Source: Methanoculleus sp. MH98A (lineage in GTDB: Archaea; Halobacteriota; Methanomicrobia; Methanomicrobiales; Methanoculleaceae). From it: a DNA stretch of 54,310 nucleotides. The position numbers were made by a program, and so were the translations under genes. Below, piece by piece: positions 1-54,310 of the stretch (position 1 is its first letter; the number at the start of each line of letters is the position of its first letter). Below the pieces are notes generated by a model, which was not told where the DNA came from, did not search any database, and saw only the letters and a program-made list of their open reading frames with translations. Where the stretch lies: positions 1-54,310 of the forward strand of contig NZ_JMIO01000012.1 of the NCBI RefSeq assembly GCF_000691865.1, in the 5' to 3' direction.

Positions 1-95
1 CGCCCGGCCTCCGGCCTCCTCCCCCGCCCCCCTGGAGGGGCGGGGGCAGTGCGTGGCGATAGCCACTGGAAATCCGTGTCCGGGTCTGCTGGACT
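1..95 (-). repeat. Intergenic mosaic repeat, copy R1 (cut by window edge)
   Basis: This GC-rich non-coding stretch contains the 16-nt word GCAGTGCGTGGCGATA at 46-61, followed by GGAAATCCGTG. The same word occurs at 39435-39450, and its reverse complement occurs at 16938 (13 nt) and 51949. It is therefore an end of the mosaic repeat family described for R3 and R6, here in reverse orientation, with the rest lying off the left edge. No ORF is credible in it. Confidence 0.6.
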
Positions 96-96
96 G

Positions 97-112
97 ATAA
101 GATATAAGCACT
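97..112 (+). promoter_or_regulatory. Possible TATA box of ilvD
   Basis: The sequence around 99-110 (AAGATATAAGCA) resembles an archaeal box A. It would place transcription start near 130-135 and give ilvD a leader of about 130 nt. The leader holds a perfect 12-bp palindrome, TGAGAATTCTCA, at 145-156, which could bind a regulator or form a hairpin. Both readings rest on sequence alone. Confidence 0.35.
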
Positions 113-260
113 GGAGGAACAGGCGACGTAAGCGTTCTCAAACATGAGAATTCTCACCTCCCTACCATGCTGGAAAATTCCTTCCTCCTATCCCGCACCA
201 CACCCCGCTACCCGGAATACTCTTTTCTCCCCATGCGTTTATTCTCATACGAGGATTACC

Positions 261-1904
261 ATGCGGAGTGAGACGGTTACGAAAGGCTACCAGCGTGCTC
301 CGAACAGGTCGCTGCTCAGGTCGCTCGGCATCACCGACCGTGAGATGGGTATGCCCTTCATCGGTATAGCGAACGCGTACAACAACATCGTCCCCGGGCA
401 CCTCCACCTCCGGTCGATCTCGCAGAAGGTGCAGGAGGGGGTCGCGGCAGCGGGCGCCGTGCCGTTCGAGTTCGGAACCATCGGCATCTGCGACGGGATC
501 GCGATGGGGCACGAAGGGATGCGGTATTCCCTCCCCTCGCGGGAGAACATCGCCGACGCCGTCGAACTGATGGTCGAGGCGCACCGGTTCGACGGCCTGG
601 TCTGTGTCTGTACCTGCGACAAGATCGTCCCCGGCATGCTCATGGCGGCGGTGCGATGCAACATCCCGGCGATCGTCGTCACCGGCGGCCCCATGCTCCC
701 CGGCTACGCGGCAGGGCGCGAACTCTCCCTCATCGACGTCTTCGAGGGCGTGGGTCGCGTCGCCGCCGGGACGATGAGCGAGGAGGAGCTCGGCGAGCTC
801 GAGTGCGCGGCGATGCCCGGGTGCGGGAGCTGCCAGGGGCTTTATACCGCGAACACCATGGCGTGCGTGACCGAGGCGCTGGGCCTCTCCCTCCCGGGAT
901 GCGCGGCCATTCCCGCGGTCGACGCCGCAAAACTCCGCGTAGCCCGGGAGAGTGGGGAGCGGGTGGTCGGCCTTGTCCGGGAGGGCGTCCGCCCGCGGGA
1001 CATTGTCACCGAAGCAAGTTTCGCAAACGCCGTCAGGGTGGACATGGCGCTCGGGGGATCGACGAACACCGTGCTCCACCTGATGGCCATCGCACAGGAG
1101 GCGGGCGTCCCCCTGGATCTCGAGACCTTCAACGCCGTTGGTGAAGTGACCCCGCACATCTGCCACATGATGCCCGGGGGGCCGCACTCGATGCTTGCTC
1201 TCCACCGGGCGGGGGGCATCCCTGCGGTCCTGAAGATGCTCGAGCGTCACCTCGACGACGCCCCGACGGTCTCGGGCCGCTCGATCCTCGAGATCGCAAA
1301 AGACGCGCGGGTCGCCGACCCGAACGTGATCAGGACGACCGATGCCCCGGTCAGCCCGGCCGGCGGCCTGAAGATCGTGCGGGGATCCCTCGCTCCCGAC
1401 GGCGCCGTCGTCAAGTGCGCCGCCGTCCCGGAGGCGATGTGGCGGCACCGGGGACCGGCACGGGTCTTCGACGGTGAAGACGCCGCGATGGAGGCGATCC
1501 TCCACCGCGAGATCGCGGAAGGCGACGTCCTCGTGATCCGCTACGAAGGCCCGCGGGGAGGGCCCGGGATGCCCGAGATGCTCTCGCCGACATCGGCGCT
1601 GATGGGTCTCGGCTACGCCCGGGTCGCCCTGGTGACGGACGGCCGCTTCTCGGGCGGCACCCGGGGCCCGTGCATCGGGCACATCGCTCCCGAGGCCGCG
1701 GTCGGCGGGCCGATCGCCCTCGTGGAGGACGGCGACGAGATCGCGATCGACCTCTACGAAAAGCGCCTCGACCTCGTCGTGGAGAGAGCGGCTCTCGAGA
1801 AACGGCGGAAGGCCTGGAAACCGCCGGAACGCCGGCTTACCGGTGTGCTCGCCCGCTACGCGCAGACCGTCGAGCAGGCGAACCTCGGTGCCGTCCAGAG
1901 GTAA
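261..1904 (+). CDS. ilvD: Dihydroxy-acid dehydratase
   Basis: IlvD catalyses the dehydration of 2,3-dihydroxy-3-methylbutanoate and its ethyl homologue to 2-oxo acids in valine, isoleucine and leucine synthesis in the cytoplasm. The 547-residue product has the family hallmarks: CDKIVPG around residue 122, PGCGSCQG near 195, GGSTNT near 265, and [10 protein letters not shown] near the C-terminus. The N-terminal site reads VPGHLHL, as in the E. coli and M. jannaschii type, not the TPCNIHL form with an extra cysteine, which points to the [4Fe-4S] subclass. The start at 261 is preferred over the upstream ATG at 144 because GAGG at 251-254 precedes it and homology begins there (MRSETVTKG). A T8 tract directly after the stop suggests a monocistronic unit. 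The assignment is firm. Confidence 0.95.
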
Positions 1905-1906
1905 CC

Positions 1907-1914
1907 TTTTTTTT
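1907..1914 (+). terminator. Oligo-T terminator after ilvD
   Basis: A run of eight T residues lies three bases after the ilvD stop codon. Archaeal RNA polymerase commonly terminates at such T-tracts without needing a hairpin. Confidence 0.6.
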
Positions 1915-1974
1915 GGCCGGGAAAGGGTGCGCATACTCTCTGCCGGGATCGTGACCCCCGGCGGGGAACATCTT

Positions 1975-2111
1975 CTAAACAAGCTAGCCCGGTTAAGCGG
2001 GTTTACCCGGAGATGATGACTCACTCGGCGTTCCGCGCCTCTACCCGGGCACCGGCGTCCGGGAATGCTCCGGTGCCCCCGACTCCGTCCGGGGGCTGAA
2101 TAACGTTTTTT
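1975..2111 (+). ncRNA. Candidate structured RNA between ilvD and carbonic anhydrase
   Basis: The 336-bp gap 1905-2240 has no ORF but is rich in secondary structure. CCCG/CGGG (1988-2000) and CGGG/CCCG (1998-2009) are mutually exclusive hairpins. GCACCGG at 2049-2055 pairs with CCGGTGC at 2070-2076, and CCCCCG at 2076-2081 pairs with CGGGGG at 2090-2095. A T6 tract follows at about 2105-2110. An exact C-box-like ATGATGA (2013-2019) and D-box-like CTGA (2096-2099) flank the hairpins, but the 76-nt spacing and strong internal stems are atypical for a C/D guide RNA. It could be a leader element, a small RNA or only a complex terminator. Function is unknown. Confidence 0.3.
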
Positions 2112-2155
2112 GCCCCGCTTTATCGCCGCACGTTTTCTCTGGAAATTCCAACGAT

Positions 2156-2168
2156 CTATATTTTTAAA
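2156..2168 (+). promoter_or_regulatory. TATA box of carbonic anhydrase gene
   Basis: CTATATTTTTAAA is a strong box A match about 75 bp upstream of the carbonic anhydrase start. It predicts transcription start near 2190 and a leader of about 50 nt, so any RNA element upstream of 2150 would lie outside this leader. Confidence 0.6.
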
Positions 2169-2240
2169 CCCCGGGGCGTAACCCACCTTTCGGGCGTACC
2201 CGTCCGGGACCGTCGCCCATATCGTTTACGGAGCATAAGA

Positions 2241-2822
2241 ATGATCGATAGATTTCTTGAGGGTAACAAGCACTTCCTGGAAGAAGATTTCAGAAAAGAT
2301 CCCGATCATTACGGTCCGCTTGCATCAGGCCAGCACCCCGAGGTTCTCTGGATAGGGTGCTCCGACTCACGAGTAAATCCCGAGCGCATCACCGGTGCGA
2401 AGGCCGGGGAGATCTTCGTGCAGCGGAACATCGGCAACATCGTCCCGGTTCATGACTGGAATTTCGCGACCGTACTCGAGTACGCGGTCAATCATCTCAA
2501 GGTCGCGGATATCGTCATCTGCGGGCATTCCGACTGCGGCGCCATAAAGGCGCTCGATCACGAGAGCAAGGATGCATACGTTCCGCTCTGGCTGAACAAC
2601 GCGATGGAGGCGAAACGCCGGGTCGATGCAAAGATCCAGGTGCCGAAAAACTCCGAGGAGGAGAAACTCCGGCGCAGGCTCATCGAGTTCGAGAACGTCG
2701 CCCTGCAGATCGAGCACCTGCGCACCTATCCGCCGGTCAGGGCTGCGGAAAAAGAAGGACGGGTTCAGATTCACGGCCTGTACTTCGACCTTGCGAACGG
2801 AGAGTTGAAGAAGATACTCTAA
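2241..2822 (+). CDS. Beta-class carbonic anhydrase
   Basis: The enzyme interconverts CO2 and bicarbonate. In a CO2-reducing methanogen this could supply CO2 to methanogenesis and bicarbonate to carboxylations, including the CarAB step encoded downstream. The 193-residue protein has zinc ligands Cys40 (in CSDSR), His96 and Cys99 (in GHSDCGA), and the Asp42/Arg44 dyad. This is the complete beta-class active-site set in a protein of normal length. It has no signal peptide and should be cytoplasmic. The gene has its own TATA box, and its stop overlaps by 4 bp the 3' end of the convergent thioredoxin-like gene. Assignment to the class is firm; the physiological role is inferred. Confidence 0.93.
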   Translation: MIDRFLEGNKHFLEEDFRKDPDHYGPLASGQHPEVLWIGCSDSRVNPERITGAKAGEIFVQRNIGNIVPVHDWNFATVLEYAVNHLKVADIVICGHSDCGAIKALDHESKDAYVPLWLNNAMEAKRRVDAKIQVPKNSEEEKLRRRLIEFENVALQIEHLRTYPPVRAAEKEGRVQIHGLYFDLANGELKKIL

Positions 2823-3163
2823 GACTCTTCAAGCGCATAATCAATCTCTTCTTTTATCAGGCCGAGCGAGATCCTCCCGATCGACGTGACCCTGCCGTTG
2901 ACCAGGATGATCGGGATGGGGGGGTGGCGTTCTTCGATGATCTCCCTGATGCGGTCGGGCACCCCCTCGTCGATCAGTGTCGTCTTCACCTCGACCTTCT
3001 CGCCATACCCGGCGAGAAGTTCGTCGCGCAGGGCACTGATGGCGTCCATCAGGCTATTGGACGGGTAACAGGTCTCGAGTCCGCAGGATCTCGTCTCGTC
3101 GCAGGGAAACGGCCCACATTCGGATTCCGCAAACCCAACAATCTCAACAGTCACTTCTGCCAT
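2819..3163 (-). CDS. Thioredoxin-fold-like cysteine-rich protein
   Basis: The 114-residue protein has beta-alpha-beta spacing like a small thioredoxin or glutaredoxin: an N-terminal strand (VTVEIVGFAE), a cysteine-rich loop with four cysteines (CGPFPC and CGLETC), an amphipathic helix, and a C-terminal segment with PIPIILVNG, which resembles the cis-proline region. A thiol-redox role is plausible but not shown, and the usual CxxC at the strand end is replaced by this unusual loop. It lies 28 bp upstream of an iron-sulfur flavoprotein on the same strand, so the two may form a redox operon. The family is not recognised with certainty. Confidence 0.7.
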   Translation of the reverse strand: MAEVTVEIVGFAESECGPFPCDETRSCGLETCYPSNSLMDAISALRDELLAGYGEKVEVKTTLIDEGVPDRIREIIEERHPPIPIILVNGRVTSIGRISLGLIKEEIDYALEES

Positions 3164-3191
3164 GCATCATCGGTGGGGGACGAATGCTATA

Positions 3192-4073
3192 TTATCCTTC
3201 GTCTCGGGGAGCAAGCAGCGCGGAGAGCGCCGCCCGGACGTCGTCCTCGATTCCTTCGATCTCTTCCACGTCCCGGGTCCGGTCGAGGTCGCCGATAAGC
3301 ACCGGCTCGGCGGGGAGGATGCCCAGGTTCTCCATGAACGCGTCGACCACGTGTGTGACGCAGATGAACGGTTCGGCCCCCCGCCGTCCCGCGACGGCGA
3401 TGAGCAGACCGCGGGCGTGCACCTCCTTCCCCAGGATCTTCTCCCGGGCATGAAGCCACTGGCAGCGGTCCATCATCGCTTTGAGGGGTGCCGGGACGGT
3501 GCTCGTGTAGACCGGCGTGCATACGACGATGACGGAGGCGGCCTCAAGTGCCCGGATGATCCCGGGCATATCGTCCTCGACCGGGCAGTAGCCGTAGTCA
3601 TAGCAGGTGTAGCAGCCGATGCACGGGTGGATATCCATCTCCTGCAAGTAGAAGATCCTTGAGGAGAGGCCGGCCCGTGTGGCCTCGTCTTCGCACCACG
3701 ACGCAATCTTTGCGGAGTTCCCGAACCGGCGCGGGCTCCCCTGCAGGATGACGACATCGGCCGTGCCGCTCTCCGGGAGCGGGCGGGTAAAATGGCGGGG
3801 ACGGGTATAGGCGTGAGGGCGGGATGCAACGTCGTGCACGAGCCGGGAGAAGACGATCTCCGCCACTTCCTGGGTATCGAAGAGAGAGCCCGGGGGCGCT
3901 TCGTAGGAGTTGATCGCGTAGGTGTAGACCGTTTCGCTGCCGTGGAGAACCTCGACGGTATACCTGATCATGCCCGGATAGATGTGCCCGAGGTCATCGA
4001 GAACGAGTCTGACGGTAAACGTCCCTTCCGGTGTCTCGATGGATTGGCTTTTCTCCGTTGCGCTCTCGACCAT
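3192..4073 (-). CDS. Iron-sulfur flavoprotein / NADPH-dependent FMN reductase family protein with N-terminal extension
   Basis: The C-terminal two thirds is flavodoxin-like: an FMN-binding loop with LQGSPRRFGNS, then the compact cluster motif CIGCYTCYDYGYC (C-x2-C-x2-C-x5-C) typical of Isf-type iron-sulfur flavoproteins, then CTPVYTSTVPAPLKAMMDR. Such proteins carry FMN and a [4Fe-4S] cluster and take part in electron transfer or oxidative-stress defence in methanogens. About 95 N-terminal residues before the flavodoxin fold are an extension I do not recognise. The ATG at 4073 is preferred over the upstream TTG at 4103 because AGGAA lies 8 nt before it and an AT-rich box (AAATATTGA, about 4105) lies just upstream. 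The length is 293 residues. Confidence 0.8.
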   Translation of the reverse strand: MVESATEKSQSIETPEGTFTVRLVLDDLGHIYPGMIRYTVEVLHGSETVYTYAINSYEAPPGSLFDTQEVAEIVFSRLVHDVASRPHAYTRPRHFTRPLPESGTADVVILQGSPRRFGNSAKIASWCEDEATRAGLSSRIFYLQEMDIHPCIGCYTCYDYGYCPVEDDMPGIIRALEAASVIVVCTPVYTSTVPAPLKAMMDRCQWLHAREKILGKEVHARGLLIAVAGRRGAEPFICVTHVVDAFMENLGILPAEPVLIGDLDRTRDVEEIEGIEDDVRAALSALLAPRDEG

Positions 4074-4217
4074 CGTGTGTTCCTGGAGTTCATTGGTCTT
4101 CAATATTTCGGGTGGCCGGGAGCCCGCTGTTCCGGGTTTCCTGCAGGGGTGCAGGGGCCGGCGTTCGATCCGTCATTACCGTTAATAAGGAATCGGATCC
4201 ACATGGTATGGTAATTC

Positions 4218-5273
4218 ATGAAGGCGGTTCTGGGTCTTGAAGACGGAACATTCGTTGTAGGGGATGGTTTTGGCGTTGAGGGGACATGTTCCGGCGAACT
4301 CGTCTTCACGACGCAGATGACCGGGTACATGGAGGCATTGACCGACCCAAGTTATGCCGGACAGATCTTGATGTTTACGTATCCCCTCATCGGGAACTAT
4401 GGTGTAGATCAGCAGAATTTCGAGAGTCCGATGGTTCATGCGCGGGGCTGCGTCGCGCGTGAGATCGCCGCGGTGCCCGCCGCACGACCCTCGGTTGCAG
4501 ACTATTTTGAAGAAAACGGCCTTTTCGGGATATCGGGCGTCGATACCCGCAGCCTGACGATAAAAACCCGGACAGTCGGCACGCTCAGGGCATCGCTCAT
4601 CGTCGGCAGCGACGATGGGGCAGAGGCGGTCAGGCGCGCCCGGGCCGTCTCCCCGATCGGTGAAGTCGACCTCATCGGGAACGTCTCCTGCGCTGAACCC
4701 TACCGGGTCGCCGGGACCGGAAAGCGGATCGCCGTCATCGATCTCGGGGTGAAACGGCACATCCTTGAGAGCCTCGGCCACCGGGGCGCGGATATCCACG
4801 TCTTCCCGCACACCGCCGCACCGGACGAGGTGATGGCGGTAAAGCCCGACGCACTCTTCATCAGCAACGGTCCCGGCGACCCGAAGAGGGCGACGCACGC
4901 CATCAGGTGCGTCCGTGACCTCGCCGGCGAGGTGCCGGTCATCGGGATCTGTATGGGCATCCAGGTCGCCGCCCTCGCGCTCGGCGCCGAGACCTACAAG
5001 ATGAAGTTCGGACACCGGGGGACGAACCAGCCGGTCCGCTACAAGGACGGGAGCATCTACATCACGACGCAGAATCACGGGTTCGCGGTGGACGAAGAGA
5101 CCCTGCCCGAGGGCTGCACGGTCTCGTACCGGAACGTGAACGACGGCACGGTCGAGGGATTCGAGAACCGCGATCTTGCCGTCACCTGCGTCCAGTTCCA
5201 CCCGGAGGCGCACGGCGGCCCCCGGGACACGGAGATGCACTTCTTTGACCGCATATACAGGGAGATTCCATAA
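4218..5273 (+). CDS. carA: Carbamoyl-phosphate synthase small (glutaminase) subunit
   Basis: CarA hydrolyses glutamine and channels ammonia to CarB for carbamoyl phosphate, the precursor of arginine and pyrimidines. The 351-residue protein begins with the CPSase small-chain domain (MTGYMEALTDPSYAGQ near 35-50) and ends in a class I glutamine amidotransferase domain. That domain has ISNGPGDP, the nucleophile loop GICMGIQ and FHPEAHGGP carrying the His and Glu of the triad. It overlaps carB by one base (TAATG), so the two are translationally coupled. A TTAATAAG box near 4180 could be the promoter, leaving a short leader. The assignment is firm. Confidence 0.96.
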   Translation: MKAVLGLEDGTFVVGDGFGVEGTCSGELVFTTQMTGYMEALTDPSYAGQILMFTYPLIGNYGVDQQNFESPMVHARGCVAREIAAVPAARPSVADYFEENGLFGISGVDTRSLTIKTRTVGTLRASLIVGSDDGAEAVRRARAVSPIGEVDLIGNVSCAEPYRVAGTGKRIAVIDLGVKRHILESLGHRGADIHVFPHTAAPDEVMAVKPDALFISNGPGDPKRATHAIRCVRDLAGEVPVIGICMGIQVAALALGAETYKMKFGHRGTNQPVRYKDGSIYITTQNHGFAVDEETLPEGCTVSYRNVNDGTVEGFENRDLAVTCVQFHPEAHGGPRDTEMHFFDRIYREIP

Positions 5274-8200
5274 TGCCGAAGAAATCTCATATCAAGAAAG
5301 TTCTCATCATCGGTTCCGGCCCCATCCAGATCGGGCAGGCGGCCGAGTTCGACTTCTCGGGGTCGCAGGCCTGCCGCGCGCTCCGGGAGGAGGGCGTCGA
5401 GGTCGTCCTCGTCAACTCGAACCCCGCGACGATCCAGACCGACCCCGATACGGCGGACGTCATCTATATCGAGCCGTTGAAGGCCGAACTCATCGCGAAG
5501 ATCATCGCAAAAGAGAAGCCCGACGGGATCCTGAGCGGCATGGGCGGCCAGACCGGCCTCAACATGACGGCGGAACTTGCGGAGATGGGTGCGCTCGACG
5601 GCGTCGAGATCCTCGGGACGCCCCTTGAGGCGATCTACCGGGGCGAGGACCGCGAACAGTTCCGCGACCTGATGAACGCCATCGGCGAGCCCGTTCCGAG
5701 GAGCATGATCCTCGAGAGCATGAACCAGATCGACGAGGCGATCCGTGAGGTCGGCCTTCCGGCGATCATCCGGCCGGCATATACTCTCGGCGGCTCCGGC
5801 GGCGGCGTGGCGCACACGCCTGAAGAGATGCGGCGGATCATCGAGATCGGGCTCGCCCGCTCCCGGATTCATCAGGTGCTGGTGGAAGAGAGCGTCGCCG
5901 GGTGGAAGGAGATCGAGTTTGAGGTGATGCGGGACGCGGCCGATACCTGCATCATCGTCTGCGGCATGGAGAACGTCGACCCGATGGGCATTCACACCGG
6001 CGAGAGCGTCGTCGTCGCGCCCATCCTCACCCTGCGGGACGACGAGTTCCAGACGCTCCGGACCGCCGCGATAAAGATCATCCGTGCGCTCGACGTCCAG
6101 GGCGGGTGCAACATCCAGTTCGCCTACCGTGACGGCGATTACCGGATCATCGAGGTGAACCCCCGGGTCTCCCGATCGTCCGCGCTCGCCTCCAAGGCGA
6201 CCGGCTACCCGATCGCCCGGGTCGCGGCGAAGATCGCGATCGGGCTCCGGCTCGACGAGATCATGAACACCGTGACCGGCGTCACCCCGGCATCCTTCGA
6301 GCCTGCAATCGACTACGTGGTGGTGAAGGTGCCCCGGTGGCCGTTCGACAAGTTCAAGTCGGCCGACCGGACGCTCACGACGGCGATGAAGAGCACGGGT
6401 GAAGTGATGGCGATCGGGCGGACGGTCGAGGAGGCGTTCAAGAAGGCGCTCCGGTCGCTCGACAACGACATGCAGCGGCACACGAACCCGAGCGAGATCC
6501 GGATGATCCTGACGTCCCCGACGGACGAGCGGTTCGGGTGCCTCTTCGACGCCTTCCGCGAGGGCTTCACGATCGAGGAGGTTGGCGAACTCACGGCGAT
6601 CACGCCGTTCTTCCTTGAGAAGGTCAAGAACATCGTCGACCTCGAGCGGAAACTCGAGACCGATTTCGAACCGGAGGACGTCAGAGTCGCCCGGCGCTAC
6701 GGGTTCTCGGACGAAGATCTCCTGGCGCTGACGAAGAAGACCGCCGACGAGATCGAGGCGCTCTCCGGAACGCCTACCTACAAGATGGTGGACACCTGCG
6801 CCGCCGAGTTCCCGGCGACGACGCCCTACTTCTACTCCACCTGGGAGGAGGGGTGCGAGCTCGTCCGGGACGGCGCGAAGAAGGTGCTGATCCTCGGTTC
6901 CGGGCCGATCCGGATCGGCCAGGGGATCGAGTTCGACTACTGCACCGTCCACGCGGTGATGGCGCTTCGCGAAGAAGAGGGGATCGAGGTCCATATCGTC
7001 AACAACAACCCCGAGACGGTCTCGACCGACGCCGACACCTCCGATCGGCTCTTCTTTGAGCCGATGCAGCTTGAGGACGTCGTGAACATCCTCAAGAAGG
7101 ACGACTACTACGGCGTCATGGTCCAGTTCGGCGGCCAGAACTCGGTGAACCTGGCCGTGCCGCTGGAAGCGGAGATCAAACGTCTCGGTCTGGCGACGAA
7201 GATCCTCGGCACGTCGCCCGATGCCATGGATGCGGCGGAGGACCGCGACCGGTTCAGCCGGCTCCTGACCAGGCTCGATATCCCGAGCCCGGCGAACAGT
7301 TCCGCCTACTCCGAGGAGGAGGCACGGAAGATGGCCGGGGAGATCGGCTACCCGGTGCTGGTCAGGCCGTCCTACGTCCTCGGCGGCCGGGCGATGGAAC
7401 TCGTCCACGACGAGGCCGAACTCGAGAGTTATATCAAGGAGGCCGTCCGGGTGAGCCGGAAGCACCCGGTGCTGATCGACTCCTTCCTCCAGAATGCCGT
7501 CGAGGTCGACGTCGATGCGGTCTCTGACGGGACGGACGTCCTGATCGGCGGCATCATGGAGCACATCGAGTGGGCCGGGGTCCACTCCGGCGACTCGGCC
7601 TGCGTCATACCGGCGCAGTCCCTCTCGCCCTCGGTGATCGCGCGGGTGCGCGACTACACGAAGAAGATCGCTCTCGGCCTCGGGGTCTTCGGGCTGATCA
7701 ACATCCAGTATGCCGTTAGAAACGACATGGTCTATGTCCTGGAGGCGAACCCGCGTGCGAGCCGGACGGTGCCGTTCGTCGCGAAGGCGACGGGCATCGC
7801 GCTCGCGAAGATCGCGGCGAAGGTGATGGTGGGGCGCAAACTCGCCGATATGGATGTTGCCGAACGGGAGATCGAGCACGTTGCGGTCAAAGAGGTGCTC
7901 CTGCCCTTCAACAAACTCCCCGGCGTCGACACTGTCCTCGGCCCGGAGATGAAGAGCACCGGCGAGGTGATGGGCATCGATTACGACTTCGGCCGTGCCT
8001 ACTACAAGGCATGCACTGCTGCAGAGAACACCCTGCCGACGAGCGGCAACGTCTTCATCTCGGTGACGGACGAGCAGAAAGAGGAACTCCTGCCGGTCGC
8101 CCGGAAACTCCGGGAACTCGGCCTCTCACTCTACGGGACGAGCGGGACGGTCGACTTCCTCACCCAGAACGGCGTCGAGGCGAACCTTGTGCGGAAGGTC

Positions 8201-8443
8201 CAGGAAGGTTCCCCGAACGTCATCGACGCGATGCGTTCCGGCAACATCCGGCTGATCATCAACACCCCGGCGGACAAGGCGTCCCGGCAGGATCACATCC
8301 AGATCATGCGGGCCGCCGTCGATTACGGCATACCCTACATCACCACCCTCCAGGCGGCGCGGGCGGCCGCGATGGCGATCGACGCCATCAAGCGCGAGGA
8401 GATTACTATCGAGCCGCTCGGGCACTACCACGGGCTGGCGTGA
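5273..8443 (+). CDS. carB: Carbamoyl-phosphate synthase large subunit
   Basis: CarB makes carbamoyl phosphate from bicarbonate, ammonia and two ATP. The 1056-residue product has the usual order: N-terminal carboxyphosphate domain with its ATP-grasp (GSGPIQIGQAAEFD at the start, GGSGGGVAHT near 180), an oligomerisation domain, a second homologous half (GSGPIRIGQGIEFD near 545) and a C-terminal methylglyoxal-synthase-like allosteric domain (GTSGTVDFLTQNGV near 960). It is a single intact chain, unlike the split carB of some other methanogens. Its supply of bicarbonate may be helped by the carbonic anhydrase encoded 2.4 kb upstream. Identity is certain. Confidence 0.97.
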   Translation: MPKKSHIKKVLIIGSGPIQIGQAAEFDFSGSQACRALREEGVEVVLVNSNPATIQTDPDTADVIYIEPLKAELIAKIIAKEKPDGILSGMGGQTGLNMTAELAEMGALDGVEILGTPLEAIYRGEDREQFRDLMNAIGEPVPRSMILESMNQIDEAIREVGLPAIIRPAYTLGGSGGGVAHTPEEMRRIIEIGLARSRIHQVLVEESVAGWKEIEFEVMRDAADTCIIVCGMENVDPMGIHTGESVVVAPILTLRDDEFQTLRTAAIKIIRALDVQGGCNIQFAYRDGDYRIIEVNPRVSRSSALASKATGYPIARVAAKIAIGLRLDEIMNTVTGVTPASFEPAIDYVVVKVPRWPFDKFKSADRTLTTAMKSTGEVMAIGRTVEEAFKKALRSLDNDMQRHTNPSEIRMILTSPTDERFGCLFDAFREGFTIEEVGELTAITPFFLEKVKNIVDLERKLETDFEPEDVRVARRYGFSDEDLLALTKKTADEIEALSGTPTYKMVDTCAAEFPATTPYFYSTWEEGCELVRDGAKKVLILGSGPIRIGQGIEFDYCTVHAVMALREEEGIEVHIVNNNPETVSTDADTSDRLFFEPMQLEDVVNILKKDDYYGVMVQFGGQNSVNLAVPLEAEIKRLGLATKILGTSPDAMDAAEDRDRFSRLLTRLDIPSPANSSAYSEEEARKMAGEIGYPVLVRPSYVLGGRAMELVHDEAELESYIKEAVRVSRKHPVLIDSFLQNAVEVDVDAVSDGTDVLIGGIMEHIEWAGVHSGDSACVIPAQSLSPSVIARVRDYTKKIALGLGVFGLINIQYAVRNDMVYVLEANPRASRTVPFVAKATGIALAKIAAKVMVGRKLADMDVAEREIEHVAVKEVLLPFNKLPGVDTVLGPEMKSTGEVMGIDYDFGRAYYKACTAAENTLPTSGNVFISVTDEQKEELLPVARKLRELGLSLYGTSGTVDFLTQNGVEANLVRKVQEGSPNVIDAMRSGNIRLIINTPADKASRQDHIQIMRAAVDYGIPYITTLQAARAAAMAIDAIKREEITIEPLGHYHGLA

Positions 8444-8460
8444 TCCCGGGATCTTACCAC

Positions 8461-8477
8461 CCTTTCTTTTTCTTCCA
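8461..8477 (+). terminator. Pyrimidine-rich terminator after carB
   Basis: The T-rich tract CCTTTCTTTTTCTTCC begins 18 bp after the carB stop and fits archaeal T-tract termination. Confidence 0.45.
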
Positions 8478-8484
8478 GTGTTCT

Positions 8485-8995
8485 CATCCAGTTCATCTCA
8501 CGCGAAGAGCGAGCGTAGCGATCTTGAGCACCGTAGGTGCGAGCTGCGACGGGCCGAACGCGACCGGCCGAAGGGTGCGATGTTCCGTAGGAACGGAGCA
8601 GGAGCACCGAAGGTGCGGGGCGGAAGCGCGAGCACCGTTAGGTGCGAAGGGCAGGAGCGTGAGAAGACCCGAAGGTCTTCGAGGTGCGACCTTCCCTGTG
8701 GGGGGAGCATGAGAAGCCATCAGGCTCCGAAGGAGAGTTCCTCTCGGATAACCGATCTTCGCGTTCTTCGCGGCTTCGCGTGAGGTAGTCAGGTTGAGCA
8801 CCGAAACAGTCTCACGCGAAGGACGCGAAGCCGCGAAGTGCGACCTCCCCTGTGGGGAGGGAACATGAGCACCGCCAGGTGCGAATGACATTCCAAAGAA
8901 ACGTCGTTCTGAATGGTGCTCAAGCTCGCTTCGCTCGCTCTTCGCGTGAGACTACATCGGTTCCCGGCGGTGAAAGCACCCCTGTCAGAGGTCAC
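8485..8995. repeat. Intergenic mosaic repeat, copy R2 (hairpin array)
   Basis: This fills the 618-bp gap between the convergent genes carB and the betaine-binding protein gene. It is a string of short hairpins: GCACC-GTA-GGTGC (8528-8540), GTTCC-GTA-GGAAC (8582-8594), GCACC-GAA-GGTGC (8604-8616), AAGACC-CGAA-GGTCTT (8664-8679), joined by short linkers such as GGAGC and CGAG. The second half repeats words built on CGCGAAG (8756-8850, in both orientations). It lacks the G-run palindrome and TATCGCCACGCAC words of the other copies. Short ORFs here are accidental. Confidence 0.7.
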
Positions 8996-9040
8996 ACTGC
9001 CTGCGGTTAGCAACGCAACACCTAGACGGTTGCGTGAGAA

Positions 9041-9060
9041 TTTTTTGCAAAAAAAAGGGG
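9041..9060 (-). terminator. Oligo-T terminator of the betaine-binding protein gene
   Basis: Read on the minus strand, C4 followed by T8 begins just after the stop codon of the substrate-binding protein gene and is followed by an A6 tract. This is a strong archaeal T-tract terminator. Confidence 0.6.
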
Positions 9061-9061
9061 G

Positions 9062-9931
9062 TTATGCGTTCCCGAGCCAGACGTCGACCTTGTCGCGGTT
9101 GGCGTCGACCCACTTCTGTGCGGCTTCCTCTTCGGGCATGCCGTCCGCGATATCGGTCATGACCGACGCGATGTCCTCGCCGGTCCACTCGAACCGCTCA
9201 AGGATGGCGTGGGCCTCCGGGTCGTCTTCCGCCAGGCCCTGCCGCGCGAGGGTCACGACGTCCTCGGCTCCGCCGTAGACGCCCTTCGGGTCTTCGAGGA
9301 ACTTGAGATCGTAGCGGCCGAACTTCCAGTGCGGCGACCACCCGGTCACCACGACCCACTCCTCATTGTTGATGGCGGAACCCAGCTCCGCCGCCATGCC
9401 GGCGCTGCTGCTTGAAACCAGCTCGTAGTCGAGATCGTACTCATCGATGGCCTGTTCGGTCCGGGTCATGATGCCCGCACCTGGCTCGATGCCGACGATC
9501 CGGCCGTCGAACTGGTCAGAGACACCGTTCATCTCCTCGATCGAGTCGATGGTCACGTAAGTCGGGACGACAAGCCCGATACGTGCCGCTGCGGGGATGT
9601 TTTCATTGACGTAATCGATCTGGTCGCCGTACTGCTCCCAGTAGTGCGCATGGGTGTGCGGGAGCCATCCGGTCGTCGTGAAGTCGACGTCTCCGCTGGC
9701 GAGCGCCTGGAAGAGCGGTCCTGCGTCGACTGCGACCATTTTGACATCGTATCCCGCTTCTTCAAAGACCTGCTTCATCACGTTGCTGCTGGCAATTGCA
9801 CAGTCCCACGTGACGTAGCCGATGCTGACCTTTTTTGCCTCAGTTTCCGTACCGGTGCAGCCGGCAGAGAAGAGGCAGAGTGTCAGAATTAAGCCCGTCA
9901 GTGCGAGCAGGCTTCCAATTTTTCGAACCAT
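9062..9931 (-). CDS. Glycine betaine ABC transporter substrate-binding lipoprotein (ProX/OpuAC type)
   Basis: It captures glycine betaine or a related osmolyte outside the cell and delivers it to the permease. The N-terminus has a hydrophobic segment ending in the lipobox FSAGC at about residue 25, so the mature protein should be a lipid-anchored exoprotein. The OpuAC fold follows (IGYVTWDCAIASSNV, then DVDFTTTGWLPHTHAHY near 100). The length, 289 residues, is typical. It is downstream of the permease and ATPase genes on the same strand but separated by 406 bp with its own TATA box, so it can be expressed separately and at a higher level. Substrate choice among betaines cannot be read from sequence. 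Confidence 0.92.
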   Translation of the reverse strand: MVRKIGSLLALTGLILTLCLFSAGCTGTETEAKKVSIGYVTWDCAIASSNVMKQVFEEAGYDVKMVAVDAGPLFQALASGDVDFTTTGWLPHTHAHYWEQYGDQIDYVNENIPAAARIGLVVPTYVTIDSIEEMNGVSDQFDGRIVGIEPGAGIMTRTEQAIDEYDLDYELVSSSSAGMAAELGSAINNEEWVVVTGWSPHWKFGRYDLKFLEDPKGVYGGAEDVVTLARQGLAEDDPEAHAILERFEWTGEDIASVMTDIADGMPEEEAAQKWVDANRDKVDVWLGNA

Positions 9932-10337
9932 AATTCACCTTATAGATTTTTGTCCCGCCAGAAGGCGGGTAGATTGCATTCAGAACCCGGCTCTGTGGGG
10001 TTCCGGGTTCTCACGAACTGTCCGGGACGGCGATTCACCGATGACCCGGATATCGAGCAGAGGTGGCGGTAGATGCCACTCCTGGCGTGTTTGCACCCCA
10101 GAGCAAAAAGGCCAGTTTTTGACCGGTTCAACGTATGGCCTTAACCATATATAGGTTTTGCGGGTTCCGTTCGGCGAACGGAGCCCGGTTGAAACTGGAT
10201 TTTAAAGTGCGTGCAGCCGGGAAATAATCCTCGATGTGCAGGCGACGTCGCCGTTCTGCCGTTGTCCGGTGCACGGGAAGTTCGCGAAAAAAATGTGGGA
10301 CCCGATCCGCTTTTCCCGGTCACGACCTCTCATTGTG
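9932..10337 (-). other. Non-coding gap between betaine permease and binding-protein genes
   Basis: No plausible gene is seen in these 406 bp. The stretch holds the TATA box near 10150, the near-palindrome around 10120, and a small hairpin CCGTTC-GGC-GAACGG at 10167-10181 which, read on the minus strand, lies downstream of the permease gene. The hairpin may end or process the upstream message. Confidence 0.6.
10145..10157 (-). promoter_or_regulatory. Putative TATA box of the betaine-binding protein gene
   Basis: The minus strand reads CCTATATATGGT here, a good box A about 215 bp upstream of the start codon. It predicts a leader near 190 nt. A nearly palindromic block around 10113-10131 (GGCCAG...ACCGG) lies just downstream and could be an operator. 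Confidence 0.45.
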
Positions 10338-11165
10338 CTACGGCATGAGGTTCTGGGTGATCCGGTCAAGGATGATCGCGATGATCACGATGGCAAGCCC
10401 CGCCTCGAACCCCCCGCCGATATCCACCCGCTGGATGCCCACGAGCACCTGGTAGCCGAGCCCTCTGGCACCGATCATCGATGCGATGACGACCATGGAG
10501 AGGGCGAGCATGATGCACTGGTTCACCCCCGCCATGATGGTGGGAAGCGCAACCGGGAGCTGCACCTTGAGGAGTTTCTGCCGGGGCGTGGAACCGAAGG
10601 CGTCCGCGACCTCGATCAGTTCGATCGGCACCTGCCGGATCCCGAGGTTGGTGAGGCGCAATGCCGGCGGTATTGCGAAGACGACCGTTGCGATGGTGCC
10701 CGGCACGTTCCCGATGCCGAAGAAGATCACGGCGGGGATGAGGTAAACGAACGAGGGCATCGTCTGCATGAAGTCGAGGATCGGCCGGAGCGCTGCATTG
10801 ATCGTGTCGCTTCCTGCGGCCGCGATACCGAGCGGGATCGATATCGCGAGCGCGACGATCGTCGAGACGAGGACGAGCGCCAGGGTGAGCATGGCCAGGT
10901 TCCAGAGCTGGAGATCCCAGATCAGCAGCAGGCCGAGCGCGGTGAGCGCTGCCAGTTTGATGTCGCGCCGGGTGACGAACCAGACCAGCACGCTTACCAG
11001 GACGATCAGGATCGGTGCCGGTATGGCGATCAGGATGCTCTGAAACCCGCCGATGAGGAACCCGAGCCCTCCGCTGATGGCATCGAGCAGCCAGCCGAAG
11101 TACTGCTCGATCCAGTAAACGAGCACTTCGATGGCATCTCCAATAGGAATTTTAGGCAGTTGCAT
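10338..11165 (-). CDS. Glycine betaine ABC transporter permease (ProW/OpuAB type)
   Basis: This is the membrane channel of the osmoprotectant importer. The 275-residue protein has about six to seven hydrophobic segments. The BPD-type permease coupling loop near residues 185-205 (ELIEVADAFGSTPRQKLLKVQLP) contacts the ATPase. The N-terminus is amphipathic and the rest is membrane embedded. The start overlaps the ATPase stop by 14 bp, so the two genes are translationally coupled. Family identity is firm, but the exact osmolyte is not determined. Confidence 0.93.
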   Translation of the reverse strand: MQLPKIPIGDAIEVLVYWIEQYFGWLLDAISGGLGFLIGGFQSILIAIPAPILIVLVSVLVWFVTRRDIKLAALTALGLLLIWDLQLWNLAMLTLALVLVSTIVALAISIPLGIAAAGSDTINAALRPILDFMQTMPSFVYLIPAVIFFGIGNVPGTIATVVFAIPPALRLTNLGIRQVPIELIEVADAFGSTPRQKLLKVQLPVALPTIMAGVNQCIMLALSMVVIASMIGARGLGYQVLVGIQRVDIGGGFEAGLAIVIIAIILDRITQNLMP

Positions 11166-12411
11166 TCACATCCTCCCCCTTTCTTGCCAGAGCAGCAAGG
11201 ATGGCGCCACGTGATATGACGCCCCTGAGCCTGCCGGTATCGTCCACCACCGCCACAGGATAGGGGCTCTCGACGATCAGCGATATGATGTCGCCAAGCG
11301 ATGCATCGGGAGCCACGACGGGAACGTCGGTGATGAGGATGTCGGCGAGCTGTTTGCCCTTCTTGACCGCCTCGGCGGCGGCGTCGAGCGTCACCCGGCC
11401 CTGGAGTATGCGCTGGCGCGTGATCACGAATATCCCCAGGATGTCGTGCTCCTCCATGAGGTGCAGGGCAACCCTCGGGCCCGCGGTACATTGGGCGACC
11501 GGCTCGGGGCGGCGCATCACCTCGCTTGCTGTGAGAACCCTCGTGAGGTCGACGTCGGCGACGAACTTCTCGACGTAGGCGTTCTCGGGGTTCGTCAGGA
11601 TCTCTTCCGGCGTGCCGACCTGCACGATTGCGCCGTCCTTCATCAGGGCGATCCGGTCGCCGAGTTTCAGGGCCTCGTCGAGGTCGTGGGTGACGAAGAT
11701 GATCGTCTTGCCGAGCCGCTGCTGGAGGTCCAGCAGTTCATCCTGCATGTCCCTGCGGATAAGGGGATCGAGAGCGCTGAACGCTTCGTCCATCAGGAGT
11801 ACATCCGGGTCGCTGGTGAGCGCGCGGGCAAGCCCGACGCGCTGCTTCATCCCGCCGGAGAGCTCGTCAGGCATGCTCCCCCCGTAGCCCCCGAGCCCCA
11901 CCATCTGGAGCACTTCCTCGGCTTTTGTGTGCCGTTCTTCCGCCGAAATGCCCTGGATCTCAAGGCCGAAGGCGACGTTGTCGAGAACTGTCTTGTGCGG
12001 AAGGAGAGCAAAACTCTGGAAGATCATCCCGAGCTTGCTCCGCCGGGTCGTTCGGAGTTCTTCCTGGCCCATGCCGACGATGTCCTCGCCGTCAAGCAGT
12101 ATTTCGCCCGCGGTGGGTTCGATGAGCCGGTTGATGCAGCGCAGGAGCGTTGATTTCCCACTCCCGGACAGTCCCATCAGTACGAACGTCTCGCCCGGCA
12201 TGACGTCGAACGAAACGTCATCGAGGGCCAGCGTCGAGCCGGTCTCCTCGTAGATCTCCTGTTTCGAGCGGCCTGTTCTATGGAGTTCCAGTGCCTTTTC
12301 CGGGTCCTGCCCAAATACCTTGGTCAGGTCCCTGACGCTGATTATTGGTTGTAATGATCTTGTGCTCTCTCTGGGTATCTCCTCAAAAATGACGGACCCC
12401 TCCAGCTTCAC
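11152..12411 (-). CDS. Glycine betaine ABC transporter ATP-binding protein with CBS domains (ProV/OpuAA type)
   Basis: This ATPase powers the betaine importer. It shows Walker A GLSGSGKST (about 80-88), the signature LSGGMKQR (about 184), Walker B VLLMDEAFSALDP and the H-loop FVTHDLDEAL. A C-terminal tandem CBS region (about 285-415) follows. In OpuA systems such CBS domains sense ionic strength or nucleotides and gate transport, so osmotic regulation is likely. The start is GTG at 12411; no better start precedes the conserved SVRDLTKVFG. An AT-rich box (AAAATATAAAGC on the minus strand, about 12424-12437) lies too close to the GTG for a long leader, suggesting a short-leader or leaderless transcript. 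Confidence 0.93.
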   Translation of the reverse strand: MKLEGSVIFEEIPRESTRSLQPIISVRDLTKVFGQDPEKALELHRTGRSKQEIYEETGSTLALDDVSFDVMPGETFVLMGLSGSGKSTLLRCINRLIEPTAGEILLDGEDIVGMGQEELRTTRRSKLGMIFQSFALLPHKTVLDNVAFGLEIQGISAEERHTKAEEVLQMVGLGGYGGSMPDELSGGMKQRVGLARALTSDPDVLLMDEAFSALDPLIRRDMQDELLDLQQRLGKTIIFVTHDLDEALKLGDRIALMKDGAIVQVGTPEEILTNPENAYVEKFVADVDLTRVLTASEVMRRPEPVAQCTAGPRVALHLMEEHDILGIFVITRQRILQGRVTLDAAAEAVKKGKQLADILITDVPVVAPDASLGDIISLIVESPYPVAVVDDTGRLRGVISRGAILAALARKGEDVNATA

Positions 12412-12832
12412 GATTTCTATGTTATCTGCTTTATATTTTCGGGTTCCTTAAAATCCGATTCATTTCGGACGGTTTTTAATTTTTGGACCATTTTGATGTT
12501 TTTTAAACGCTGGGTTGCATGAATGCTCCTTATCCCGTGATTTATCTATATTGTGCCGACTATTTTCTATATAGTGCCCATTCTTCCGGATCCCGGGTCC
12601 TCTCCCGGCCCCCGGTGACCTCCGCCCGCGCAGGCAGGCGCCGGGATTGCGTGGTCGCTGCTGCAGTGCCTCCGGGACCTCCGTGCCCAATCCTTTGGCA
12701 TAAAAACAGGGAATGATCGGGATTCCTGCCGGTGCGTCCGTCCATACCATTTCTTTTATTGGGTGAAAAGTCATATCAATGTAGATTACTCCAGTCTGCC
12801 TTCAGGCAGGTAGGAACGCGGAGATCAATACC
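12412..12832. other. Divergent promoter region between betaine transporter and argG
   Basis: The 421-bp gap has no credible ORF. The half next to the transporter is AT-rich with several T-tracts and box A-like words (12424-12510); the argG side has CTTTTATT near 12752. A small hairpin CTGCC-TTCA-GGCAG sits at 12796-12809 in the argG leader, followed by a GGAGAT ribosome-binding site at 12820-12825. The hairpin resembles those of the intergenic mosaics, but only one is present. Confidence 0.5.
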
Positions 12833-14020
12833 ATGGAACAGGGAAAAGTCGTCCTAGCATTTTCAGGAGGTCTCGACACCTCTATCTGTATCCCCCTCCT
12901 GCGCGAGCACTACGGGTTCGATGAGATCGTCACCGTTGCCGTCGACGTGGGCCAGCCCGAGGAGGAGATCGCCCGGGCAACCGAGAAGGGCCGGATGCTT
13001 GCAGACAACCACTACACCATCGATGCGAAGGAGATGTTCGTAGCGGACTGCATCTTCCCCTCGATACGAGCGAACGGGTCGTATGAGGGTTACCCGATGG
13101 GCACGGCGCTTGCCCGCCCGCTGATCGCCGAGGAGATCGTGAAGGTCGCGAAGCAGGAAGGCGCCTCGAAGATCGCGCACGGGTGCACCGGCAAAGGAAA
13201 CGACCAGCTCCGGTTCGACTTCATCTTCAGGGCCGCCGGATACGATATCGTTGCGCCGATGCGGGAGATGAACCTGACCCGGGAGTGGGAGATCTGCTAC
13301 GCACAGGAACACGATATCCCGGTGACGGTGGCGAAGGACAAGCCCTACAGCATCGACGAGAACTGCTGGAGCCGGAGCATCGAGGGCGGCAAACTCGAGG
13401 ACCCGGCCTTCCACCCGCCCGACGATATCTACGCCTGGACGGTGTCGCCGAAGGATGCTCCCGACACGATGGAGGAGATCCGTATCGAGTTCGAGCAGGG
13501 GGTTCCTGTCGCTCTCAACGGGAAAAAGATGCCCGGCCTTGCCCTGATCCGGGAGTTGAACCGGATCGCCGGAAGGAACGGTGTCGGCCGCAACGATATG
13601 GTCGAAGACCGGATCCTCGGCCTGAAGGCCCGCGAGATCTACGAGCACCCGGCCGCGACCGCCCTCCTCGCCGCGCACAGCGATCTCGAACGCCTCGTCC
13701 TGACCCGTTCGGAACTCGCGTTCAAGCATATCGTCGACGACAGGTGGTCGGAACTCGCCTACATGGGGCTCGTGCACGAACCGCTCTTCCACGCGCTCAA
13801 TGCGTTCATCGACAAGACGCAGGAGCGGGTGAACGGCACCGTGGACGTCGGCCTCTACAAGGGCAGCGTGAAGGTGCTCGGACGGAGCTCGGACGGAGCG
13901 CTTTACTCCGACGATCTCGTCTCCTTCGACTCGACGACGCTCGATCAGAACCACGCCGTCGGGTTCTCGAATTACTTCGGCCTGCAGGCGCGCCTGCTCC
14001 AAAACCTCAAGAAATGTTGA
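12833..14020 (+). CDS. argG: Argininosuccinate synthase
   Basis: ArgG joins citrulline and aspartate with ATP to make argininosuccinate, the penultimate step of arginine synthesis. The 395-residue protein has the ATP-pyrophosphatase P-loop SGGLDTS at residues 11-17, the citrulline/aspartate-binding segment GCTGKGNDQ near 117-125, and [11 protein letters not shown] near 172. Length and motif order are standard. The start is supported by GGAGAT 7 nt upstream. The gene ends 8 bp from the convergent FMN-binding protein gene. Its partner argF is encoded about 3 kb downstream on the other strand; argH is not in the window. Confidence 0.97.
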
Positions 14021-14028
14021 AGGGGTGC

Positions 14029-14433
14029 CTAGAGCACCTTCTTCCCTGCTTCTTTTCCCGGCGTGCACTCGAAGATGTCGGTGATCTTGATGACGATGAG
14101 CGATTTCGCCGGGTACTGGTGGCCCTTCGTCCTCACCTGGTCACGGAACTTCTCGTAATCGGGGCCGGATGTCTTGATCTCCGTATCCCCCTTCACCTGG
14201 AAGCAGCGCTTGGTCTCCTGGTCGTAGAAATAGAGCGCCGTGACAGGGTTCTCTTTGAGGTTTTCAAGCGTCTTTACCATGTAGTTGTCCATGATCCAGA
14301 TGGTATCGTCGCCGACGAGCTGGATCGATGCCATCGGCGCCACGTTCGGAACACCGCTTTTGGACGCGGTAGCCATCGGCATGACTTTGGTCTTCGTAAA
14401 TATCTCTTTAATCTCACCTGAAAGCGCAACCAT
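14029..14433 (-). CDS. Pyridoxamine 5'-phosphate oxidase-like FMN-binding protein
   Basis: The 134-residue protein has the split-barrel flavin-binding pattern: MATASKSGVPNVAPMAS (residues 20-36), a central DDTIWIMDNYMVKTLENLKENP segment and a C-terminal IVIKITDIFECTPG strand. Small proteins of this kind bind FMN, or F420 in some archaea, and act as oxidoreductases or flavin carriers; the substrate cannot be inferred. The start at 14433 is chosen because GGGAGAGGTG lies just upstream on the minus strand; the open frame extends further but without similarity. A strong TATA box lies about 85 bp upstream. Confidence 0.85.
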   Translation of the reverse strand: MVALSGEIKEIFTKTKVMPMATASKSGVPNVAPMASIQLVGDDTIWIMDNYMVKTLENLKENPVTALYFYDQETKRCFQVKGDTEIKTSGPDYEKFRDQVRTKGHQYPAKSLIVIKITDIFECTPGKEAGKKVL

Positions 14434-14513
14434 GCGGTTCACCTCTCCCTGGAAGCGGAACGGGCGCGGCAGAGCCGCCGCAACCTGCCCGGTAATGTGG
14501 TTATCCGTGCTAT

Positions 14514-14524
14514 CGATATATAAG
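14514..14524 (-). promoter_or_regulatory. TATA box of the FMN-binding protein gene
   Basis: The minus strand reads CTTATATATCG, an excellent box A 81-91 bp upstream of the start at 14433. It predicts a leader of about 60 nt carrying the GGGAGAGG ribosome-binding site. Confidence 0.6.
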
Positions 14525-14819
14525 CGCTCTGCCGGAACCGGGAGTGCCGGCCGTTCGGTGGTGATCCGTGATGGCGGCGAAAGCGATCTTTCGCACGGTG
14601 CGGGGGGCCGGAGGTGCAACGGCTTCTCACGCTCCTCCCACCTGGACGGCAAAGACCAAAGCCTCTTCAAACTCCTGGATTCTAACCCGGGCGCCAAACG
14701 CCACCCGAATCAATAAATCTTGCTGGAGAAGCCGGGATGCCGTCACGGGAACCGGAAGAAAATGCTTCCTGGGGTTTCCTCCCTCTCCGTGTCCCTGGAA
14801 CCGTATGGAATCATGGAAA

Positions 14820-14828
14820 GGTATAAAG
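14820..14828 (+). promoter_or_regulatory. TATA box of methanogenesis marker 14 gene
   Basis: GGTATAAAG centred at about 14825 lies 25-27 bp before the ATG at 14852, the normal distance to transcription start. This implies a leaderless or nearly leaderless transcript and argues against the upstream ATG codons at 14720, 14762 and 14813. Confidence 0.55.
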
Positions 14829-14851
14829 TAGCAGACGGGGAAACGACTACT

Positions 14852-16348
14852 ATGTGTGCCCGCTTTTTGGAGCGCTTTTTCAAACCTACACCCCACATCG
14901 TCGAAAGCCCGCCTCCGCCGTCGCTCTCGCATGGGGCGGGCTCGGGTGTTCCCGAGTACCGGGTGAAGCCCTATTTTATCGTGGCGTCTGTTGAGATGGG
15001 CAATACCACGACAAAGTGCATCCTGACCGGCACGAATCTGGAGACGGGCAGGTCCTATGTCATCAACAAGACCGTGACCATGAGCCGCGACGTCCGGGCA
15101 CCGAAACCGGGCGAGACGATCTTCGGGGCGACCCTGGACGGCACGGAACTGACGCGGGAGTCGGTTACGGAACTGGTGCGCGACACCCTGATTCGATGCC
15201 ACGACGAGGCTCACCTGAGCATCAAGGACGATCTCGACTTCGTCGTCAGGAGCACCGGCGTCGTGGCGGCGATGGACTCTCCCGACCAGGTCGGGGACTT
15301 CGTCATTGCTCTTGCGAACGGCTGCCTTGAAGCAGGCGTTCCCCCGCGGAAGATGACCCCGCCGATGTCGATCGACAACCTCCCGCCGAAACTCCGGCAG
15401 TTCTCGTTTGCCGATAAAGTGGTCTTCGTCGGTGCGGTGGCCGGCGTCGTGCCGCCGGTCGGGTGCACCGGTGTCGAGATGGTGGCAAACGAGATGGAGG
15501 GGGAGCTTGCGATGGCGGGCATCAAGGAGGGCGCAAAGTGGACGCCGGTCGACTTCCGGAACCCCTGCATATCCATCGACTTCGGGACGACGCTTGATGG
15601 GCGGATCACGAGTGATGTCGCTCCCGATGAACCGAACCCGTTTGCGCAGACGACCGGGAACTTCTGCGGGCTCGCGGGCGCCATACCGGACGCGATCGTC
15701 CGGGGCACCCAGCTCGTGAATGACCAGACGGGAACCGCGCTCGACCTCTTCGGCGACCACAGCATCAGGGGCGCGTTCGGGGGCAGGAAACGTTCCGTCG
15801 TCGAGGAGTACGTCGACCGCTGCCACGAGCATATCGATATCCGGATTGTTCCCACCGACCGGACGCGGTTCGGGCGGGTTCCGGTCTGCGCGGACATGGC
15901 CGACAAGTCGGGCGTTGCTCTCATCGGATGCGACTCGGGCGTCAACGGCAGCGGGATGCCGGATCTTGAGGCAATCGGGCGCGATATCCACGAGAAACAC
16001 GGCGTGGCGATGCTGACCGAGGTCGTCGACCGGGTCTGCGCGAGGATGGCGCTCCGGCTCATCGACGTCGCCGTCGAGAGAGGGATGGTTCCGCCGAACT
16101 CGTCGATCGGGTTCACCGGGCGTGCGGCGATATCGGGGAGGAAGCCCGAGTACATCCTTGCAGGTGTCGCCGAACGGAATCTCTACGATACCCCGAACGA
16201 CCACCTGGTCTTCGTGGACGACGGTCTTGCCCGGGGAGCGGCACTGATGGGCCGGTGCATGAATTCTCTCGGGAAACCGAAAGCACCACTCGGCGGCGTG
16301 CGGGGAGGGCCATGTATTATGTCCCGCCGGATCAAAATAGGAAAGTAG
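14852..16348 (+). CDS. Methanogenesis marker protein 14
   Basis: This belongs to the marker families found in essentially all methanogens and rarely elsewhere; its biochemical role is not established. The 498-residue protein opens with about 45 variable residues, then VASVEMGNTTTKCILTGTNLETG, a glycine/threonine-rich phosphate-binding pattern like ASKHA-fold (actin/HSP70-type) ATPases. The conserved VVRSTGVVA, PPVGCTGVEM, SIDFGTTLDG and GFTGRAAISG segments follow. The repeated FGTT/GNTT motifs support ATP binding, perhaps as an activator or cofactor-maturation ATPase; that is inference. A small gene 12 bp downstream appears co-transcribed. Confidence 0.87.
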   Translation: MCARFLERFFKPTPHIVESPPPPSLSHGAGSGVPEYRVKPYFIVASVEMGNTTTKCILTGTNLETGRSYVINKTVTMSRDVRAPKPGETIFGATLDGTELTRESVTELVRDTLIRCHDEAHLSIKDDLDFVVRSTGVVAAMDSPDQVGDFVIALANGCLEAGVPPRKMTPPMSIDNLPPKLRQFSFADKVVFVGAVAGVVPPVGCTGVEMVANEMEGELAMAGIKEGAKWTPVDFRNPCISIDFGTTLDGRITSDVAPDEPNPFAQTTGNFCGLAGAIPDAIVRGTQLVNDQTGTALDLFGDHSIRGAFGGRKRSVVEEYVDRCHEHIDIRIVPTDRTRFGRVPVCADMADKSGVALIGCDSGVNGSGMPDLEAIGRDIHEKHGVAMLTEVVDRVCARMALRLIDVAVERGMVPPNSSIGFTGRAAISGRKPEYILAGVAERNLYDTPNDHLVFVDDGLARGAALMGRCMNSLGKPKAPLGGVRGGPCIMSRRIKIGK

Positions 16349-16360
16349 GATCTGGTAACC

Positions 16361-16594
16361 ATGGCTGAAGAAGAACTCTACGATATGCTCGTTCCCCCCG
16401 GTGTGCCGCGGAAGATGATCTACGACGTCGTCGAGAAGTATGACGTCGAAGTGGTGCGCCGGCAGCGGAAGATGTCGTTCGCAAACATGGACGGAGATGC
16501 ACGGGAACTGATTGCGTTCCGCGGAAAGAAGGAAGTCGTCGAAGAAGTGCAGAAATACCTTTTTGAGCAGCTCAAAGAGTTCGTCGCGGAATAA
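16361..16594 (+). CDS. Small conserved protein downstream of marker 14
   Basis: The 77-residue acidic, soluble protein has a predicted helix-strand-helix pattern: MLVPPGVPRKMIYDVVEKYDVEVV, then RQRKMSF...ELIAFRGKKEVVEEVQKYLFEQLKEF. I do not recognise its family with certainty. It has no cysteines, signal peptide or membrane segment. It starts 12 bp after the marker 14 stop and is followed by a T7 terminator, so the two genes almost certainly form one transcript. The close linkage suggests a partner or accessory role for the marker 14 protein, which could be checked by conservation of the pair in other methanogens. Confidence 0.75.
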   Translation: MAEEELYDMLVPPGVPRKMIYDVVEKYDVEVVRRQRKMSFANMDGDARELIAFRGKKEVVEEVQKYLFEQLKEFVAE

Positions 16595-16601
16595 CTGCAT
16601 C

Positions 16602-16608
16602 TTTTTTT
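16602..16608 (+). terminator. Oligo-T terminator of marker 14 operon
   Basis: A T7 run begins 7 bp after the stop codon of the small protein gene and fits archaeal termination. Confidence 0.5.
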
Positions 16609-16739
16609 GTTTGTGCGCCGGGGATTGCCGCCGCGAGGCATAGCCTTGGGGTGCACGGTGAAGACCGGGCGGTGGTATGAGAGGGAGTTGCCGCACGGGG
16701 GCTATTTGAGGGGATCTCGGGGCCTTCCTGGCAGTAAAA

Positions 16740-17300
16740 TTCGTTCAAGGATTTTTCAGGGCTCTACGCACCTCGAACTATCGGTGCTCAAACTCTGCTC
16801 TTACTGGAGCACCGCCTATTACCATACACGGCTTTCCAGGGGACTACGCACCTGCGGTGCTCGTGCTCCTGACCCGAAACCCTTTGGGTTTCTCCAGCTC
16901 CGGCCCTTCAGCCCATCGCACCCTTCGGCCAGTCGCATATCGCCACGCACTACCCCCGCCCCCTGGGCGGGGGAGGAGCGCGAAGCGCGGGTGGGGTGGG
17001 GTTACAGGAGTATCTGTATGTAGTGGAGACAGGGGAGGGGGCATGCCCCCTCCCCGTCAGCCCCTCCCCCAATGGCGATACCCCCACGATCCAGTGTCCC
17101 GGGATTTCTCACGGCCAGGGCGTATGTTCGAGCTTGAGATGTTACCTGGTTTCGAATCGCAACGATTCCTCAGAACTGGCAACAGAAGCACTGCCTGGTG
17201 CGAGTTGCACAGTTCGCTGAAAATCCTTTGACGGGTTCCCCTGCCAGGGGACACCATAACCCCCGGCCGGAACGAGCCCATAACCGTTCTCACCCGTCGA
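16740..17300 (+). repeat. Intergenic mosaic repeat, copy R3
   Basis: This fills the 735-bp gap between convergent genes (small protein and argF). It shares a 45-nt exact match, 16827-16871, with R6 (51839-51883). It also has TATCGCCACGCAC (16938-16950), a G-run palindrome with arms GGGGAGGGGG and CCCCCTCCCC (17032-17055), the module AATGGCGATA...CCAGTGT (17071-17098), and a tail (17123-17163) similar to R6. Short hairpins such as GCACC-TGC-GGTGC and AAACCC-TTT-GGGTTT occur in the first half. No coding sequence is credible. Confidence 0.8.
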
Positions 17301-17329
17301 ACCCCGGGCGGAACGGGCGCAGTTGTGTT

Positions 17330-18259
17330 TTAGTCCGTCGACGCCATCCCACCCGCGATCAGGCGCACGAGGAGCGCCTTCTGCGCGTGGAGCCGGTTCT
17401 CGGCCTGGTCCCAGACGATGCTCTGCGGCCCCTCCATCACCTCGTCGGTGATCTCCTCGCCCCGGTGGGCGGGGAGGCAGTGCATCACGAGAGCGTCGGG
17501 GGACGCCTGCGCGAGGAGGCGGGAGTCTATCGTGTAGCCTTTGAGCGCCTGCAGCCGCTCGGCACGCTCCTGTTCGTCGCCCATGGAGACCCAGATGTCG
17601 GTGTAGAGGACGTCCGCGTCCCTGACCGCATCTTTTGGGTCGGTGACGATGGTGACCTTACCCCCCGCCGCCCGTGCCCGGTCGACGATCTCGTCCTTCG
17701 GCCGGTAGCGCGGGGGGCCGGCAACCGCAACCTCCATCCCGGTCAGGGCGGAGGAGAGGATCCACGAGTTGCAGACGTTGTTGCCGTCCCCGACCCACGC
17801 GAGCTTCAGGCCGTGAAGATCGCCGAACCGCTCGCTGAGGGTCATGATGTCGGCCAACACCTGGCAGGGGTGCAGGCGGTCGGAGAGGCCGTTGACGACC
17901 GGAACGTTCGCGTAGCGGGCGAACTCCTCGATGGTGGCGTGACTGTAGGCGCGGATCATCACCGCATCGACGTAGCGGGCAAGGACCCGTGCCGTGTCCC
18001 GGATCTCCTCGCCCCGCCCGAGCTGCATGTCCTGGGGATTTAAGAAGAGCGCGTGGCCGCCGAGATCGGACATCCCCACCTCGAACGAGACCCGGGTGCG
18101 GGTGGACGCCTTCTCGAAGATCATCCCGAGGCTCTTGCCCCTCAGGAATTCGTGCGCGGTTCCCGCGGACTTCAGTCTCTTCAGGCGCACTGCGTCGGCA
18201 ACGATGCTCTCGAGTTCGTACTCGTCGATATCGAGGAGCGAGAGAAAATCCTTCTTCAT
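17330..18259 (-). CDS. argF: Ornithine carbamoyltransferase
   Basis: ArgF transfers the carbamoyl group from carbamoyl phosphate to ornithine, giving citrulline for ArgG. The 309-residue protein has the carbamoyl-phosphate site STRTR at residues 52-56, HPCQ near 135, and the ornithine-side HCLPAHRG near 270, all intact. The start at 18259 is chosen over the upstream in-frame ATG because GGGAGAT precedes it and homology begins at MKKDFLSL. The ATG overlaps the purD stop in an ATGA, so it is the last gene of a translationally coupled carS-pyrE-purD-argF operon. Confidence 0.96.
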
Positions 18260-19551
18260 AAAATCTCCCTCATGTGACGGCACCTTTTCTCGAGGATCTC
18301 GGGTGTGCCGATGTCCCTGCGGTGAAAAACGCTTCCCGAGACGGAAGATGCCGCTTTCTCGGCTATCGCCTCGGCCTCCTCGAGCGTCTCGCCCCTCCCG
18401 ACGAACGCGAGCGTCCGCGACGTCAGGGTATGGAGCGTCCCGTTTTGCTCCTCGACGCTTGCGTAATACAGCAGGGCGTCGCCGTAGTCGCCGAGGGTGA
18501 GCGGTTCGTTCGCCCTTGGCGCCTCCGGGTAGCCCTCGGGGACGAGGTACTTGCAGACCGTCGCCTTGTTCGCGAACCGGACGTGCGACGGCGCAAGATC
18601 GCCCGCGATGATGTGGCCGACGATCCCGGCAAAGTCCGATTCCAGGAGCGAGAGAACGTTCATGGCCTCGGGGTCACCGAAGCGGGCGTTGAACTCGATG
18701 ACTTTCGGGCCTTCGCGGGTGTTCATGAACTGGCCGTAGAGGATCCCCCGGTAGGGCGTCCCCTCGGCCCGCATGGCCGCGACCGTGTCTGTCATGATCC
18801 GGAGGGCTTTCTCGTAGTCCCGACGGGAGACGAAGGGGAGCATGTGATCTTCCAGGGAGTAGGAGCCCATGCCGCCGGTGTTCGGTCCCACGTCCCCTTC
18901 GTATGCACGCTTGTGGTCCTGCACGAGCGGCATGGGCACCAGGTGCTCGCCGTCGACGAACGCCTGGAGGGTAAACTCCTCCCCCACGAGCCGCTCTTCC
19001 AGGACGACGCTCCCCCCGATCTCCCGGGCATACTCGACCGCCCCCGCCACATCGACGTGCTCGCCCATGATTCGCACGCCCTTCCCGCCGGTGAGCCCGA
19101 TCGGCTTGACCGCGAGGTCGCCGTCGTAGGACTCGATGAACCGCCGTGCCTCCTCCGGGTCGCGGCAGACCCGGTACTCAGGGCACCCCGCGATTCCGTG
19201 CCGTTCCATCAGCCGGCGGCAGAACGCCTTGTCCGTCTCGATCCGGGCCGCGGCACGCGTCGGCCCGAGAGACGGTATCCCCGCCGTCTCAAGGTGGTCG
19301 ACGATGCCCGCCTCAAGGGGGGCCTCCGGTCCGATGACTGCGGCGTCAACTCCGCAATTGGTGGCGAATGGTAGTATTTTCTCGATATTGGTCTCTTTTT
19401 CGAGGAGCACCCGCTCCGCGAGCCGGGCAATTCCCGGGTTCTTGCGTGCCATGACAGAAAAAATCTTCGTGTCGCTGTTGCAGGAAAGCGCCCTGGTGAT
19501 CGCATGCTCCCTGCCACCACCGCCTACAACGAGTACTTTCATATCCATCAT
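18256..19551 (-). CDS. purD: Phosphoribosylamine-glycine ligase
   Basis: PurD ligates glycine to phosphoribosylamine using ATP in de novo purine synthesis. The 431-residue protein begins with the dinucleotide-like [12 protein letters not shown] (6-17) and has an ATP-grasp domain with [13 protein letters not shown] near 148, [11 protein letters not shown] near 220 and [12 protein letters not shown] near 285. The start may be at 19551 or at the ATG nine bases later (19542), since MMDM offers three closely spaced starts. It is 23 bp downstream of pyrE and overlaps argF by 4 bp. The mixture of purine, pyrimidine, arginine and lipid genes in one operon is notable, but each member is clear. Confidence 0.96.
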
Positions 19552-19574
19552 ATTTGCCCGCTCTTAAAAAATGT

Positions 19575-20087
19575 TTATCCGTCCAGCAGTTCGCTGACCC
19601 GCACAAGTGCAAGAAGAGACGCGCCTTTTTCTGCAAGCGCCTCGCGAGCGCCCGCTTCCCGGTCGACGACGGTCATTACCCGGTCGACGTGCGCGCCCGC
19701 GGCACGAAGGGCCTCAAGACCGTAGAGGGCGCTCCCCCCTGATGTGGTCACATCCTCGACCAGCAGCACGTTTTTCCCGGTAACATCGCCGATGATCGTC
19801 CCGGATTTTCCGTGACCCTTCTCCTCCTTCCTGATGATGGCATACGGCCGGCCGCTCGCGAGCGAGACGGCGACGGCGATCGGTACGGCACCGACCGCTA
19901 CGCCGGCAACCATCTCGAAATCTTCCCTTTCGGCAATGGCTTTCCCGATCTCCCTGAGGATGGCGGGGTTCGTTGTCGCAGCTTTTATGTCGATGTAGTA
20001 AGAACTCTGGGCTCCCGAGGCGAGGACGAACTCCCCAAACTCGATAGCCCCACACTCAAGCAACAGTGTCGCGATTGGGTTTACCAT
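19575..20087 (-). CDS. pyrE: Orotate phosphoribosyltransferase
   Basis: PyrE condenses orotate with PRPP to give OMP in pyrimidine synthesis. The 170-residue protein has the PRPP-binding signature VLLVEDVTTSGGSA near 110-123, a flexible loop with RKEEKGHGKSGTI carrying catalytic lysines near 87-99, and an N-terminal SGAQSSYYID orotate-binding segment. The length is normal for archaeal PyrE. Its start overlaps the end of carS by 7 bp, so translation is likely coupled. No OMP decarboxylase gene is in the window. Confidence 0.95.
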   Translation of the reverse strand: MVNPIATLLLECGAIEFGEFVLASGAQSSYYIDIKAATTNPAILREIGKAIAEREDFEMVAGVAVGAVPIAVAVSLASGRPYAIIRKEEKGHGKSGTIIGDVTGKNVLLVEDVTTSGGSALYGLEALRAAGAHVDRVMTVVDREAGAREALAEKGASLLALVRVSELLDG

Positions 20088-20644
20088 GGTACCTCTTTAA
20101 CTCCGATGTAATAACCGATAATATTCACCACCCGGTGCAGGAGAGGCGTCATGACGATGATCCAGACTGCGATGGGTAAGGTGATGGTTCCGAACAACCA
20201 CTGGGGGTCGAAGATGAGCATCAGCAGGAAGGAACCGGCGACCAGGTCGTACTGGTCGGCCAGGAACCAGGATTCACCCCGACCCTTGCCCAGTCTCCGC
20301 TTCAGGAAACTTTTTGCGAGATCACCGAGGAGCGCGCCGGTTGCAAGGAGGGTGACGGAGAGGAACGTCTGCTGGGGGAGAGCACCCAGGCAGAACGCGG
20401 CAGCCGCCCAGATCTCGATGAGACCCACCAGCACCCCCGAGAGGACGCCACCGAAGAATCCCCGGTACGTCTTTCCGTCGCCGAAGATCCTTCTCCCGTC
20501 GGAGAACGTCCGCCCGAGATCGATGGGCGTCCCGCCGCCGAAGAGTGCAGCCGCCGAATTCGGCACGTATGCCGGAATCATGATCCACAGTGCCGCGAGC
20601 CCGGAAAAAATCCAGTAGCCGATGTCTGTACTGATAACTGTCAA
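20081..20644 (-). CDS. carS: CDP-archaeol synthase
   Basis: CarS activates digeranylgeranylglyceryl phosphate with CTP to form CDP-archaeol, the branch point to archaeal polar lipids. The 187-residue protein is strongly hydrophobic with about five membrane segments. It carries the family's central cytoplasmic signature, GDGKTYRGFFGG (about 56-67) and GDLAKSFLKRRLG (about 107-119), plus ADQYDLVAGS. It heads an operon with pyrE, which leads to the CTP it uses. A TATA box only about 20-25 bp upstream suggests a leaderless message. The divergent neighbour is a probable tetraether lipid synthase, an enzyme acting further along the same lipid pathway. Confidence 0.93.
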   Translation of the reverse strand: MTVISTDIGYWIFSGLAALWIMIPAYVPNSAAALFGGGTPIDLGRTFSDGRRIFGDGKTYRGFFGGVLSGVLVGLIEIWAAAAFCLGALPQQTFLSVTLLATGALLGDLAKSFLKRRLGKGRGESWFLADQYDLVAGSFLLMLIFDPQWLFGTITLPIAVWIIVMTPLLHRVVNIIGYYIGVKEVPW

Positions 20645-20659
20645 TATTCAGTACAATCA

Positions 20660-20672
20660 GTAAATATAAAGA
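20660..20672. promoter_or_regulatory. Shared bidirectional TATA element of carS and the Tes-like gene
   Basis: TAAATATAAAG on the plus strand reads CTTTATATTTA on the minus strand, so both strands offer a good box A. On the minus side it lies about 23 bp from the carS ATG, predicting a leaderless transcript. On the plus side it predicts initiation near 20690, just ahead of the preferred start of the Tes-like gene and downstream of the GTG at 20678. Whether one TBP site serves both directions is inference. Confidence 0.5.
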
Positions 20673-20722
20673 TTAAAGTGTCGAAACATGAGATACGAAT
20701 GAAAGGTGGGCACGGTGAGAGA

Positions 20723-22192
20723 ATGCTGATAAAAAAGACGAAGAGCCTCTGCCCAACATGCGGTCGCGTGCTCGATGCCGATATCGTTGAGGAGGGGGGG
20801 GAGGTCTGGCTGGTCCGTACCTGCCCCGAACACGGCGCGTACCGGGGCCTCTACTGGTCCGATGCAGAGATGTACCGGAGATTCGATGCTTACGAGCGTA
20901 TCGGAAACGGGATCTCGAACCCGCAGAAGGTTGTCTCCCCGGCAGGATGCCCGAACGACTGCGGCATCTGTGAAAACCACCGGTCGACGACGCTGCTCGC
21001 GAATATCGACCTGACAAACCGGTGCAACCTCAACTGCGACTTCTGCTTTGCGAACGCCAGGGCATGCGGTTACGTCTACGAACCGACGTTCGACCAGGTC
21101 ATCGGGATGCTGCGCATGTTGCGCGAGGAAAAGCCTGTACCGGCGCCTGCCGTCCAGTTCTCGGGCGGCGAGCCGACAATGCGCGATGATCTGCCCGAGA
21201 TCATCCGGAAGGCAAAAGAACTCGGGATGTCCCAGGTGCAGGTCGCGACGAACGGTATCCGGCTCGCACAGGACCCCGACTACGCCCGGCAGCTCAAAGA
21301 GGCCGGGCTCTCCACCGTCTACCTCCACTTCGATGGCGTGTCCCGCGAGACGAACTCGAAACTCGCGAGTGACTGGCGGGCAATAGAGAACTGCGAGAGG
21401 ATCGGCATGGGAGTGGTGCTGGTGCCTACGGTCATCAAGGGCAGGAACGACCACGAGGTGGGCGCCATCATCAAATACGCCGCCGAGCATATCAAGACCA
21501 TCCGGGGCGTCAACTACCAGCCGGTGGCGTTCACCGGGGCCGCAAGCGAGGATGACGTCAGGAACGAACGGATCACCATCCCCGAACTTGCGGAGCGGAT
21601 TGAGGAGCAGACGGACGGCGTGATCAAGAAGGACTACTTCTACCCGGTGCCCTGTGTCGTCCCGATCTCCGAACTCGTCGAGGCCTATACCGGTAAACCC
21701 CAGATCTCGTTCACCACGCACCAGCACTGCGGCGCAGCGACCTATGTCTTCGTCACCGACGAGGGGATGGTTCCGGTCAACAAGATGGTGGACGTCGATG
21801 CCTTCTTCGAGTCGGTCGAGAAGATGACGGCGAAACTCGCGAAAGGCGGCTCGCTCAACAAGTACGTGACCCTCGTCGAGGGGGTCAAAGACCTCTACGG
21901 CTCCACGAGGAAGGCGGAGCAGAAGAACACCGGGGAGTTCGTGAAACTGATAGCAAAGGCTCTCGTGATGCAGAACTTCGAGGCCCTGCGTGAGTTTCAC
22001 TGGAATGCCCTCTTCATCGGCACGATGCACTTCATGGACCGGTACAACTACGACCTCTCCCGGGTGCAGCGGTGCTGCATCCACTACGCGACCCCCGACG
22101 GCCGCCTGATCCCGTTCTGCACCTACAACAGCGGTCCGGTCTACCGCGAGCAGGTCTGGAAAGCCTTCGCGCAGCCCCAGAAGGACGAGTGA
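20723..22192 (+). CDS. tes: Radical SAM protein, probable tetraether lipid synthase (Tes/MJ0619 family)
   Basis: Tes enzymes join the phytanyl tails of archaeol lipids by carbon-carbon bonds to make macrocyclic and tetraether lipids. The 489-residue protein has an N-terminal metal ribbon (CPTC at 10-13, C34 in TCPEHG), an accessory cluster motif CPNDCGIC (76-83), the radical SAM motif CNLNCDFCF with C101, C105 and C108, SGGEPT near 150, and further cysteines (CVVP, HCGAATY, CCIHY). This matches what I recall of the MJ0619/MA_1486 family. The ATG at 20723 is preferred because GGTGAG lies just upstream; ATG 20699 is possible, and GTG 20678 lies before the predicted transcription start. Adjacency to carS supports a lipid role. 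Confidence 0.8.
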   Translation: MLIKKTKSLCPTCGRVLDADIVEEGGEVWLVRTCPEHGAYRGLYWSDAEMYRRFDAYERIGNGISNPQKVVSPAGCPNDCGICENHRSTTLLANIDLTNRCNLNCDFCFANARACGYVYEPTFDQVIGMLRMLREEKPVPAPAVQFSGGEPTMRDDLPEIIRKAKELGMSQVQVATNGIRLAQDPDYARQLKEAGLSTVYLHFDGVSRETNSKLASDWRAIENCERIGMGVVLVPTVIKGRNDHEVGAIIKYAAEHIKTIRGVNYQPVAFTGAASEDDVRNERITIPELAERIEEQTDGVIKKDYFYPVPCVVPISELVEAYTGKPQISFTTHQHCGAATYVFVTDEGMVPVNKMVDVDAFFESVEKMTAKLAKGGSLNKYVTLVEGVKDLYGSTRKAEQKNTGEFVKLIAKALVMQNFEALREFHWNALFIGTMHFMDRYNYDLSRVQRCCIHYATPDGRLIPFCTYNSGPVYREQVWKAFAQPQKDE

Positions 22193-22199
22193 CCGCCTG

Positions 22200-22940
22200 C
22201 CTTATACGAGACGGGGAGGAGTGACTGCTCGCTCGCACCTAACGGTGCTCAAGCTCGCTTCGCTCGCACTCCCCCCCGGCGGCTTTTTATGTGCACCCTA
22301 TCTTTTGCGCGAAGTATTGGAGATTGTAACTTCGCTGAATCTGGTGTGGGTGGGGGCTATTGATAGAGCCTTACGCGATAGAGACAGGGGGGATGCTCCT
22401 GCCGTCCTGGCAGTCGCGCTCTGGAACATCGCACTCCCCGTCGGCCCCTCTCCCGATGGCGATACCCTCACAGCCCAGTGTACGGGGAGTACCTGGAGAA
22501 GAACCATGCACGGCTGCCCACCGGGTATCGCCATGACTGCCCCCGCCCCGAGGTGTGGGGTGCGACGGGCCATAGGGCCGGAGCATGAGCACCGAAGGTG
22601 CGGAGGAGGAGGCCGAAGGCCGGGCGGGGTGGGGGTTACAGATATACCGAAGTGGTGGGTGATACCGGGAGAAACCATATGCGATAGAGACAGGGGAGGG
22701 GGGCGTGTCCCCCCTCCCCGTCAGCCCCACCCCAGTGGCGATACCCTCACGGTCCACTGCACCGGGGAGATACTGGAAATGTGATGTATGCGCCCCGAAC
22801 CATGTTTTTTCCACCGGCTATCGCCATGACTGCCCCCTTCCAGCGTGGGCGGGGGAGGGCCGGGTGGATTTCTCCCCCGATGAGGCGGGGGCAAGTTTGG
22901 CAAAGACGGGGTCATCTTCATTCATACAGCATGGACACCC
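22200..22940 (+). repeat. Intergenic mosaic repeat, copy R4 (two tandem units)
   Basis: This fills the 771-bp gap between the convergent Tes-like and AlaDH-like genes. It begins with a hairpin-array piece (GCACC-TAAC-GGTGC at about 22235, AGCTCGCTTCGCTCGC). It then carries two successive copies of the module GATGGCGATACCC...CCAGTGTA (about 22455-22483) and CAGTGGCGATACC...CCACTGCACC (22733-22762). TATCGCCATGACTGCCCCC occurs twice (22528 and 22822), and the G-run hairpin has arms GGGGAGGGGGG and CCCCCCTCCCC (22693-22719). The module order matches R3. No real ORF is present. Confidence 0.8.
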
Positions 22941-22963
22941 AATCATCTGGCCTCGTGCAAGCG

Positions 22964-23905
22964 TCACGGAAACGGCAGTTCGTATCCCCCGTCCCCGTCC
23001 CGCAGGACGAGGGCGGCGATGGCGAGGTCCTGGATGGCAAGCCCGGTGGAGTCGAAGATTGTAATGGCGTCCGGGGACGACCGCCCCTTCTTCCCGATGA
23101 CGACCTCGCCGAGGGTTCCCGCGATCCGGGCGGGGTCGTAGTACCCGGTGCCGACCGGGACGTTGACCTCGCCCGAGTGGGTTGCCTGGCCGGGATCGTC
23201 GACGAAGACCTCGGCATTCTCCAGGATCGTGGGATCCAGTTCCTGTTTGCCGGGGGCGTCCGCGCCGATCGCATTGATGTGCGTCCCTTCGTGGATCCAG
23301 TCCGCCATCACGACCGGTTTCGTCGACGGCGTCGTCGTGGTCAGCACGTCGCAGTCGCAGGCGCGCTCAAGCGAGACGCTCCGGGCATTGTAGTCGGAGT
23401 AACGCGCTGCAAAAGCCTCCGCACTCTTCTCAGTCCTGCTCCAGACCAGGATCTCCTCGATCGCGAGCGAGGCGGCCGTCGCCTCGACCTGCGCCTCCGC
23501 CTGTCGCCCGGCCCCCACGATCCCGAGGGTGACGGGGTGGCGGGGCGCGAGATACTTCGCCGCAATGGCGCCCGCCGCCCCGGTTCGCAGCGCGGTGAGT
23601 TCGGTGGCGTTGATGATCGCCGTCGGGGTACCGGTCTTTATATCGATGATGACGGTGAGCGCCATGACGGTGGGAAGGCCTCTCGTGCGGTTATGCGGGT
23701 GGACGTTGACGATTTTCACCCCGGCAATCCCCCGGGCCGGGAGGTATGCCGGCATCGTCCGGAAATCTCCGCTCTCGACGAACGTCACGTAGACCTTCGG
23801 CGGCATCTGAACATTGCCTCTCCCGTGCTCGGCAAAGGCTGCTTCAATCGCCGGGTTCACCTCGGCATACGGCGGGTATCCGGCATGAACCGGGTAATAC
23901 TTCAT
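22964..23905 (-). CDS. Ornithine cyclodeaminase/mu-crystallin family dehydrogenase, probably archaeal alanine dehydrogenase
   Basis: The family uses NAD(P) for amino-acid or imine chemistry; archaeal members include the alanine dehydrogenase first described from Archaeoglobus. The 313-residue protein has a substrate-binding N-terminal half with the lysine-containing PARGIAGVKIVNVHP segment near 60-72 and TALRTGAAGA near 105. A Rossmann motif LGIVGAGRQA follows near 127-136, then VLTTTTPSTKPVV near 190 and the Asp-containing FVDDPGQ near 245. The start is preceded by GGTGAT. Alanine dehydrogenase is preferred over ornithine cyclodeaminase from overall resemblance only; substrate needs testing. 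Confidence 0.85.
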   Translation of the reverse strand: MKYYPVHAGYPPYAEVNPAIEAAFAEHGRGNVQMPPKVYVTFVESGDFRTMPAYLPARGIAGVKIVNVHPHNRTRGLPTVMALTVIIDIKTGTPTAIINATELTALRTGAAGAIAAKYLAPRHPVTLGIVGAGRQAEAQVEATAASLAIEEILVWSRTEKSAEAFAARYSDYNARSVSLERACDCDVLTTTTPSTKPVVMADWIHEGTHINAIGADAPGKQELDPTILENAEVFVDDPGQATHSGEVNVPVGTGYYDPARIAGTLGEVVIGKKGRSSPDAITIFDSTGLAIQDLAIAALVLRDGDGGYELPFP

Positions 23906-24133
23906 AGGTCGATCACCCCGCGAAGGCAGAGCCGCCTTGCCGTTCTCCTCGATTCGATGGAGAGATGCATAGAACTACTCCGGTGGACGGAGATATCAAC
24001 TGTTTGGTGCGGGGGAATCCGGTGCGTTCATGCATGCTCCGGGAAGTCTTACAGCATGGTAGAAAAAGAGTGCGAGCGGGATTTCCCGTAAATAGGCCTC
24101 ACGTACACCGTCGGTGCGGGTCGCCGGGAGAGA

Positions 24134-24163
24134 GAGAGCGGGGGTGTTGGAACCCCGGCTCTC
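24134..24163 (-). terminator. Possible hairpin terminator of the hydrogenase-roadblock operon
   Basis: GAGAGC (24134-24139) pairs with GCTCTC (24158-24163), and GGGGT pairs with ACCCC inside it, giving an 11-bp stem with one mismatch that overlaps the stop codon at 24162. A T5 tract lies about 65 bp further on. The role as terminator is tentative. Confidence 0.3.
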
Positions 24164-24833
24164 ACTCGGGGTTCTCCTGCATCCCCCGTATCGAAAGCCG
24201 GATCAGGCCGAGATTGGCATCCGACTTCGTAAGGATGCAGAGAGAGAGGTCGCCGTAGGGCGCGATGATGAGCTTCCCTGCCGGTGTCTCGAGGATTATC
24301 TGGGAGAGGTCGCCCATCTCCATATCGCCGGTGATGCGGGTGCCGGCACGGAGCAGGTCTTCAGCGACCGCGGCTACCTGCTCGAAGTCCGCGGAGCCGA
24401 GCGACTGAAGGGCAAACCCCTCGTGGAAGACCGAGACTGCAACGACGCCCGGCTGGCGCACGATCTGGTCGAGGCAACTCGTATCCACCGACCCTATCCG
24501 GGAAGAAGGCTTTGCACCGCTCTCGCTGATCAGGCACTCCGCCTCACGGGAGGCTTCCCGGGCCGCCTCGGTTTCCTCGCCCGTGTAAGCGATGAGTTCC
24601 GAATCGAGGGACGGCCGTTCAAACAGGTAACTGTAAGCTTCGTCTCCGCTGAGCAGCAAACCTTTGCTACTGTTCTCGAACGCGGCTGCGTACGGCTTCC
24701 CGTTCTGAACCAGGACAAAACCGGTTCCTCCGGGCTCGTTGATGCGCACCGCTCCGGTGAAGTGAGGGCTGATTGAAGCAAGGGCCGAGAGAGGCCCCTG
24801 CAGTCGTCCGAGTGAGATGCCGTCGGGTAGCAT
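24162..24833 (-). CDS. Roadblock/LC7-type protein with DUF2226-like N-terminal half
   Basis: The 223-residue protein has an N-terminal half (1-85) resembling the start of DUF2226 proteins (FTGAVRINEPGGTGFVLVQNGKPYAAAFENS). The C-terminal half (about 118-215) has the roadblock/LC7 pattern: VRQPGVVAVSVFHEGFALQSLG, a helix, then GDLSQIILETPAGKLIIAPYGDLSLCILTKSDANLGLIRL. Roadblock domains are dimeric scaffolds that commonly regulate small GTPases. No GTPase gene is nearby; instead it sits at the end of a hydrogenase operon, 4 bp after a second roadblock gene. Role unknown. Confidence 0.75.
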   Translation of the reverse strand: MLPDGISLGRLQGPLSALASISPHFTGAVRINEPGGTGFVLVQNGKPYAAAFENSSKGLLLSGDEAYSYLFERPSLDSELIAYTGEETEAAREASREAECLISESGAKPSSRIGSVDTSCLDQIVRQPGVVAVSVFHEGFALQSLGSADFEQVAAVAEDLLRAGTRITGDMEMGDLSQIILETPAGKLIIAPYGDLSLCILTKSDANLGLIRLSIRGMQENPE

Positions 24834-24837
24834 CGTC

Positions 24838-25185
24838 TCACAGAGCAGCAGTTATCCGATCCCTGTTCTTCTTCAGTTCGTAGCGGATTCTCCCGACATT
24901 AACGTTCGCGTTCGCCACAATGGCGATCAGCTCGTCCTCCGAGAGCGGGGAGAGCAGGATGGGACCGTTCTCCAGTTCGATGAGCATCTGGTTCATCTCA
25001 CCCTTCCCGAGTTCGTCGCTCATGGCTTCGGACGTACCCATACCTGTCGATGCCATGGCACCCAGGGCCTCGACGTCCACGTCCCCGGCAACGACGCTCT
25101 CGATCACAAAGCCGTCCCGCCCCGCCACGACTGCGGCGGTAACCCCGTCAAGTTTCAGGAATTCTCCCAGGATCTGTTTTAGCAT
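24838..25185 (-). CDS. Roadblock/LC7 domain protein
   Basis: This 115-residue single-domain protein has the complete roadblock pattern: LKLDGVTAAVVAGRDGFVIESV, a helix ALGAMASTGMGTSEAMSDELG, then MNQMLIELENGPILLSPLSEDELIAIVANANVNVGRIRYELKK. It resembles MglB and other prokaryotic roadblock proteins. It lies 11 bp after the hydrogenase large subunit gene and 4 bp before the other roadblock gene, so it is part of the hydrogenase operon. A regulatory or assembly role for the hydrogenase, or shared signalling with the nearby MinD/DUF2226 operon, is inference. Confidence 0.85.
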   Translation of the reverse strand: MLKQILGEFLKLDGVTAAVVAGRDGFVIESVVAGDVDVEALGAMASTGMGTSEAMSDELGKGEMNQMLIELENGPILLSPLSEDELIAIVANANVNVGRIRYELKKNRDRITAAL

Positions 25186-25196
25186 GTTCTATCTCC

Positions 25197-26564
25197 TCAT
25201 GTTCTCCGAACGCATTCGATCTTGAGGGGCATCCTCCCGATTGCGTGCGTCGCGCACGAGATACAGGGATCATACGCCCTGATGATCATCTCGATGCGGT
25301 TTGCTGCCCCGTCGGTCAACGCTCCGTTCTCCACCACCCGGCGTGCCATATCCTCCACACCGCGGTCCATCCCGTAGTTGTTCTGGCAGGTCGCCACGAT
25401 CAGGTTGCACCGCTCGATGACGCCGTTTTCATCGACGGAATAGTCGTGGATCAGGGTTCCCCGGGGTGCCTCGATGAGCCCGATACCCCGGCGGTTCACG
25501 ACCGCTCCCACAGGCGTCCGGATGTCTGAGCCGGTGATGCCCGGGTCGGAGAGCAACTGGACGGCCTGCTCGCACGAGGCGAGGAACTCGATGTAGCGTG
25601 CCAGATTGTATGCGAGCGTGGCCTGGGTGACGGTGCCGAACCGCTCGCGGTACTCCGCGAGAGCAGCGTCCGCGTGCTCCGTGCCCATCTTCTGCACGAT
25701 GTTGAGCCGGGCGAGCGGCCCGACCCGGTAGTAATCGCCGCCTTTGAACCGGGCAAACTTCAGGTACGACCAGTCCTCCGAGTACTCCTCGATGAAGTTC
25801 GTGTAGTCCTGGCCCGAGAACGAACCGAGCTGACCTCCGTCCGGCCCGACCATCATAGCAGGCCCTTCGTAGGTCGAGTAGACCCCGTTGTTGGCCATGC
25901 CCAGGAAGCCGGTCGTTACGGCCCCGAACTCCATATCGACGCCGTCGAGGAGACCGCGCGCGACATCCCATCCTTCACGGGCGATTCCGAGCGCCTCGTT
26001 TGCCATGGTGAGTAGTTCCGCTTTCTTTCCTTCCGTGAGCGCCGTCGACATCCCGCCGGGCACCGCGTTAGACGGGTGGATGGGTTTGCCGCCGACCGCT
26101 TCCGTCAGACGCTGACCGAACTTCCGGACCGCGATCGCCTTCTTCGCGAGATCCGGTGAGTGACGGGCAAGCCCGATGACGTTCCGCGTCTCTGCCGGTG
26201 CGTCGTGGCCCAGGATGAAGTCCGGAGCCGCGAGCATGAAGAAGTGGAGGGCGTGGGAGTGGATGAACTGCCCGATGCTCAAGAGCTCCCGGAGTTTCTT
26301 CCCGGTTGCAGGCGGTTCGACGCCGAAGATCTGGTCGGTCGCCTTCGCTGCGGCCAGGTGGTGCGCCGAAGGGCATATCCCGCAGATGCGGGGCGTAATA
26401 CGGGGTGCTTCCTCAATCGAAGCGCCGATAAGGAACTTCTCGAACCCCCTCAGTTCCACGACCTGGAAGTGGGCCGAGTCGACCTGCCCCTGGTCGTTGA
26501 GGTAGATCCTGACGCCTGCATGACCCTCGATCCGGGTCACCGGGCTGATTGTGATCTCTTTCAT
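25197..26564 (-). CDS. [NiFe] hydrogenase large subunit, group 3 (Mvh-like)
   Basis: The large subunit holds the NiFe(CN)2CO centre that splits or makes H2. The 455-residue protein has both nickel-binding motifs intact: RICGIC with C61 and C64, and DPCISCATH with C434 and C437. A 15-residue tail after His440 should be removed by a maturation protease such as the one encoded at 30730-31206. There is no signal peptide, so it is cytoplasmic. The stop of the small-subunit gene overlaps its start in an ATGA. It resembles the F420-non-reducing (MvhA) group, but neither mvhD nor frhB accompanies it, so the electron acceptor may be the ferredoxin encoded at the head of the operon. Confidence 0.92.
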   Translation of the reverse strand: MKEITISPVTRIEGHAGVRIYLNDQGQVDSAHFQVVELRGFEKFLIGASIEEAPRITPRICGICPSAHHLAAAKATDQIFGVEPPATGKKLRELLSIGQFIHSHALHFFMLAAPDFILGHDAPAETRNVIGLARHSPDLAKKAIAVRKFGQRLTEAVGGKPIHPSNAVPGGMSTALTEGKKAELLTMANEALGIAREGWDVARGLLDGVDMEFGAVTTGFLGMANNGVYSTYEGPAMMVGPDGGQLGSFSGQDYTNFIEEYSEDWSYLKFARFKGGDYYRVGPLARLNIVQKMGTEHADAALAEYRERFGTVTQATLAYNLARYIEFLASCEQAVQLLSDPGITGSDIRTPVGAVVNRRGIGLIEAPRGTLIHDYSVDENGVIERCNLIVATCQNNYGMDRGVEDMARRVVENGALTDGAANRIEMIIRAYDPCISCATHAIGRMPLKIECVRRT

Positions 26565-27477
26565 CTGCTCCTCTCCTTTACCAGATCCCGGATCTTTGAG
26601 TTCTCCTTGTCCTCCATGATCAGGCTCCCGATAGTGAAGGCGTACATCGTGTGCGCGGCGTCGTAGAGTTCCTTCTCCACCTCTTTCTGTGGCTTACCGG
26701 TGAGATCCGAAATTCTCCGCGCCATCATGCCGTAGATGTCCCGGCAGGGTTCGCGAAGGATGTCAAGCGAGGGGCCGTTGCACCCGTGGCACGGGATGTT
26801 GTTTTTGGGGCACGACGCCCCGCATCTCCCGAAGGTGACGCTCCCGAGACAGAGGTAGCCCTGCCCGAGCAGGCAGTGTTCGCGGTCGGGAACGCCCTCG
26901 TGCCGATGCTTGAGCGTCCAGTTCTCGACCGGTCCCATGATCCTGTCGCATTCCGAACAGACGGACTTGCGCGAGAGTTCGAGGGTGTCTCCCGCGACCA
27001 TTGCCGGGATGATCTGTTTCAAGAACGCCTCTTTTGGCGGGCAGCCCACGATGTAGTAATCGATCTTCACGAGGTCGCCCACCGCGAACGCCCGGTAGAG
27101 GAACGGCGGCACGTCTGTTGGGATAACCCCGTCGGCTTCGTCGTTTCAACCTCCCGGTAGACGCAGGAGAAGAGGTCTTCGTTCGAGCTCAGCATCGAGA
27201 GACCCGATACCCCCCCGTAGCAGGCGCAGGTTCCTAGTGCGACAAGCGTCTTTGACCGTTTCCGGATCTTCTCGAGGCGTTCGCGGTTCTCAACGTTTCG
27301 GACGGCCCCGGTCACGAACGCGATATCGATATCCTCGGGAGGTTCCTTGACGTCCATGATAACCGGGGAGTAGACGATGTCCGCTTCCGCGATGACGTCA
27401 AGGAGCATTTCATGGAGATCCAGCACTGCGATCGTGCATCCCGAACATCCTGCCAGTTCTTCGATAGCAATCTTCAT
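26561..27477 (-). pseudogene. [NiFe] hydrogenase small subunit (MvhG-like), interrupted by a frameshift
   Basis: The small subunit relays electrons from the NiFe site through Fe-S clusters. The N-terminal part (27136-27477, 114 codons) contains CSGC near 11-14 and GTCACYGG near 83-90. The C-terminal part, in another frame (26561 to about 27136), continues the fold with YYIVGCPP and cysteine clusters CSEC, CLLGQGYLC, CGASC and CHGC. At 27136-27138 the frame changes: one extra G between AAG and CCG would restore ...TTK-ADGVIPTDV..., giving a continuous protein of about 305 residues, normal for MvhG. A sequencing or assembly error is the simplest explanation because all other operon genes are intact. 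A true mutation cannot be excluded, and there is no classical slippery heptamer. Confidence 0.85.
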
Positions 27478-27487
27478 CGTCTTCGCC

Positions 27488-28051
27488 TCATTTCAGGATC
27501 AGTTTCTTAAGGCAGGCGTTCGGGCCGGTGTGAACGATCTCCAGTTTGGCTTTCCTGCCGGTGATCTCCTCGATCGCGCCGACGACGTAACCGAAGAGCG
27601 TCTGGCAGAGCGGGCCGCCCTGTTCAAGACCGTTGCGCCGGAGCGTCTGGCGAACGATGCAGTCGTGGAAGACGAGGTAGATGAACGTCTCGCCGTTTTC
27701 CTCGATGATGAACGTCTCCTTGTCTTCGGGCTTCCAGACCTCGAACGAGTACTGGCCGCGGAGCAGGTCGGAGAGCTCGTGAAGCGCCCCTTCCACGTCT
27801 TCGCGTTTCTGGAAGTACTTGGCGACCTCGTGGCCGAACTTTTTTCCGGCACGGTAGGTGACCGCGTTTGCCCCACGGCCCGCGATCTCCTCAAGCGACC
27901 TGATCACGAGGCCGTTGAGTTTCATCACGCCGTGGAGCGTCTGTTCCATCTCTCTGGGCTTTGGTGAACACTCGAGGGGAATATCCTCGGAACGATAGAC
28001 AAGATCGGAGTGAAAAGCCTCGTGCATTTCGTCGATGTATCCAGCGCTCAT
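27488..28051 (-). CDS. V4R-like (4-vinyl reductase-type) domain protein of the hydrogenase operon
   Basis: The 187-residue soluble protein has an N-terminal helical half and a C-terminal half (about 120-187) with FHDCIVRQTLRRNGLEQGG, PLCQTLFGYVVGAIEEITG and VHTGPNACLKKL. The glycine and cysteine spacing is reminiscent of V4R domains, which bind small hydrophobic ligands or metals. It overlaps the ferredoxin gene by one base and is 10 bp upstream of the hydrogenase small subunit. It may serve as a sensor or maturation factor for the hydrogenase; this is inference, and the domain call is only moderately sure. Confidence 0.6.
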   Translation of the reverse strand: MSAGYIDEMHEAFHSDLVYRSEDIPLECSPKPREMEQTLHGVMKLNGLVIRSLEEIAGRGANAVTYRAGKKFGHEVAKYFQKREDVEGALHELSDLLRGQYSFEVWKPEDKETFIIEENGETFIYLVFHDCIVRQTLRRNGLEQGGPLCQTLFGYVVGAIEEITGRKAKLEIVHTGPNACLKKLILK

Positions 28052-28293
28052 CAGACCACCTTCCGAAGCATTTCACAGACCTTGATGTCGATGTAGTGTC
28101 TCCGGGCAGCGTAGATGCCCCGGTGCTCGAGTGCCTGAGCCGGGCAGATCTCGTGGCAGGAAAGGCATCCCATGCAATTGTTCGGCCTGACTGCGACACT
28201 TACGTTGTTCTGGAGTTCGTACACGTTCATCGGGCAGTCCTTGACACAGAGACCGCACCCGACGCACGCGTCCTTATCCACATGTATCTCCAT
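28051..28293 (-). CDS. 2[4Fe-4S] ferredoxin
   Basis: The 80-residue protein carries two classical cluster motifs, CVGCGLCVKDCP (10-21) and CMGCLSCHEICP (40-51), followed by a 30-residue basic helical tail. It is the first gene of the hydrogenase operon, overlapping the next by one base (TGATG). It is likely the electron-transfer partner or a polyferredoxin-like subunit of the hydrogenase. It has no membrane segment. The C-terminal tail is longer than in free ferredoxins, which fits binding to a partner. Confidence 0.92.
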   Translation of the reverse strand: MEIHVDKDACVGCGLCVKDCPMNVYELQNNVSVAVRPNNCMGCLSCHEICPAQALEHRGIYAARRHYIDIKVCEMLRKVV

Positions 28294-28632
28294 TGCGAGC
28301 CTCAGAAGGTGATTAACACTTCCTGCTATTAAAAGTATATAGTTTGTTCGCTAACAGGATCCATCATGTCGAAGAATATTTCGGATTTTATGCAATTTTA
28401 TTCAACTTGTTGACTGTACAGGCCGTTTCAGGGTTTGCAGATAAAATAACCGCGCTCCTGTGCCGGCGGTGATGACCGGTCGCGGAGATCGGCCGCTCCG
28501 AATGGACTCTCTCCCCGATGCGTCGTGCAGCCGGAACCGGCGTTTGCACGGCTCATTACCTGGTGCTTCCCGTGCGAAAACCGGATAGAAAAAGGTGGTA
28601 ATAAGCGTGATAGGCCTTGTCGGCCGTAAAGA
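28294..28632. other. Gap between MinD and ferredoxin genes
   Basis: The 339-bp stretch holds the hydrogenase promoter near 28340 and an AT-rich zone (28371-28415) with several T-tracts. The 150 bp next to the MinD stop contain no recognisable signal. No gene is seen on either strand. Confidence 0.5.
28333..28342 (-). promoter_or_regulatory. TATA box of the hydrogenase operon
   Basis: The minus strand reads CTATATACTT, 40-49 bp upstream of the ferredoxin start, which predicts a leader of about 20 nt for the six-gene operon 28293 to 24162. Confidence 0.6.
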
Positions 28633-29421
28633 TCACGCTTTCGCCCGGAAGAGGGCGCGGGCAAGCCGGTCGACAAAGCCTTCTCCGGAAGGCTGTGTCT
28701 CTTCCTCGGCATACTCGATACCGGCTACGTCGGCGGAAAGACGCTTGAAGGCACGGGATGCGCCGGACGTTGGGTACTTCACCACGATCGGCGACCTCCC
28801 GGCAGATGCGCGCCGGATGTTCGGATCCTCCGGTATGATCCCGAGCACCCGGACCCCGAGGAGTTTCTCCATCTGTGCGCTGTTGAAGTCGTTCCCGGTG
28901 GCCGCGACCCGGTTGATGATCGCCCCTTCGATGTGCCCGCCGACTGTCTCGGTCAGGATCTTTGTCTTTAACGAGTCGACAATCGAGGAGATCTCGGGGT
29001 TCACGACGAGAATCACCCCGTCGGCAATCGTCAGCGGGATGACGCCGTCCCTGCTGATCCCTGCGGGAGCATCCAGGATCAGGATATCGAACTCGCTCAC
29101 AAGGTCGGTCATAATGTCCTTGAGCCGGTCGGGGTTCGACTGCTGGAAGCCCTGCAGAGAGAGACCGCACGGCACAACCTTCACGCCGAACGGCCCGTCG
29201 TAGATGGCGTCCCTGACGCGCGCTTTGCCTGCCAGCACCTCGTGCAGGGTCACCGGCAGGTTTTCAAGCCCGAGAATGAGCCCGAGATTCGCCATTCCGA
29301 CGTCGGCATCCAGAATACATGTCTTCTTCCCGTATTGGGCAAGCATCGCGCCCAGATTTGCTGTGACCGTTGTTTTGCCGGTACCGCCCTTACCGGACGC
29401 AATCGTGTATACTTTTACCAT
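28633..29421 (-). CDS. MinD/ParA-family P-loop ATPase
   Basis: The 262-residue protein has the deviant Walker A SGKGGTGKTT at residues 9-18, DADVGMANLG near 38-47, and the Walker B-like DILILDAPAGIS near 108-119. The C-terminal tail (GFVDRLARALFRAKA) is amphipathic and resembles a MinD membrane-targeting helix. Such ATPases position protein complexes on membranes or nucleoids. The start at 29421 is chosen because homology begins at MVKVYTIASGKGG, with GAGTGAT upstream. It is the last gene of an operon with a membrane-anchored protein and a DUF2226 protein. Its cargo is unknown. Confidence 0.88.
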   Translation of the reverse strand: MVKVYTIASGKGGTGKTTVTANLGAMLAQYGKKTCILDADVGMANLGLILGLENLPVTLHEVLAGKARVRDAIYDGPFGVKVVPCGLSLQGFQQSNPDRLKDIMTDLVSEFDILILDAPAGISRDGVIPLTIADGVILVVNPEISSIVDSLKTKILTETVGGHIEGAIINRVAATGNDFNSAQMEKLLGVRVLGIIPEDPNIRRASAGRSPIVVKYPTSGASRAFKRLSADVAGIEYAEEETQPSGEGFVDRLARALFRAKA

Positions 29422-29452
29422 GTAATCACTCGCTGTTTTGATTTTCCCGGTC

Positions 29453-29974
29453 TTACACCCAGTGCTGCAGGGTTTCCCGGATATCCTGTTCGAGTGCGTT
29501 CGTCTGTTCGTCGGAGAGATGCTCCGAAGGGTGGGCGATGCCGACCACTGTCTCCCCGCGGTAGGGGACACCAAGGAGTTCCACTCCTTCTTCGTCGTGC
29601 AGTTTTCCCTCCGAGTAGAGGTGACTGTACCGTGCGGCCTCGTCCTCGCTGCCGGGCTTCGTCGAGCCGATCAGGAGACCGTCTGCGGCCGCCAGCGTCA
29701 GGGATGCAAGGCTGTATTTTTCGCTGATTGCACCAAGTGTCTCCTCAAGACTTTCCGTGTTTGCGGGATCGATAACTCTGAGGGGGGGCGTGGACACGGG
29801 CTCGGCGAGATCCGGGCCCGAGGAAGCCTCCGGCGTTACTGAAGCCTCTGGAGAATCCTGCCTGTTGATAGCCCGGGAGATCTCCGCAAGGTAGTACGCA
29901 ATGCCGGCAAAACCGGCTACCGTTATTATCGTGAGGAAGATGAGGAAAAACTGGATAGTACCTGTTGAATCCAT
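29453..29974 (-). CDS. Membrane-anchored protein with roadblock-like C-terminal domain
   Basis: The 173-residue protein starts with one transmembrane helix (residues 8-30, FFLIFLTIITVAGFAGIAYYL), then a Pro/Ser/Glu-rich linker (38-70). A globular part (72-170) follows, with LEETLGAISEKYSLASLTLAAADGLLIGSTKPG and VELLGVPYRGETVVGIAHPSE. The strand-helix-strand pattern and the 'DGLLIGS' turn resemble a roadblock/LC7 domain, but I am not certain. It sits between DUF2226 and MinD genes with gaps of 21 and 31 bp and may tether that system to the membrane. Confidence 0.7.
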   Translation of the reverse strand: MDSTGTIQFFLIFLTIITVAGFAGIAYYLAEISRAINRQDSPEASVTPEASSGPDLAEPVSTPPLRVIDPANTESLEETLGAISEKYSLASLTLAAADGLLIGSTKPGSEDEAARYSHLYSEGKLHDEEGVELLGVPYRGETVVGIAHPSEHLSDEQTNALEQDIRETLQHWV

Positions 29975-29995
29975 TCTGTTACCAGCTCCTGAAGT

Positions 29996-30628
29996 TTAGG
30001 TCTCTTTGTCCCTGATGAGGTGGTCGAGGTGAATCTTCTTGAGCATGTCCTTGCAGTTTACTTTGAAACTGCCGACCAGTTGCTCGACGTCCATCTCTTC
30101 CATGTTCTGGACGAGCGAATCGATCTCGTTGCCTCCTGATTGAGACGCCTCGGCCGTCTCCTGCGCGGGTTTCACTCCCGGCATGGGAATACGATGCCCC
30201 TCTGCGGCCGGTTCCGGACGGCGTCTGGATGAAGGTGCCGCACCGGCACCCCTCTGTCCTGAGGCTGGCGTCGCTCCTCCCGGAGCCCCTCTCCTCGCCG
30301 ACGACCGTCCCGGTTTTCCGGGATCTCCGGTCGCAAACGGGGAATTGAACTCCAGGGCGAGCTGTACCTGCTCGGGCGTCAGAAGATTCAGTTCTGCCGC
30401 CACCTCGTCCTCTTCGCCCTCCAGCACCGTGTCAAGTGCGTGTTGCCCCTTTGTGCCCCCATATTCGGCAAGCACGACAAGACCTTCGTTCAGCACCAGG
30501 GTGGCACTCTCGTTGCCAAGGACGATCGTGCAGATCCCGGTAAACTGTGCTGAACTCATCTCTTCTTTCAGCGCACGGGCTGTCGTGGACTTGATAAGAC
30601 GATGGAACCGACCGCGTGGCAGTTGCAT
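29996..30628 (-). CDS. DUF2226 family protein
   Basis: The 210-residue protein begins MQLPRGRFHRLIKS, the characteristic start of DUF2226, and has FTGICTIVLGNESATLVLNEGLVVLAEYGG (28-57). A Gly/Pro/Arg/Ala-rich disordered linker (100-160) follows, then a short acidic helical C-terminus (EMDVEQLVGSFKVNCKDMLKKIHLDHLI). The function of DUF2226 is not established. It heads the operon with the membrane roadblock-like protein and MinD. Box A-like words (GTTTATGTTATA about 30649-30660, and GGTATAAAT about 30672-30680, minus strand) lie just upstream, suggesting a short-leader transcript. Confidence 0.8.
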   Translation of the reverse strand: MQLPRGRFHRLIKSTTARALKEEMSSAQFTGICTIVLGNESATLVLNEGLVVLAEYGGTKGQHALDTVLEGEEDEVAAELNLLTPEQVQLALEFNSPFATGDPGKPGRSSARRGAPGGATPASGQRGAGAAPSSRRRPEPAAEGHRIPMPGVKPAQETAEASQSGGNEIDSLVQNMEEMDVEQLVGSFKVNCKDMLKKIHLDHLIRDKET

Positions 30629-30729
30629 TCAGACAACTTTAGTTCAGTGGTATAACATAAACCTTGTCATTTATACCGCTCATGAGAGAGCCTGGTACGC
30701 AAAAAATAGGATGGTACGGTGACGCCTAT

Positions 30730-31206
30730 CTATGATTGCACCCCCGGACCCCCGATCCACTCCCGGAGAATGGTGAGGATCGTCTGCTCGGCAACCCGGA
30801 TCCCCTCTTCGACCGCAGGATCGATATCCCTGCTGAACGCCTGGATCTCGCCTACTTCAATCCCAACGGTCACAATCTCTCCGGCGTACCCGAGCTCACG
30901 GGCGATCGTCACCACCTCACCGATCCCGATCTCGTGGAGCGCGTATGCCGGAAGATCCCAGGACGGCGGCACCTCAAACGTGAGGACTTCCCCGATACGG
31001 TCGCCGATACCCGTCATCGCATCGACGATCACCACCCTCTCGTAGCCTTCCATCAGCGGGATCAGGCCGAATCCGCCGGTGCCGCCGTCGATTGCATCCA
31101 CTCCGGTGAATCTCCCTTCAAAGAGGTGCATCACCGAGATTCCCGCCCCGTCGTTTCCCATGAAGGGGTTCCCGCACCCGATGATACATACCCGGTTCTT
31201 CTGCAT
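30730..31206 (-). CDS. Hydrogenase maturation protease (HyaD/HycI family)
   Basis: These nickel-dependent endopeptidases remove the C-terminal tail of the [NiFe] large subunit after metal insertion. The 158-residue protein has GCGNPFMGNDGAG (10-22) with the metal-binding Asp, DAIDGGTGGFGL near 37-48, and VVIVDAMTG near 58-66, in normal order and length. The start at 31206 is chosen because homology begins at MQKNRVCIIG and GGGAAGG lies upstream; the open frame continues back without similarity. It most likely processes the large subunit encoded 4 kb away, though other hydrogenases elsewhere in the genome could be its targets. Confidence 0.9.
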   Translation of the reverse strand: MQKNRVCIIGCGNPFMGNDGAGISVMHLFEGRFTGVDAIDGGTGGFGLIPLMEGYERVVIVDAMTGIGDRIGEVLTFEVPPSWDLPAYALHEIGIGEVVTIARELGYAGEIVTVGIEVGEIQAFSRDIDPAVEEGIRVAEQTILTILREWIGGPGVQS

Positions 31207-31302
31207 GGTACCTTCCCTACCGGTTATATCCGGCAAGGTACAAAATGGTACTGGAAACCCCCTGACCGCGAACTGCTGTTCCGGGAGCGGGATGTGAGGC
31301 GC

Positions 31303-32097
31303 ATGATCCACATCGTACCAAAACCGACCGATACGCCGGACGACAACTCGACCGGCGCTGTTATGCGGGAGCTGGAGAGAGCCGGTGCCCGATACGGGGT
31401 TCTCAAGCTCGGCGCAGTCGACCCCCTCGATTCCGGACTTGAGAACGAACTTGTATGGGTCTGCGGTATCCGGCAGGACGGGCACCAGTTCGAGACCTTA
31501 AACGTGCTCTCGCTCCATAACCGGGTGATCAACACACCCGAAAGCATCGTTGCCTGCGCGTCCAAGGTGATGACGACGGCACTCCTCCTCGCAAACAATG
31601 TGAGGACGCCGGAGACGGCCTACATGCAGTCGGAGGAGCGGGCGCGGGAATTTCTCCTGCGGCACGGAAAAGTCGTCTATAAGCCGCTGTATGGGTATGA
31701 CGGAAACGGCATCCGGCTCGTGACAGAGCCCGGGGAACTCGGGCCGGGGCCCTGGTACCTGCAGGAGTACGTGAAAAACGACCGGGACTTCCGCGTCTTC
31801 GTCCTCGGCGGCGAGGCCGTCGGTGCGATAGCCCGGGTCTCCGATACCCTGATGCACAACATCCACCAGGGCGGGACCGGGATGCCGGTCGCGATCGACG
31901 AGGAGATGCGCGCCACTGCCGAGTCGGCGGCGGCGGCGATCGGGATCGACTACTGCGGGGTCGATCTTCTCCGTGACCGGGAAGGCTATACGGTCCTCGA
32001 GGTGAACGGGACGCCGAACTGGCACTGCATGGCGGCACCCATCCCGGAGTTGCTCGCTCGATACCTCATCGAGCGCGAACGCGAGATGCGTGCCTGA
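31303..32097 (+). CDS. RimK-like ATP-grasp ligase
   Basis: The 264-residue protein has an ATP-grasp core: KVVYKPLYGYDGNGI (about 127-141), YLQEYVKNDRDFRVFVLGG (about 157-175), and metal-binding VLEVNGTPNWHC near the end. RimK-family ligases add glutamate or other amino acids to protein or cofactor carboxylates. Methanogen members include MptN (tetrahydromethanopterin) and CofF (F420), so a cofactor role is likely but the substrate is not decided by sequence. The ATG at 31303 is preferred because GAGG precedes it. A TATA-like GTTATATCC near 31225 lies in the 96-bp divergent gap shared with the protease gene. Confidence 0.82.
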   Translation: MIHIVPKPTDTPDDNSTGAVMRELERAGARYGVLKLGAVDPLDSGLENELVWVCGIRQDGHQFETLNVLSLHNRVINTPESIVACASKVMTTALLLANNVRTPETAYMQSEERAREFLLRHGKVVYKPLYGYDGNGIRLVTEPGELGPGPWYLQEYVKNDRDFRVFVLGGEAVGAIARVSDTLMHNIHQGGTGMPVAIDEEMRATAESAAAAIGIDYCGVDLLRDREGYTVLEVNGTPNWHCMAAPIPELLARYLIEREREMRA

Positions 32098-32138
32098 GGA
32101 GAGGGAGGAGCAGAGAACTTTCGCACCCGCGTGCGTTC

Positions 32139-32423
32139 TTACTGGAGATACTCTATCTCTTTCAAGGTCTTCTCTGCAAGTTCCTTCATCCGGGCGGAGA
32201 TCCGGCCGGATGACGAGAACTCCACATCCTTCATGGCGTTCGCAAGTTCCGTGCCGAGCACGAATATCGCGTACTTATGTTCCATCTTGCTCTTATGCAC
32301 CTGAGAAGGGTCTATCTTCAACGCGTAATATTGTGAAAATTTCAGTTCCGGGTTCTGCAACTCAAAAAAGTCTTTAATCTCAGTAAGTATCCCATGTAAG
32401 GCTATTAACTCTTCCTTGTGCAT
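32139..32423 (-). CDS. UPF0058 family protein
   Basis: The 94-residue helical protein matches the small archaeal UPF0058 family (MHKEELIALHGILTEIKDFFE..., then DPSQVHKSKMEHKYAIFVLGTELA). The function is unknown. The family is widespread in Euryarchaeota, which supports the archaeal origin of the window. The start at 32423 has GGGAGA just upstream, whereas the frame extending to 32474 lacks similarity. A strong TATA box at about 32458-32470 (minus strand) predicts a very short leader. Confidence 0.88.
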   Translation of the reverse strand: MHKEELIALHGILTEIKDFFELQNPELKFSQYYALKIDPSQVHKSKMEHKYAIFVLGTELANAMKDVEFSSSGRISARMKELAEKTLKEIEYLQ

Positions 32424-32457
32424 ATTCTCTCCCAGAGATAAAAATGGTGGATGTAAA

Positions 32458-32470
32458 TATATATAAATTT
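32458..32470 (-). promoter_or_regulatory. TATA box of the UPF0058 gene
   Basis: The minus strand reads AAATTTATATATA, 35-47 bp upstream of the start codon, a near-consensus archaeal box A. Confidence 0.6.
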
Positions 32471-32486
32471 GCACCCGGGATAGCCG

Positions 32487-33704
32487 TCACCCTATCTTTA
32501 TGAGTCTGATGGAGAGCGGGCGCTTTATTATCCCCTTAAAGTCCCGGGCAGCCACAAACTCGATGTCTCTCCCCCCGAGCTGATCGAGGAGTTTCTGGTC
32601 GATGATGCGATCGACGACGAGCCCTTCGACGTCGCCGTTCAGGTTCTGGAGTGCGCCCTCGACGTCGGTTGCGTTGGATTCCAGAAGGACGGTGTAGTCC
32701 GGGGAGAGGAACCGCGCAATCTTTTTGTCCCGGACGTCGGCCATGTGCTCCCCGAGCGTCGAGGAGGGCTTTGAATCCCATTCTCTGCGCGGCGGCCGCT
32801 CGTCTTCGCCTGCGCCGGCAGGAGCCTGCACCTCGGCGGGGGGCGCATACGCAGGCAGCCGCTCGACGTTCTCCTCGGCGGGAGGCTGGTCGATGATCCC
32901 CACCGCAGGCACTTTGTTCCGGAGCGCCTTGACGATCTCTTTGCGGCTCATCTCCTCGACGCTCTTTCCCCGGGGACTGTAGGCCACGAAGTCGATCTCG
33001 GCGACCTGGAGGAGTTCGCGGAGGATCAGTTCTCCGCCCCGGTCACCGTCGAGCAGGGTCGTTGCGGTCTTCCGCGAACAGAGATCGATGATGATGCGCG
33101 GGACGTTGGTTCCTTCGACCGCGACGGCGTTCTTGATCCCGTACCGTAGCAGGTTGATGACGTCGGCTCGTCCTTCGACGATGATGATGGCGTCGGAGTC
33201 TATGACGTTCGGCCCCGCGTGCACCTTCTCTTCGCCGAGGTACTCGAGTTTCTCGATCCTGATGGCTTCCCTGACTTCGTCGAGCAGATCGTCGCTGTTG
33301 ATGGAACCCTCGTCGAAGTCCTCGAGAAGGAGTTCTTTGGCGCGTTCGACGATCTTGCGCCGTTTGGTCACCCGGATGTCCTCGATGCGGTCGACCCTCA
33401 CGTGCGCCGTGCACGGCCCGACCCGGTCGATCGTCTCGAGCGACGAGGCGAGGAGCGCGGTCTCCGCCCGGTCGAGTGAAGACGAGATGAGTATCACGCC
33501 TTTTGTCTCTCCTCGTTTCGTGGTGATCTGGACATCGATCCGGCCGACGCGGCCGGTTCTCTGTAAATCACGCAGGTCGAGGTCTTCGCCGAGCAACCCT
33601 TCGGTCTGGCCGAAGATCGCGCCCACTACGTCGGGTTTGTCGACCACCCCCTCGATCTGCAGGATAAGATGAATGAGATACTTTGTTGTATCCGGTGAAT
33701 ACAT
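32487..33704 (-). CDS. dnaG: Archaeal DnaG-like primase / exosome-associated Toprim protein
   Basis: Archaeal DnaG has a Toprim core and is reported both as an RNA exosome subunit and as a primase. The 405-residue protein has an N-terminal domain (1-165), the Toprim domain with AIIIVEGRADVINLLRYG (about 168-185) and LLDGDRGGE (about 216-224), and a Pro/Glu-rich spacer near 290-330. A C-terminal domain ends in IKRPLSIRLIKIG. The start at 33704 is chosen because AAGGAGGC lies 9 nt upstream and homology begins at MYSPDTTKYL; a longer frame to 33803 is open but unsupported. A TATA box at 33786-33796 serves it. Confidence 0.95.
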   Translation of the reverse strand: MYSPDTTKYLIHLILQIEGVVDKPDVVGAIFGQTEGLLGEDLDLRDLQRTGRVGRIDVQITTKRGETKGVILISSSLDRAETALLASSLETIDRVGPCTAHVRVDRIEDIRVTKRRKIVERAKELLLEDFDEGSINSDDLLDEVREAIRIEKLEYLGEEKVHAGPNVIDSDAIIIVEGRADVINLLRYGIKNAVAVEGTNVPRIIIDLCSRKTATTLLDGDRGGELILRELLQVAEIDFVAYSPRGKSVEEMSRKEIVKALRNKVPAVGIIDQPPAEENVERLPAYAPPAEVQAPAGAGEDERPPRREWDSKPSSTLGEHMADVRDKKIARFLSPDYTVLLESNATDVEGALQNLNGDVEGLVVDRIIDQKLLDQLGGRDIEFVAARDFKGIIKRPLSIRLIKIG

Positions 33705-33785
33705 GGAGTATTGCCTCCTTTTGTATGGATAAGTCTGATCGCCGTAGCCACGCGGGGTTTGATCTGCGCGGACGTACGGGTTAAT

Positions 33786-33796
33786 CATATATCTAG
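33786..33796 (-). promoter_or_regulatory. TATA box of dnaG
   Basis: The minus strand reads CTAGATATATG about 85 bp upstream of the dnaG start, giving a leader near 60 nt that contains the AAGGAGGC ribosome-binding site. Confidence 0.5.
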
Positions 33797-33962
33797 GGTG
33801 CAATTACTTAAATCAGATGGCGGCCTTGACGCAAGATTTTTTAAAAGATAAATCCAAAATTAAGTTCTTGAAAGGCAGCATTTTGAAAAATCCTGCTGTA
33901 TCGTTCTTTCACGGGAACCGTCGTTCGGCACCTGGTGTCCTGCTTTTCCCGCCCGCATCGGG

Positions 33963-34280
33963 TCACGAGCCGGCTGCGTTCAGGCACGCGAGAGCATGAG
34001 ATTTCGATACGCCGGCGACTGCCACGGTCTTTGAGGAAGACGTGTGTCCGGCGATGATCTCCACGTCGGCGCGGGGGACATTGAACGTCTCCGCGAGAAG
34101 GTCGGTGATAGCGCGATTTGCTTTTCCGCCGACGGCGGGGGCTGCTATCTGGCACTTAATGCTTTTGCGCCACTCGTTGTAGCCCGCCGGAAACGCGGAG
34201 CGTTTTGCACCCGCCGTGACGTCGAGCGTGAGAGTCACCCCGTGCGGGGTTTCGGCGACGGCATCGGCATAGGTGTCCAT
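33963..34280 (-). CDS. DUF167 (UPF0235/YggU) family protein
   Basis: The 105-residue protein has the family core TLTLDVTAGAKRSAFPAGYNEWRKSIKCQIAAPAVGGKANRAI, then a helix LLAETFNVPRADVEIIAGHTSSSKTVAVAGVS. The KxxI...APAxxGKAN pattern is the hallmark. The function is unknown; the family is small, globular and widely conserved. It is a single gene, with TA-rich sequence between it and dnaG (33797-33962) that holds no gene. Confidence 0.9.
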   Translation of the reverse strand: MDTYADAVAETPHGVTLTLDVTAGAKRSAFPAGYNEWRKSIKCQIAAPAVGGKANRAITDLLAETFNVPRADVEIIAGHTSSSKTVAVAGVSKSHALACLNAAGS

Positions 34281-34476
34281 GAGAATAGTCCTCTCGAAGG
34301 GATGTCGCCCGACACTAACGATCGGTGTTCACAGGCGGCTTGTGCCGATCCTCCCCCGATCGAACCCATATGCCGGGCGTGCCTGTCGCGCACCTGGGTT
34401 GTCCCGCGGATCATTTCCGGGCGTCTCGCCAGATGATCACCCGGGGACCTATAAGGTGCGCTTTATCGGCCCTGTA

Positions 34477-35739
34477 TTATTTATTCTCCCGGGATAAATA
34501 TCCTTGCCCGGGATACCACAACGGACGCGCCTCACGGTAATCGCCGTGGACATAGACCCGTGTTCCCCCGACGATCACCTCCTGCGGGAAGACCGCTTCG
34601 AGCCCCTCGAACGGCGACCAGCCGCACTTCGCGTGGAGGTGGGAGGCGTCGATCCGGGTGATCTCGTCCGGGTAGAGGGCAAAGTCCGCCCGGTCGCCCG
34701 GCTCAAACCCCGCGCGCGGGATACCGAGGATGGCGGCGGGCTTCCACGACGTCTTCTCGATCACCGAGGCGAGGGTGATCCGCCCTCTCTGCACGGCCGC
34801 CATCAGGAGCGGCACCATCGTTTCGACCCCGGGGATGCCGGAGGGGGCGGTCTCGAACGGCACGGATTTCTCTGAAAACGTGTGTGGGGCGTGATCGGAG
34901 GCGACCACGTCTATCCTGTCCCAGCACGACCACAGATCGCGCCGTGTCTCCTCGTCCCGGAGCGGCGGATTCACCCGGGCCCGGGTGTCGTCCGGATCAA
35001 ACATCCCGTGCGAGAGGAAGAGGTGGTGCGGCGTTGCCTCCACCGTGCCGCGCGCGGCCTCGATCGAGGCGGCGGTGCTGAGGTGGCAGAAGTGGAGCCG
35101 CATCCCCGCCGGGGCGAGGCCGGCGATCTTCTGCACGGCGCGGGCCTCCCCCTCGCCGGGGCGTGCGAGGTCGTGATCGGCGAGCGTCGCCGGCGCCTGG
35201 CCGCTGACCTCCTCGGCGTGGACGGTCACGAGCCCTCCGAGGGCGTGAATGCGGGCAAACAACTCTCTGAGCGTCTCCGCATCAAGCCCCTCGCCGTAGC
35301 TCGACGGTGCCGCGAAGGTCTCCCCGAACGCCATCGCGCCGGCATCCCGCATCCCGGCAAGATCGGCCTCCGGCACGACGCCCGCGTTCACCGCAAACCC
35401 GCATACGGCCCGCTCCTCCGCCTCGCGGATGCGAGCCCGGAGGAGTTTGGGCGTGGTGATGGGCGGGACGGTGTTCGGCTGGTCGACGACGACCGTCACC
35501 CCGCCGGCGACCGCGCTCGCCGTGCCCGTCCGCCAGTCTTCCTTCCCGGCCTGCACTCCTCCCCGCATGTGGACGTGCATATCGACCGCTCCCGGAAGGC
35601 AGGTATACCCGGTGCAGTCGACCGTCTCCTCGCCACGCACCGCCGCGCCGACGTGCCGGACGAGGCCGTCGGCGACGACAATGTCGGCGCGCCGCCCCGT
35701 CGGGAGCGTCACGTTTCGGAGCACCAGGTCGGCGTTCAT
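34477..35739 (-). CDS. pyrC: Dihydroorotase
   Basis: PyrC cyclises carbamoyl aspartate to dihydroorotate in pyrimidine synthesis. The 420-residue amidohydrolase has the metal-binding DMHVHMRGG (about 53-61), HAEE near 168 and HFCHLST near 210. The catalytic VVASDHAPHTFSEK is near 285. It is the longer, type I-like form. The start at 35739 is supported by GGAGGCGTG upstream and by an ATGA overlap with the preceding DUF2156 gene. The enzyme acts between aspartate carbamoyltransferase (not in this window) and the dihydroorotate oxidation step that precedes PyrE. Confidence 0.93.
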   Translation of the reverse strand: MNADLVLRNVTLPTGRRADIVVADGLVRHVGAAVRGEETVDCTGYTCLPGAVDMHVHMRGGVQAGKEDWRTGTASAVAGGVTVVVDQPNTVPPITTPKLLRARIREAEERAVCGFAVNAGVVPEADLAGMRDAGAMAFGETFAAPSSYGEGLDAETLRELFARIHALGGLVTVHAEEVSGQAPATLADHDLARPGEGEARAVQKIAGLAPAGMRLHFCHLSTAASIEAARGTVEATPHHLFLSHGMFDPDDTRARVNPPLRDEETRRDLWSCWDRIDVVASDHAPHTFSEKSVPFETAPSGIPGVETMVPLLMAAVQRGRITLASVIEKTSWKPAAILGIPRAGFEPGDRADFALYPDEITRIDASHLHAKCGWSPFEGLEAVFPQEVIVGGTRVYVHGDYREARPLWYPGQGYLSRENK

Positions 35740-36650
35740 CGGCAGCACGCCTCCAGGTCGCGCCGGGTTGCAGAGTGAACCTCGACCATGTACGCGGGTC
35801 GGTAACGCGTCTTCGACTCGCGGAGCCCGGGCACGCCCATGTCGCACTCGCGATTGACGTAGGGGTAGCGATCCCGGAGCCCGGCCGCCGTCTCGGTCGC
35901 GATCACCTTGTAGATGTCGCGATAGGTCTCGGGGAGCGCTTTTTCGAAGTGGACGACCGCCATAGATGCGTTGACCTGCCCGACAATCGATATCGCCCCG
36001 ATGGTGCCGCCGATCCTGACGATCCAGCCCTCGAGCCCGATGGTGAAGAAGTTGTTCACGGCAAAGAGGATAGCATCTTTTTCATAAGCAAGGACGGGCA
36101 CCGAGTCGCAGTCCCGCCACTCGCACCAGACGACCAGGAACTCCCAGACCTCATCGATGTTCTCCTCCGTGATCTTCTCGACCACATACTCGTATTCCCG
36201 CTCGAACCGGTTGACCTGCCGCCGGATGGTGGCGTAGCCCTTCCCGGCGAGTTCGGCGAGGTCTTCGGTCCGGTAGACGTAGTCGAAGAAGTCCCGGTTC
36301 TCGTGCAGCGGGAGGTCCGGGTAGCGTTCCCGGAGCCACTCCTCGTTTGCCGGGTCGAGGACCCGCAACGGTATCTCGCCGCCCTCCCGGAGCGCGAGGT
36401 CGATGACGTCCTCGAGGAGATCCGGGTTTTTCGGGCCGATCGGCATGCGAAACGCTGTCACGCCGTCGATGGTGCTTGAGAGGACGATCGAGCCTTCGGC
36501 CTCTACGAAACGGTAGTCCGCGTAGTGGTTCCAGCAGACCATGTTCGCGAACGTGTTGTCGCTGTGCACCTGGGGGAACTGCCGGTAATGCCTGGATAAG
36601 AGGTCGCGATCGTCCAGGCTCACGGGCTTGAAGTCGGTCAGTTTCAGCAT
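35736..36650 (-). CDS. DUF2156 family protein (GNAT-like fold)
   Basis: The 304-residue protein matches DUF2156-type proteins: DNTFANMVCWNHYADYRFVEAEG (31-53), PIGPKNPDLLEDVIDL (70-85), then YRTEDLAELAGKGYATIRRQVNRFEREYEY (125-155) and a second GNAT-like half with VGQVNASMAVVHFEKALPETYRDIYKVI. Related domains transfer aminoacyl groups to lipids in bacterial lysyl-phosphatidylglycerol synthases. The archaeal role is unknown, though the start and C-terminal half resemble aminoacyl transferases. It lies 2 bp after an acetyltransferase gene and overlaps pyrC by 4 bp, so the three form one operon. Confidence 0.82.
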   Translation of the reverse strand: MLKLTDFKPVSLDDRDLLSRHYRQFPQVHSDNTFANMVCWNHYADYRFVEAEGSIVLSSTIDGVTAFRMPIGPKNPDLLEDVIDLALREGGEIPLRVLDPANEEWLRERYPDLPLHENRDFFDYVYRTEDLAELAGKGYATIRRQVNRFEREYEYVVEKITEENIDEVWEFLVVWCEWRDCDSVPVLAYEKDAILFAVNNFFTIGLEGWIVRIGGTIGAISIVGQVNASMAVVHFEKALPETYRDIYKVIATETAAGLRDRYPYVNRECDMGVPGLRESKTRYRPAYMVEVHSATRRDLEACCR

Positions 36651-36652
36651 GC

Positions 36653-37084
36653 TTACCTCCTATCCGGGTACCACCGCATGGGTGTGTGCCCTTCCATCCT
36701 CCGAAAACCGAGTGCGGTGTAGAACGGCTCGGTTCCGGGTTCGGCGACGAGGGCGATCCAGGCGACACCTGCAGACGTACAGTAATCGAGCAGCGCAGAT
36801 AAGACCATCGTTCCGATGCCCCGGCCCCGGTAGCGCGGCAGGACGACCAGATCCTGGATGTAGCCGTCCGAGACCCCGTCCGAGATCACCCTGCCCATGC
36901 CGACCGCTTTGCCGGTCGTCCGGTCGATGGCGACGGCGAAGGCGAAACTTCCCGCGATGAGGGCGGCGAGATCGGCAGGGTCCCATCGCTCGTTCCACCA
37001 GCCGCCCGCCCGGTAGAGGTCGGCGATCGTCTCCACGTCCCAGACGTTCACCAGACGCACCTCGATGCCCGCCTCCTCCGTCAT
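36653..37084 (-). CDS. GNAT family N-acetyltransferase
   Basis: The 143-residue protein has the acetyl-CoA-binding motif A, VLPRYRGRGIGTMVLSALLDYC (about 81-102), preceded by the conserved strand with GMGRVISDG and followed by WIALVAEPGTEPFYTALGFRR. The acceptor substrate is unknown. The start at 37084 (MTEEAG) has GGAGAGG 9 nt upstream. Alternatives at 37102 (ATG) and 37114 (GTG) are closer to a TATA-like CATATACG near 37127, which would make the first leaderless and the second unlikely. It is the first gene of the GNAT-DUF2156-pyrC operon. Confidence 0.85.
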   Translation of the reverse strand: MTEEAGIEVRLVNVWDVETIADLYRAGGWWNERWDPADLAALIAGSFAFAVAIDRTTGKAVGMGRVISDGVSDGYIQDLVVLPRYRGRGIGTMVLSALLDYCTSAGVAWIALVAEPGTEPFYTALGFRRMEGHTPMRWYPDRR

Positions 37085-37179
37085 CGGTTCATGCCTCTCC
37101 ATAGGAGTGCTCACGGCGTTTATCGTATATGACAGGCGCGGGTCTCACCCGGGTTGTGCAAAAAAGTGTTGTCGTCCTT

Positions 37180-38175
37180 TTAGCAGACGCGCGGAACCGG
37201 ATCGCCGACCGGCGGTTCGATGAACCGCTCTCCGCCGATGGCGGTTCGCATGACCACGTGCGAGCCTTCTACGACCTCACCGACGATCGCGGCGTCACGC
37301 CCGTAGGGATGACTCCGGAGCGCCGCGAGGACGGCCTCTGCCTCCTCGGGGGCGACGCCCATGATCACTTTGCCCTCGTTCGCCACCTCGAGGGGATCGA
37401 GGCCGAGCATGCCGGCGGCGCTCCGGACGCTCGCCCGGAAGGGGAGGGCTTCTTCCTCGATGACGACACCGACACCGCTCTTACTCGCCATCTCGTTGAT
37501 GGCGTTCGCAAACCCGCCTCTCGTCGGGTCTTTCATGGCGTGGATCTCCCCGGCCGCGAGCGCCTTCTCGACGAGCGGCCAGAGGGGGGCGACGTCGGAC
37601 TTGATCTGGCCGCCGAAGTCGAACCCCTCGCGGTGGGCCATGATGGCGATGCCGTGGTCGCCGATGGTGCCGCTGACCAGGATCTTGTCGCCGACCTCCA
37701 GGCCGTTGTCCCGTACCACCCGCTCGGCGACGCCGATCCCGGCGGTGTTGATGACGAGGGCATCAAGCGCGCTCCGCTCGAGCACCTTGGTGTCGCCCGT
37801 GACGAGGTTTGCCCCGCACTCCCCGAGTGCTGCGTCCATCGACGCGACAATCCGCTCGAGGTCGGCGACCTCGAAGCCTTCGGGGATGACCATGCCGCAC
37901 GAGAGGGCGATCGGCCGCCCGCCCATCATCGCGAGGTCGTTGATGGTTCCGCAGACGGCGATCCTTCCGATATCCCCGCCGGGGAAGAAGATCGGCGAGA
38001 CTACGTGGTTGTCGGTCGTGAAAACGATGTTCTGGCCGTTAAGGGGGATGACCGCGCCGTCGTCCAGCGATTCGAGCCCGATCCCACCGGCGTTGTTGTG
38101 CTCGAGGTTGGTGATGACGTGCAGGAGCTCGCCCATCACCTCGCCGCCGGCACCATGCATGAGGTTGACTTTCAT
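37180..38175 (-). CDS. hypE: Hydrogenase expression/formation protein HypE
   Basis: HypE dehydrates a thiocarboxamide on its own C-terminal cysteine to make the cyanide ligands of the [NiFe] centre. The 331-residue protein has the AIR synthase-like ATP-binding fold (MHGAGGE near 6-12, DDGAVIP near 38, VCGTINDLAMMGGRP near 74-88, TGDTKVLE near 126). It ends in PRVC, the reactive C-terminal cysteine required for the reaction. Its start overlaps the hypA stop in an ATGA. It works with HypF, which is not in this window. Confidence 0.96.
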   Translation of the reverse strand: MKVNLMHGAGGEVMGELLHVITNLEHNNAGGIGLESLDDGAVIPLNGQNIVFTTDNHVVSPIFFPGGDIGRIAVCGTINDLAMMGGRPIALSCGMVIPEGFEVADLERIVASMDAALGECGANLVTGDTKVLERSALDALVINTAGIGVAERVVRDNGLEVGDKILVSGTIGDHGIAIMAHREGFDFGGQIKSDVAPLWPLVEKALAAGEIHAMKDPTRGGFANAINEMASKSGVGVVIEEEALPFRASVRSAAGMLGLDPLEVANEGKVIMGVAPEEAEAVLAALRSHPYGRDAAIVGEVVEGSHVVMRTAIGGERFIEPPVGDPVPRVC

Positions 38176-38513
38176 TCTTCGTCCACTTCTATCTCGATGT
38201 TGGTAACTACTATTTCCATTCCTGCAACGATTTCAGGGAGTTTCCCGCACTGAGGACAGACAAACCGCTCGTTTCCCTCGTAGCCGCATGAGCAGCGGGT
38301 GTGGGCCTCGACGTCCCGGCACGAGAGGTGTGCTCCAGAAAAGAGCGGGTCGTCCTCGATGATGACGTTGAAGAGGAACTCCACCTGTTCGGGATTCACC
38401 ATCGCCAGTTTGCCGACATCCACACTGACGCACTTCACCTCTTTTGCGTCGTTCTCGATCGCGGCCCGGCGGGCGGTCGTGTAGATGTCGTAGGCGATGC
38501 TGTACTCGTGCAT
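38172..38513 (-). CDS. hypA: Hydrogenase nickel incorporation protein HypA
   Basis: HypA delivers nickel, with HypB, to the hydrogenase large subunit. The 113-residue protein starts MHEYSIA (His2 is the nickel ligand after Met1) and has a zinc ribbon, CSCGYEGNERFVCPQCG, with the CxC/CxxC arrangement near 74-90. The acidic C-terminus (IEIEVDEE) is typical. Its stop overlaps hypE and its start overlaps the hypC stop by one base. hypB and hypD are not in this window. All motifs are intact. Confidence 0.95.
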   Translation of the reverse strand: MHEYSIAYDIYTTARRAAIENDAKEVKCVSVDVGKLAMVNPEQVEFLFNVIIEDDPLFSGAHLSCRDVEAHTRCSCGYEGNERFVCPQCGKLPEIVAGMEIVVTNIEIEVDEE

Positions 38514-38737
38514 TACTCCTCCATTGCGGCGTAGACCTGCCTGAAGACCTCGCGGGTCTCGAGCCCCTCCTCTCTGCTGAGGCGCTGGATGGCGAACCCG
38601 ACGTGGACGAGCACGAACTCCCCGACCTTCACGTCGACGAGGTCGAGCCTGACCTCCTGCTGCAGGTCGCCGAAGTCGACGACGCCGATGTTGCCCTCTT
38701 TTATCTCGAGTACCTCAGCGGGCATTGCAATACACAT
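38513..38737 (-). CDS. hypC: Hydrogenase assembly chaperone HypC
   Basis: HypC carries the Fe(CN)2CO unit between HypD and the large subunit. The 74-residue protein begins MCIAMPAEV, with the essential Cys2 exposed after Met removal, and follows the HypC/HupF beta-barrel pattern (VVDFGDLQQEVRLDLVDVKVGEFVLVHVGFAIQRLS). The start at 38737 is fixed by Cys2 and by GAGAGG just upstream. It is the first gene of a tightly overlapping hypC-hypA-hypE operon. Confidence 0.95.
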   Translation of the reverse strand: MCIAMPAEVLEIKEGNIGVVDFGDLQQEVRLDLVDVKVGEFVLVHVGFAIQRLSREEGLETREVFRQVYAAMEE

Positions 38738-39029
38738 GTCCTCTCTTCCTCTCCTGTTATTTTGTTCCGTTGTCAAAAAAGGTTGACCATGCTGCACGGA
38801 GGAACCCGGAGCAGCCGTTGTGGCCGGCGCGATTCCCCGGACCCTCCGTATTCAGGTACCTATAGATCGATTTGGGGGGTAAAAAAGATATGTTTGTCTC
38901 CGGTTCCGGCCCCCGGAGGGGCGGAGGGCGGGGCCGACCGTGGTGCGCCGGCCCCGGTGCCGCCGGCCCGCGGGCGTTGCGGTGTTTGTGCCCGGGAGCG
39001 TAATGTTACGGGAGTACTGTATCTGCTTA

Positions 39030-39910
39030 TTCCCGCCTGTCCCCGTGCAGTGGACCGTGGTGGCCTGCGCACCGCCGGTGCTAGATCCTGAATCGAAACT
39101 TTTCGGTTTTCTCATCCAAACCTTCGGCATACCCTAATCGGAGAGCATAATTCCTAGAAATCTGCCATATGAGGCCAATTCTAGGCGTTGAGGGTGAAAC
39201 GGCTTTCCATTGGGTATCGCCATTGGGGGAGGGGCTGACGGGGAGGGGGCGTGCCCCCCTCCCCTGTCTCTACCTTGTACTCGGACATCTGTAACCCCCA
39301 CCACCCGCGCTTCGCGCTCCTCCCCCGCACCTTCGGTGCTTCAACTCCGCTCCTTGAAGCCTGATGGCTTCTCAAACTCCCGTCCTGCGGACGGTCGTTC
39401 CTAGCGGAGCGTCGTTCCGCCCCCAAGGGGGCGGGCAGTGCGTGGCGATAGGCGATGGAAATCCGTGCATGGGGTTATGCGATGTTCCGATGGGAACGAC
39501 AGTCTGCAGGATGCGATGGCCCGGAGAGTGCGACGTTCCAACGGAATGCGACTGCCCGTAAGGGCAGGAGCTTGAGCACTGATAAGTGCGAACGGAGAAT
39601 GAGAAGACCAAAGGTCTTCGAGTCCAGAGTTTGTCTTTTGGGACGACCTCATCCTCAATGGGGTAGAGACCGGGGGGATGCGCCCTCGCACCTAACGGTG
39701 CTCACGCTCACTGCGTTCGCGCCTCGCACCTGCGGTGCTCAAGCTCGCTATGCTCGCGCCTCGAAACCCTGCGGGTTTCTCGAACTCCGTCCCTTCAGGA
39801 CGTCGTTCCCCCAATGGCGATATCCCCATGGTCCAGTGCATCGGGGTAGGAGGGAAAAATGGATCTTGTCTATCTCAACCGCTTACTGAAGACTTGCAGA
39901 TGTAATGTAT
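39030..39910. repeat. Intergenic mosaic repeat, copy R5 (modules in both orientations)
   Basis: Together with 38738-39029 this makes a 1225-bp gene-free gap; the first 290 bp hold only the hypC upstream region and GC-rich sequence. From 39041 an inverted piece (GTGCAGTGGACCGTGG, matching R4) is followed by an inverted block with TATCGCCATT at 39214, the G-run palindrome (39240-39264) and GTAACCCCC (39291). Then come GCAGTGCGTGGCGATA (39435-39450, as in R1) and a forward hairpin array (AAGACC-AA-AGGTCTT near 39605, GCACC-TAAC-GGTGC near 39690). A final forward CCAATGGCGATA...GGTCCAGTGCA (39811-39840) ends the copy. It is a composite of at least two opposed copies. Confidence 0.75.
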
Positions 39911-39962
39911 GCCAACCTGTCAGACTGGGATTCGGCCGCCCTGAGTGAGCGCAGAACCTCCT

Positions 39963-40586
39963 CTACCTCTCCCGTCGAAACACCCCCTCCACCTCCGCCC
40001 GGGGGAGGTCCTGCCCCCTGATCCGCATCGGCCAGCGGTGTGTTCGGACCGAGACCGCCGCGAGCGGTGCGAAGAGTTCCGCCGTCTCGGCCTCGGTGAA
40101 GTAGTGGGTGATGATGCCCTCGCCCCGCCGGAACGTCCACGGCTCCGTCTCCGTCCCTTTCCCGGCGCGCATGTCTTCGACGGAGAAACCCCGGAAGAAG
40201 AGCGTTCCGCCGGGCCCGAGCACCCGGACGGCCTCGGAAGCCAGTGCTTTGCGACCCTGCTCCGGGAGGTGGCCGGCGACGTGAACCAGGAAGACCGCAT
40301 CGAACGCCCCGGGCCGGAACGGCAGGTGCCGGGCGTCGGCGACGGCGAGACCGATCTCCGCCGTCCCCGGGCGCCGCCGGGCGAGGGCGACGGCTTCGGA
40401 AGAAATGTCGACCGCGGTCACACGCGGAGAACGCCGGGCGAGGGCCGCAAGGGTCTTGCCGTTCCCGCAGCCGACCTCGAGGACGGCGGCATCGGCGGGG
40501 AGGTCCGGGAGCGGCGCGGGGGCTCCGCCCCAGAGGTTTCCCCGCCTCCGGTAATCCTCGTCCCAGGGGGATGGATGGACAGTCAC
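39963..40586 (-). CDS. Class I SAM-dependent methyltransferase
   Basis: The 207-residue protein has the class I Rossmann motifs: motif I VLEVGCGNGKTLAALA (35-50), motif II VTAVDISSEAVALARRR (55-71), VADARHLPFRPGAFDAVFLVHVAGHL (82-107) and VLGPGGTLFFRGFS near 121-134. The substrate is unknown. The start is GTG at 40586; no better in-frame start exists before motif I. It is 30 bp downstream of msrB on the same strand and probably in one transcript with it. Confidence 0.87.
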   Translation of the reverse strand: MTVHPSPWDEDYRRRGNLWGGAPAPLPDLPADAAVLEVGCGNGKTLAALARRSPRVTAVDISSEAVALARRRPGTAEIGLAVADARHLPFRPGAFDAVFLVHVAGHLPEQGRKALASEAVRVLGPGGTLFFRGFSVEDMRAGKGTETEPWTFRRGEGIITHYFTEAETAELFAPLAAVSVRTHRWPMRIRGQDLPRAEVEGVFRRER

Positions 40587-40616
40587 TGATCAGAGGTCGG
40601 CGCCGCTCCCGGATAA

Positions 40617-41102
40617 TCATTCGCGCCGGGCGAGATCCTCCCGGCGCACGAACCGGAGCGATGCCGAGTTCATGCAGTAGCGCTGGTGGGTCGGCGGCGG
40701 TCCGTCGTCGAAGACGTGGCCCAGGTGGGCGTCGCACCGCCGACAGAGCACCTCCGTCCGGTTCATGAAAAACCGGGTGTCGGGTTCCGTCCTGATGTTT
40801 CGGTCCGAGACGGGCTTGGAGAAACTCGGCCAGCCCGTCCCCGACTCGAACTTCGTCTCCGAGGAGAAGAGGTGGTTGCCGCAGCAGACGCAGACGTACA
40901 GCCCGTCCTCCTTGCAGTCCCAGTACTTCCCGGTGAACGCCGGCTCCGTCCCCTCCTTCCGGGCGACGGAGAACTGCTCCGGCGTCAGCTGGCGCCGCCA
41001 CTCCTCGTCGGACCTGACGACCCTCTCGACCTCTTCCACCTCTCCGGTCACGGCGTTGCAGACGTTCACCGTTTCGACGGTTTCTACGGCTTCCCTGCTC
41101 AT
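40617..41102 (-). CDS. msrB: Peptide-methionine (R)-S-oxide reductase
   Basis: MsrB repairs the R form of methionine sulfoxide in oxidised proteins using a thiol. The 161-residue protein has zinc-binding CVCC (about 72-75) and CRRC (about 121-124), the conserved GTGWPSF segment near 90-96, and the catalytic cysteine in RYCMNSASLRF near 144. The first 35 residues (VETVNVCNAVTGEVEEVERVV) are an extension typical of methanogen MsrB proteins. The ATG is preceded by GGAGGGTGA. It is a likely oxidative-stress defence gene in an anaerobe, alongside the iron-sulfur flavoproteins. Confidence 0.94.
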   Translation of the reverse strand: MSREAVETVETVNVCNAVTGEVEEVERVVRSDEEWRRQLTPEQFSVARKEGTEPAFTGKYWDCKEDGLYVCVCCGNHLFSSETKFESGTGWPSFSKPVSDRNIRTEPDTRFFMNRTEVLCRRCDAHLGHVFDDGPPPTHQRYCMNSASLRFVRREDLARRE

Positions 41103-41228
41103 CGGTCACCCTCCGGTTCCTCCCGGCCCTTGACCGGAGAGCAGATAAATCGTTCCCCGCCGCTGCCCGGGTGACGGGCCACTAGCCGGCGGGCACGCCG
41201 TACCCGTCCCGGATGCGTTTTCGCATCC

Positions 41229-41238
41229 GTTATATATC
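41229..41238 (+). promoter_or_regulatory. TATA box of a lipoprotein gene (leaderless)
   Basis: GTTATATATC is a near-consensus box A whose centre lies about 25 bp before the ATG at 41258. Transcription should therefore begin at or next to the start codon. Confidence 0.6.
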
Positions 41239-41257
41239 CGCCGGTCGATGAACCATC

Positions 41258-41725
41258 ATGGAGAACTATTCCCTTCCGGGAAGGAGGCTTGTAGCACTCC
41301 TCCTCCTCTGCTGCCTCTTCGGCGCTGCCGTCACGGCAGGCTGCACGGGGACTTCCGCGGAGCCGGAACCACAGGTTCCGACGTCGGAGGCGACACCGGG
41401 CGCTCACACCATCTACTCGCCCGCCGGGCCGAAGCCGTCGTTCTCGGCCAGCGTCACCACGCCCGAGAAGCATATGCGCAGCGACGGGTCCTGTTACTGG
41501 ATCGTGACCGGGACGGTGACCAACGACGGTGACGGGCCCGCGAGAAACGCCGTCATCCGGTTCATGCTCGTCGACGACGAAAGCAATATGATTCGGGCGA
41601 CCGAGACCATTCTCGCCCCCTGGTTCCAGGCGGGCGAGACGAAGATATTCACCATCGACGCGTTCCCCGGCGACTGTGACCGGCAGTACCACGCCGAGAT
41701 CGACGTCACGCACGATATCCCGTAA
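41258..41725 (+). CDS. Secreted lipoprotein with FxLYD-like beta-sandwich
   Basis: The 155-residue protein has a basic N-terminus, a hydrophobic segment and a lipobox TAGC at about residue 29, indicating export and lipid anchoring. A Ser/Thr/Pro-rich linker follows. The mature domain (about 60-155) has the pattern of small adhesin-like beta-sandwiches: WIVTGTVTNDGDGPARNAVIRFMLVDDESN then AGETKIFTIDAFPG, typical of FxLYD-type domains found in archaeal surface proteins. No enzymatic residues are evident. A TATA box 25 bp upstream suggests a leaderless mRNA. Function unknown. Confidence 0.8.
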   Translation: MENYSLPGRRLVALLLLCCLFGAAVTAGCTGTSAEPEPQVPTSEATPGAHTIYSPAGPKPSFSASVTTPEKHMRSDGSCYWIVTGTVTNDGDGPARNAVIRFMLVDDESNMIRATETILAPWFQAGETKIFTIDAFPGDCDRQYHAEIDVTHDIP

Positions 41726-41772
41726 GGCCGGGGATGAGCGTTATCCGGATACGGGTTTACAGAGGAGATGAG

Positions 41773-42441
41773 ATGAAGATACTTGGGATAAATGGAAGCC
41801 CCCGCGGCGCAAGGAGCCAGACACTCCGGCTCGTCCAGGCCGTTCTCGACGGGGCGGAGAGCGCCGGGGCCGATGTGGAGCTCGTGGACGTCACGAAGCT
41901 CCGGATCGAGTACTGCAACGGGTGCCTGGTCTGCTGCGAGCGGGGCGAGTGCGTCAAGAACGACGATTTCGCCGAACTCTACCACAAGATGCTTGAGAGC
42001 GACGGGATTGTCCTCGGGTCGCCCAACTACATCGACTCGGTCACCGCCCAGATAAAGACGATGCTCGACCGGATGGCGGACGCCATCCACTGCCAGATGT
42101 TCATCGGGAAGTACGGGTGCGCCGTCTCCACGGCGGGCGGCTCCGGGGCGGACGAGGTCGTGGCGTACCTGAACCGGGTTCTCCAGACCCTGGGCGCGAA
42201 CACCGTGGGCGGCATCGGCGTGGTTCTCGCCGGCGACCCGGAGACGATCGTGCCTGCGGAAGGGAGGGCCTACGAGCTCGGGAGGAAACTCGCAAGAGCC
42301 ATCGAGAAGAAGGAGACCTATCCCGATCAGGAGGAATTCCACGCCGCGATGTGTGATCGGATGCGGGCGCTGGTCACGGCGAACAGGGATCGCTGGCACC
42401 ACGAGTACGACTACTGGAAGGAAGCCGGGCGAATACCCTAG
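41773..42441 (+). CDS. Iron-sulfur flavoprotein (Isf family)
   Basis: The 222-residue protein has a flavodoxin-like FMN site (KILGINGSPRGARSQTL at 2-18) and the compact cluster motif CNGCLVCCERGEC (about 48-60), the Isf arrangement of cysteines. SPNYIDSVTAQIKTMLDRM follows near 85. Isf proteins pass electrons between ferredoxin-type donors and small acceptors such as O2 or H2O2. The start at 41773 has AGAGGAG upstream; an in-frame start at 41734 lacks similarity. It overlaps the 3' end of the convergent HEAT-repeat gene by 4 bp. It is shorter and lacks the N-terminal extension of the relative at 3192-4073. Confidence 0.88.
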   Translation: MKILGINGSPRGARSQTLRLVQAVLDGAESAGADVELVDVTKLRIEYCNGCLVCCERGECVKNDDFAELYHKMLESDGIVLGSPNYIDSVTAQIKTMLDRMADAIHCQMFIGKYGCAVSTAGGSGADEVVAYLNRVLQTLGANTVGGIGVVLAGDPETIVPAEGRAYELGRKLARAIEKKETYPDQEEFHAAMCDRMRALVTANRDRWHHEYDYWKEAGRIP

Positions 42442-45400
42442 GTCTTCTCCTTGACGCGGATCTCCTCGATGATCCGCTGCAGTCCTTCCCGGGCCTCCGG
42501 CTGCGCCTCATCGAGCGCCAGGTCGAGAGCCGGGATAACCGCCCCGCCCATGCGGATCAGGCCCCATTCGGCCCGCTTTCTGACCACAAGCGCATCGTCC
42601 TTGAGTGCCCGGACGAGCGGGGCGACGGCACCCTCTCCCCCGATCCGGTTGATGGCCCGGACGGCGTTCGCCCGCACCTCTATCAACGGATCGGTGAGCG
42701 TCTCCGCAAGTACCGGGAGCGCGTCGGCACCGACCCGTTCCACCTCGGCCCATCTTCCCTGCGCCATGAGGCAGAGCGTGAGTTCCGCACGGGTTTCCGG
42801 CTTCCAGCCGCCTGCTTTCAGCGCTTCGGCGACCCCCGCCCGGAACGTCTCGTCCCCCGAGCGGAGCGCGCCGACCAGGTGGCGGCGTATCGTTTCGCCG
42901 GGATCCTTGAGAGCCTCGAGCGCGGCGTACCTGACCCGGTCGTCCACGTCGCTCAGGGCCTGGATGAGCGGTTCGAGGGCGCGAAGGTCCCCGATGTAGC
43001 CGAGCGAGCGGGCGGCGGCAACCTTGACCGCCTCGTCCCTGTCCTGCAGCGCCAGCGTCAGCGGTTCTATCGCCTGTTTGCTTCCCATGTACCCGAGCGC
43101 CTCCGCTACGGCTGCCCGGACCACGCTGTCGCGCTCGCTTTTGAGGGCTCCGCTCAGGGCTTCGATGGCCCGTGCGTCTCCGATATTGCCCAGGTTTCGG
43201 GCAGCAACCAGCCGGACAAACCGGTCGGTGTCGTTCAGGGCGTCCGTGAGCGGTCCGAGTGCCGCTTCCCGCATCTCCCCGAGAACCCCGGCGGCGGCGC
43301 GCTGCATCTCCGGGTCATCGTCCTTGAGCACCCTGAGCAGCCCTTCGGCGGCCGGCCGCCCCATTGCGATAAGCCGGGTGGCAGCGGACGCCTGCACCTC
43401 CACCGATCTGTCATTGAGTGCAGTGATGAGCGTATTGATCTCTTCCCGGCTCTCCTGCCCGACGGAACTCTTCACGGAGGCTTCTTTCTCCTCCCGGGCC
43501 CTGTTGCCGAAGGTGCTCTGCCACATGCTCGCTGCGCGCCGTCTCATGAGCGTGGTAGCCGCCTTTTCCCGGACCTCCCGGTCCTCGTCGCTCAGGGCAT
43601 ATGCCAGTGCCTCGTCCGCCCTTCCCGGCTCAATCCCCCCGAGGGCATCGACTGCTGCGAGGCGCCCTCCTTTACCTCCTTCGCGCAACACTGCCGCGAG
43701 CGGTTCGACTGCGAGGTTCCCGAATCCCCCGAGAACCCGGGCGGCAGTCACGCCGACTTCCCGTGCGGGGTCCTCGAGATGCCTGATAAGGAGCGGTATC
43801 GACCGGGGGTTCCCGATGATCCCGATCGCTCTCGCTGCCGTCAACCGGACTACCGGCACCGGTTCCTCGAGTGCCGCTTCCAGCGGCTCAAGCACATCCG
43901 GCCCGAACACCGCAACGGTCTTGGCCGCCACGGACCGGACTCCGGGGTAGTCGTCGCCGAAGAGGCGTATGAGCGCTTCGAGTGCACGCGCGTCCCCGAT
44001 TTGCCCGAGCGCGGCGGCAGCGGCACTGCGAACATCCTGCCCGGCGTCGCCGGTGAGCAGGATCAGCGCGTCGACGCCGTTCTCGTCGCCGATATCGCCG
44101 AGCCCCTCTGCGGCGGCGATACGGACAGCGTCGTGCGGGTCGGAGAGCGCGGCGATGAGGAACTCGACGGCCGGCGCCCCCAGGCTCCGCAACGCCGCAA
44201 CCGCCGCCGCCCGGATCTCCGCGTCGTCGCTCTGCAGGGCGTTGAGGTACCGTTCGAGCGACGCCTTCCCCGGTGCCTGCTCCGGCGGTTCCGGGGGTGC
44301 GGCGGGATCGTCCGGCTCCGGCAGAACGGTTCTGCCCGGCTTTCGGGGAGCAGGAACTTCCTCGTTTGTGCGCTCTTCGTCGTCGATTTCCTGCTCGACG
44401 CCTGTGGGGGGGACGATCTCGTCCAGTGAAACCGGTTTTCTCGTTTTCGGCCGGATATTTTCGCCGGCCCCCGCTTCGGCCTCCGGTCTCTCCTCCAGGA
44501 GTTTCTCGACCTCTTCGGCATCGTCCGGTTGTTGGGCGACAGGTTTCTCCTCCCCGCCGGTGACCGGCTGCCCCGCTTCCGCCCGTGCCGCCGGCGGAGG
44601 TCCGCGACGAGCCGGCCGGTCGGGTGGCCGGGAGACCGGTCCGAAGCGGTCTTCGATCCGCTTCCTGGCGGCAAGCCCCTCCCTGAGTTCCCGGTCGTAA
44701 TCGGAAGACACAGTCTGTACCGGTCTTGCCCGGGAGTTCTCCTCGTTGCGCGACCTGATGTAATCCAGCACGACGGCTGCCTGCTCGCGGATTTCGGGGC
44801 TGTCGGAATTCATCGCCGCGTGCAGGGCATCGAGCGCGGGTTGCCCCAGTTGCCGCAGCGTCTCGCTCGCGCCGGTGCGGACACCCGAGTACTCGACCTC
44901 CAGCGCCCGGATGAGCGGCGGGATTGCCGCCCTCCCCATCCGGGCAAGTTCGTTCCACTGCTCCTTTGCGATCAGGTACCCCGCTCTCTCAAGATCGTTT
45001 TCCGGAATCCAGTCCAGCCGGTCCAGCGCCCAGGCTGCCTCCATCCGTACCGGGTGGCAGGGGTCGTCGAGGGCTCCGACCAGGGCAGGTTTTCCCCGGT
45101 CGTTGCCTATCTCCCCGAGCGCCTCGGCAGCACGGACGCGGAGGTCCACCTGGGGGTCTTCCATCACCCTGACGAGCGACGGGACGGCCCGGGAGTCGCG
45201 TATCTTCCCGAGCGTTCGTGCCGACTCGCTCCGAATCCGGGGCTCCTTGCTGTCGAGGCCCTTGACAAGGATCGGAACGGCTGCCGCCTGGAGTTTTGCG
45301 AGTTCCGCCCAGTCTTCCAGGAGGAAGTAAAACCACACCTTCTCGGAGAGGTCGTCGGGCACCCACCGCAGTGCGGCAAGCCCGGCGGCGGCCTCTCTCC

Positions 45401-45863
45401 GGACCGAGTGGTTTCTGTCGCGGAATGCTTCAGTGAGCGCCGGGATTGCCTTTTTGCCTGTTCCCCGGATCGCTATCACGGCGGCACGCCGAACCGCCGG
45501 CTGTTTGTGATGCAGCGCGAACTGCAGCGTCTCGGAGAGCGAATCGCCCTCCTCCGCGACTGCACGGGTGATGGCTGCCTGCAGGGCCGGGCTTGCCCGG
45601 AGGATCAGGGCGAGGAGCAGGGGGATGGAAGGAGCGCCGGCCGAAGCCAGCGCCCCGAGGATTCGTGCCCGTGAGACGCGGTTGGCATTCTCAAGTCTCT
45701 CGAGAAGGTCGGGGACGGCGGAGACCCCGAGGGTACAGATAGCTCGCGCTGCATCGGCGCGGTTGCCGGCTTCTTCACCGTCCAGAACCGCAATCAGGCC
45801 GGGACAATCCTTCGTCTGCCGTAGTCCCTCGATATTCGCTCGGAGTTTATCAAAGAATGCCAT
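42438..45863 (-). CDS. Large HEAT-repeat protein (PBS lyase-type repeats)
   Basis: The 1141-residue protein is almost wholly built of HEAT/PBS-lyase repeats, such as RAAAVIAIRGTGKKAIPALTEAF and PLTLALQDRDEAVKVAAARSLG, in two blocks: residues about 20-375 and 545-1135. They are separated by a charged, proline-rich linker (about 378-540). Three segments insert a distinctive WVPDD/WIPEN/WKPET motif followed by a conserved W..A/N-E-L/V pattern (near 170, 290 and 1040), not part of ordinary HEAT units. Such solenoids are scaffolds for protein-protein binding; some PBS-type repeats bind cofactors or lyase substrates. There is no signal peptide or membrane segment. GAGGAC precedes the start. Partner unknown. 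Confidence 0.88.
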   Translation of the reverse strand: MAFFDKLRANIEGLRQTKDCPGLIAVLDGEEAGNRADAARAICTLGVSAVPDLLERLENANRVSRARILGALASAGAPSIPLLLALILRASPALQAAITRAVAEEGDSLSETLQFALHHKQPAVRRAAVIAIRGTGKKAIPALTEAFRDRNHSVRREAAAGLAALRWVPDDLSEKVWFYFLLEDWAELAKLQAAAVPILVKGLDSKEPRIRSESARTLGKIRDSRAVPSLVRVMEDPQVDLRVRAAEALGEIGNDRGKPALVGALDDPCHPVRMEAAWALDRLDWIPENDLERAGYLIAKEQWNELARMGRAAIPPLIRALEVEYSGVRTGASETLRQLGQPALDALHAAMNSDSPEIREQAAVVLDYIRSRNEENSRARPVQTVSSDYDRELREGLAARKRIEDRFGPVSRPPDRPARRGPPPAARAEAGQPVTGGEEKPVAQQPDDAEEVEKLLEERPEAEAGAGENIRPKTRKPVSLDEIVPPTGVEQEIDDEERTNEEVPAPRKPGRTVLPEPDDPAAPPEPPEQAPGKASLERYLNALQSDDAEIRAAAVAALRSLGAPAVEFLIAALSDPHDAVRIAAAEGLGDIGDENGVDALILLTGDAGQDVRSAAAAALGQIGDARALEALIRLFGDDYPGVRSVAAKTVAVFGPDVLEPLEAALEEPVPVVRLTAARAIGIIGNPRSIPLLIRHLEDPAREVGVTAARVLGGFGNLAVEPLAAVLREGGKGGRLAAVDALGGIEPGRADEALAYALSDEDREVREKAATTLMRRRAASMWQSTFGNRAREEKEASVKSSVGQESREEINTLITALNDRSVEVQASAATRLIAMGRPAAEGLLRVLKDDDPEMQRAAAGVLGEMREAALGPLTDALNDTDRFVRLVAARNLGNIGDARAIEALSGALKSERDSVVRAAVAEALGYMGSKQAIEPLTLALQDRDEAVKVAAARSLGYIGDLRALEPLIQALSDVDDRVRYAALEALKDPGETIRRHLVGALRSGDETFRAGVAEALKAGGWKPETRAELTLCLMAQGRWAEVERVGADALPVLAETLTDPLIEVRANAVRAINRIGGEGAVAPLVRALKDDALVVRKRAEWGLIRMGGAVIPALDLALDEAQPEAREGLQRIIEEIRVKEKT

Positions 45864-46080
45864 GTCCTCGTATCGGTAAAGTGCGCGTCCGGGGTGCCGT
45901 CTGGCCGGATCTCCTTTTATTCAGATTATATTCGTTATCCGTTATCAATAAATGTTCCATTTCATGTCTTGCGGCGTACCGTGGTTTCAAACGGGATCGG
46001 TTTGTTGTCTTCCGGCTTTCCTGCATCCCGCCCGGCCGATGCGAATCTTTATCGGTGCATGTCCGGTATACGGGGACCCT

Positions 46081-47133
46081 ATGGTAAGGCTGGAGATCAC
46101 CAGGCTGCCGGGCATCGTGCAGGAACTCGCGCCGGATATGGAGGAACTCGCAGGCCGGATCTACTCCTGGTACGTCGAAGCCGGACACCTGGTCTTCCCC
46201 GATCCGATGCGCGAGTGGGTGCGGGAGAAGTACGGCGATATCGAGACACAGCAGATCGTGAGGGTGACCAATAACCAGACCGGCGAGAGCACGCTTTTCA
46301 ACTCCGTCCGGGCACGCCGGCCGGTCATGACGCCCCGCGCCGAAGAGACGCGGGATCTCCGGGCGCTCTCGGCGGAGGGTCCGTTCGCAAACCCCCTCGA
46401 AGAGACGCCGGCCGATACGTTCGGGAGGATCGACGGCGATTACTGGGTTACGGCGAGCAATATCGCCAAGTACGATTACCTCCACGCCGTCATCATCGCG
46501 AAAGAGAACGACCCCTACGTCACCAGCGAACCGCAGATCGCCGATATGATCAGCGTGGCCGTCCGCTGGTGCCAGGATGCACACCGCGCGGATCCCCGGG
46601 CTATCTACCCCTTCATCATCTGGAACTTCCTCTGGCGTGCCGGGGCAAGCATCGTGCACAACCATGCCCAGGTGCTGCTCACCCACCAACCCTATGCCGC
46701 TCCGGCACGGCTCGAGCGGGTCCGGGAGGAGTACCGGTGCCGCTACGGGAGCGAGTACTACGACGACCTCTTCACCGTCCATACCGCCGTCGGCCTCGGG
46801 CTTGTCTATAAAAACGCCCGTGTCATGGCGCACCTCACCCCGAGAAAGGAGCACGAGGTCGCGATCGTCACGGAGTCGCCGCACGATCTCGCGGGGGCGC
46901 TCGCAAAGGTGCTCGAGTGTTACCGCAATATCGGGGTGCAGAGTTACAACGCGGCGGTGTACATGCCCCCGCTCGGGGAAGAGGGGCATTACGCCGCGTG
47001 GGTGGTCGACCGGGGGGACCTCCATTCCCGGACGTCGGATATCGGGGGGATGGAGGTCTATGCCGGGACGCCAATCGTCTCGTCCGACCCGTTCCGCCTG
47101 ATGGAGCACCTTACGGCCGCCATGCTGCCGTGA
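46081..47133 (+). CDS. Galactose-1-phosphate uridylyltransferase-like HIT-superfamily protein
   Basis: The 350-residue protein resembles GalT: an N-terminal half with TGESTLFNSVRARRPVMTPR near 68-87 and DYWVTASNIAKYDYLHAVIIAKENDPYVTS near 120-150. The catalytic-type sequence IVHNHAQVL is near 200; GalT has HPH(S/G)Q, here HNHAQ. A second half contains VYKNARVMAHLTPRKEHEVAIV. Nucleotidyl transfer to a sugar phosphate is likely, but the substrate may differ from galactose. The ATG at 46081 is preferred because box A TCTTTATC (about 46044) lies 30-40 bp upstream. The convergent neighbour is a glycosyltransferase. Confidence 0.78.
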   Translation: MVRLEITRLPGIVQELAPDMEELAGRIYSWYVEAGHLVFPDPMREWVREKYGDIETQQIVRVTNNQTGESTLFNSVRARRPVMTPRAEETRDLRALSAEGPFANPLEETPADTFGRIDGDYWVTASNIAKYDYLHAVIIAKENDPYVTSEPQIADMISVAVRWCQDAHRADPRAIYPFIIWNFLWRAGASIVHNHAQVLLTHQPYAAPARLERVREEYRCRYGSEYYDDLFTVHTAVGLGLVYKNARVMAHLTPRKEHEVAIVTESPHDLAGALAKVLECYRNIGVQSYNAAVYMPPLGEEGHYAAWVVDRGDLHSRTSDIGGMEVYAGTPIVSSDPFRLMEHLTAAMLP

Positions 47134-47137
47134 CCGT

Positions 47138-48292
47138 TCAGCAGAGGATTGTGTCGTGGTTCGGGAGTTTCCGGTACACGCCTTCCATCCGTTCCGCAAC
47201 GCGGGTCCACGGGAACTCTTTCTTCACTTTGTCGAGCCCCTCCCTGCCCATGGTAAGCGACTTCTCGGGGGAATCCGCCACCCGGGAGAGCCCTTCGGCA
47301 ATCGAGTCCGGGTGCGGCCGCACCTTGACCCCGTCGGTCCCGTGCTCGATGTTCTCCGAGAGCCCGCCGACGTCGGAAGCGACGACGCACCGGCCGGCGC
47401 TCCACGCTTCGAGGAGCACGAGCCCGAACGGCTCGTTTCTGCTCGGGATGGCGACGATATCGCTTGCGTTGAGAAGTTGCACGTAGTCCGCGTCGGTCAG
47501 CCGTCCGAGGAACCGGATGGGAAGCGACCGGGCCCGGGTCTCGAGTCCCCGGCGCATCTGCCCGTCGCCGATAAACGCGAACTGGCCGTCGGCGTGCTCC
47601 CGGAGGAGTCCGGGGGCTGCGTCCACCAGCATGTCGGGCCCTTTCTGCCATGCAAGCCGCCCGACGAAGAGTATCATCGGGGAGTCCGGGTCGAATCCGT
47701 AGCGCCGTTTCACCGCTTCCGGGTCGACGTCCGCCTGGTAGTGGCCGGGCACGATGCCGTTATGGACGACGTCGATCTTCCAGTCCGGGATCTCGTAGAG
47801 GCTCATGGCCTCCTGCCGGAGGGTCGAGGAGACCGCGGTGATATGCTTTGCAATCGATGCGCCGCAGTGTTCGATCCTGGTAATCTCCGTGAACGGCCGC
47901 CCGGTGCTGAACGTATTCCCGTTCCTTCCGAATTCCGTCGAGTGGTAGGTGAAGACGGTCTCCCTGTCCCGGAGCCGCTGGAGTGCGTCGACCACGTGCC
48001 AGTCGTGGAAATGGAGGAGATCGAACGACGGTGCGTCGAACTCGCGGAACCGATCGAGCATCTTCCCGCTCATATCGGAGCAGTACCGGACGATGTTCTC
48101 TCCCGACGGCCGGCAGTAGTGGTACCGCACTCCGTTGATCTCGGCGTCCTTCCCTTCTCCCCGGGTGAAAAAATGCACCTCGTGGTTTTGTGCCAGCGTC
48201 TCGGCAAGATTTGTTGCCGCGTTCGCGAGCCCGCCGACCCGCTCCGCATACAACGACTCCCAGCAGAAAAATGCGATCTTTAGATTTTCCAT
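47138..48292 (-). CDS. GT4-family glycosyltransferase, glycogen-synthase-like
   Basis: The 384-residue protein has a GT-B fold: an N-terminal domain with the glycine loop VGGLANAATNLAETLA (about 18-33), LLHFHDWHVVDAL and FTYHSTEFGRNG near 90-125. The C-terminal donor-binding domain has ILFVGRLAWQKGPDMLVDA (about 223-241) and the EPFGLVLLEAWSAG E-x7-E motif near 303-316. It adds a sugar from a nucleotide or phosphate donor; a polysaccharide synthase such as glycogen synthase is the closest look-alike. The start at 48292 has GAGGAAT upstream. It converges on the GalT-like gene with 4 bp between stops. Confidence 0.85.
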   Translation of the reverse strand: MENLKIAFFCWESLYAERVGGLANAATNLAETLAQNHEVHFFTRGEGKDAEINGVRYHYCRPSGENIVRYCSDMSGKMLDRFREFDAPSFDLLHFHDWHVVDALQRLRDRETVFTYHSTEFGRNGNTFSTGRPFTEITRIEHCGASIAKHITAVSSTLRQEAMSLYEIPDWKIDVVHNGIVPGHYQADVDPEAVKRRYGFDPDSPMILFVGRLAWQKGPDMLVDAAPGLLREHADGQFAFIGDGQMRRGLETRARSLPIRFLGRLTDADYVQLLNASDIVAIPSRNEPFGLVLLEAWSAGRCVVASDVGGLSENIEHGTDGVKVRPHPDSIAEGLSRVADSPEKSLTMGREGLDKVKKEFPWTRVAERMEGVYRKLPNHDTILC

Positions 48293-48484
48293 GGTATTCC
48301 TCATATCGGGCATATCGTTTCCGCCGACCACCGGGGCTTATGGTCCCTTCCGATACTTCAGGATCCGTATCGGGCCGGCCGGCCTGCCGCCTGTGCGCTT
48401 CATATCGCCTCTGAGTTGATATATCTTTCCGGGATTCTCTAAAAAAGTCCGAAATGAGGTTTTTCCGGGTTCCAACGCACCCGG

Positions 48485-48943
48485 TCAGGAAGAGAAGGAT
48501 TCTTTCAGGCGCCGCTCGAGGCTGGTGCTGTGCGAACCCATCCAGTAGAGTTTCCGGCACCTGGGGCACCAGGAGAACTCCTTCCCCCGGGTCGACCGCG
48601 GGGCGTAGTGTGCCTCCCGGATCTCCCGCAGGGTGGCCGGCCTGAGGCGCGTGTTGCAGAGCGAACAGCGGCTCATCCTGATCTCGGGCTCGATCAGCCC
48701 GAGGTCGGCGATCTGCCGTACCTGGGCCATGATCTCTTCCGACGCGATGTAGACGGCCTGCTCCCCGCCCCGCCGTGCGAGTTCGCGGTCGCGGGTCAGA
48801 AGAAGCCGGTCGTCCCTGACGGCGATCTCGAGGAGGAGGGTGTCTTCCCGGGAACTCCCCGGGGTGAGGCTGTTTGCGCTCATGGTGTCGTAGCCCATGA
48901 ACCGGAGGTAGCGGGTGAGCGTCCCGAGCATCCGGTCGGTCAT
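48485..48943 (-). CDS. Mut7-C domain protein (PIN-fold RNase-like, with zinc ribbon)
   Basis: The 152-residue protein has the Mut7-C pattern: DRMLGTLTRYLRFMGYDT (3-20), SSREDTLLLEIAVRDDRLLLTRDRELARR (30-58), and a C-terminal zinc ribbon with CSLCNTRL (about 93-100) and CPRCRKLYWMGSH (about 126-138). Mut7-C domains are predicted PIN-like nucleases; substrates are unknown in archaea. The start at 48943 matches the family start; no strong ribosome-binding site is visible. It begins 13 bp after the upstream AmrS-like gene and is presumably co-transcribed. Confidence 0.85.
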   Translation of the reverse strand: MTDRMLGTLTRYLRFMGYDTMSANSLTPGSSREDTLLLEIAVRDDRLLLTRDRELARRGGEQAVYIASEEIMAQVRQIADLGLIEPEIRMSRCSLCNTRLRPATLREIREAHYAPRSTRGKEFSWCPRCRKLYWMGSHSTSLERRLKESFSS

Positions 48944-48956
48944 GAATCTCTGCCGT

Positions 48957-49970
48957 TCACCGGATCTCCGAGACATACTCGATGCGCCCGCCGCATTCGG
49001 TGCAGGTGTGTCCTTCAAGCCCCCGTATCCTGACTGCGTAGCCCGACCGCTCGATGACGATGCTGCCGCAGGAGGGGCAGTAGGTGCTCTCGTAGGGGTG
49101 CCCCCCGACGTTGCCGAGATATGGGTAATGAACCCCGAGTTCTTTTGCACGCTCGTAGATCTTCTCAAGAGCCCTGATCTCGGTCGGCCTCGCGTCAAGC
49201 ATCCTGTAGTCGGGGTGGAACCGGGTGAAGTGCATCGGGGTGTCGGGGCCGAGGTTCTCGAGCACCCACCGGATAAGCGCCTCCATCTCTTCCATCGAGT
49301 CGTTCTGTCCCGGGATGACCAGCGTGACCGTCTCGACGTGCATCCCGAGTTCCTTTGCAAGCGCCGTCGCGTCGAGGACCGGCTGCAGCCGCCCGCCGCA
49401 GACCTTCCGGTAGAAGGCATCGGAGAACGATTTGATGTCGACGCGGAAGGCGTTGAGCATTCTTGCAAGTTCGCGGAGCCCCTCTTCGGTGATGTAGCCG
49501 TTCGTGACGTAGACCGTCCCGAGACCTTTTTGCCGCGCCAGCTCCCCCATCGCGAGCGGGTATTCGTGCCAGATGGTGGGCTCGTTGTACGTCCACGCGA
49601 TGCTTGCAGAGCCCGACCGGATCGCCCGTTCCACGCCCTGCTCCGGGCTGATGTCCCTGAGCGATTCCATCTCCAGCGTCTGCTGGGAGATTTGCCAGTT
49701 CTGGCAGTGCGCGCAGTGGAAGTTGCACCCGATGGTGCCGAGCGAGTAGGAGAGCGTTCCGGGCAGGAAGTGGTAGAGCGGCTTCTTCTCGATGGGGTCG
49801 ACCGCTTCGGCGATGACCTTGCCGAAGGTGGCGGCATAGAGCGTGCCGCCGCGATTGATCCGGACGCCGCAGATCCCCTGTCTCCCCTCCTTGATGGTGC
49901 ACCGGTGAGGGCAGAGCGAGCAGTGGACGGTGTCGTCCTCCAGTTTCTGGTAGAGTCGCGCCTCGTGCAT
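48957..49970 (-). CDS. amrS: AmmeMemoRadiSam system radical SAM enzyme
   Basis: The 337-residue protein has the family order: an N-terminal cysteine-rich segment (CSLCPHRC near 17-24, then GICGVR), the radical SAM motif CNFHCAHCQN (about 82-91), WTYNEPTIW near 125, RVDIKSF near 176, and a C-terminal zinc ribbon (CPSC, CTEC near 300-330). AmmeMemoRadiSam enzymes co-occur with AMMECR1 and Memo proteins and have an unknown radical modification role. No AMMECR1 or Memo gene is in the window. It is followed by a Mut7-C gene 13 bp on. Confidence 0.88.
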   Translation of the reverse strand: MHEARLYQKLEDDTVHCSLCPHRCTIKEGRQGICGVRINRGGTLYAATFGKVIAEAVDPIEKKPLYHFLPGTLSYSLGTIGCNFHCAHCQNWQISQQTLEMESLRDISPEQGVERAIRSGSASIAWTYNEPTIWHEYPLAMGELARQKGLGTVYVTNGYITEEGLRELARMLNAFRVDIKSFSDAFYRKVCGGRLQPVLDATALAKELGMHVETVTLVIPGQNDSMEEMEALIRWVLENLGPDTPMHFTRFHPDYRMLDARPTEIRALEKIYERAKELGVHYPYLGNVGGHPYESTYCPSCGSIVIERSGYAVRIRGLEGHTCTECGGRIEYVSEIR

Positions 49971-50014
49971 ACGATCACCGCGTGAGGGGAACCATGATAG
50001 TTATTGCGGGCGGG

Positions 50015-50164
50015 CTACCGGTCACCCCGTTCATCGTCTTCTTCATCGTACTCGACGACAAGGGCCCCACGGTAGCCGCAACGCTTGCACCGGTAGATAC
50101 AGCCGGTATATCCTCCGGTAACCGCCCAGACATCCGTAGAGTTGCATGCAGGGCAGTGCAGCAT
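50015..50164 (-). CDS. Zinc-ribbon microprotein
   Basis: A 49-residue ORF is open from the ATG at 50164 to TAG at 50015. The product has two zinc-knuckle pairs, CPAC (residues 4-7) and CKRC (26-29), in a rubredoxin-like ribbon, and an acidic C-terminal tail (VVEYDEEDDERGDR). The spacing is that of transcription or RNA-binding zinc ribbons. AT-rich words (CTATTATTATCC, about 50195-50205, minus strand) could be its promoter, shared divergently with pyrH. It is too short for routine ORF calling. The function is unknown. Confidence 0.65.
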   Translation of the reverse strand: MLHCPACNSTDVWAVTGGYTGCIYRCKRCGYRGALVVEYDEEDDERGDR

Positions 50165-50211
50165 CTTCACAACAGGTATATGAGTGATATTGGGGATAAT
50201 AATAGGGTGGG

Positions 50212-50916
50212 ATGAAGAAGATCGTAATTTCTCTGGGCGGGTCGGTTCTGGTTCCTTCGCTTGAATCGAACAATATCGATCGATATGTTTCTGTTTTGAA
50301 GAAGATCTCCGGAACGTGCCGGATTTTCGTCGTCGTCGGCGGCGGCGGGGAGGCGCGCCGGTATATCGGGGTCGCCCGCAGTCTCGGTGCCGGGGAGGCG
50401 GCGGCGGACGAGCTCGGCATCATGGTGACCCGGCTGAATGCGCGTCTTCTCATCGCCGGACTCGGGGATGCGGCCTATCCGCGCGTTGCGGAGGACTACA
50501 CGGAGGCGCAGGAGTTCGCACAGGCCGGCAAGATCGTCGTCATGGGCGGCATCACGCCCGCGCAGACGACCGATGCGGTCTCCGCGGTTCTCGCCGAGAG
50601 CGTCGGTGCCGCCCTCCTCATCAACGCCACGTCGGTCAACGGGATCTACAGCGCCGACCCGAAGAAGGATGCCGGTGCGGTGAGGCACGAGCGTCTCACG
50701 CCGCAGGAGCTCCTCGATATCATCACCGGGAGCCGGATGGATGCGGGCGCGAACACGGTGCTCGATATCGTGGCCGGGAAGGTGATCGAGCGGTCCGGCA
50801 TCCCGCTCCTGGTTCTCGACGGCCGCGACCCGGAAAACCTCTACCGGGCGATCGTGGAAGGTGCGTCCGTCGGCACCGTCGTCTGCGAAGAGGATTTGGC
50901 TCCTCTGTTGTCCTGA
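50212..50916 (+). CDS. pyrH: UMP kinase
   Basis: PyrH phosphorylates UMP to UDP, feeding the pyrimidine pathway. The 234-residue protein has the amino-acid kinase motifs: VISLGGSVL at 5-13, VVVGGGGEARRY near 41-52, ELGIMVTRLNARLL near 66-79, LLINATSVNGIYSADPKKD near 141-159, and DAGANTVLDIVAGKVIERSG near 182-201. The archaeal-type length is shorter than bacterial PyrH. GGGTGGG precedes the ATG by two or three bases. Its product is used by CTP synthase, and the CTP is then used by CarS, encoded elsewhere in the window. Confidence 0.95.
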   Translation: MKKIVISLGGSVLVPSLESNNIDRYVSVLKKISGTCRIFVVVGGGGEARRYIGVARSLGAGEAAADELGIMVTRLNARLLIAGLGDAAYPRVAEDYTEAQEFAQAGKIVVMGGITPAQTTDAVSAVLAESVGAALLINATSVNGIYSADPKKDAGAVRHERLTPQELLDIITGSRMDAGANTVLDIVAGKVIERSGIPLLVLDGRDPENLYRAIVEGASVGTVVCEEDLAPLLS

Positions 50917-50971
50917 ATCTCTCTTTCATCGGCAACTATTTTTGCCTGGATTCCCAACGTATGGTGGTACG

Positions 50972-51046
50972 GGGGCAGTAGGGTAGCCTGGTCCATCCTA
51001 GAGCGTTTGGGACGCTTTGACGGCAGTTCGAATCTGCCCTGCCCCA
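50972..51046 (+). tRNA. tRNA-Pro (anticodon UGG)
   Basis: The acceptor arms GGGGCAG (50972-50978) and CTGCCCC (51039-51045) pair perfectly, with discriminator A at 51046. The T arm is GGCAG-TTCGAAT-CTGCC (51022-51038), and the anticodon arm is GAGCG-TTTGGGA-CGCTT (51001-51017) with anticodon TGG. The D arm starts GGGTAGCCTGG. CCA is not encoded. A box A-like CTATTTTTG lies about 35 bp upstream. The nth start codon lies only 7 bp after the end. Confidence 0.95.
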
Positions 51047-51052
51047 TCTATC

Positions 51053-51721
51053 ATGAACCGCACGACCGCCTGCGAGATCTACCGCCGTCTTCTTGAGCAT
51101 TATCCCATTGTCGACGGCAGGCGGCATTTTCTCGAGTTTCATAACCCGTATGAGACGCTGATCCTCACGATCCTCTCGGCGCAGACGACCGACCGCGCCG
51201 TGAACGCCGTCCGCGACGATCTCTTCTCCCGCTACCCGACGCCGGAGGCGCTCGCCCGCGCGGAGCCCGGGGAGGTGGAGCCGCTCATCAGGACGATCGG
51301 GTTCCACCACACGAAGGCGCGCCATATCGTCGGGGCGGCAAGAAAACTCGTCGCCGAGTTCGGTGGCGAGGTCCCGCGGACGATGGAGGAACTTCAGACG
51401 CTGCCCGGCGTCGGGAGGAAGACGGCAAACATCGTTCTCTCCCACGCGTTCGACATCAACGTCGGCATCGCGGTCGACACCCACGTCCGCCGGGTCTCGA
51501 AGAGGCTGGGGTTCACCGACAGCACGAACCCCGACATCATCGAGCGCGATCTCATGGCTCTCTTCCCCGAGGAGGCCTGGCGGGACATCAACTACCTCCT
51601 GATCCGCCACGGGCGCGCCGTCTGCACGGCAAAGAACCCGAAGCACGAGGAGTGCGTCGTCGCGGACCTCTGCCGGTATTACCGGGAGCTGGGGGCTGCA
51701 AAAGAGAAGGGCGGAGAGTAG
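51053..51721 (+). CDS. nth: Endonuclease III (HhH-GPD DNA glycosylase/AP lyase)
   Basis: Nth removes oxidised pyrimidines and cuts the abasic strand in base-excision repair. The 222-residue protein has the helix-hairpin-helix LPGVGRKTANIVL near 118-130 with the catalytic lysine in it, and the conserved aspartate in VDTHVRRVSKRLG near 142-154. In the C-terminal Fe-S loop the expected C-x6-C-x2-C-x5-C reads C-x6-H-x2-C-x5-C: the second cysteine is histidine, so the cluster may be His-ligated or lost. It begins 7 bp after tRNA-Pro without a visible ribosome-binding site, so it may be translated from a processed transcript. Confidence 0.92.
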   Translation: MNRTTACEIYRRLLEHYPIVDGRRHFLEFHNPYETLILTILSAQTTDRAVNAVRDDLFSRYPTPEALARAEPGEVEPLIRTIGFHHTKARHIVGAARKLVAEFGGEVPRTMEELQTLPGVGRKTANIVLSHAFDINVGIAVDTHVRRVSKRLGFTDSTNPDIIERDLMALFPEEAWRDINYLLIRHGRAVCTAKNPKHEECVVADLCRYYRELGAAKEKGGE

Positions 51722-51734
51722 GCCGGACGGGGGC

Positions 51735-52480
51735 GGCTCGCGGTTGCGCTCTGAGCTGTTGTTCTCCGGGACTCCCGCAAAGCCCATCTACGGATTTTTT
51801 CGGACTCTGTTCTTATTGGAATGCTGCCTATCCCATGCACGGCTTTCCAGGGGACTACGCACCTGCGGTGCTCGTGCTCCTGCCCTTCGGCCAGTCGCCA
51901 GTCCAAGACCTTCGGTCTTCTCCAGCGATGTCCCTATGGGACATCGCTTATCGCCACGCACTGCGCCCCCCCTCGGGGGCGGGAGGAGCGCGAAGCGCGG
52001 GCGGTGGGGGTCACAGGTAGAGCCTTACGGGGTAGAGACAGGGGAGGGGGGCTGCACCCCCCTCGAAGACCAAAGGTCTTCTCATGCTCACTTCGTTCGC
52101 ACCTCGCACCTATCGGTGCTCAAGCTCGCTTCGCTCGCACCTCAAAGGCCTTCGGCCTTCTCGTGCTCCGTTCCTGTCGGAACATCGCACTCCCCGTCAG
52201 CCCCTCCTCGCACTTTCGGTGCTCGAACTCCGCTCCTGCGGAGCGTCGTTCCCCCAATGGCGATATTCCCACGGTCCAGTGTACCGGGATCTCCCACAGT
52301 TATGATGTATGTTCGAATTTGAAACGTCATCTGGTTCAATCGCAACTGTTCATGAGAATTGGATAAGAGCACTACCAGGTTCAAATTACGTAACCGACGG
52401 AAATCCGTGGATGGGTTTGTGCGATTGCCTGGGGTTTCAGGAGAGTATAACCGTATCAGACTTCGTCCCGCGATCGTCAA
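51735..52480 (+). repeat. Intergenic mosaic repeat, copy R6
   Basis: This fills the 832-bp gap between convergent nth and the phosphate transporter gene. It has a 45-nt exact match (51839-51883) with R3, then the hairpin AAGACC-TTC-GGTCTT (51905-51919), TATCGCCACGCACTGC (51949-51964), and a G-run hairpin (GGGGAGGGGGG at 52041-52051, CCCCCCTC at 52057-52064). A tight array of at least seven short hairpins runs through 52067-52250 (stems AAGACC, GCACC, GCGAGC, AAGGCC, GTTCC, GCAC, GCTCC). The module CCAATGGCGATA...CCAGTGTACC and a tail (52308-52348) similar to R3 follow. No coding sequence is credible. Confidence 0.82.
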
Positions 52481-52553
52481 CCATCACGAAGGTCGATTAA
52501 AAGGAGCACGGGCGACCGGGCAGAGAACCGGTTTATTCAAAATCCCCCGCCGA

Positions 52554-53720
52554 TCAGGCCCGCGCGGCGAGGTAACACCCGCCGGCCACGATCGCCGCCG
52601 CCGGGATCGTCAGGACCCACGCGACCAGGATCTCCCGGACAACCCCCCACTTGACCGCCGAATAGCCGCGGGTTGTGCCGACGCCCATGATCGCGCCGGT
52701 TGCCGCATGGGTCGTCGAGACCGGGACGCCGAACGCGGTCATCAGCGAGAGGACGCTCCCGGCTGCGGTCGATGCGGCAAATCCCTGGTAGGGCCGGATC
52801 CGCGTGATCCGGTTGGCCATCTTGTCGATGACGCGCCATCCGCCGAGGAGCGTTCCGAGGGATATGGCAAGCGAAGATGTGAGGATGACCCAGAGCGGGA
52901 CGGAGAACTCGGTGATCAGGCCGCCGGCAAGGAGCATCGCGGTGATGATGCCCATCGCGTTCTGGGCGTCGTTGCTTCCGTGGCCGATGGCCTGCAGCGA
53001 GCCCGAGAAGATCTGGAGGTTCTTGAACATACGCGATAAGCGCCGGGGAGGATGGTTGCGGAAGATCCAGGTGACGAGGGTGCCGAGGGCGAAGGCGGAG
53101 AGAAATCCAAGTGTGGGGGAGATGACGATGAAGATCACGACCGCGAGGATGCCGCTGATCTTCAGAAACCCGGTTGCGATGGCGAGCGGAATTGCCACCG
53201 TCACCCCGATGAGCCCGCCGAGGAGGAGGTTCCACGGCTTGAAGTCGCCTCTCTGGCGTGCAATAACGCCCGTGATGACTGCACCGAGGATCGCGCCCGC
53301 GAACCCGTAGAAGACGGTCTGCTCGATGACCACAAGCGACGGCCAGAGGATCGACCCTGTTCCCGCAGCTGCAATCCCGGCACCGAGCAGCCCCCCGATC
53401 AGGGCGTGGCTGCTCGAGACCGGGATCCCGAAAAACGAGGTCGTGAAGACCCAGAGAACCGCGCCGAGCATGCCCACGAGGATCAGCGTCGGCGTGAGAG
53501 ATACGGGATCGACGATCCCCCTGCCGATGGTTGCCGCAATCGCCGTGGTGAAGAGGAGGGGGCCGAGGAGGTTGAAGACGCCGGCAAGAAGCACCGCCTG
53601 CAGGGGTGTTAAGGCCTTTGTCGCGACGATGGTAGCGATCGAGTTTGCGGCATCGTTCAAGCCGTTTGCAAAATTAAAGAGTAAGGCAAGAAGGATGCCG
53701 AGAACGATGATCGGGTCCAT
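52554..53720 (-). CDS. pit: PiT-family inorganic phosphate transporter
   Basis: The 388-residue, very hydrophobic protein has about ten membrane segments and the duplicated PiT signature: NFANGLNDAANSIATIVATKA (16-36) and HGSNDAQNAMGIITAM (about 252-267), plus SSSHALIGGLLGAG (about 102-115) and STTHAATGAIMGVG (about 334-347). It transports phosphate, usually coupled to H+ or Na+. The start at 53720 follows the DUF47 stop by 5 bp; the frame extends upstream but without similarity. It forms an operon with the DUF47 gene, a common regulatory partner of PiT transporters. Confidence 0.94.
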   Translation of the reverse strand: MDPIIVLGILLALLFNFANGLNDAANSIATIVATKALTPLQAVLLAGVFNLLGPLLFTTAIAATIGRGIVDPVSLTPTLILVGMLGAVLWVFTTSFFGIPVSSSHALIGGLLGAGIAAAGTGSILWPSLVVIEQTVFYGFAGAILGAVITGVIARQRGDFKPWNLLLGGLIGVTVAIPLAIATGFLKISGILAVVIFIVISPTLGFLSAFALGTLVTWIFRNHPPRRLSRMFKNLQIFSGSLQAIGHGSNDAQNAMGIITAMLLAGGLITEFSVPLWVILTSSLAISLGTLLGGWRVIDKMANRITRIRPYQGFAASTAAGSVLSLMTAFGVPVSTTHAATGAIMGVGTTRGYSAVKWGVVREILVAWVLTIPAAAIVAGGCYLAARA

Positions 53721-53725
53721 AGTGG

Positions 53726-54310
53726 TCAGGAGTGCCTGATGGCTATGTCGCTTAAGACATTCGCGACGTCTTCGCACTTGTCGGTCGCCATCTCGAGGTT
53801 CTCGTAGATATCCTTGAGTTTGATGATGGTAATGGCATCCTCCGTTTTGAAGAGATTCATGATGGCGTGGCCGAGGACGTTGTCCGCGACGTTCTCCAGG
53901 CGATTCACCTCGATGCACCGCTCCTCGATCAGCCCCGGGTTCTTGATCGTCCGGATACCGGTCACGGCCTTCTCGATCTCGATGACACTCAGCCGGATCA
54001 GTTTTGCAAGTTCGATCATCGAGTCGTCGGTCTCGGCGATGCCGTAGCTGTACATCTGGTGTGCGGTGCCGTCGATGTAGTCGAGGATGTCATCGAGCGC
54101 CGATGCAAGGCGGGAGATCTCTTCCGGCTCGAGCGGCGTGATGAACGTCCTGTTCAGCTGCTCGTAGATCTCATGCGAGATCTCGTCTCCCTGGTGCTCG
54201 ATCTGCTTCATCCTATGGCACTGCTCTTTCACGTTCTCGAAGTTCTCGACGAGTTCGACGAGCAGATCGGCTGCGGAGACGACCGTCTGGGCCATCCTGT
54301 CGAAAAGATC
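53726..54310 (-). CDS. DUF47 (PhoU-like) protein, 5' end cut by window edge
   Basis: At least 194 residues are visible; the frame is open to the last base, with DLFDR before the internal Met, so the true start lies beyond 54310. It is an all-helical PhoU-like protein: LVELVENFENVKEQCHRMKQIEHQGDEISHEIYEQLNRTFITPLEPEEISRLASALDDILDYID, then a second repeat with ENVADNVLGHAIMNLFKTEDAITIIKLKDIYENLEMATDKCEDVANVLSDIAIRHS. DUF47 proteins are encoded next to PiT transporters and are thought to regulate phosphate uptake. Five bases separate its stop from the transporter start. Confidence 0.92.
   Translation of the reverse strand, partial: DLFDRMAQTVVSAADLLVELVENFENVKEQCHRMKQIEHQGDEISHEIYEQLNRTFITPLEPEEISRLASALDDILDYIDGTAHQMYSYGIAETDDSMIELAKLIRLSVIEIEKAVTGIRTIKNPGLIEERCIEVNRLENVADNVLGHAIMNLFKTEDAITIIKLKDIYENLEMATDKCEDVANVLSDIAIRHS

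Follow-up and report, generated by a model that had tools for sequence, protein, structure and literature searches.

A natural histidine at the second iron–sulphur cluster position of an endonuclease III from Methanoculleus, and its recurrence in related archaea

Described cluster variants and the Methanoculleus enzyme

The cluster motif of the DNA glycosylases is given as Cys-X6-Cys-X2-Cys-X5-Cys in the accessible text of PMC11138216, and the motif of 160 MutYs from one hydrothermal field is likewise described as four cysteines in the accessible portion of PMC11078426. Clusterless MutYs, from which the cluster motif is absent, also exist according to that portion, which cites Trasvina-Arenas et al. 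2016 for MutYX. Engineered replacement of a single ligand is described for the D. radiodurans EndoIII2, where C199S (position I of C199/C206/C209/C215) gave an unstable protein with a [3Fe-4S] cluster and an apparently unaffected activity (PMC9268735, in extract). Natural ligand sets of three cysteines and one histidine are described for the NEET proteins and IscR, which belong to other protein families and hold [2Fe-2S] clusters (extracts of PMC11138216). For MutY, the title of Messick et al. 2002 (Biochemistry 41:3931), as cited in PMC12000561 and PMC3584444, reports noncysteinyl, histidinyl coordination of the [4Fe-4S]2+ cluster by mutagenesis.

The protein described here is encoded in a window of 54,310 nucleotides (the whole stretch of DNA that was analysed), which is contig C12 of the draft genome of Methanoculleus sp. 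MH98A (2.54 Mb, 306 contigs). The gene, nth, occupies positions 51053 to 51721 of the forward strand, stop codon included, and specifies a 222-residue endonuclease III. The curated equivalog model TIGR01083 matches the product at 229.8 bits against a cut-off of 211.7, which places it within endonuclease III; the HhH-GPD fold (PF00730) scores 91.2 bits (cut-off 26.2), and the cluster-loop family PF10576 (EndIII_4Fe-2S) scores 31.7 bits (cut-off 20.5) at residues 191–207. The frame stays open upstream from a TTG at 51017, and a methionine stands at the 51053 start in every genus orthologue, and in most order orthologues, that were aligned. The expected catalytic lysine, Lys123 (in GVGRKTAN; 51419–51421, forward strand), and the expected catalytic aspartate, Asp142 (in VDTHV; 51476–51478, forward strand), are both invariant in an alignment of 50 sequences, and we take them to play the catalytic roles of the lysine and aspartate of the bifunctional enzymes.

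An AlphaFold model of the protein, built with 50 sequences and free of the cluster, has a mean pLDDT of 96.6, and its match to the endonuclease III–DNA complexes reaches a Z score of 28.9 (1orp), with an rmsd of 1.5 Å over 211 residues. Over the canonical endonuclease III structures (2abk from E. coli, 1orn, 1orp and 1p59) the Z scores range from 26.3 to 28.9 at ∼40% identity, and the catalytic pair K123/D142 and three of the four cluster cysteines are shared with them. The fourth is not. The loop, at 51623–51673 on the forward strand, was delimited from the alignments and PF10576 and reads C191-TAKNPK-H198-EE-C201-VVADL-C207. Cys191 (ligand I; 51623–51625), Cys201 (ligand III; 51653–51655) and Cys207 (ligand IV; 51671–51673), all on the forward strand, are invariant in the 50 aligned sequences, whereas the second cluster cysteine is replaced by His198, with the codon CAC at 51644–51646 of the same strand. 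Since the loop aligns without gaps to three solved Nth sequences (1p59, 1orn and 2abk), all of which have cysteine at position II, His198 is a point replacement of the second cluster cysteine. This agrees with the original prediction, which was confined to positions 51620–51721 (from just before Cys191 through the stop codon) and held that the loop was kept with one residue exchanged; the spacing is exactly C-x6-H-x2-C-x5-C. As this departs from the canonical four-cysteine motif, we class the protein as an endonuclease III variant with a non-canonical ligand set.

The sole other cysteine of the protein, Cys7, was considered as a compensating ligand and rejected, being found in many orthologues with cysteine at II and absent from two with histidine there (L047 and L048).

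How the replacement relates to the described variants can be stated position by position. A clusterless MutY (8uuc) is among the structure matches to the model, and it shares with the window protein a superfamily and a natural departure from the four-cysteine motif; there, however, the motif is absent, whilst here the loop is intact, with three invariant cysteines and a histidine as the fourth residue. The D. radiodurans C199S protein is likewise an endonuclease III in which a single cluster cysteine has been exchanged, but that change was engineered, at position I and to serine, whereas the present one is natural, at position II and to histidine. The NEET proteins and IscR resemble it in their natural Cys3His ligands, and differ in cluster type and in family. 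The nearest likeness is to PDB entry 1kqj, a mutant of the E. coli MutY catalytic domain, which has histidine at the second ligand with identical loop spacing and matches the model with a Z score of 19.7. Chain 1kqj_A is identical at 39 of 39 residues to a 39-residue query carrying the histidine, from which four further MutY sequences depart at that residue only. Unlike the window protein, in which the histidine is natural, fixed in the clade and set in an endonuclease III, 1kqj is engineered and is an adenine glycosylase. We take 1kqj to be the structure belonging to the Messick et al. 2002 study of histidinyl coordination in MutY. Because 1kqj shares the position of the histidine, and the title of that paper reports a histidinyl-coordinated cluster, the window replacement is by analogy the natural counterpart of a laboratory MutY mutant reported to keep its cluster; the window loop has both features of that type, histidine at the second position and the spacing kept.

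The immediate neighbour of nth, outside the cluster loop, is a tRNA-Pro(TGG) gene at 50972–51046 on the forward strand (ARAGORN; Rfam RF00005), which ends 6 bases upstream. Of 10 homologous loci examined, 8 clearly have it directly before nth; at L047 the match extends past the end of the retrieved sequence, and at L049 there was none, but little upstream sequence is available there. On the 3′ side of nth, positions 51858–52248 (forward strand) carry dense, short, imperfect repeats around small palindromes, and three direct-repeat families lie within 51700–52400. Rfam gave no match in this repeat-rich stretch.

Conservation of the histidine in the genus and family

A contig search with the window Nth returned ten archaeal records at 83–94% identity, seven of them named Methanoculleus and three carrying higher-rank names. 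The M. sediminis and M. chikugoensis proteins both bear the histidine (the M. sediminis locus, L037, being the same place as in a same-genus genome, G012). The only bacterial match, a Woeseia record, has cysteine at II.

The search of 35 genus genomes gave the same picture at larger scale. Counting the window, 29 orthologues extend over the loop, and every one has histidine at position II; one further orthologue is cut before the loop. Five genomes (G013, G016, G017, G019 and G021) gave no nth orthologue, of which G016 and G017 are 94 and 95% complete; their missing genes reflect either assembly gaps or real loss. In the 28 genus orthologues besides the window, the histidine codon is CAC in 23 and CAT in 5. 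Elsewhere in the family, histidine was found in both orthologues of genus g3 (L046 and L047) and in the single orthologue of g4 (L048), and cysteine in those of g2 (L049) and g5 (L050). Amongst 60 fetched family and order loci, 3 have histidine (L047, L048 and L052) and 57 have cysteine.

These distributions bear on the possibility that the histidine is an error of sequencing or assembly. The window does come from a draft assembly of 306 contigs, but the same residue recurs in 28 further genus genomes under two codons. Because all 29 genus orthologues carry histidine, specified by both CAC and CAT, His198 is not a base-calling error, and the chance that the contig is at fault is practically negligible. 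The original prediction had presented the histidine as a peculiarity of one protein, and had named cysteine in all relatives, or a CAC/TGC miscall, as signs of an artefact. The comparison of orthologues that it called for turned up neither sign, and the peculiarity proved to be clade-wide and recurrent.

Position II across the phylum

To gauge recurrence we surveyed one phylum, in 392 genomes, with a pattern requiring histidine at position II. Matches occurred in 44 genomes, 33 with true histidine loops and 11 with chance matches only. True and chance matches were sorted by a position-specific score built on cysteine-type loops, with the fixed positions of the pattern omitted: eight scored histidine loops lay between 20.5 and 34.3, and twelve chance matches at or below −8.7. 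The other true loops were either found again amongst the scores of a search not selected for histidine (see below) or were genus orthologues aligned directly. True loops fell in seven family-level groups, f1, f2, f7, f10, f14 (presumably Methanocellaceae), f22 (presumably Methanotrichaceae) and f30.

The replacement is not confined to nth orthologues. It also occurs in Nth-like proteins below the TIGR01083 cut-off, in another f14 group with the Lys/Asp pair and in MutY-like proteins, which have tyrosine at the lysine position. One f14 genome (G239) has three kinds of glycosylase with the histidine (L205, L226 and L235), another (G248) has two different HhH glycosylase kinds with histidine at II (L195 and L233), and an f7 genome (G232) also has two (L207 and L221). 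When five accessory Methanoculleus paralogues were fetched, four had histidine (L247–L250, from G006, G014, G026 and G012) and one, L251, had cysteine; these four are MutY-like, and TIGR01084 stays below its cut-off in the two that were scanned, L247 and L250. The idea that a lineage converts all its paralogues can be dismissed: G395 has a cysteine paralogue (L189) beside a histidine one (L211), the Methanoculleus genome G004 keeps the cysteine of L251, and in f14 a Glu/Asp-type paralogue (L255, genome G266) has cysteine at II.

Two further analyses addressed which residues and positions are involved. In the first, 201 rows were aligned, 194 of which have a Lys/Asp or Tyr/Asp catalytic pair, all but one of them extending over the loop. 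Position II in these 193 rows is cysteine in 139 and histidine in 54, with no other residue, and positions I, III and IV are all cysteine; the set is enriched for histidine, as 15 of the 80 input genomes were chosen for it and 29 of the 54 histidine rows are Methanoculleus. The seven remaining rows are fragments or members of a more distant Glu/Asp subfamily, and five Glu/Asp rows (L240 and L243–L246) are without cysteine at IV, so that, judging from these rows, the loop varies in parts of the superfamily. The second analysis, unselected for histidine, allowed at position II, in 236 genomes, every codon whose first base is not T. Glycosylase-loop scores were reached by 24 of 60 matches (13.6 to 40.6, with 3.2 as the next below and 6.1 as the lowest for a genuine cysteine loop), and all 24 have histidine, 10 in Methanoculleus and 14 in f2, f7, f14 and f30. 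Codons of the form T-A/C/T-N at II gave no loop-like sequence among 4 matches in the 236 genomes. Histidine at the other three positions, sought in 232 genomes, gave none among 2 matches at I, 5 at III and 3 at IV. These patterns require G-[RKQHNS] before the loop and do not include tryptophan at II, and diverged loops would escape them. Within the sequences examined, then, replacement is restricted to position II and to histidine.

Some near misses deserve mention. Four near-identical matches with isoleucine at II scored 1.1 to 3.2; the one that was fetched sits in a 124-residue frame without the HhH part, on the strand opposite a 280-residue open frame. One match with histidine at I (score 0.3) sits in a 38-residue frame, also without the HhH part. 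On the frames inspected, one of four in the isoleucine case, both kinds are counted as chance. A carboxylate beside His198 was set aside as a general pattern: glutamate or aspartate follows position II in 40 of 54 histidine loops and 49 of 139 cysteine loops, with 29 of the 54 coming from one genus.

The history of the replacement was followed on two trees constructed after removal of the position-II column, one of 174 rows (LG+G4) and one of 176 rows (mixture model). Each tree needs 11 changes between cysteine and histidine, of which 6 and 5, respectively, are already imposed by the starred branches; the two trees come from fast searches, contain several long branches and give no direction to the changes as gains or losses. 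A single origin as sole cause is rejected on the changes forced by the starred branches, although in the MutY-like group some histidines are shared through descent or transfer (L235 with L247–L250, in the 176-row tree). A change from TGY (Cys) to CAY (His) takes two base changes, and tyrosine, serine, arginine, glycine, phenylalanine and tryptophan are nearer. Because of this two-base step, the finding that a metal-binding residue was reached again and again, while the remaining three ligands do not vary in the alignment of 50 sequences, looks like selection keeping a metal ligand.

Probable ligation of the cluster by His198

We consider it likely, from the sequence comparisons, that the window protein is a natural Cys3His-ligated [4Fe-4S] endonuclease III, otherwise normal, in which His198 serves as the fourth cluster ligand. 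It would then be an otherwise ordinary, active bifunctional Nth whose complete [4Fe-4S] cluster is held by Cys191, Cys201, Cys207 and His198, the imidazole nitrogen of His198 binding the fourth iron. With His198 bound to iron, the loop would stay folded and continue to serve in DNA binding. Position II is probably the sole ligand site at which a nitrogen ligand is tolerated or useful. From general iron–sulphur chemistry, a ligand set of less negative charge is expected to alter both the redox potential and the lability of the cluster, changes that anaerobic cells may tolerate or exploit. The original prediction had left the choice between a histidine-ligated cluster of altered redox potential and an unstable one, with a possible bearing on DNA charge transport. 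Of these, histidine ligation is the likelier, and instability fits poorly with histidine being the only substitute found.

The main rival to histidine ligation holds that the loop carries a [3Fe-4S] cluster or a labile [4Fe-4S] one, that His198 is not bound to iron and that three cysteines suffice structurally. It draws on the D. radiodurans C199S protein, with its [3Fe-4S] cluster and apparently unaffected activity (PMC9268735, in extract), and on the clusterless MutYs (8uuc; PMC11078426, in extract), by which the cofactor is dispensable in some relatives. We nevertheless judge it unlikely: an idle residue should also appear as serine, tyrosine, arginine or glycine, each one base away, whereas the genomes searched show only histidine, in 24 of 24 replaced loops, and do so in several lineages separated on the trees. 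Three cysteines and one histidine are also a common zinc ligand set, and the loop might have been turned into a structural Zn(Cys3His) site with no iron–sulphur cluster. This is highly improbable, given that the spacing is exactly that of a cluster loop, that PF10576 still scores above its cut-off, that the same replacement is present in 1kqj and that the title of the MutY paper (Messick et al. 2002) names a histidinyl-coordinated cluster.

Relaxed constraint is a different kind of alternative, in that it concerns the effect of the change and not ligation, and so overlaps with the preferred reading: anaerobic life would have made ligand II unimportant, and the histidine would have drifted in without functional effect. 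The named relatives bearing the histidine are Methanoculleus, which are methanogens, and more than one paralogue has it in three groups, as might be expected if constraint were relaxed. Drift, however, predicts mixed residues at II and losses at the other cysteines, neither of which was found in the sequences examined, and we regard it as very unlikely.

Returning to histidine ligation, the repeated origin of this exchange among related archaea makes it, at the level of sequence, probably a working natural variant and not a sequencing error. A further step would be that several archaeal lineages independently exchanged the HhH-glycosylase ligand from cysteine to histidine to tune the redox potential or lability of the cluster, or its proton-coupled electron transfer. 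Within each of three lineages, Methanoculleus, the f14 group and the f7 group, the swap is present in two or three kinds of repair enzyme. We put forward such tuning only as a tentative possibility.

In the literature searched, mostly non-subscription papers and these in part, we found no report of a natural histidine ligand in these glycosylases. The four-cysteine description of the superfamily, as it stands in the accessible text of PMC11078426 and PMC11138216, is incomplete for this phylum, and an engineered MutY mutant turns out to have counterparts in nature. The recurrent swap at one position offers enzymes from culturable archaea in which the redox behaviour should differ and the fold is the same, and such natural ligand variants bear on the disputed role of the cofactor. 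If the tuning reading is true, they would provide a direct evolutionary test of the idea that, in DNA repair, the cluster senses redox state or takes part in charge transport.
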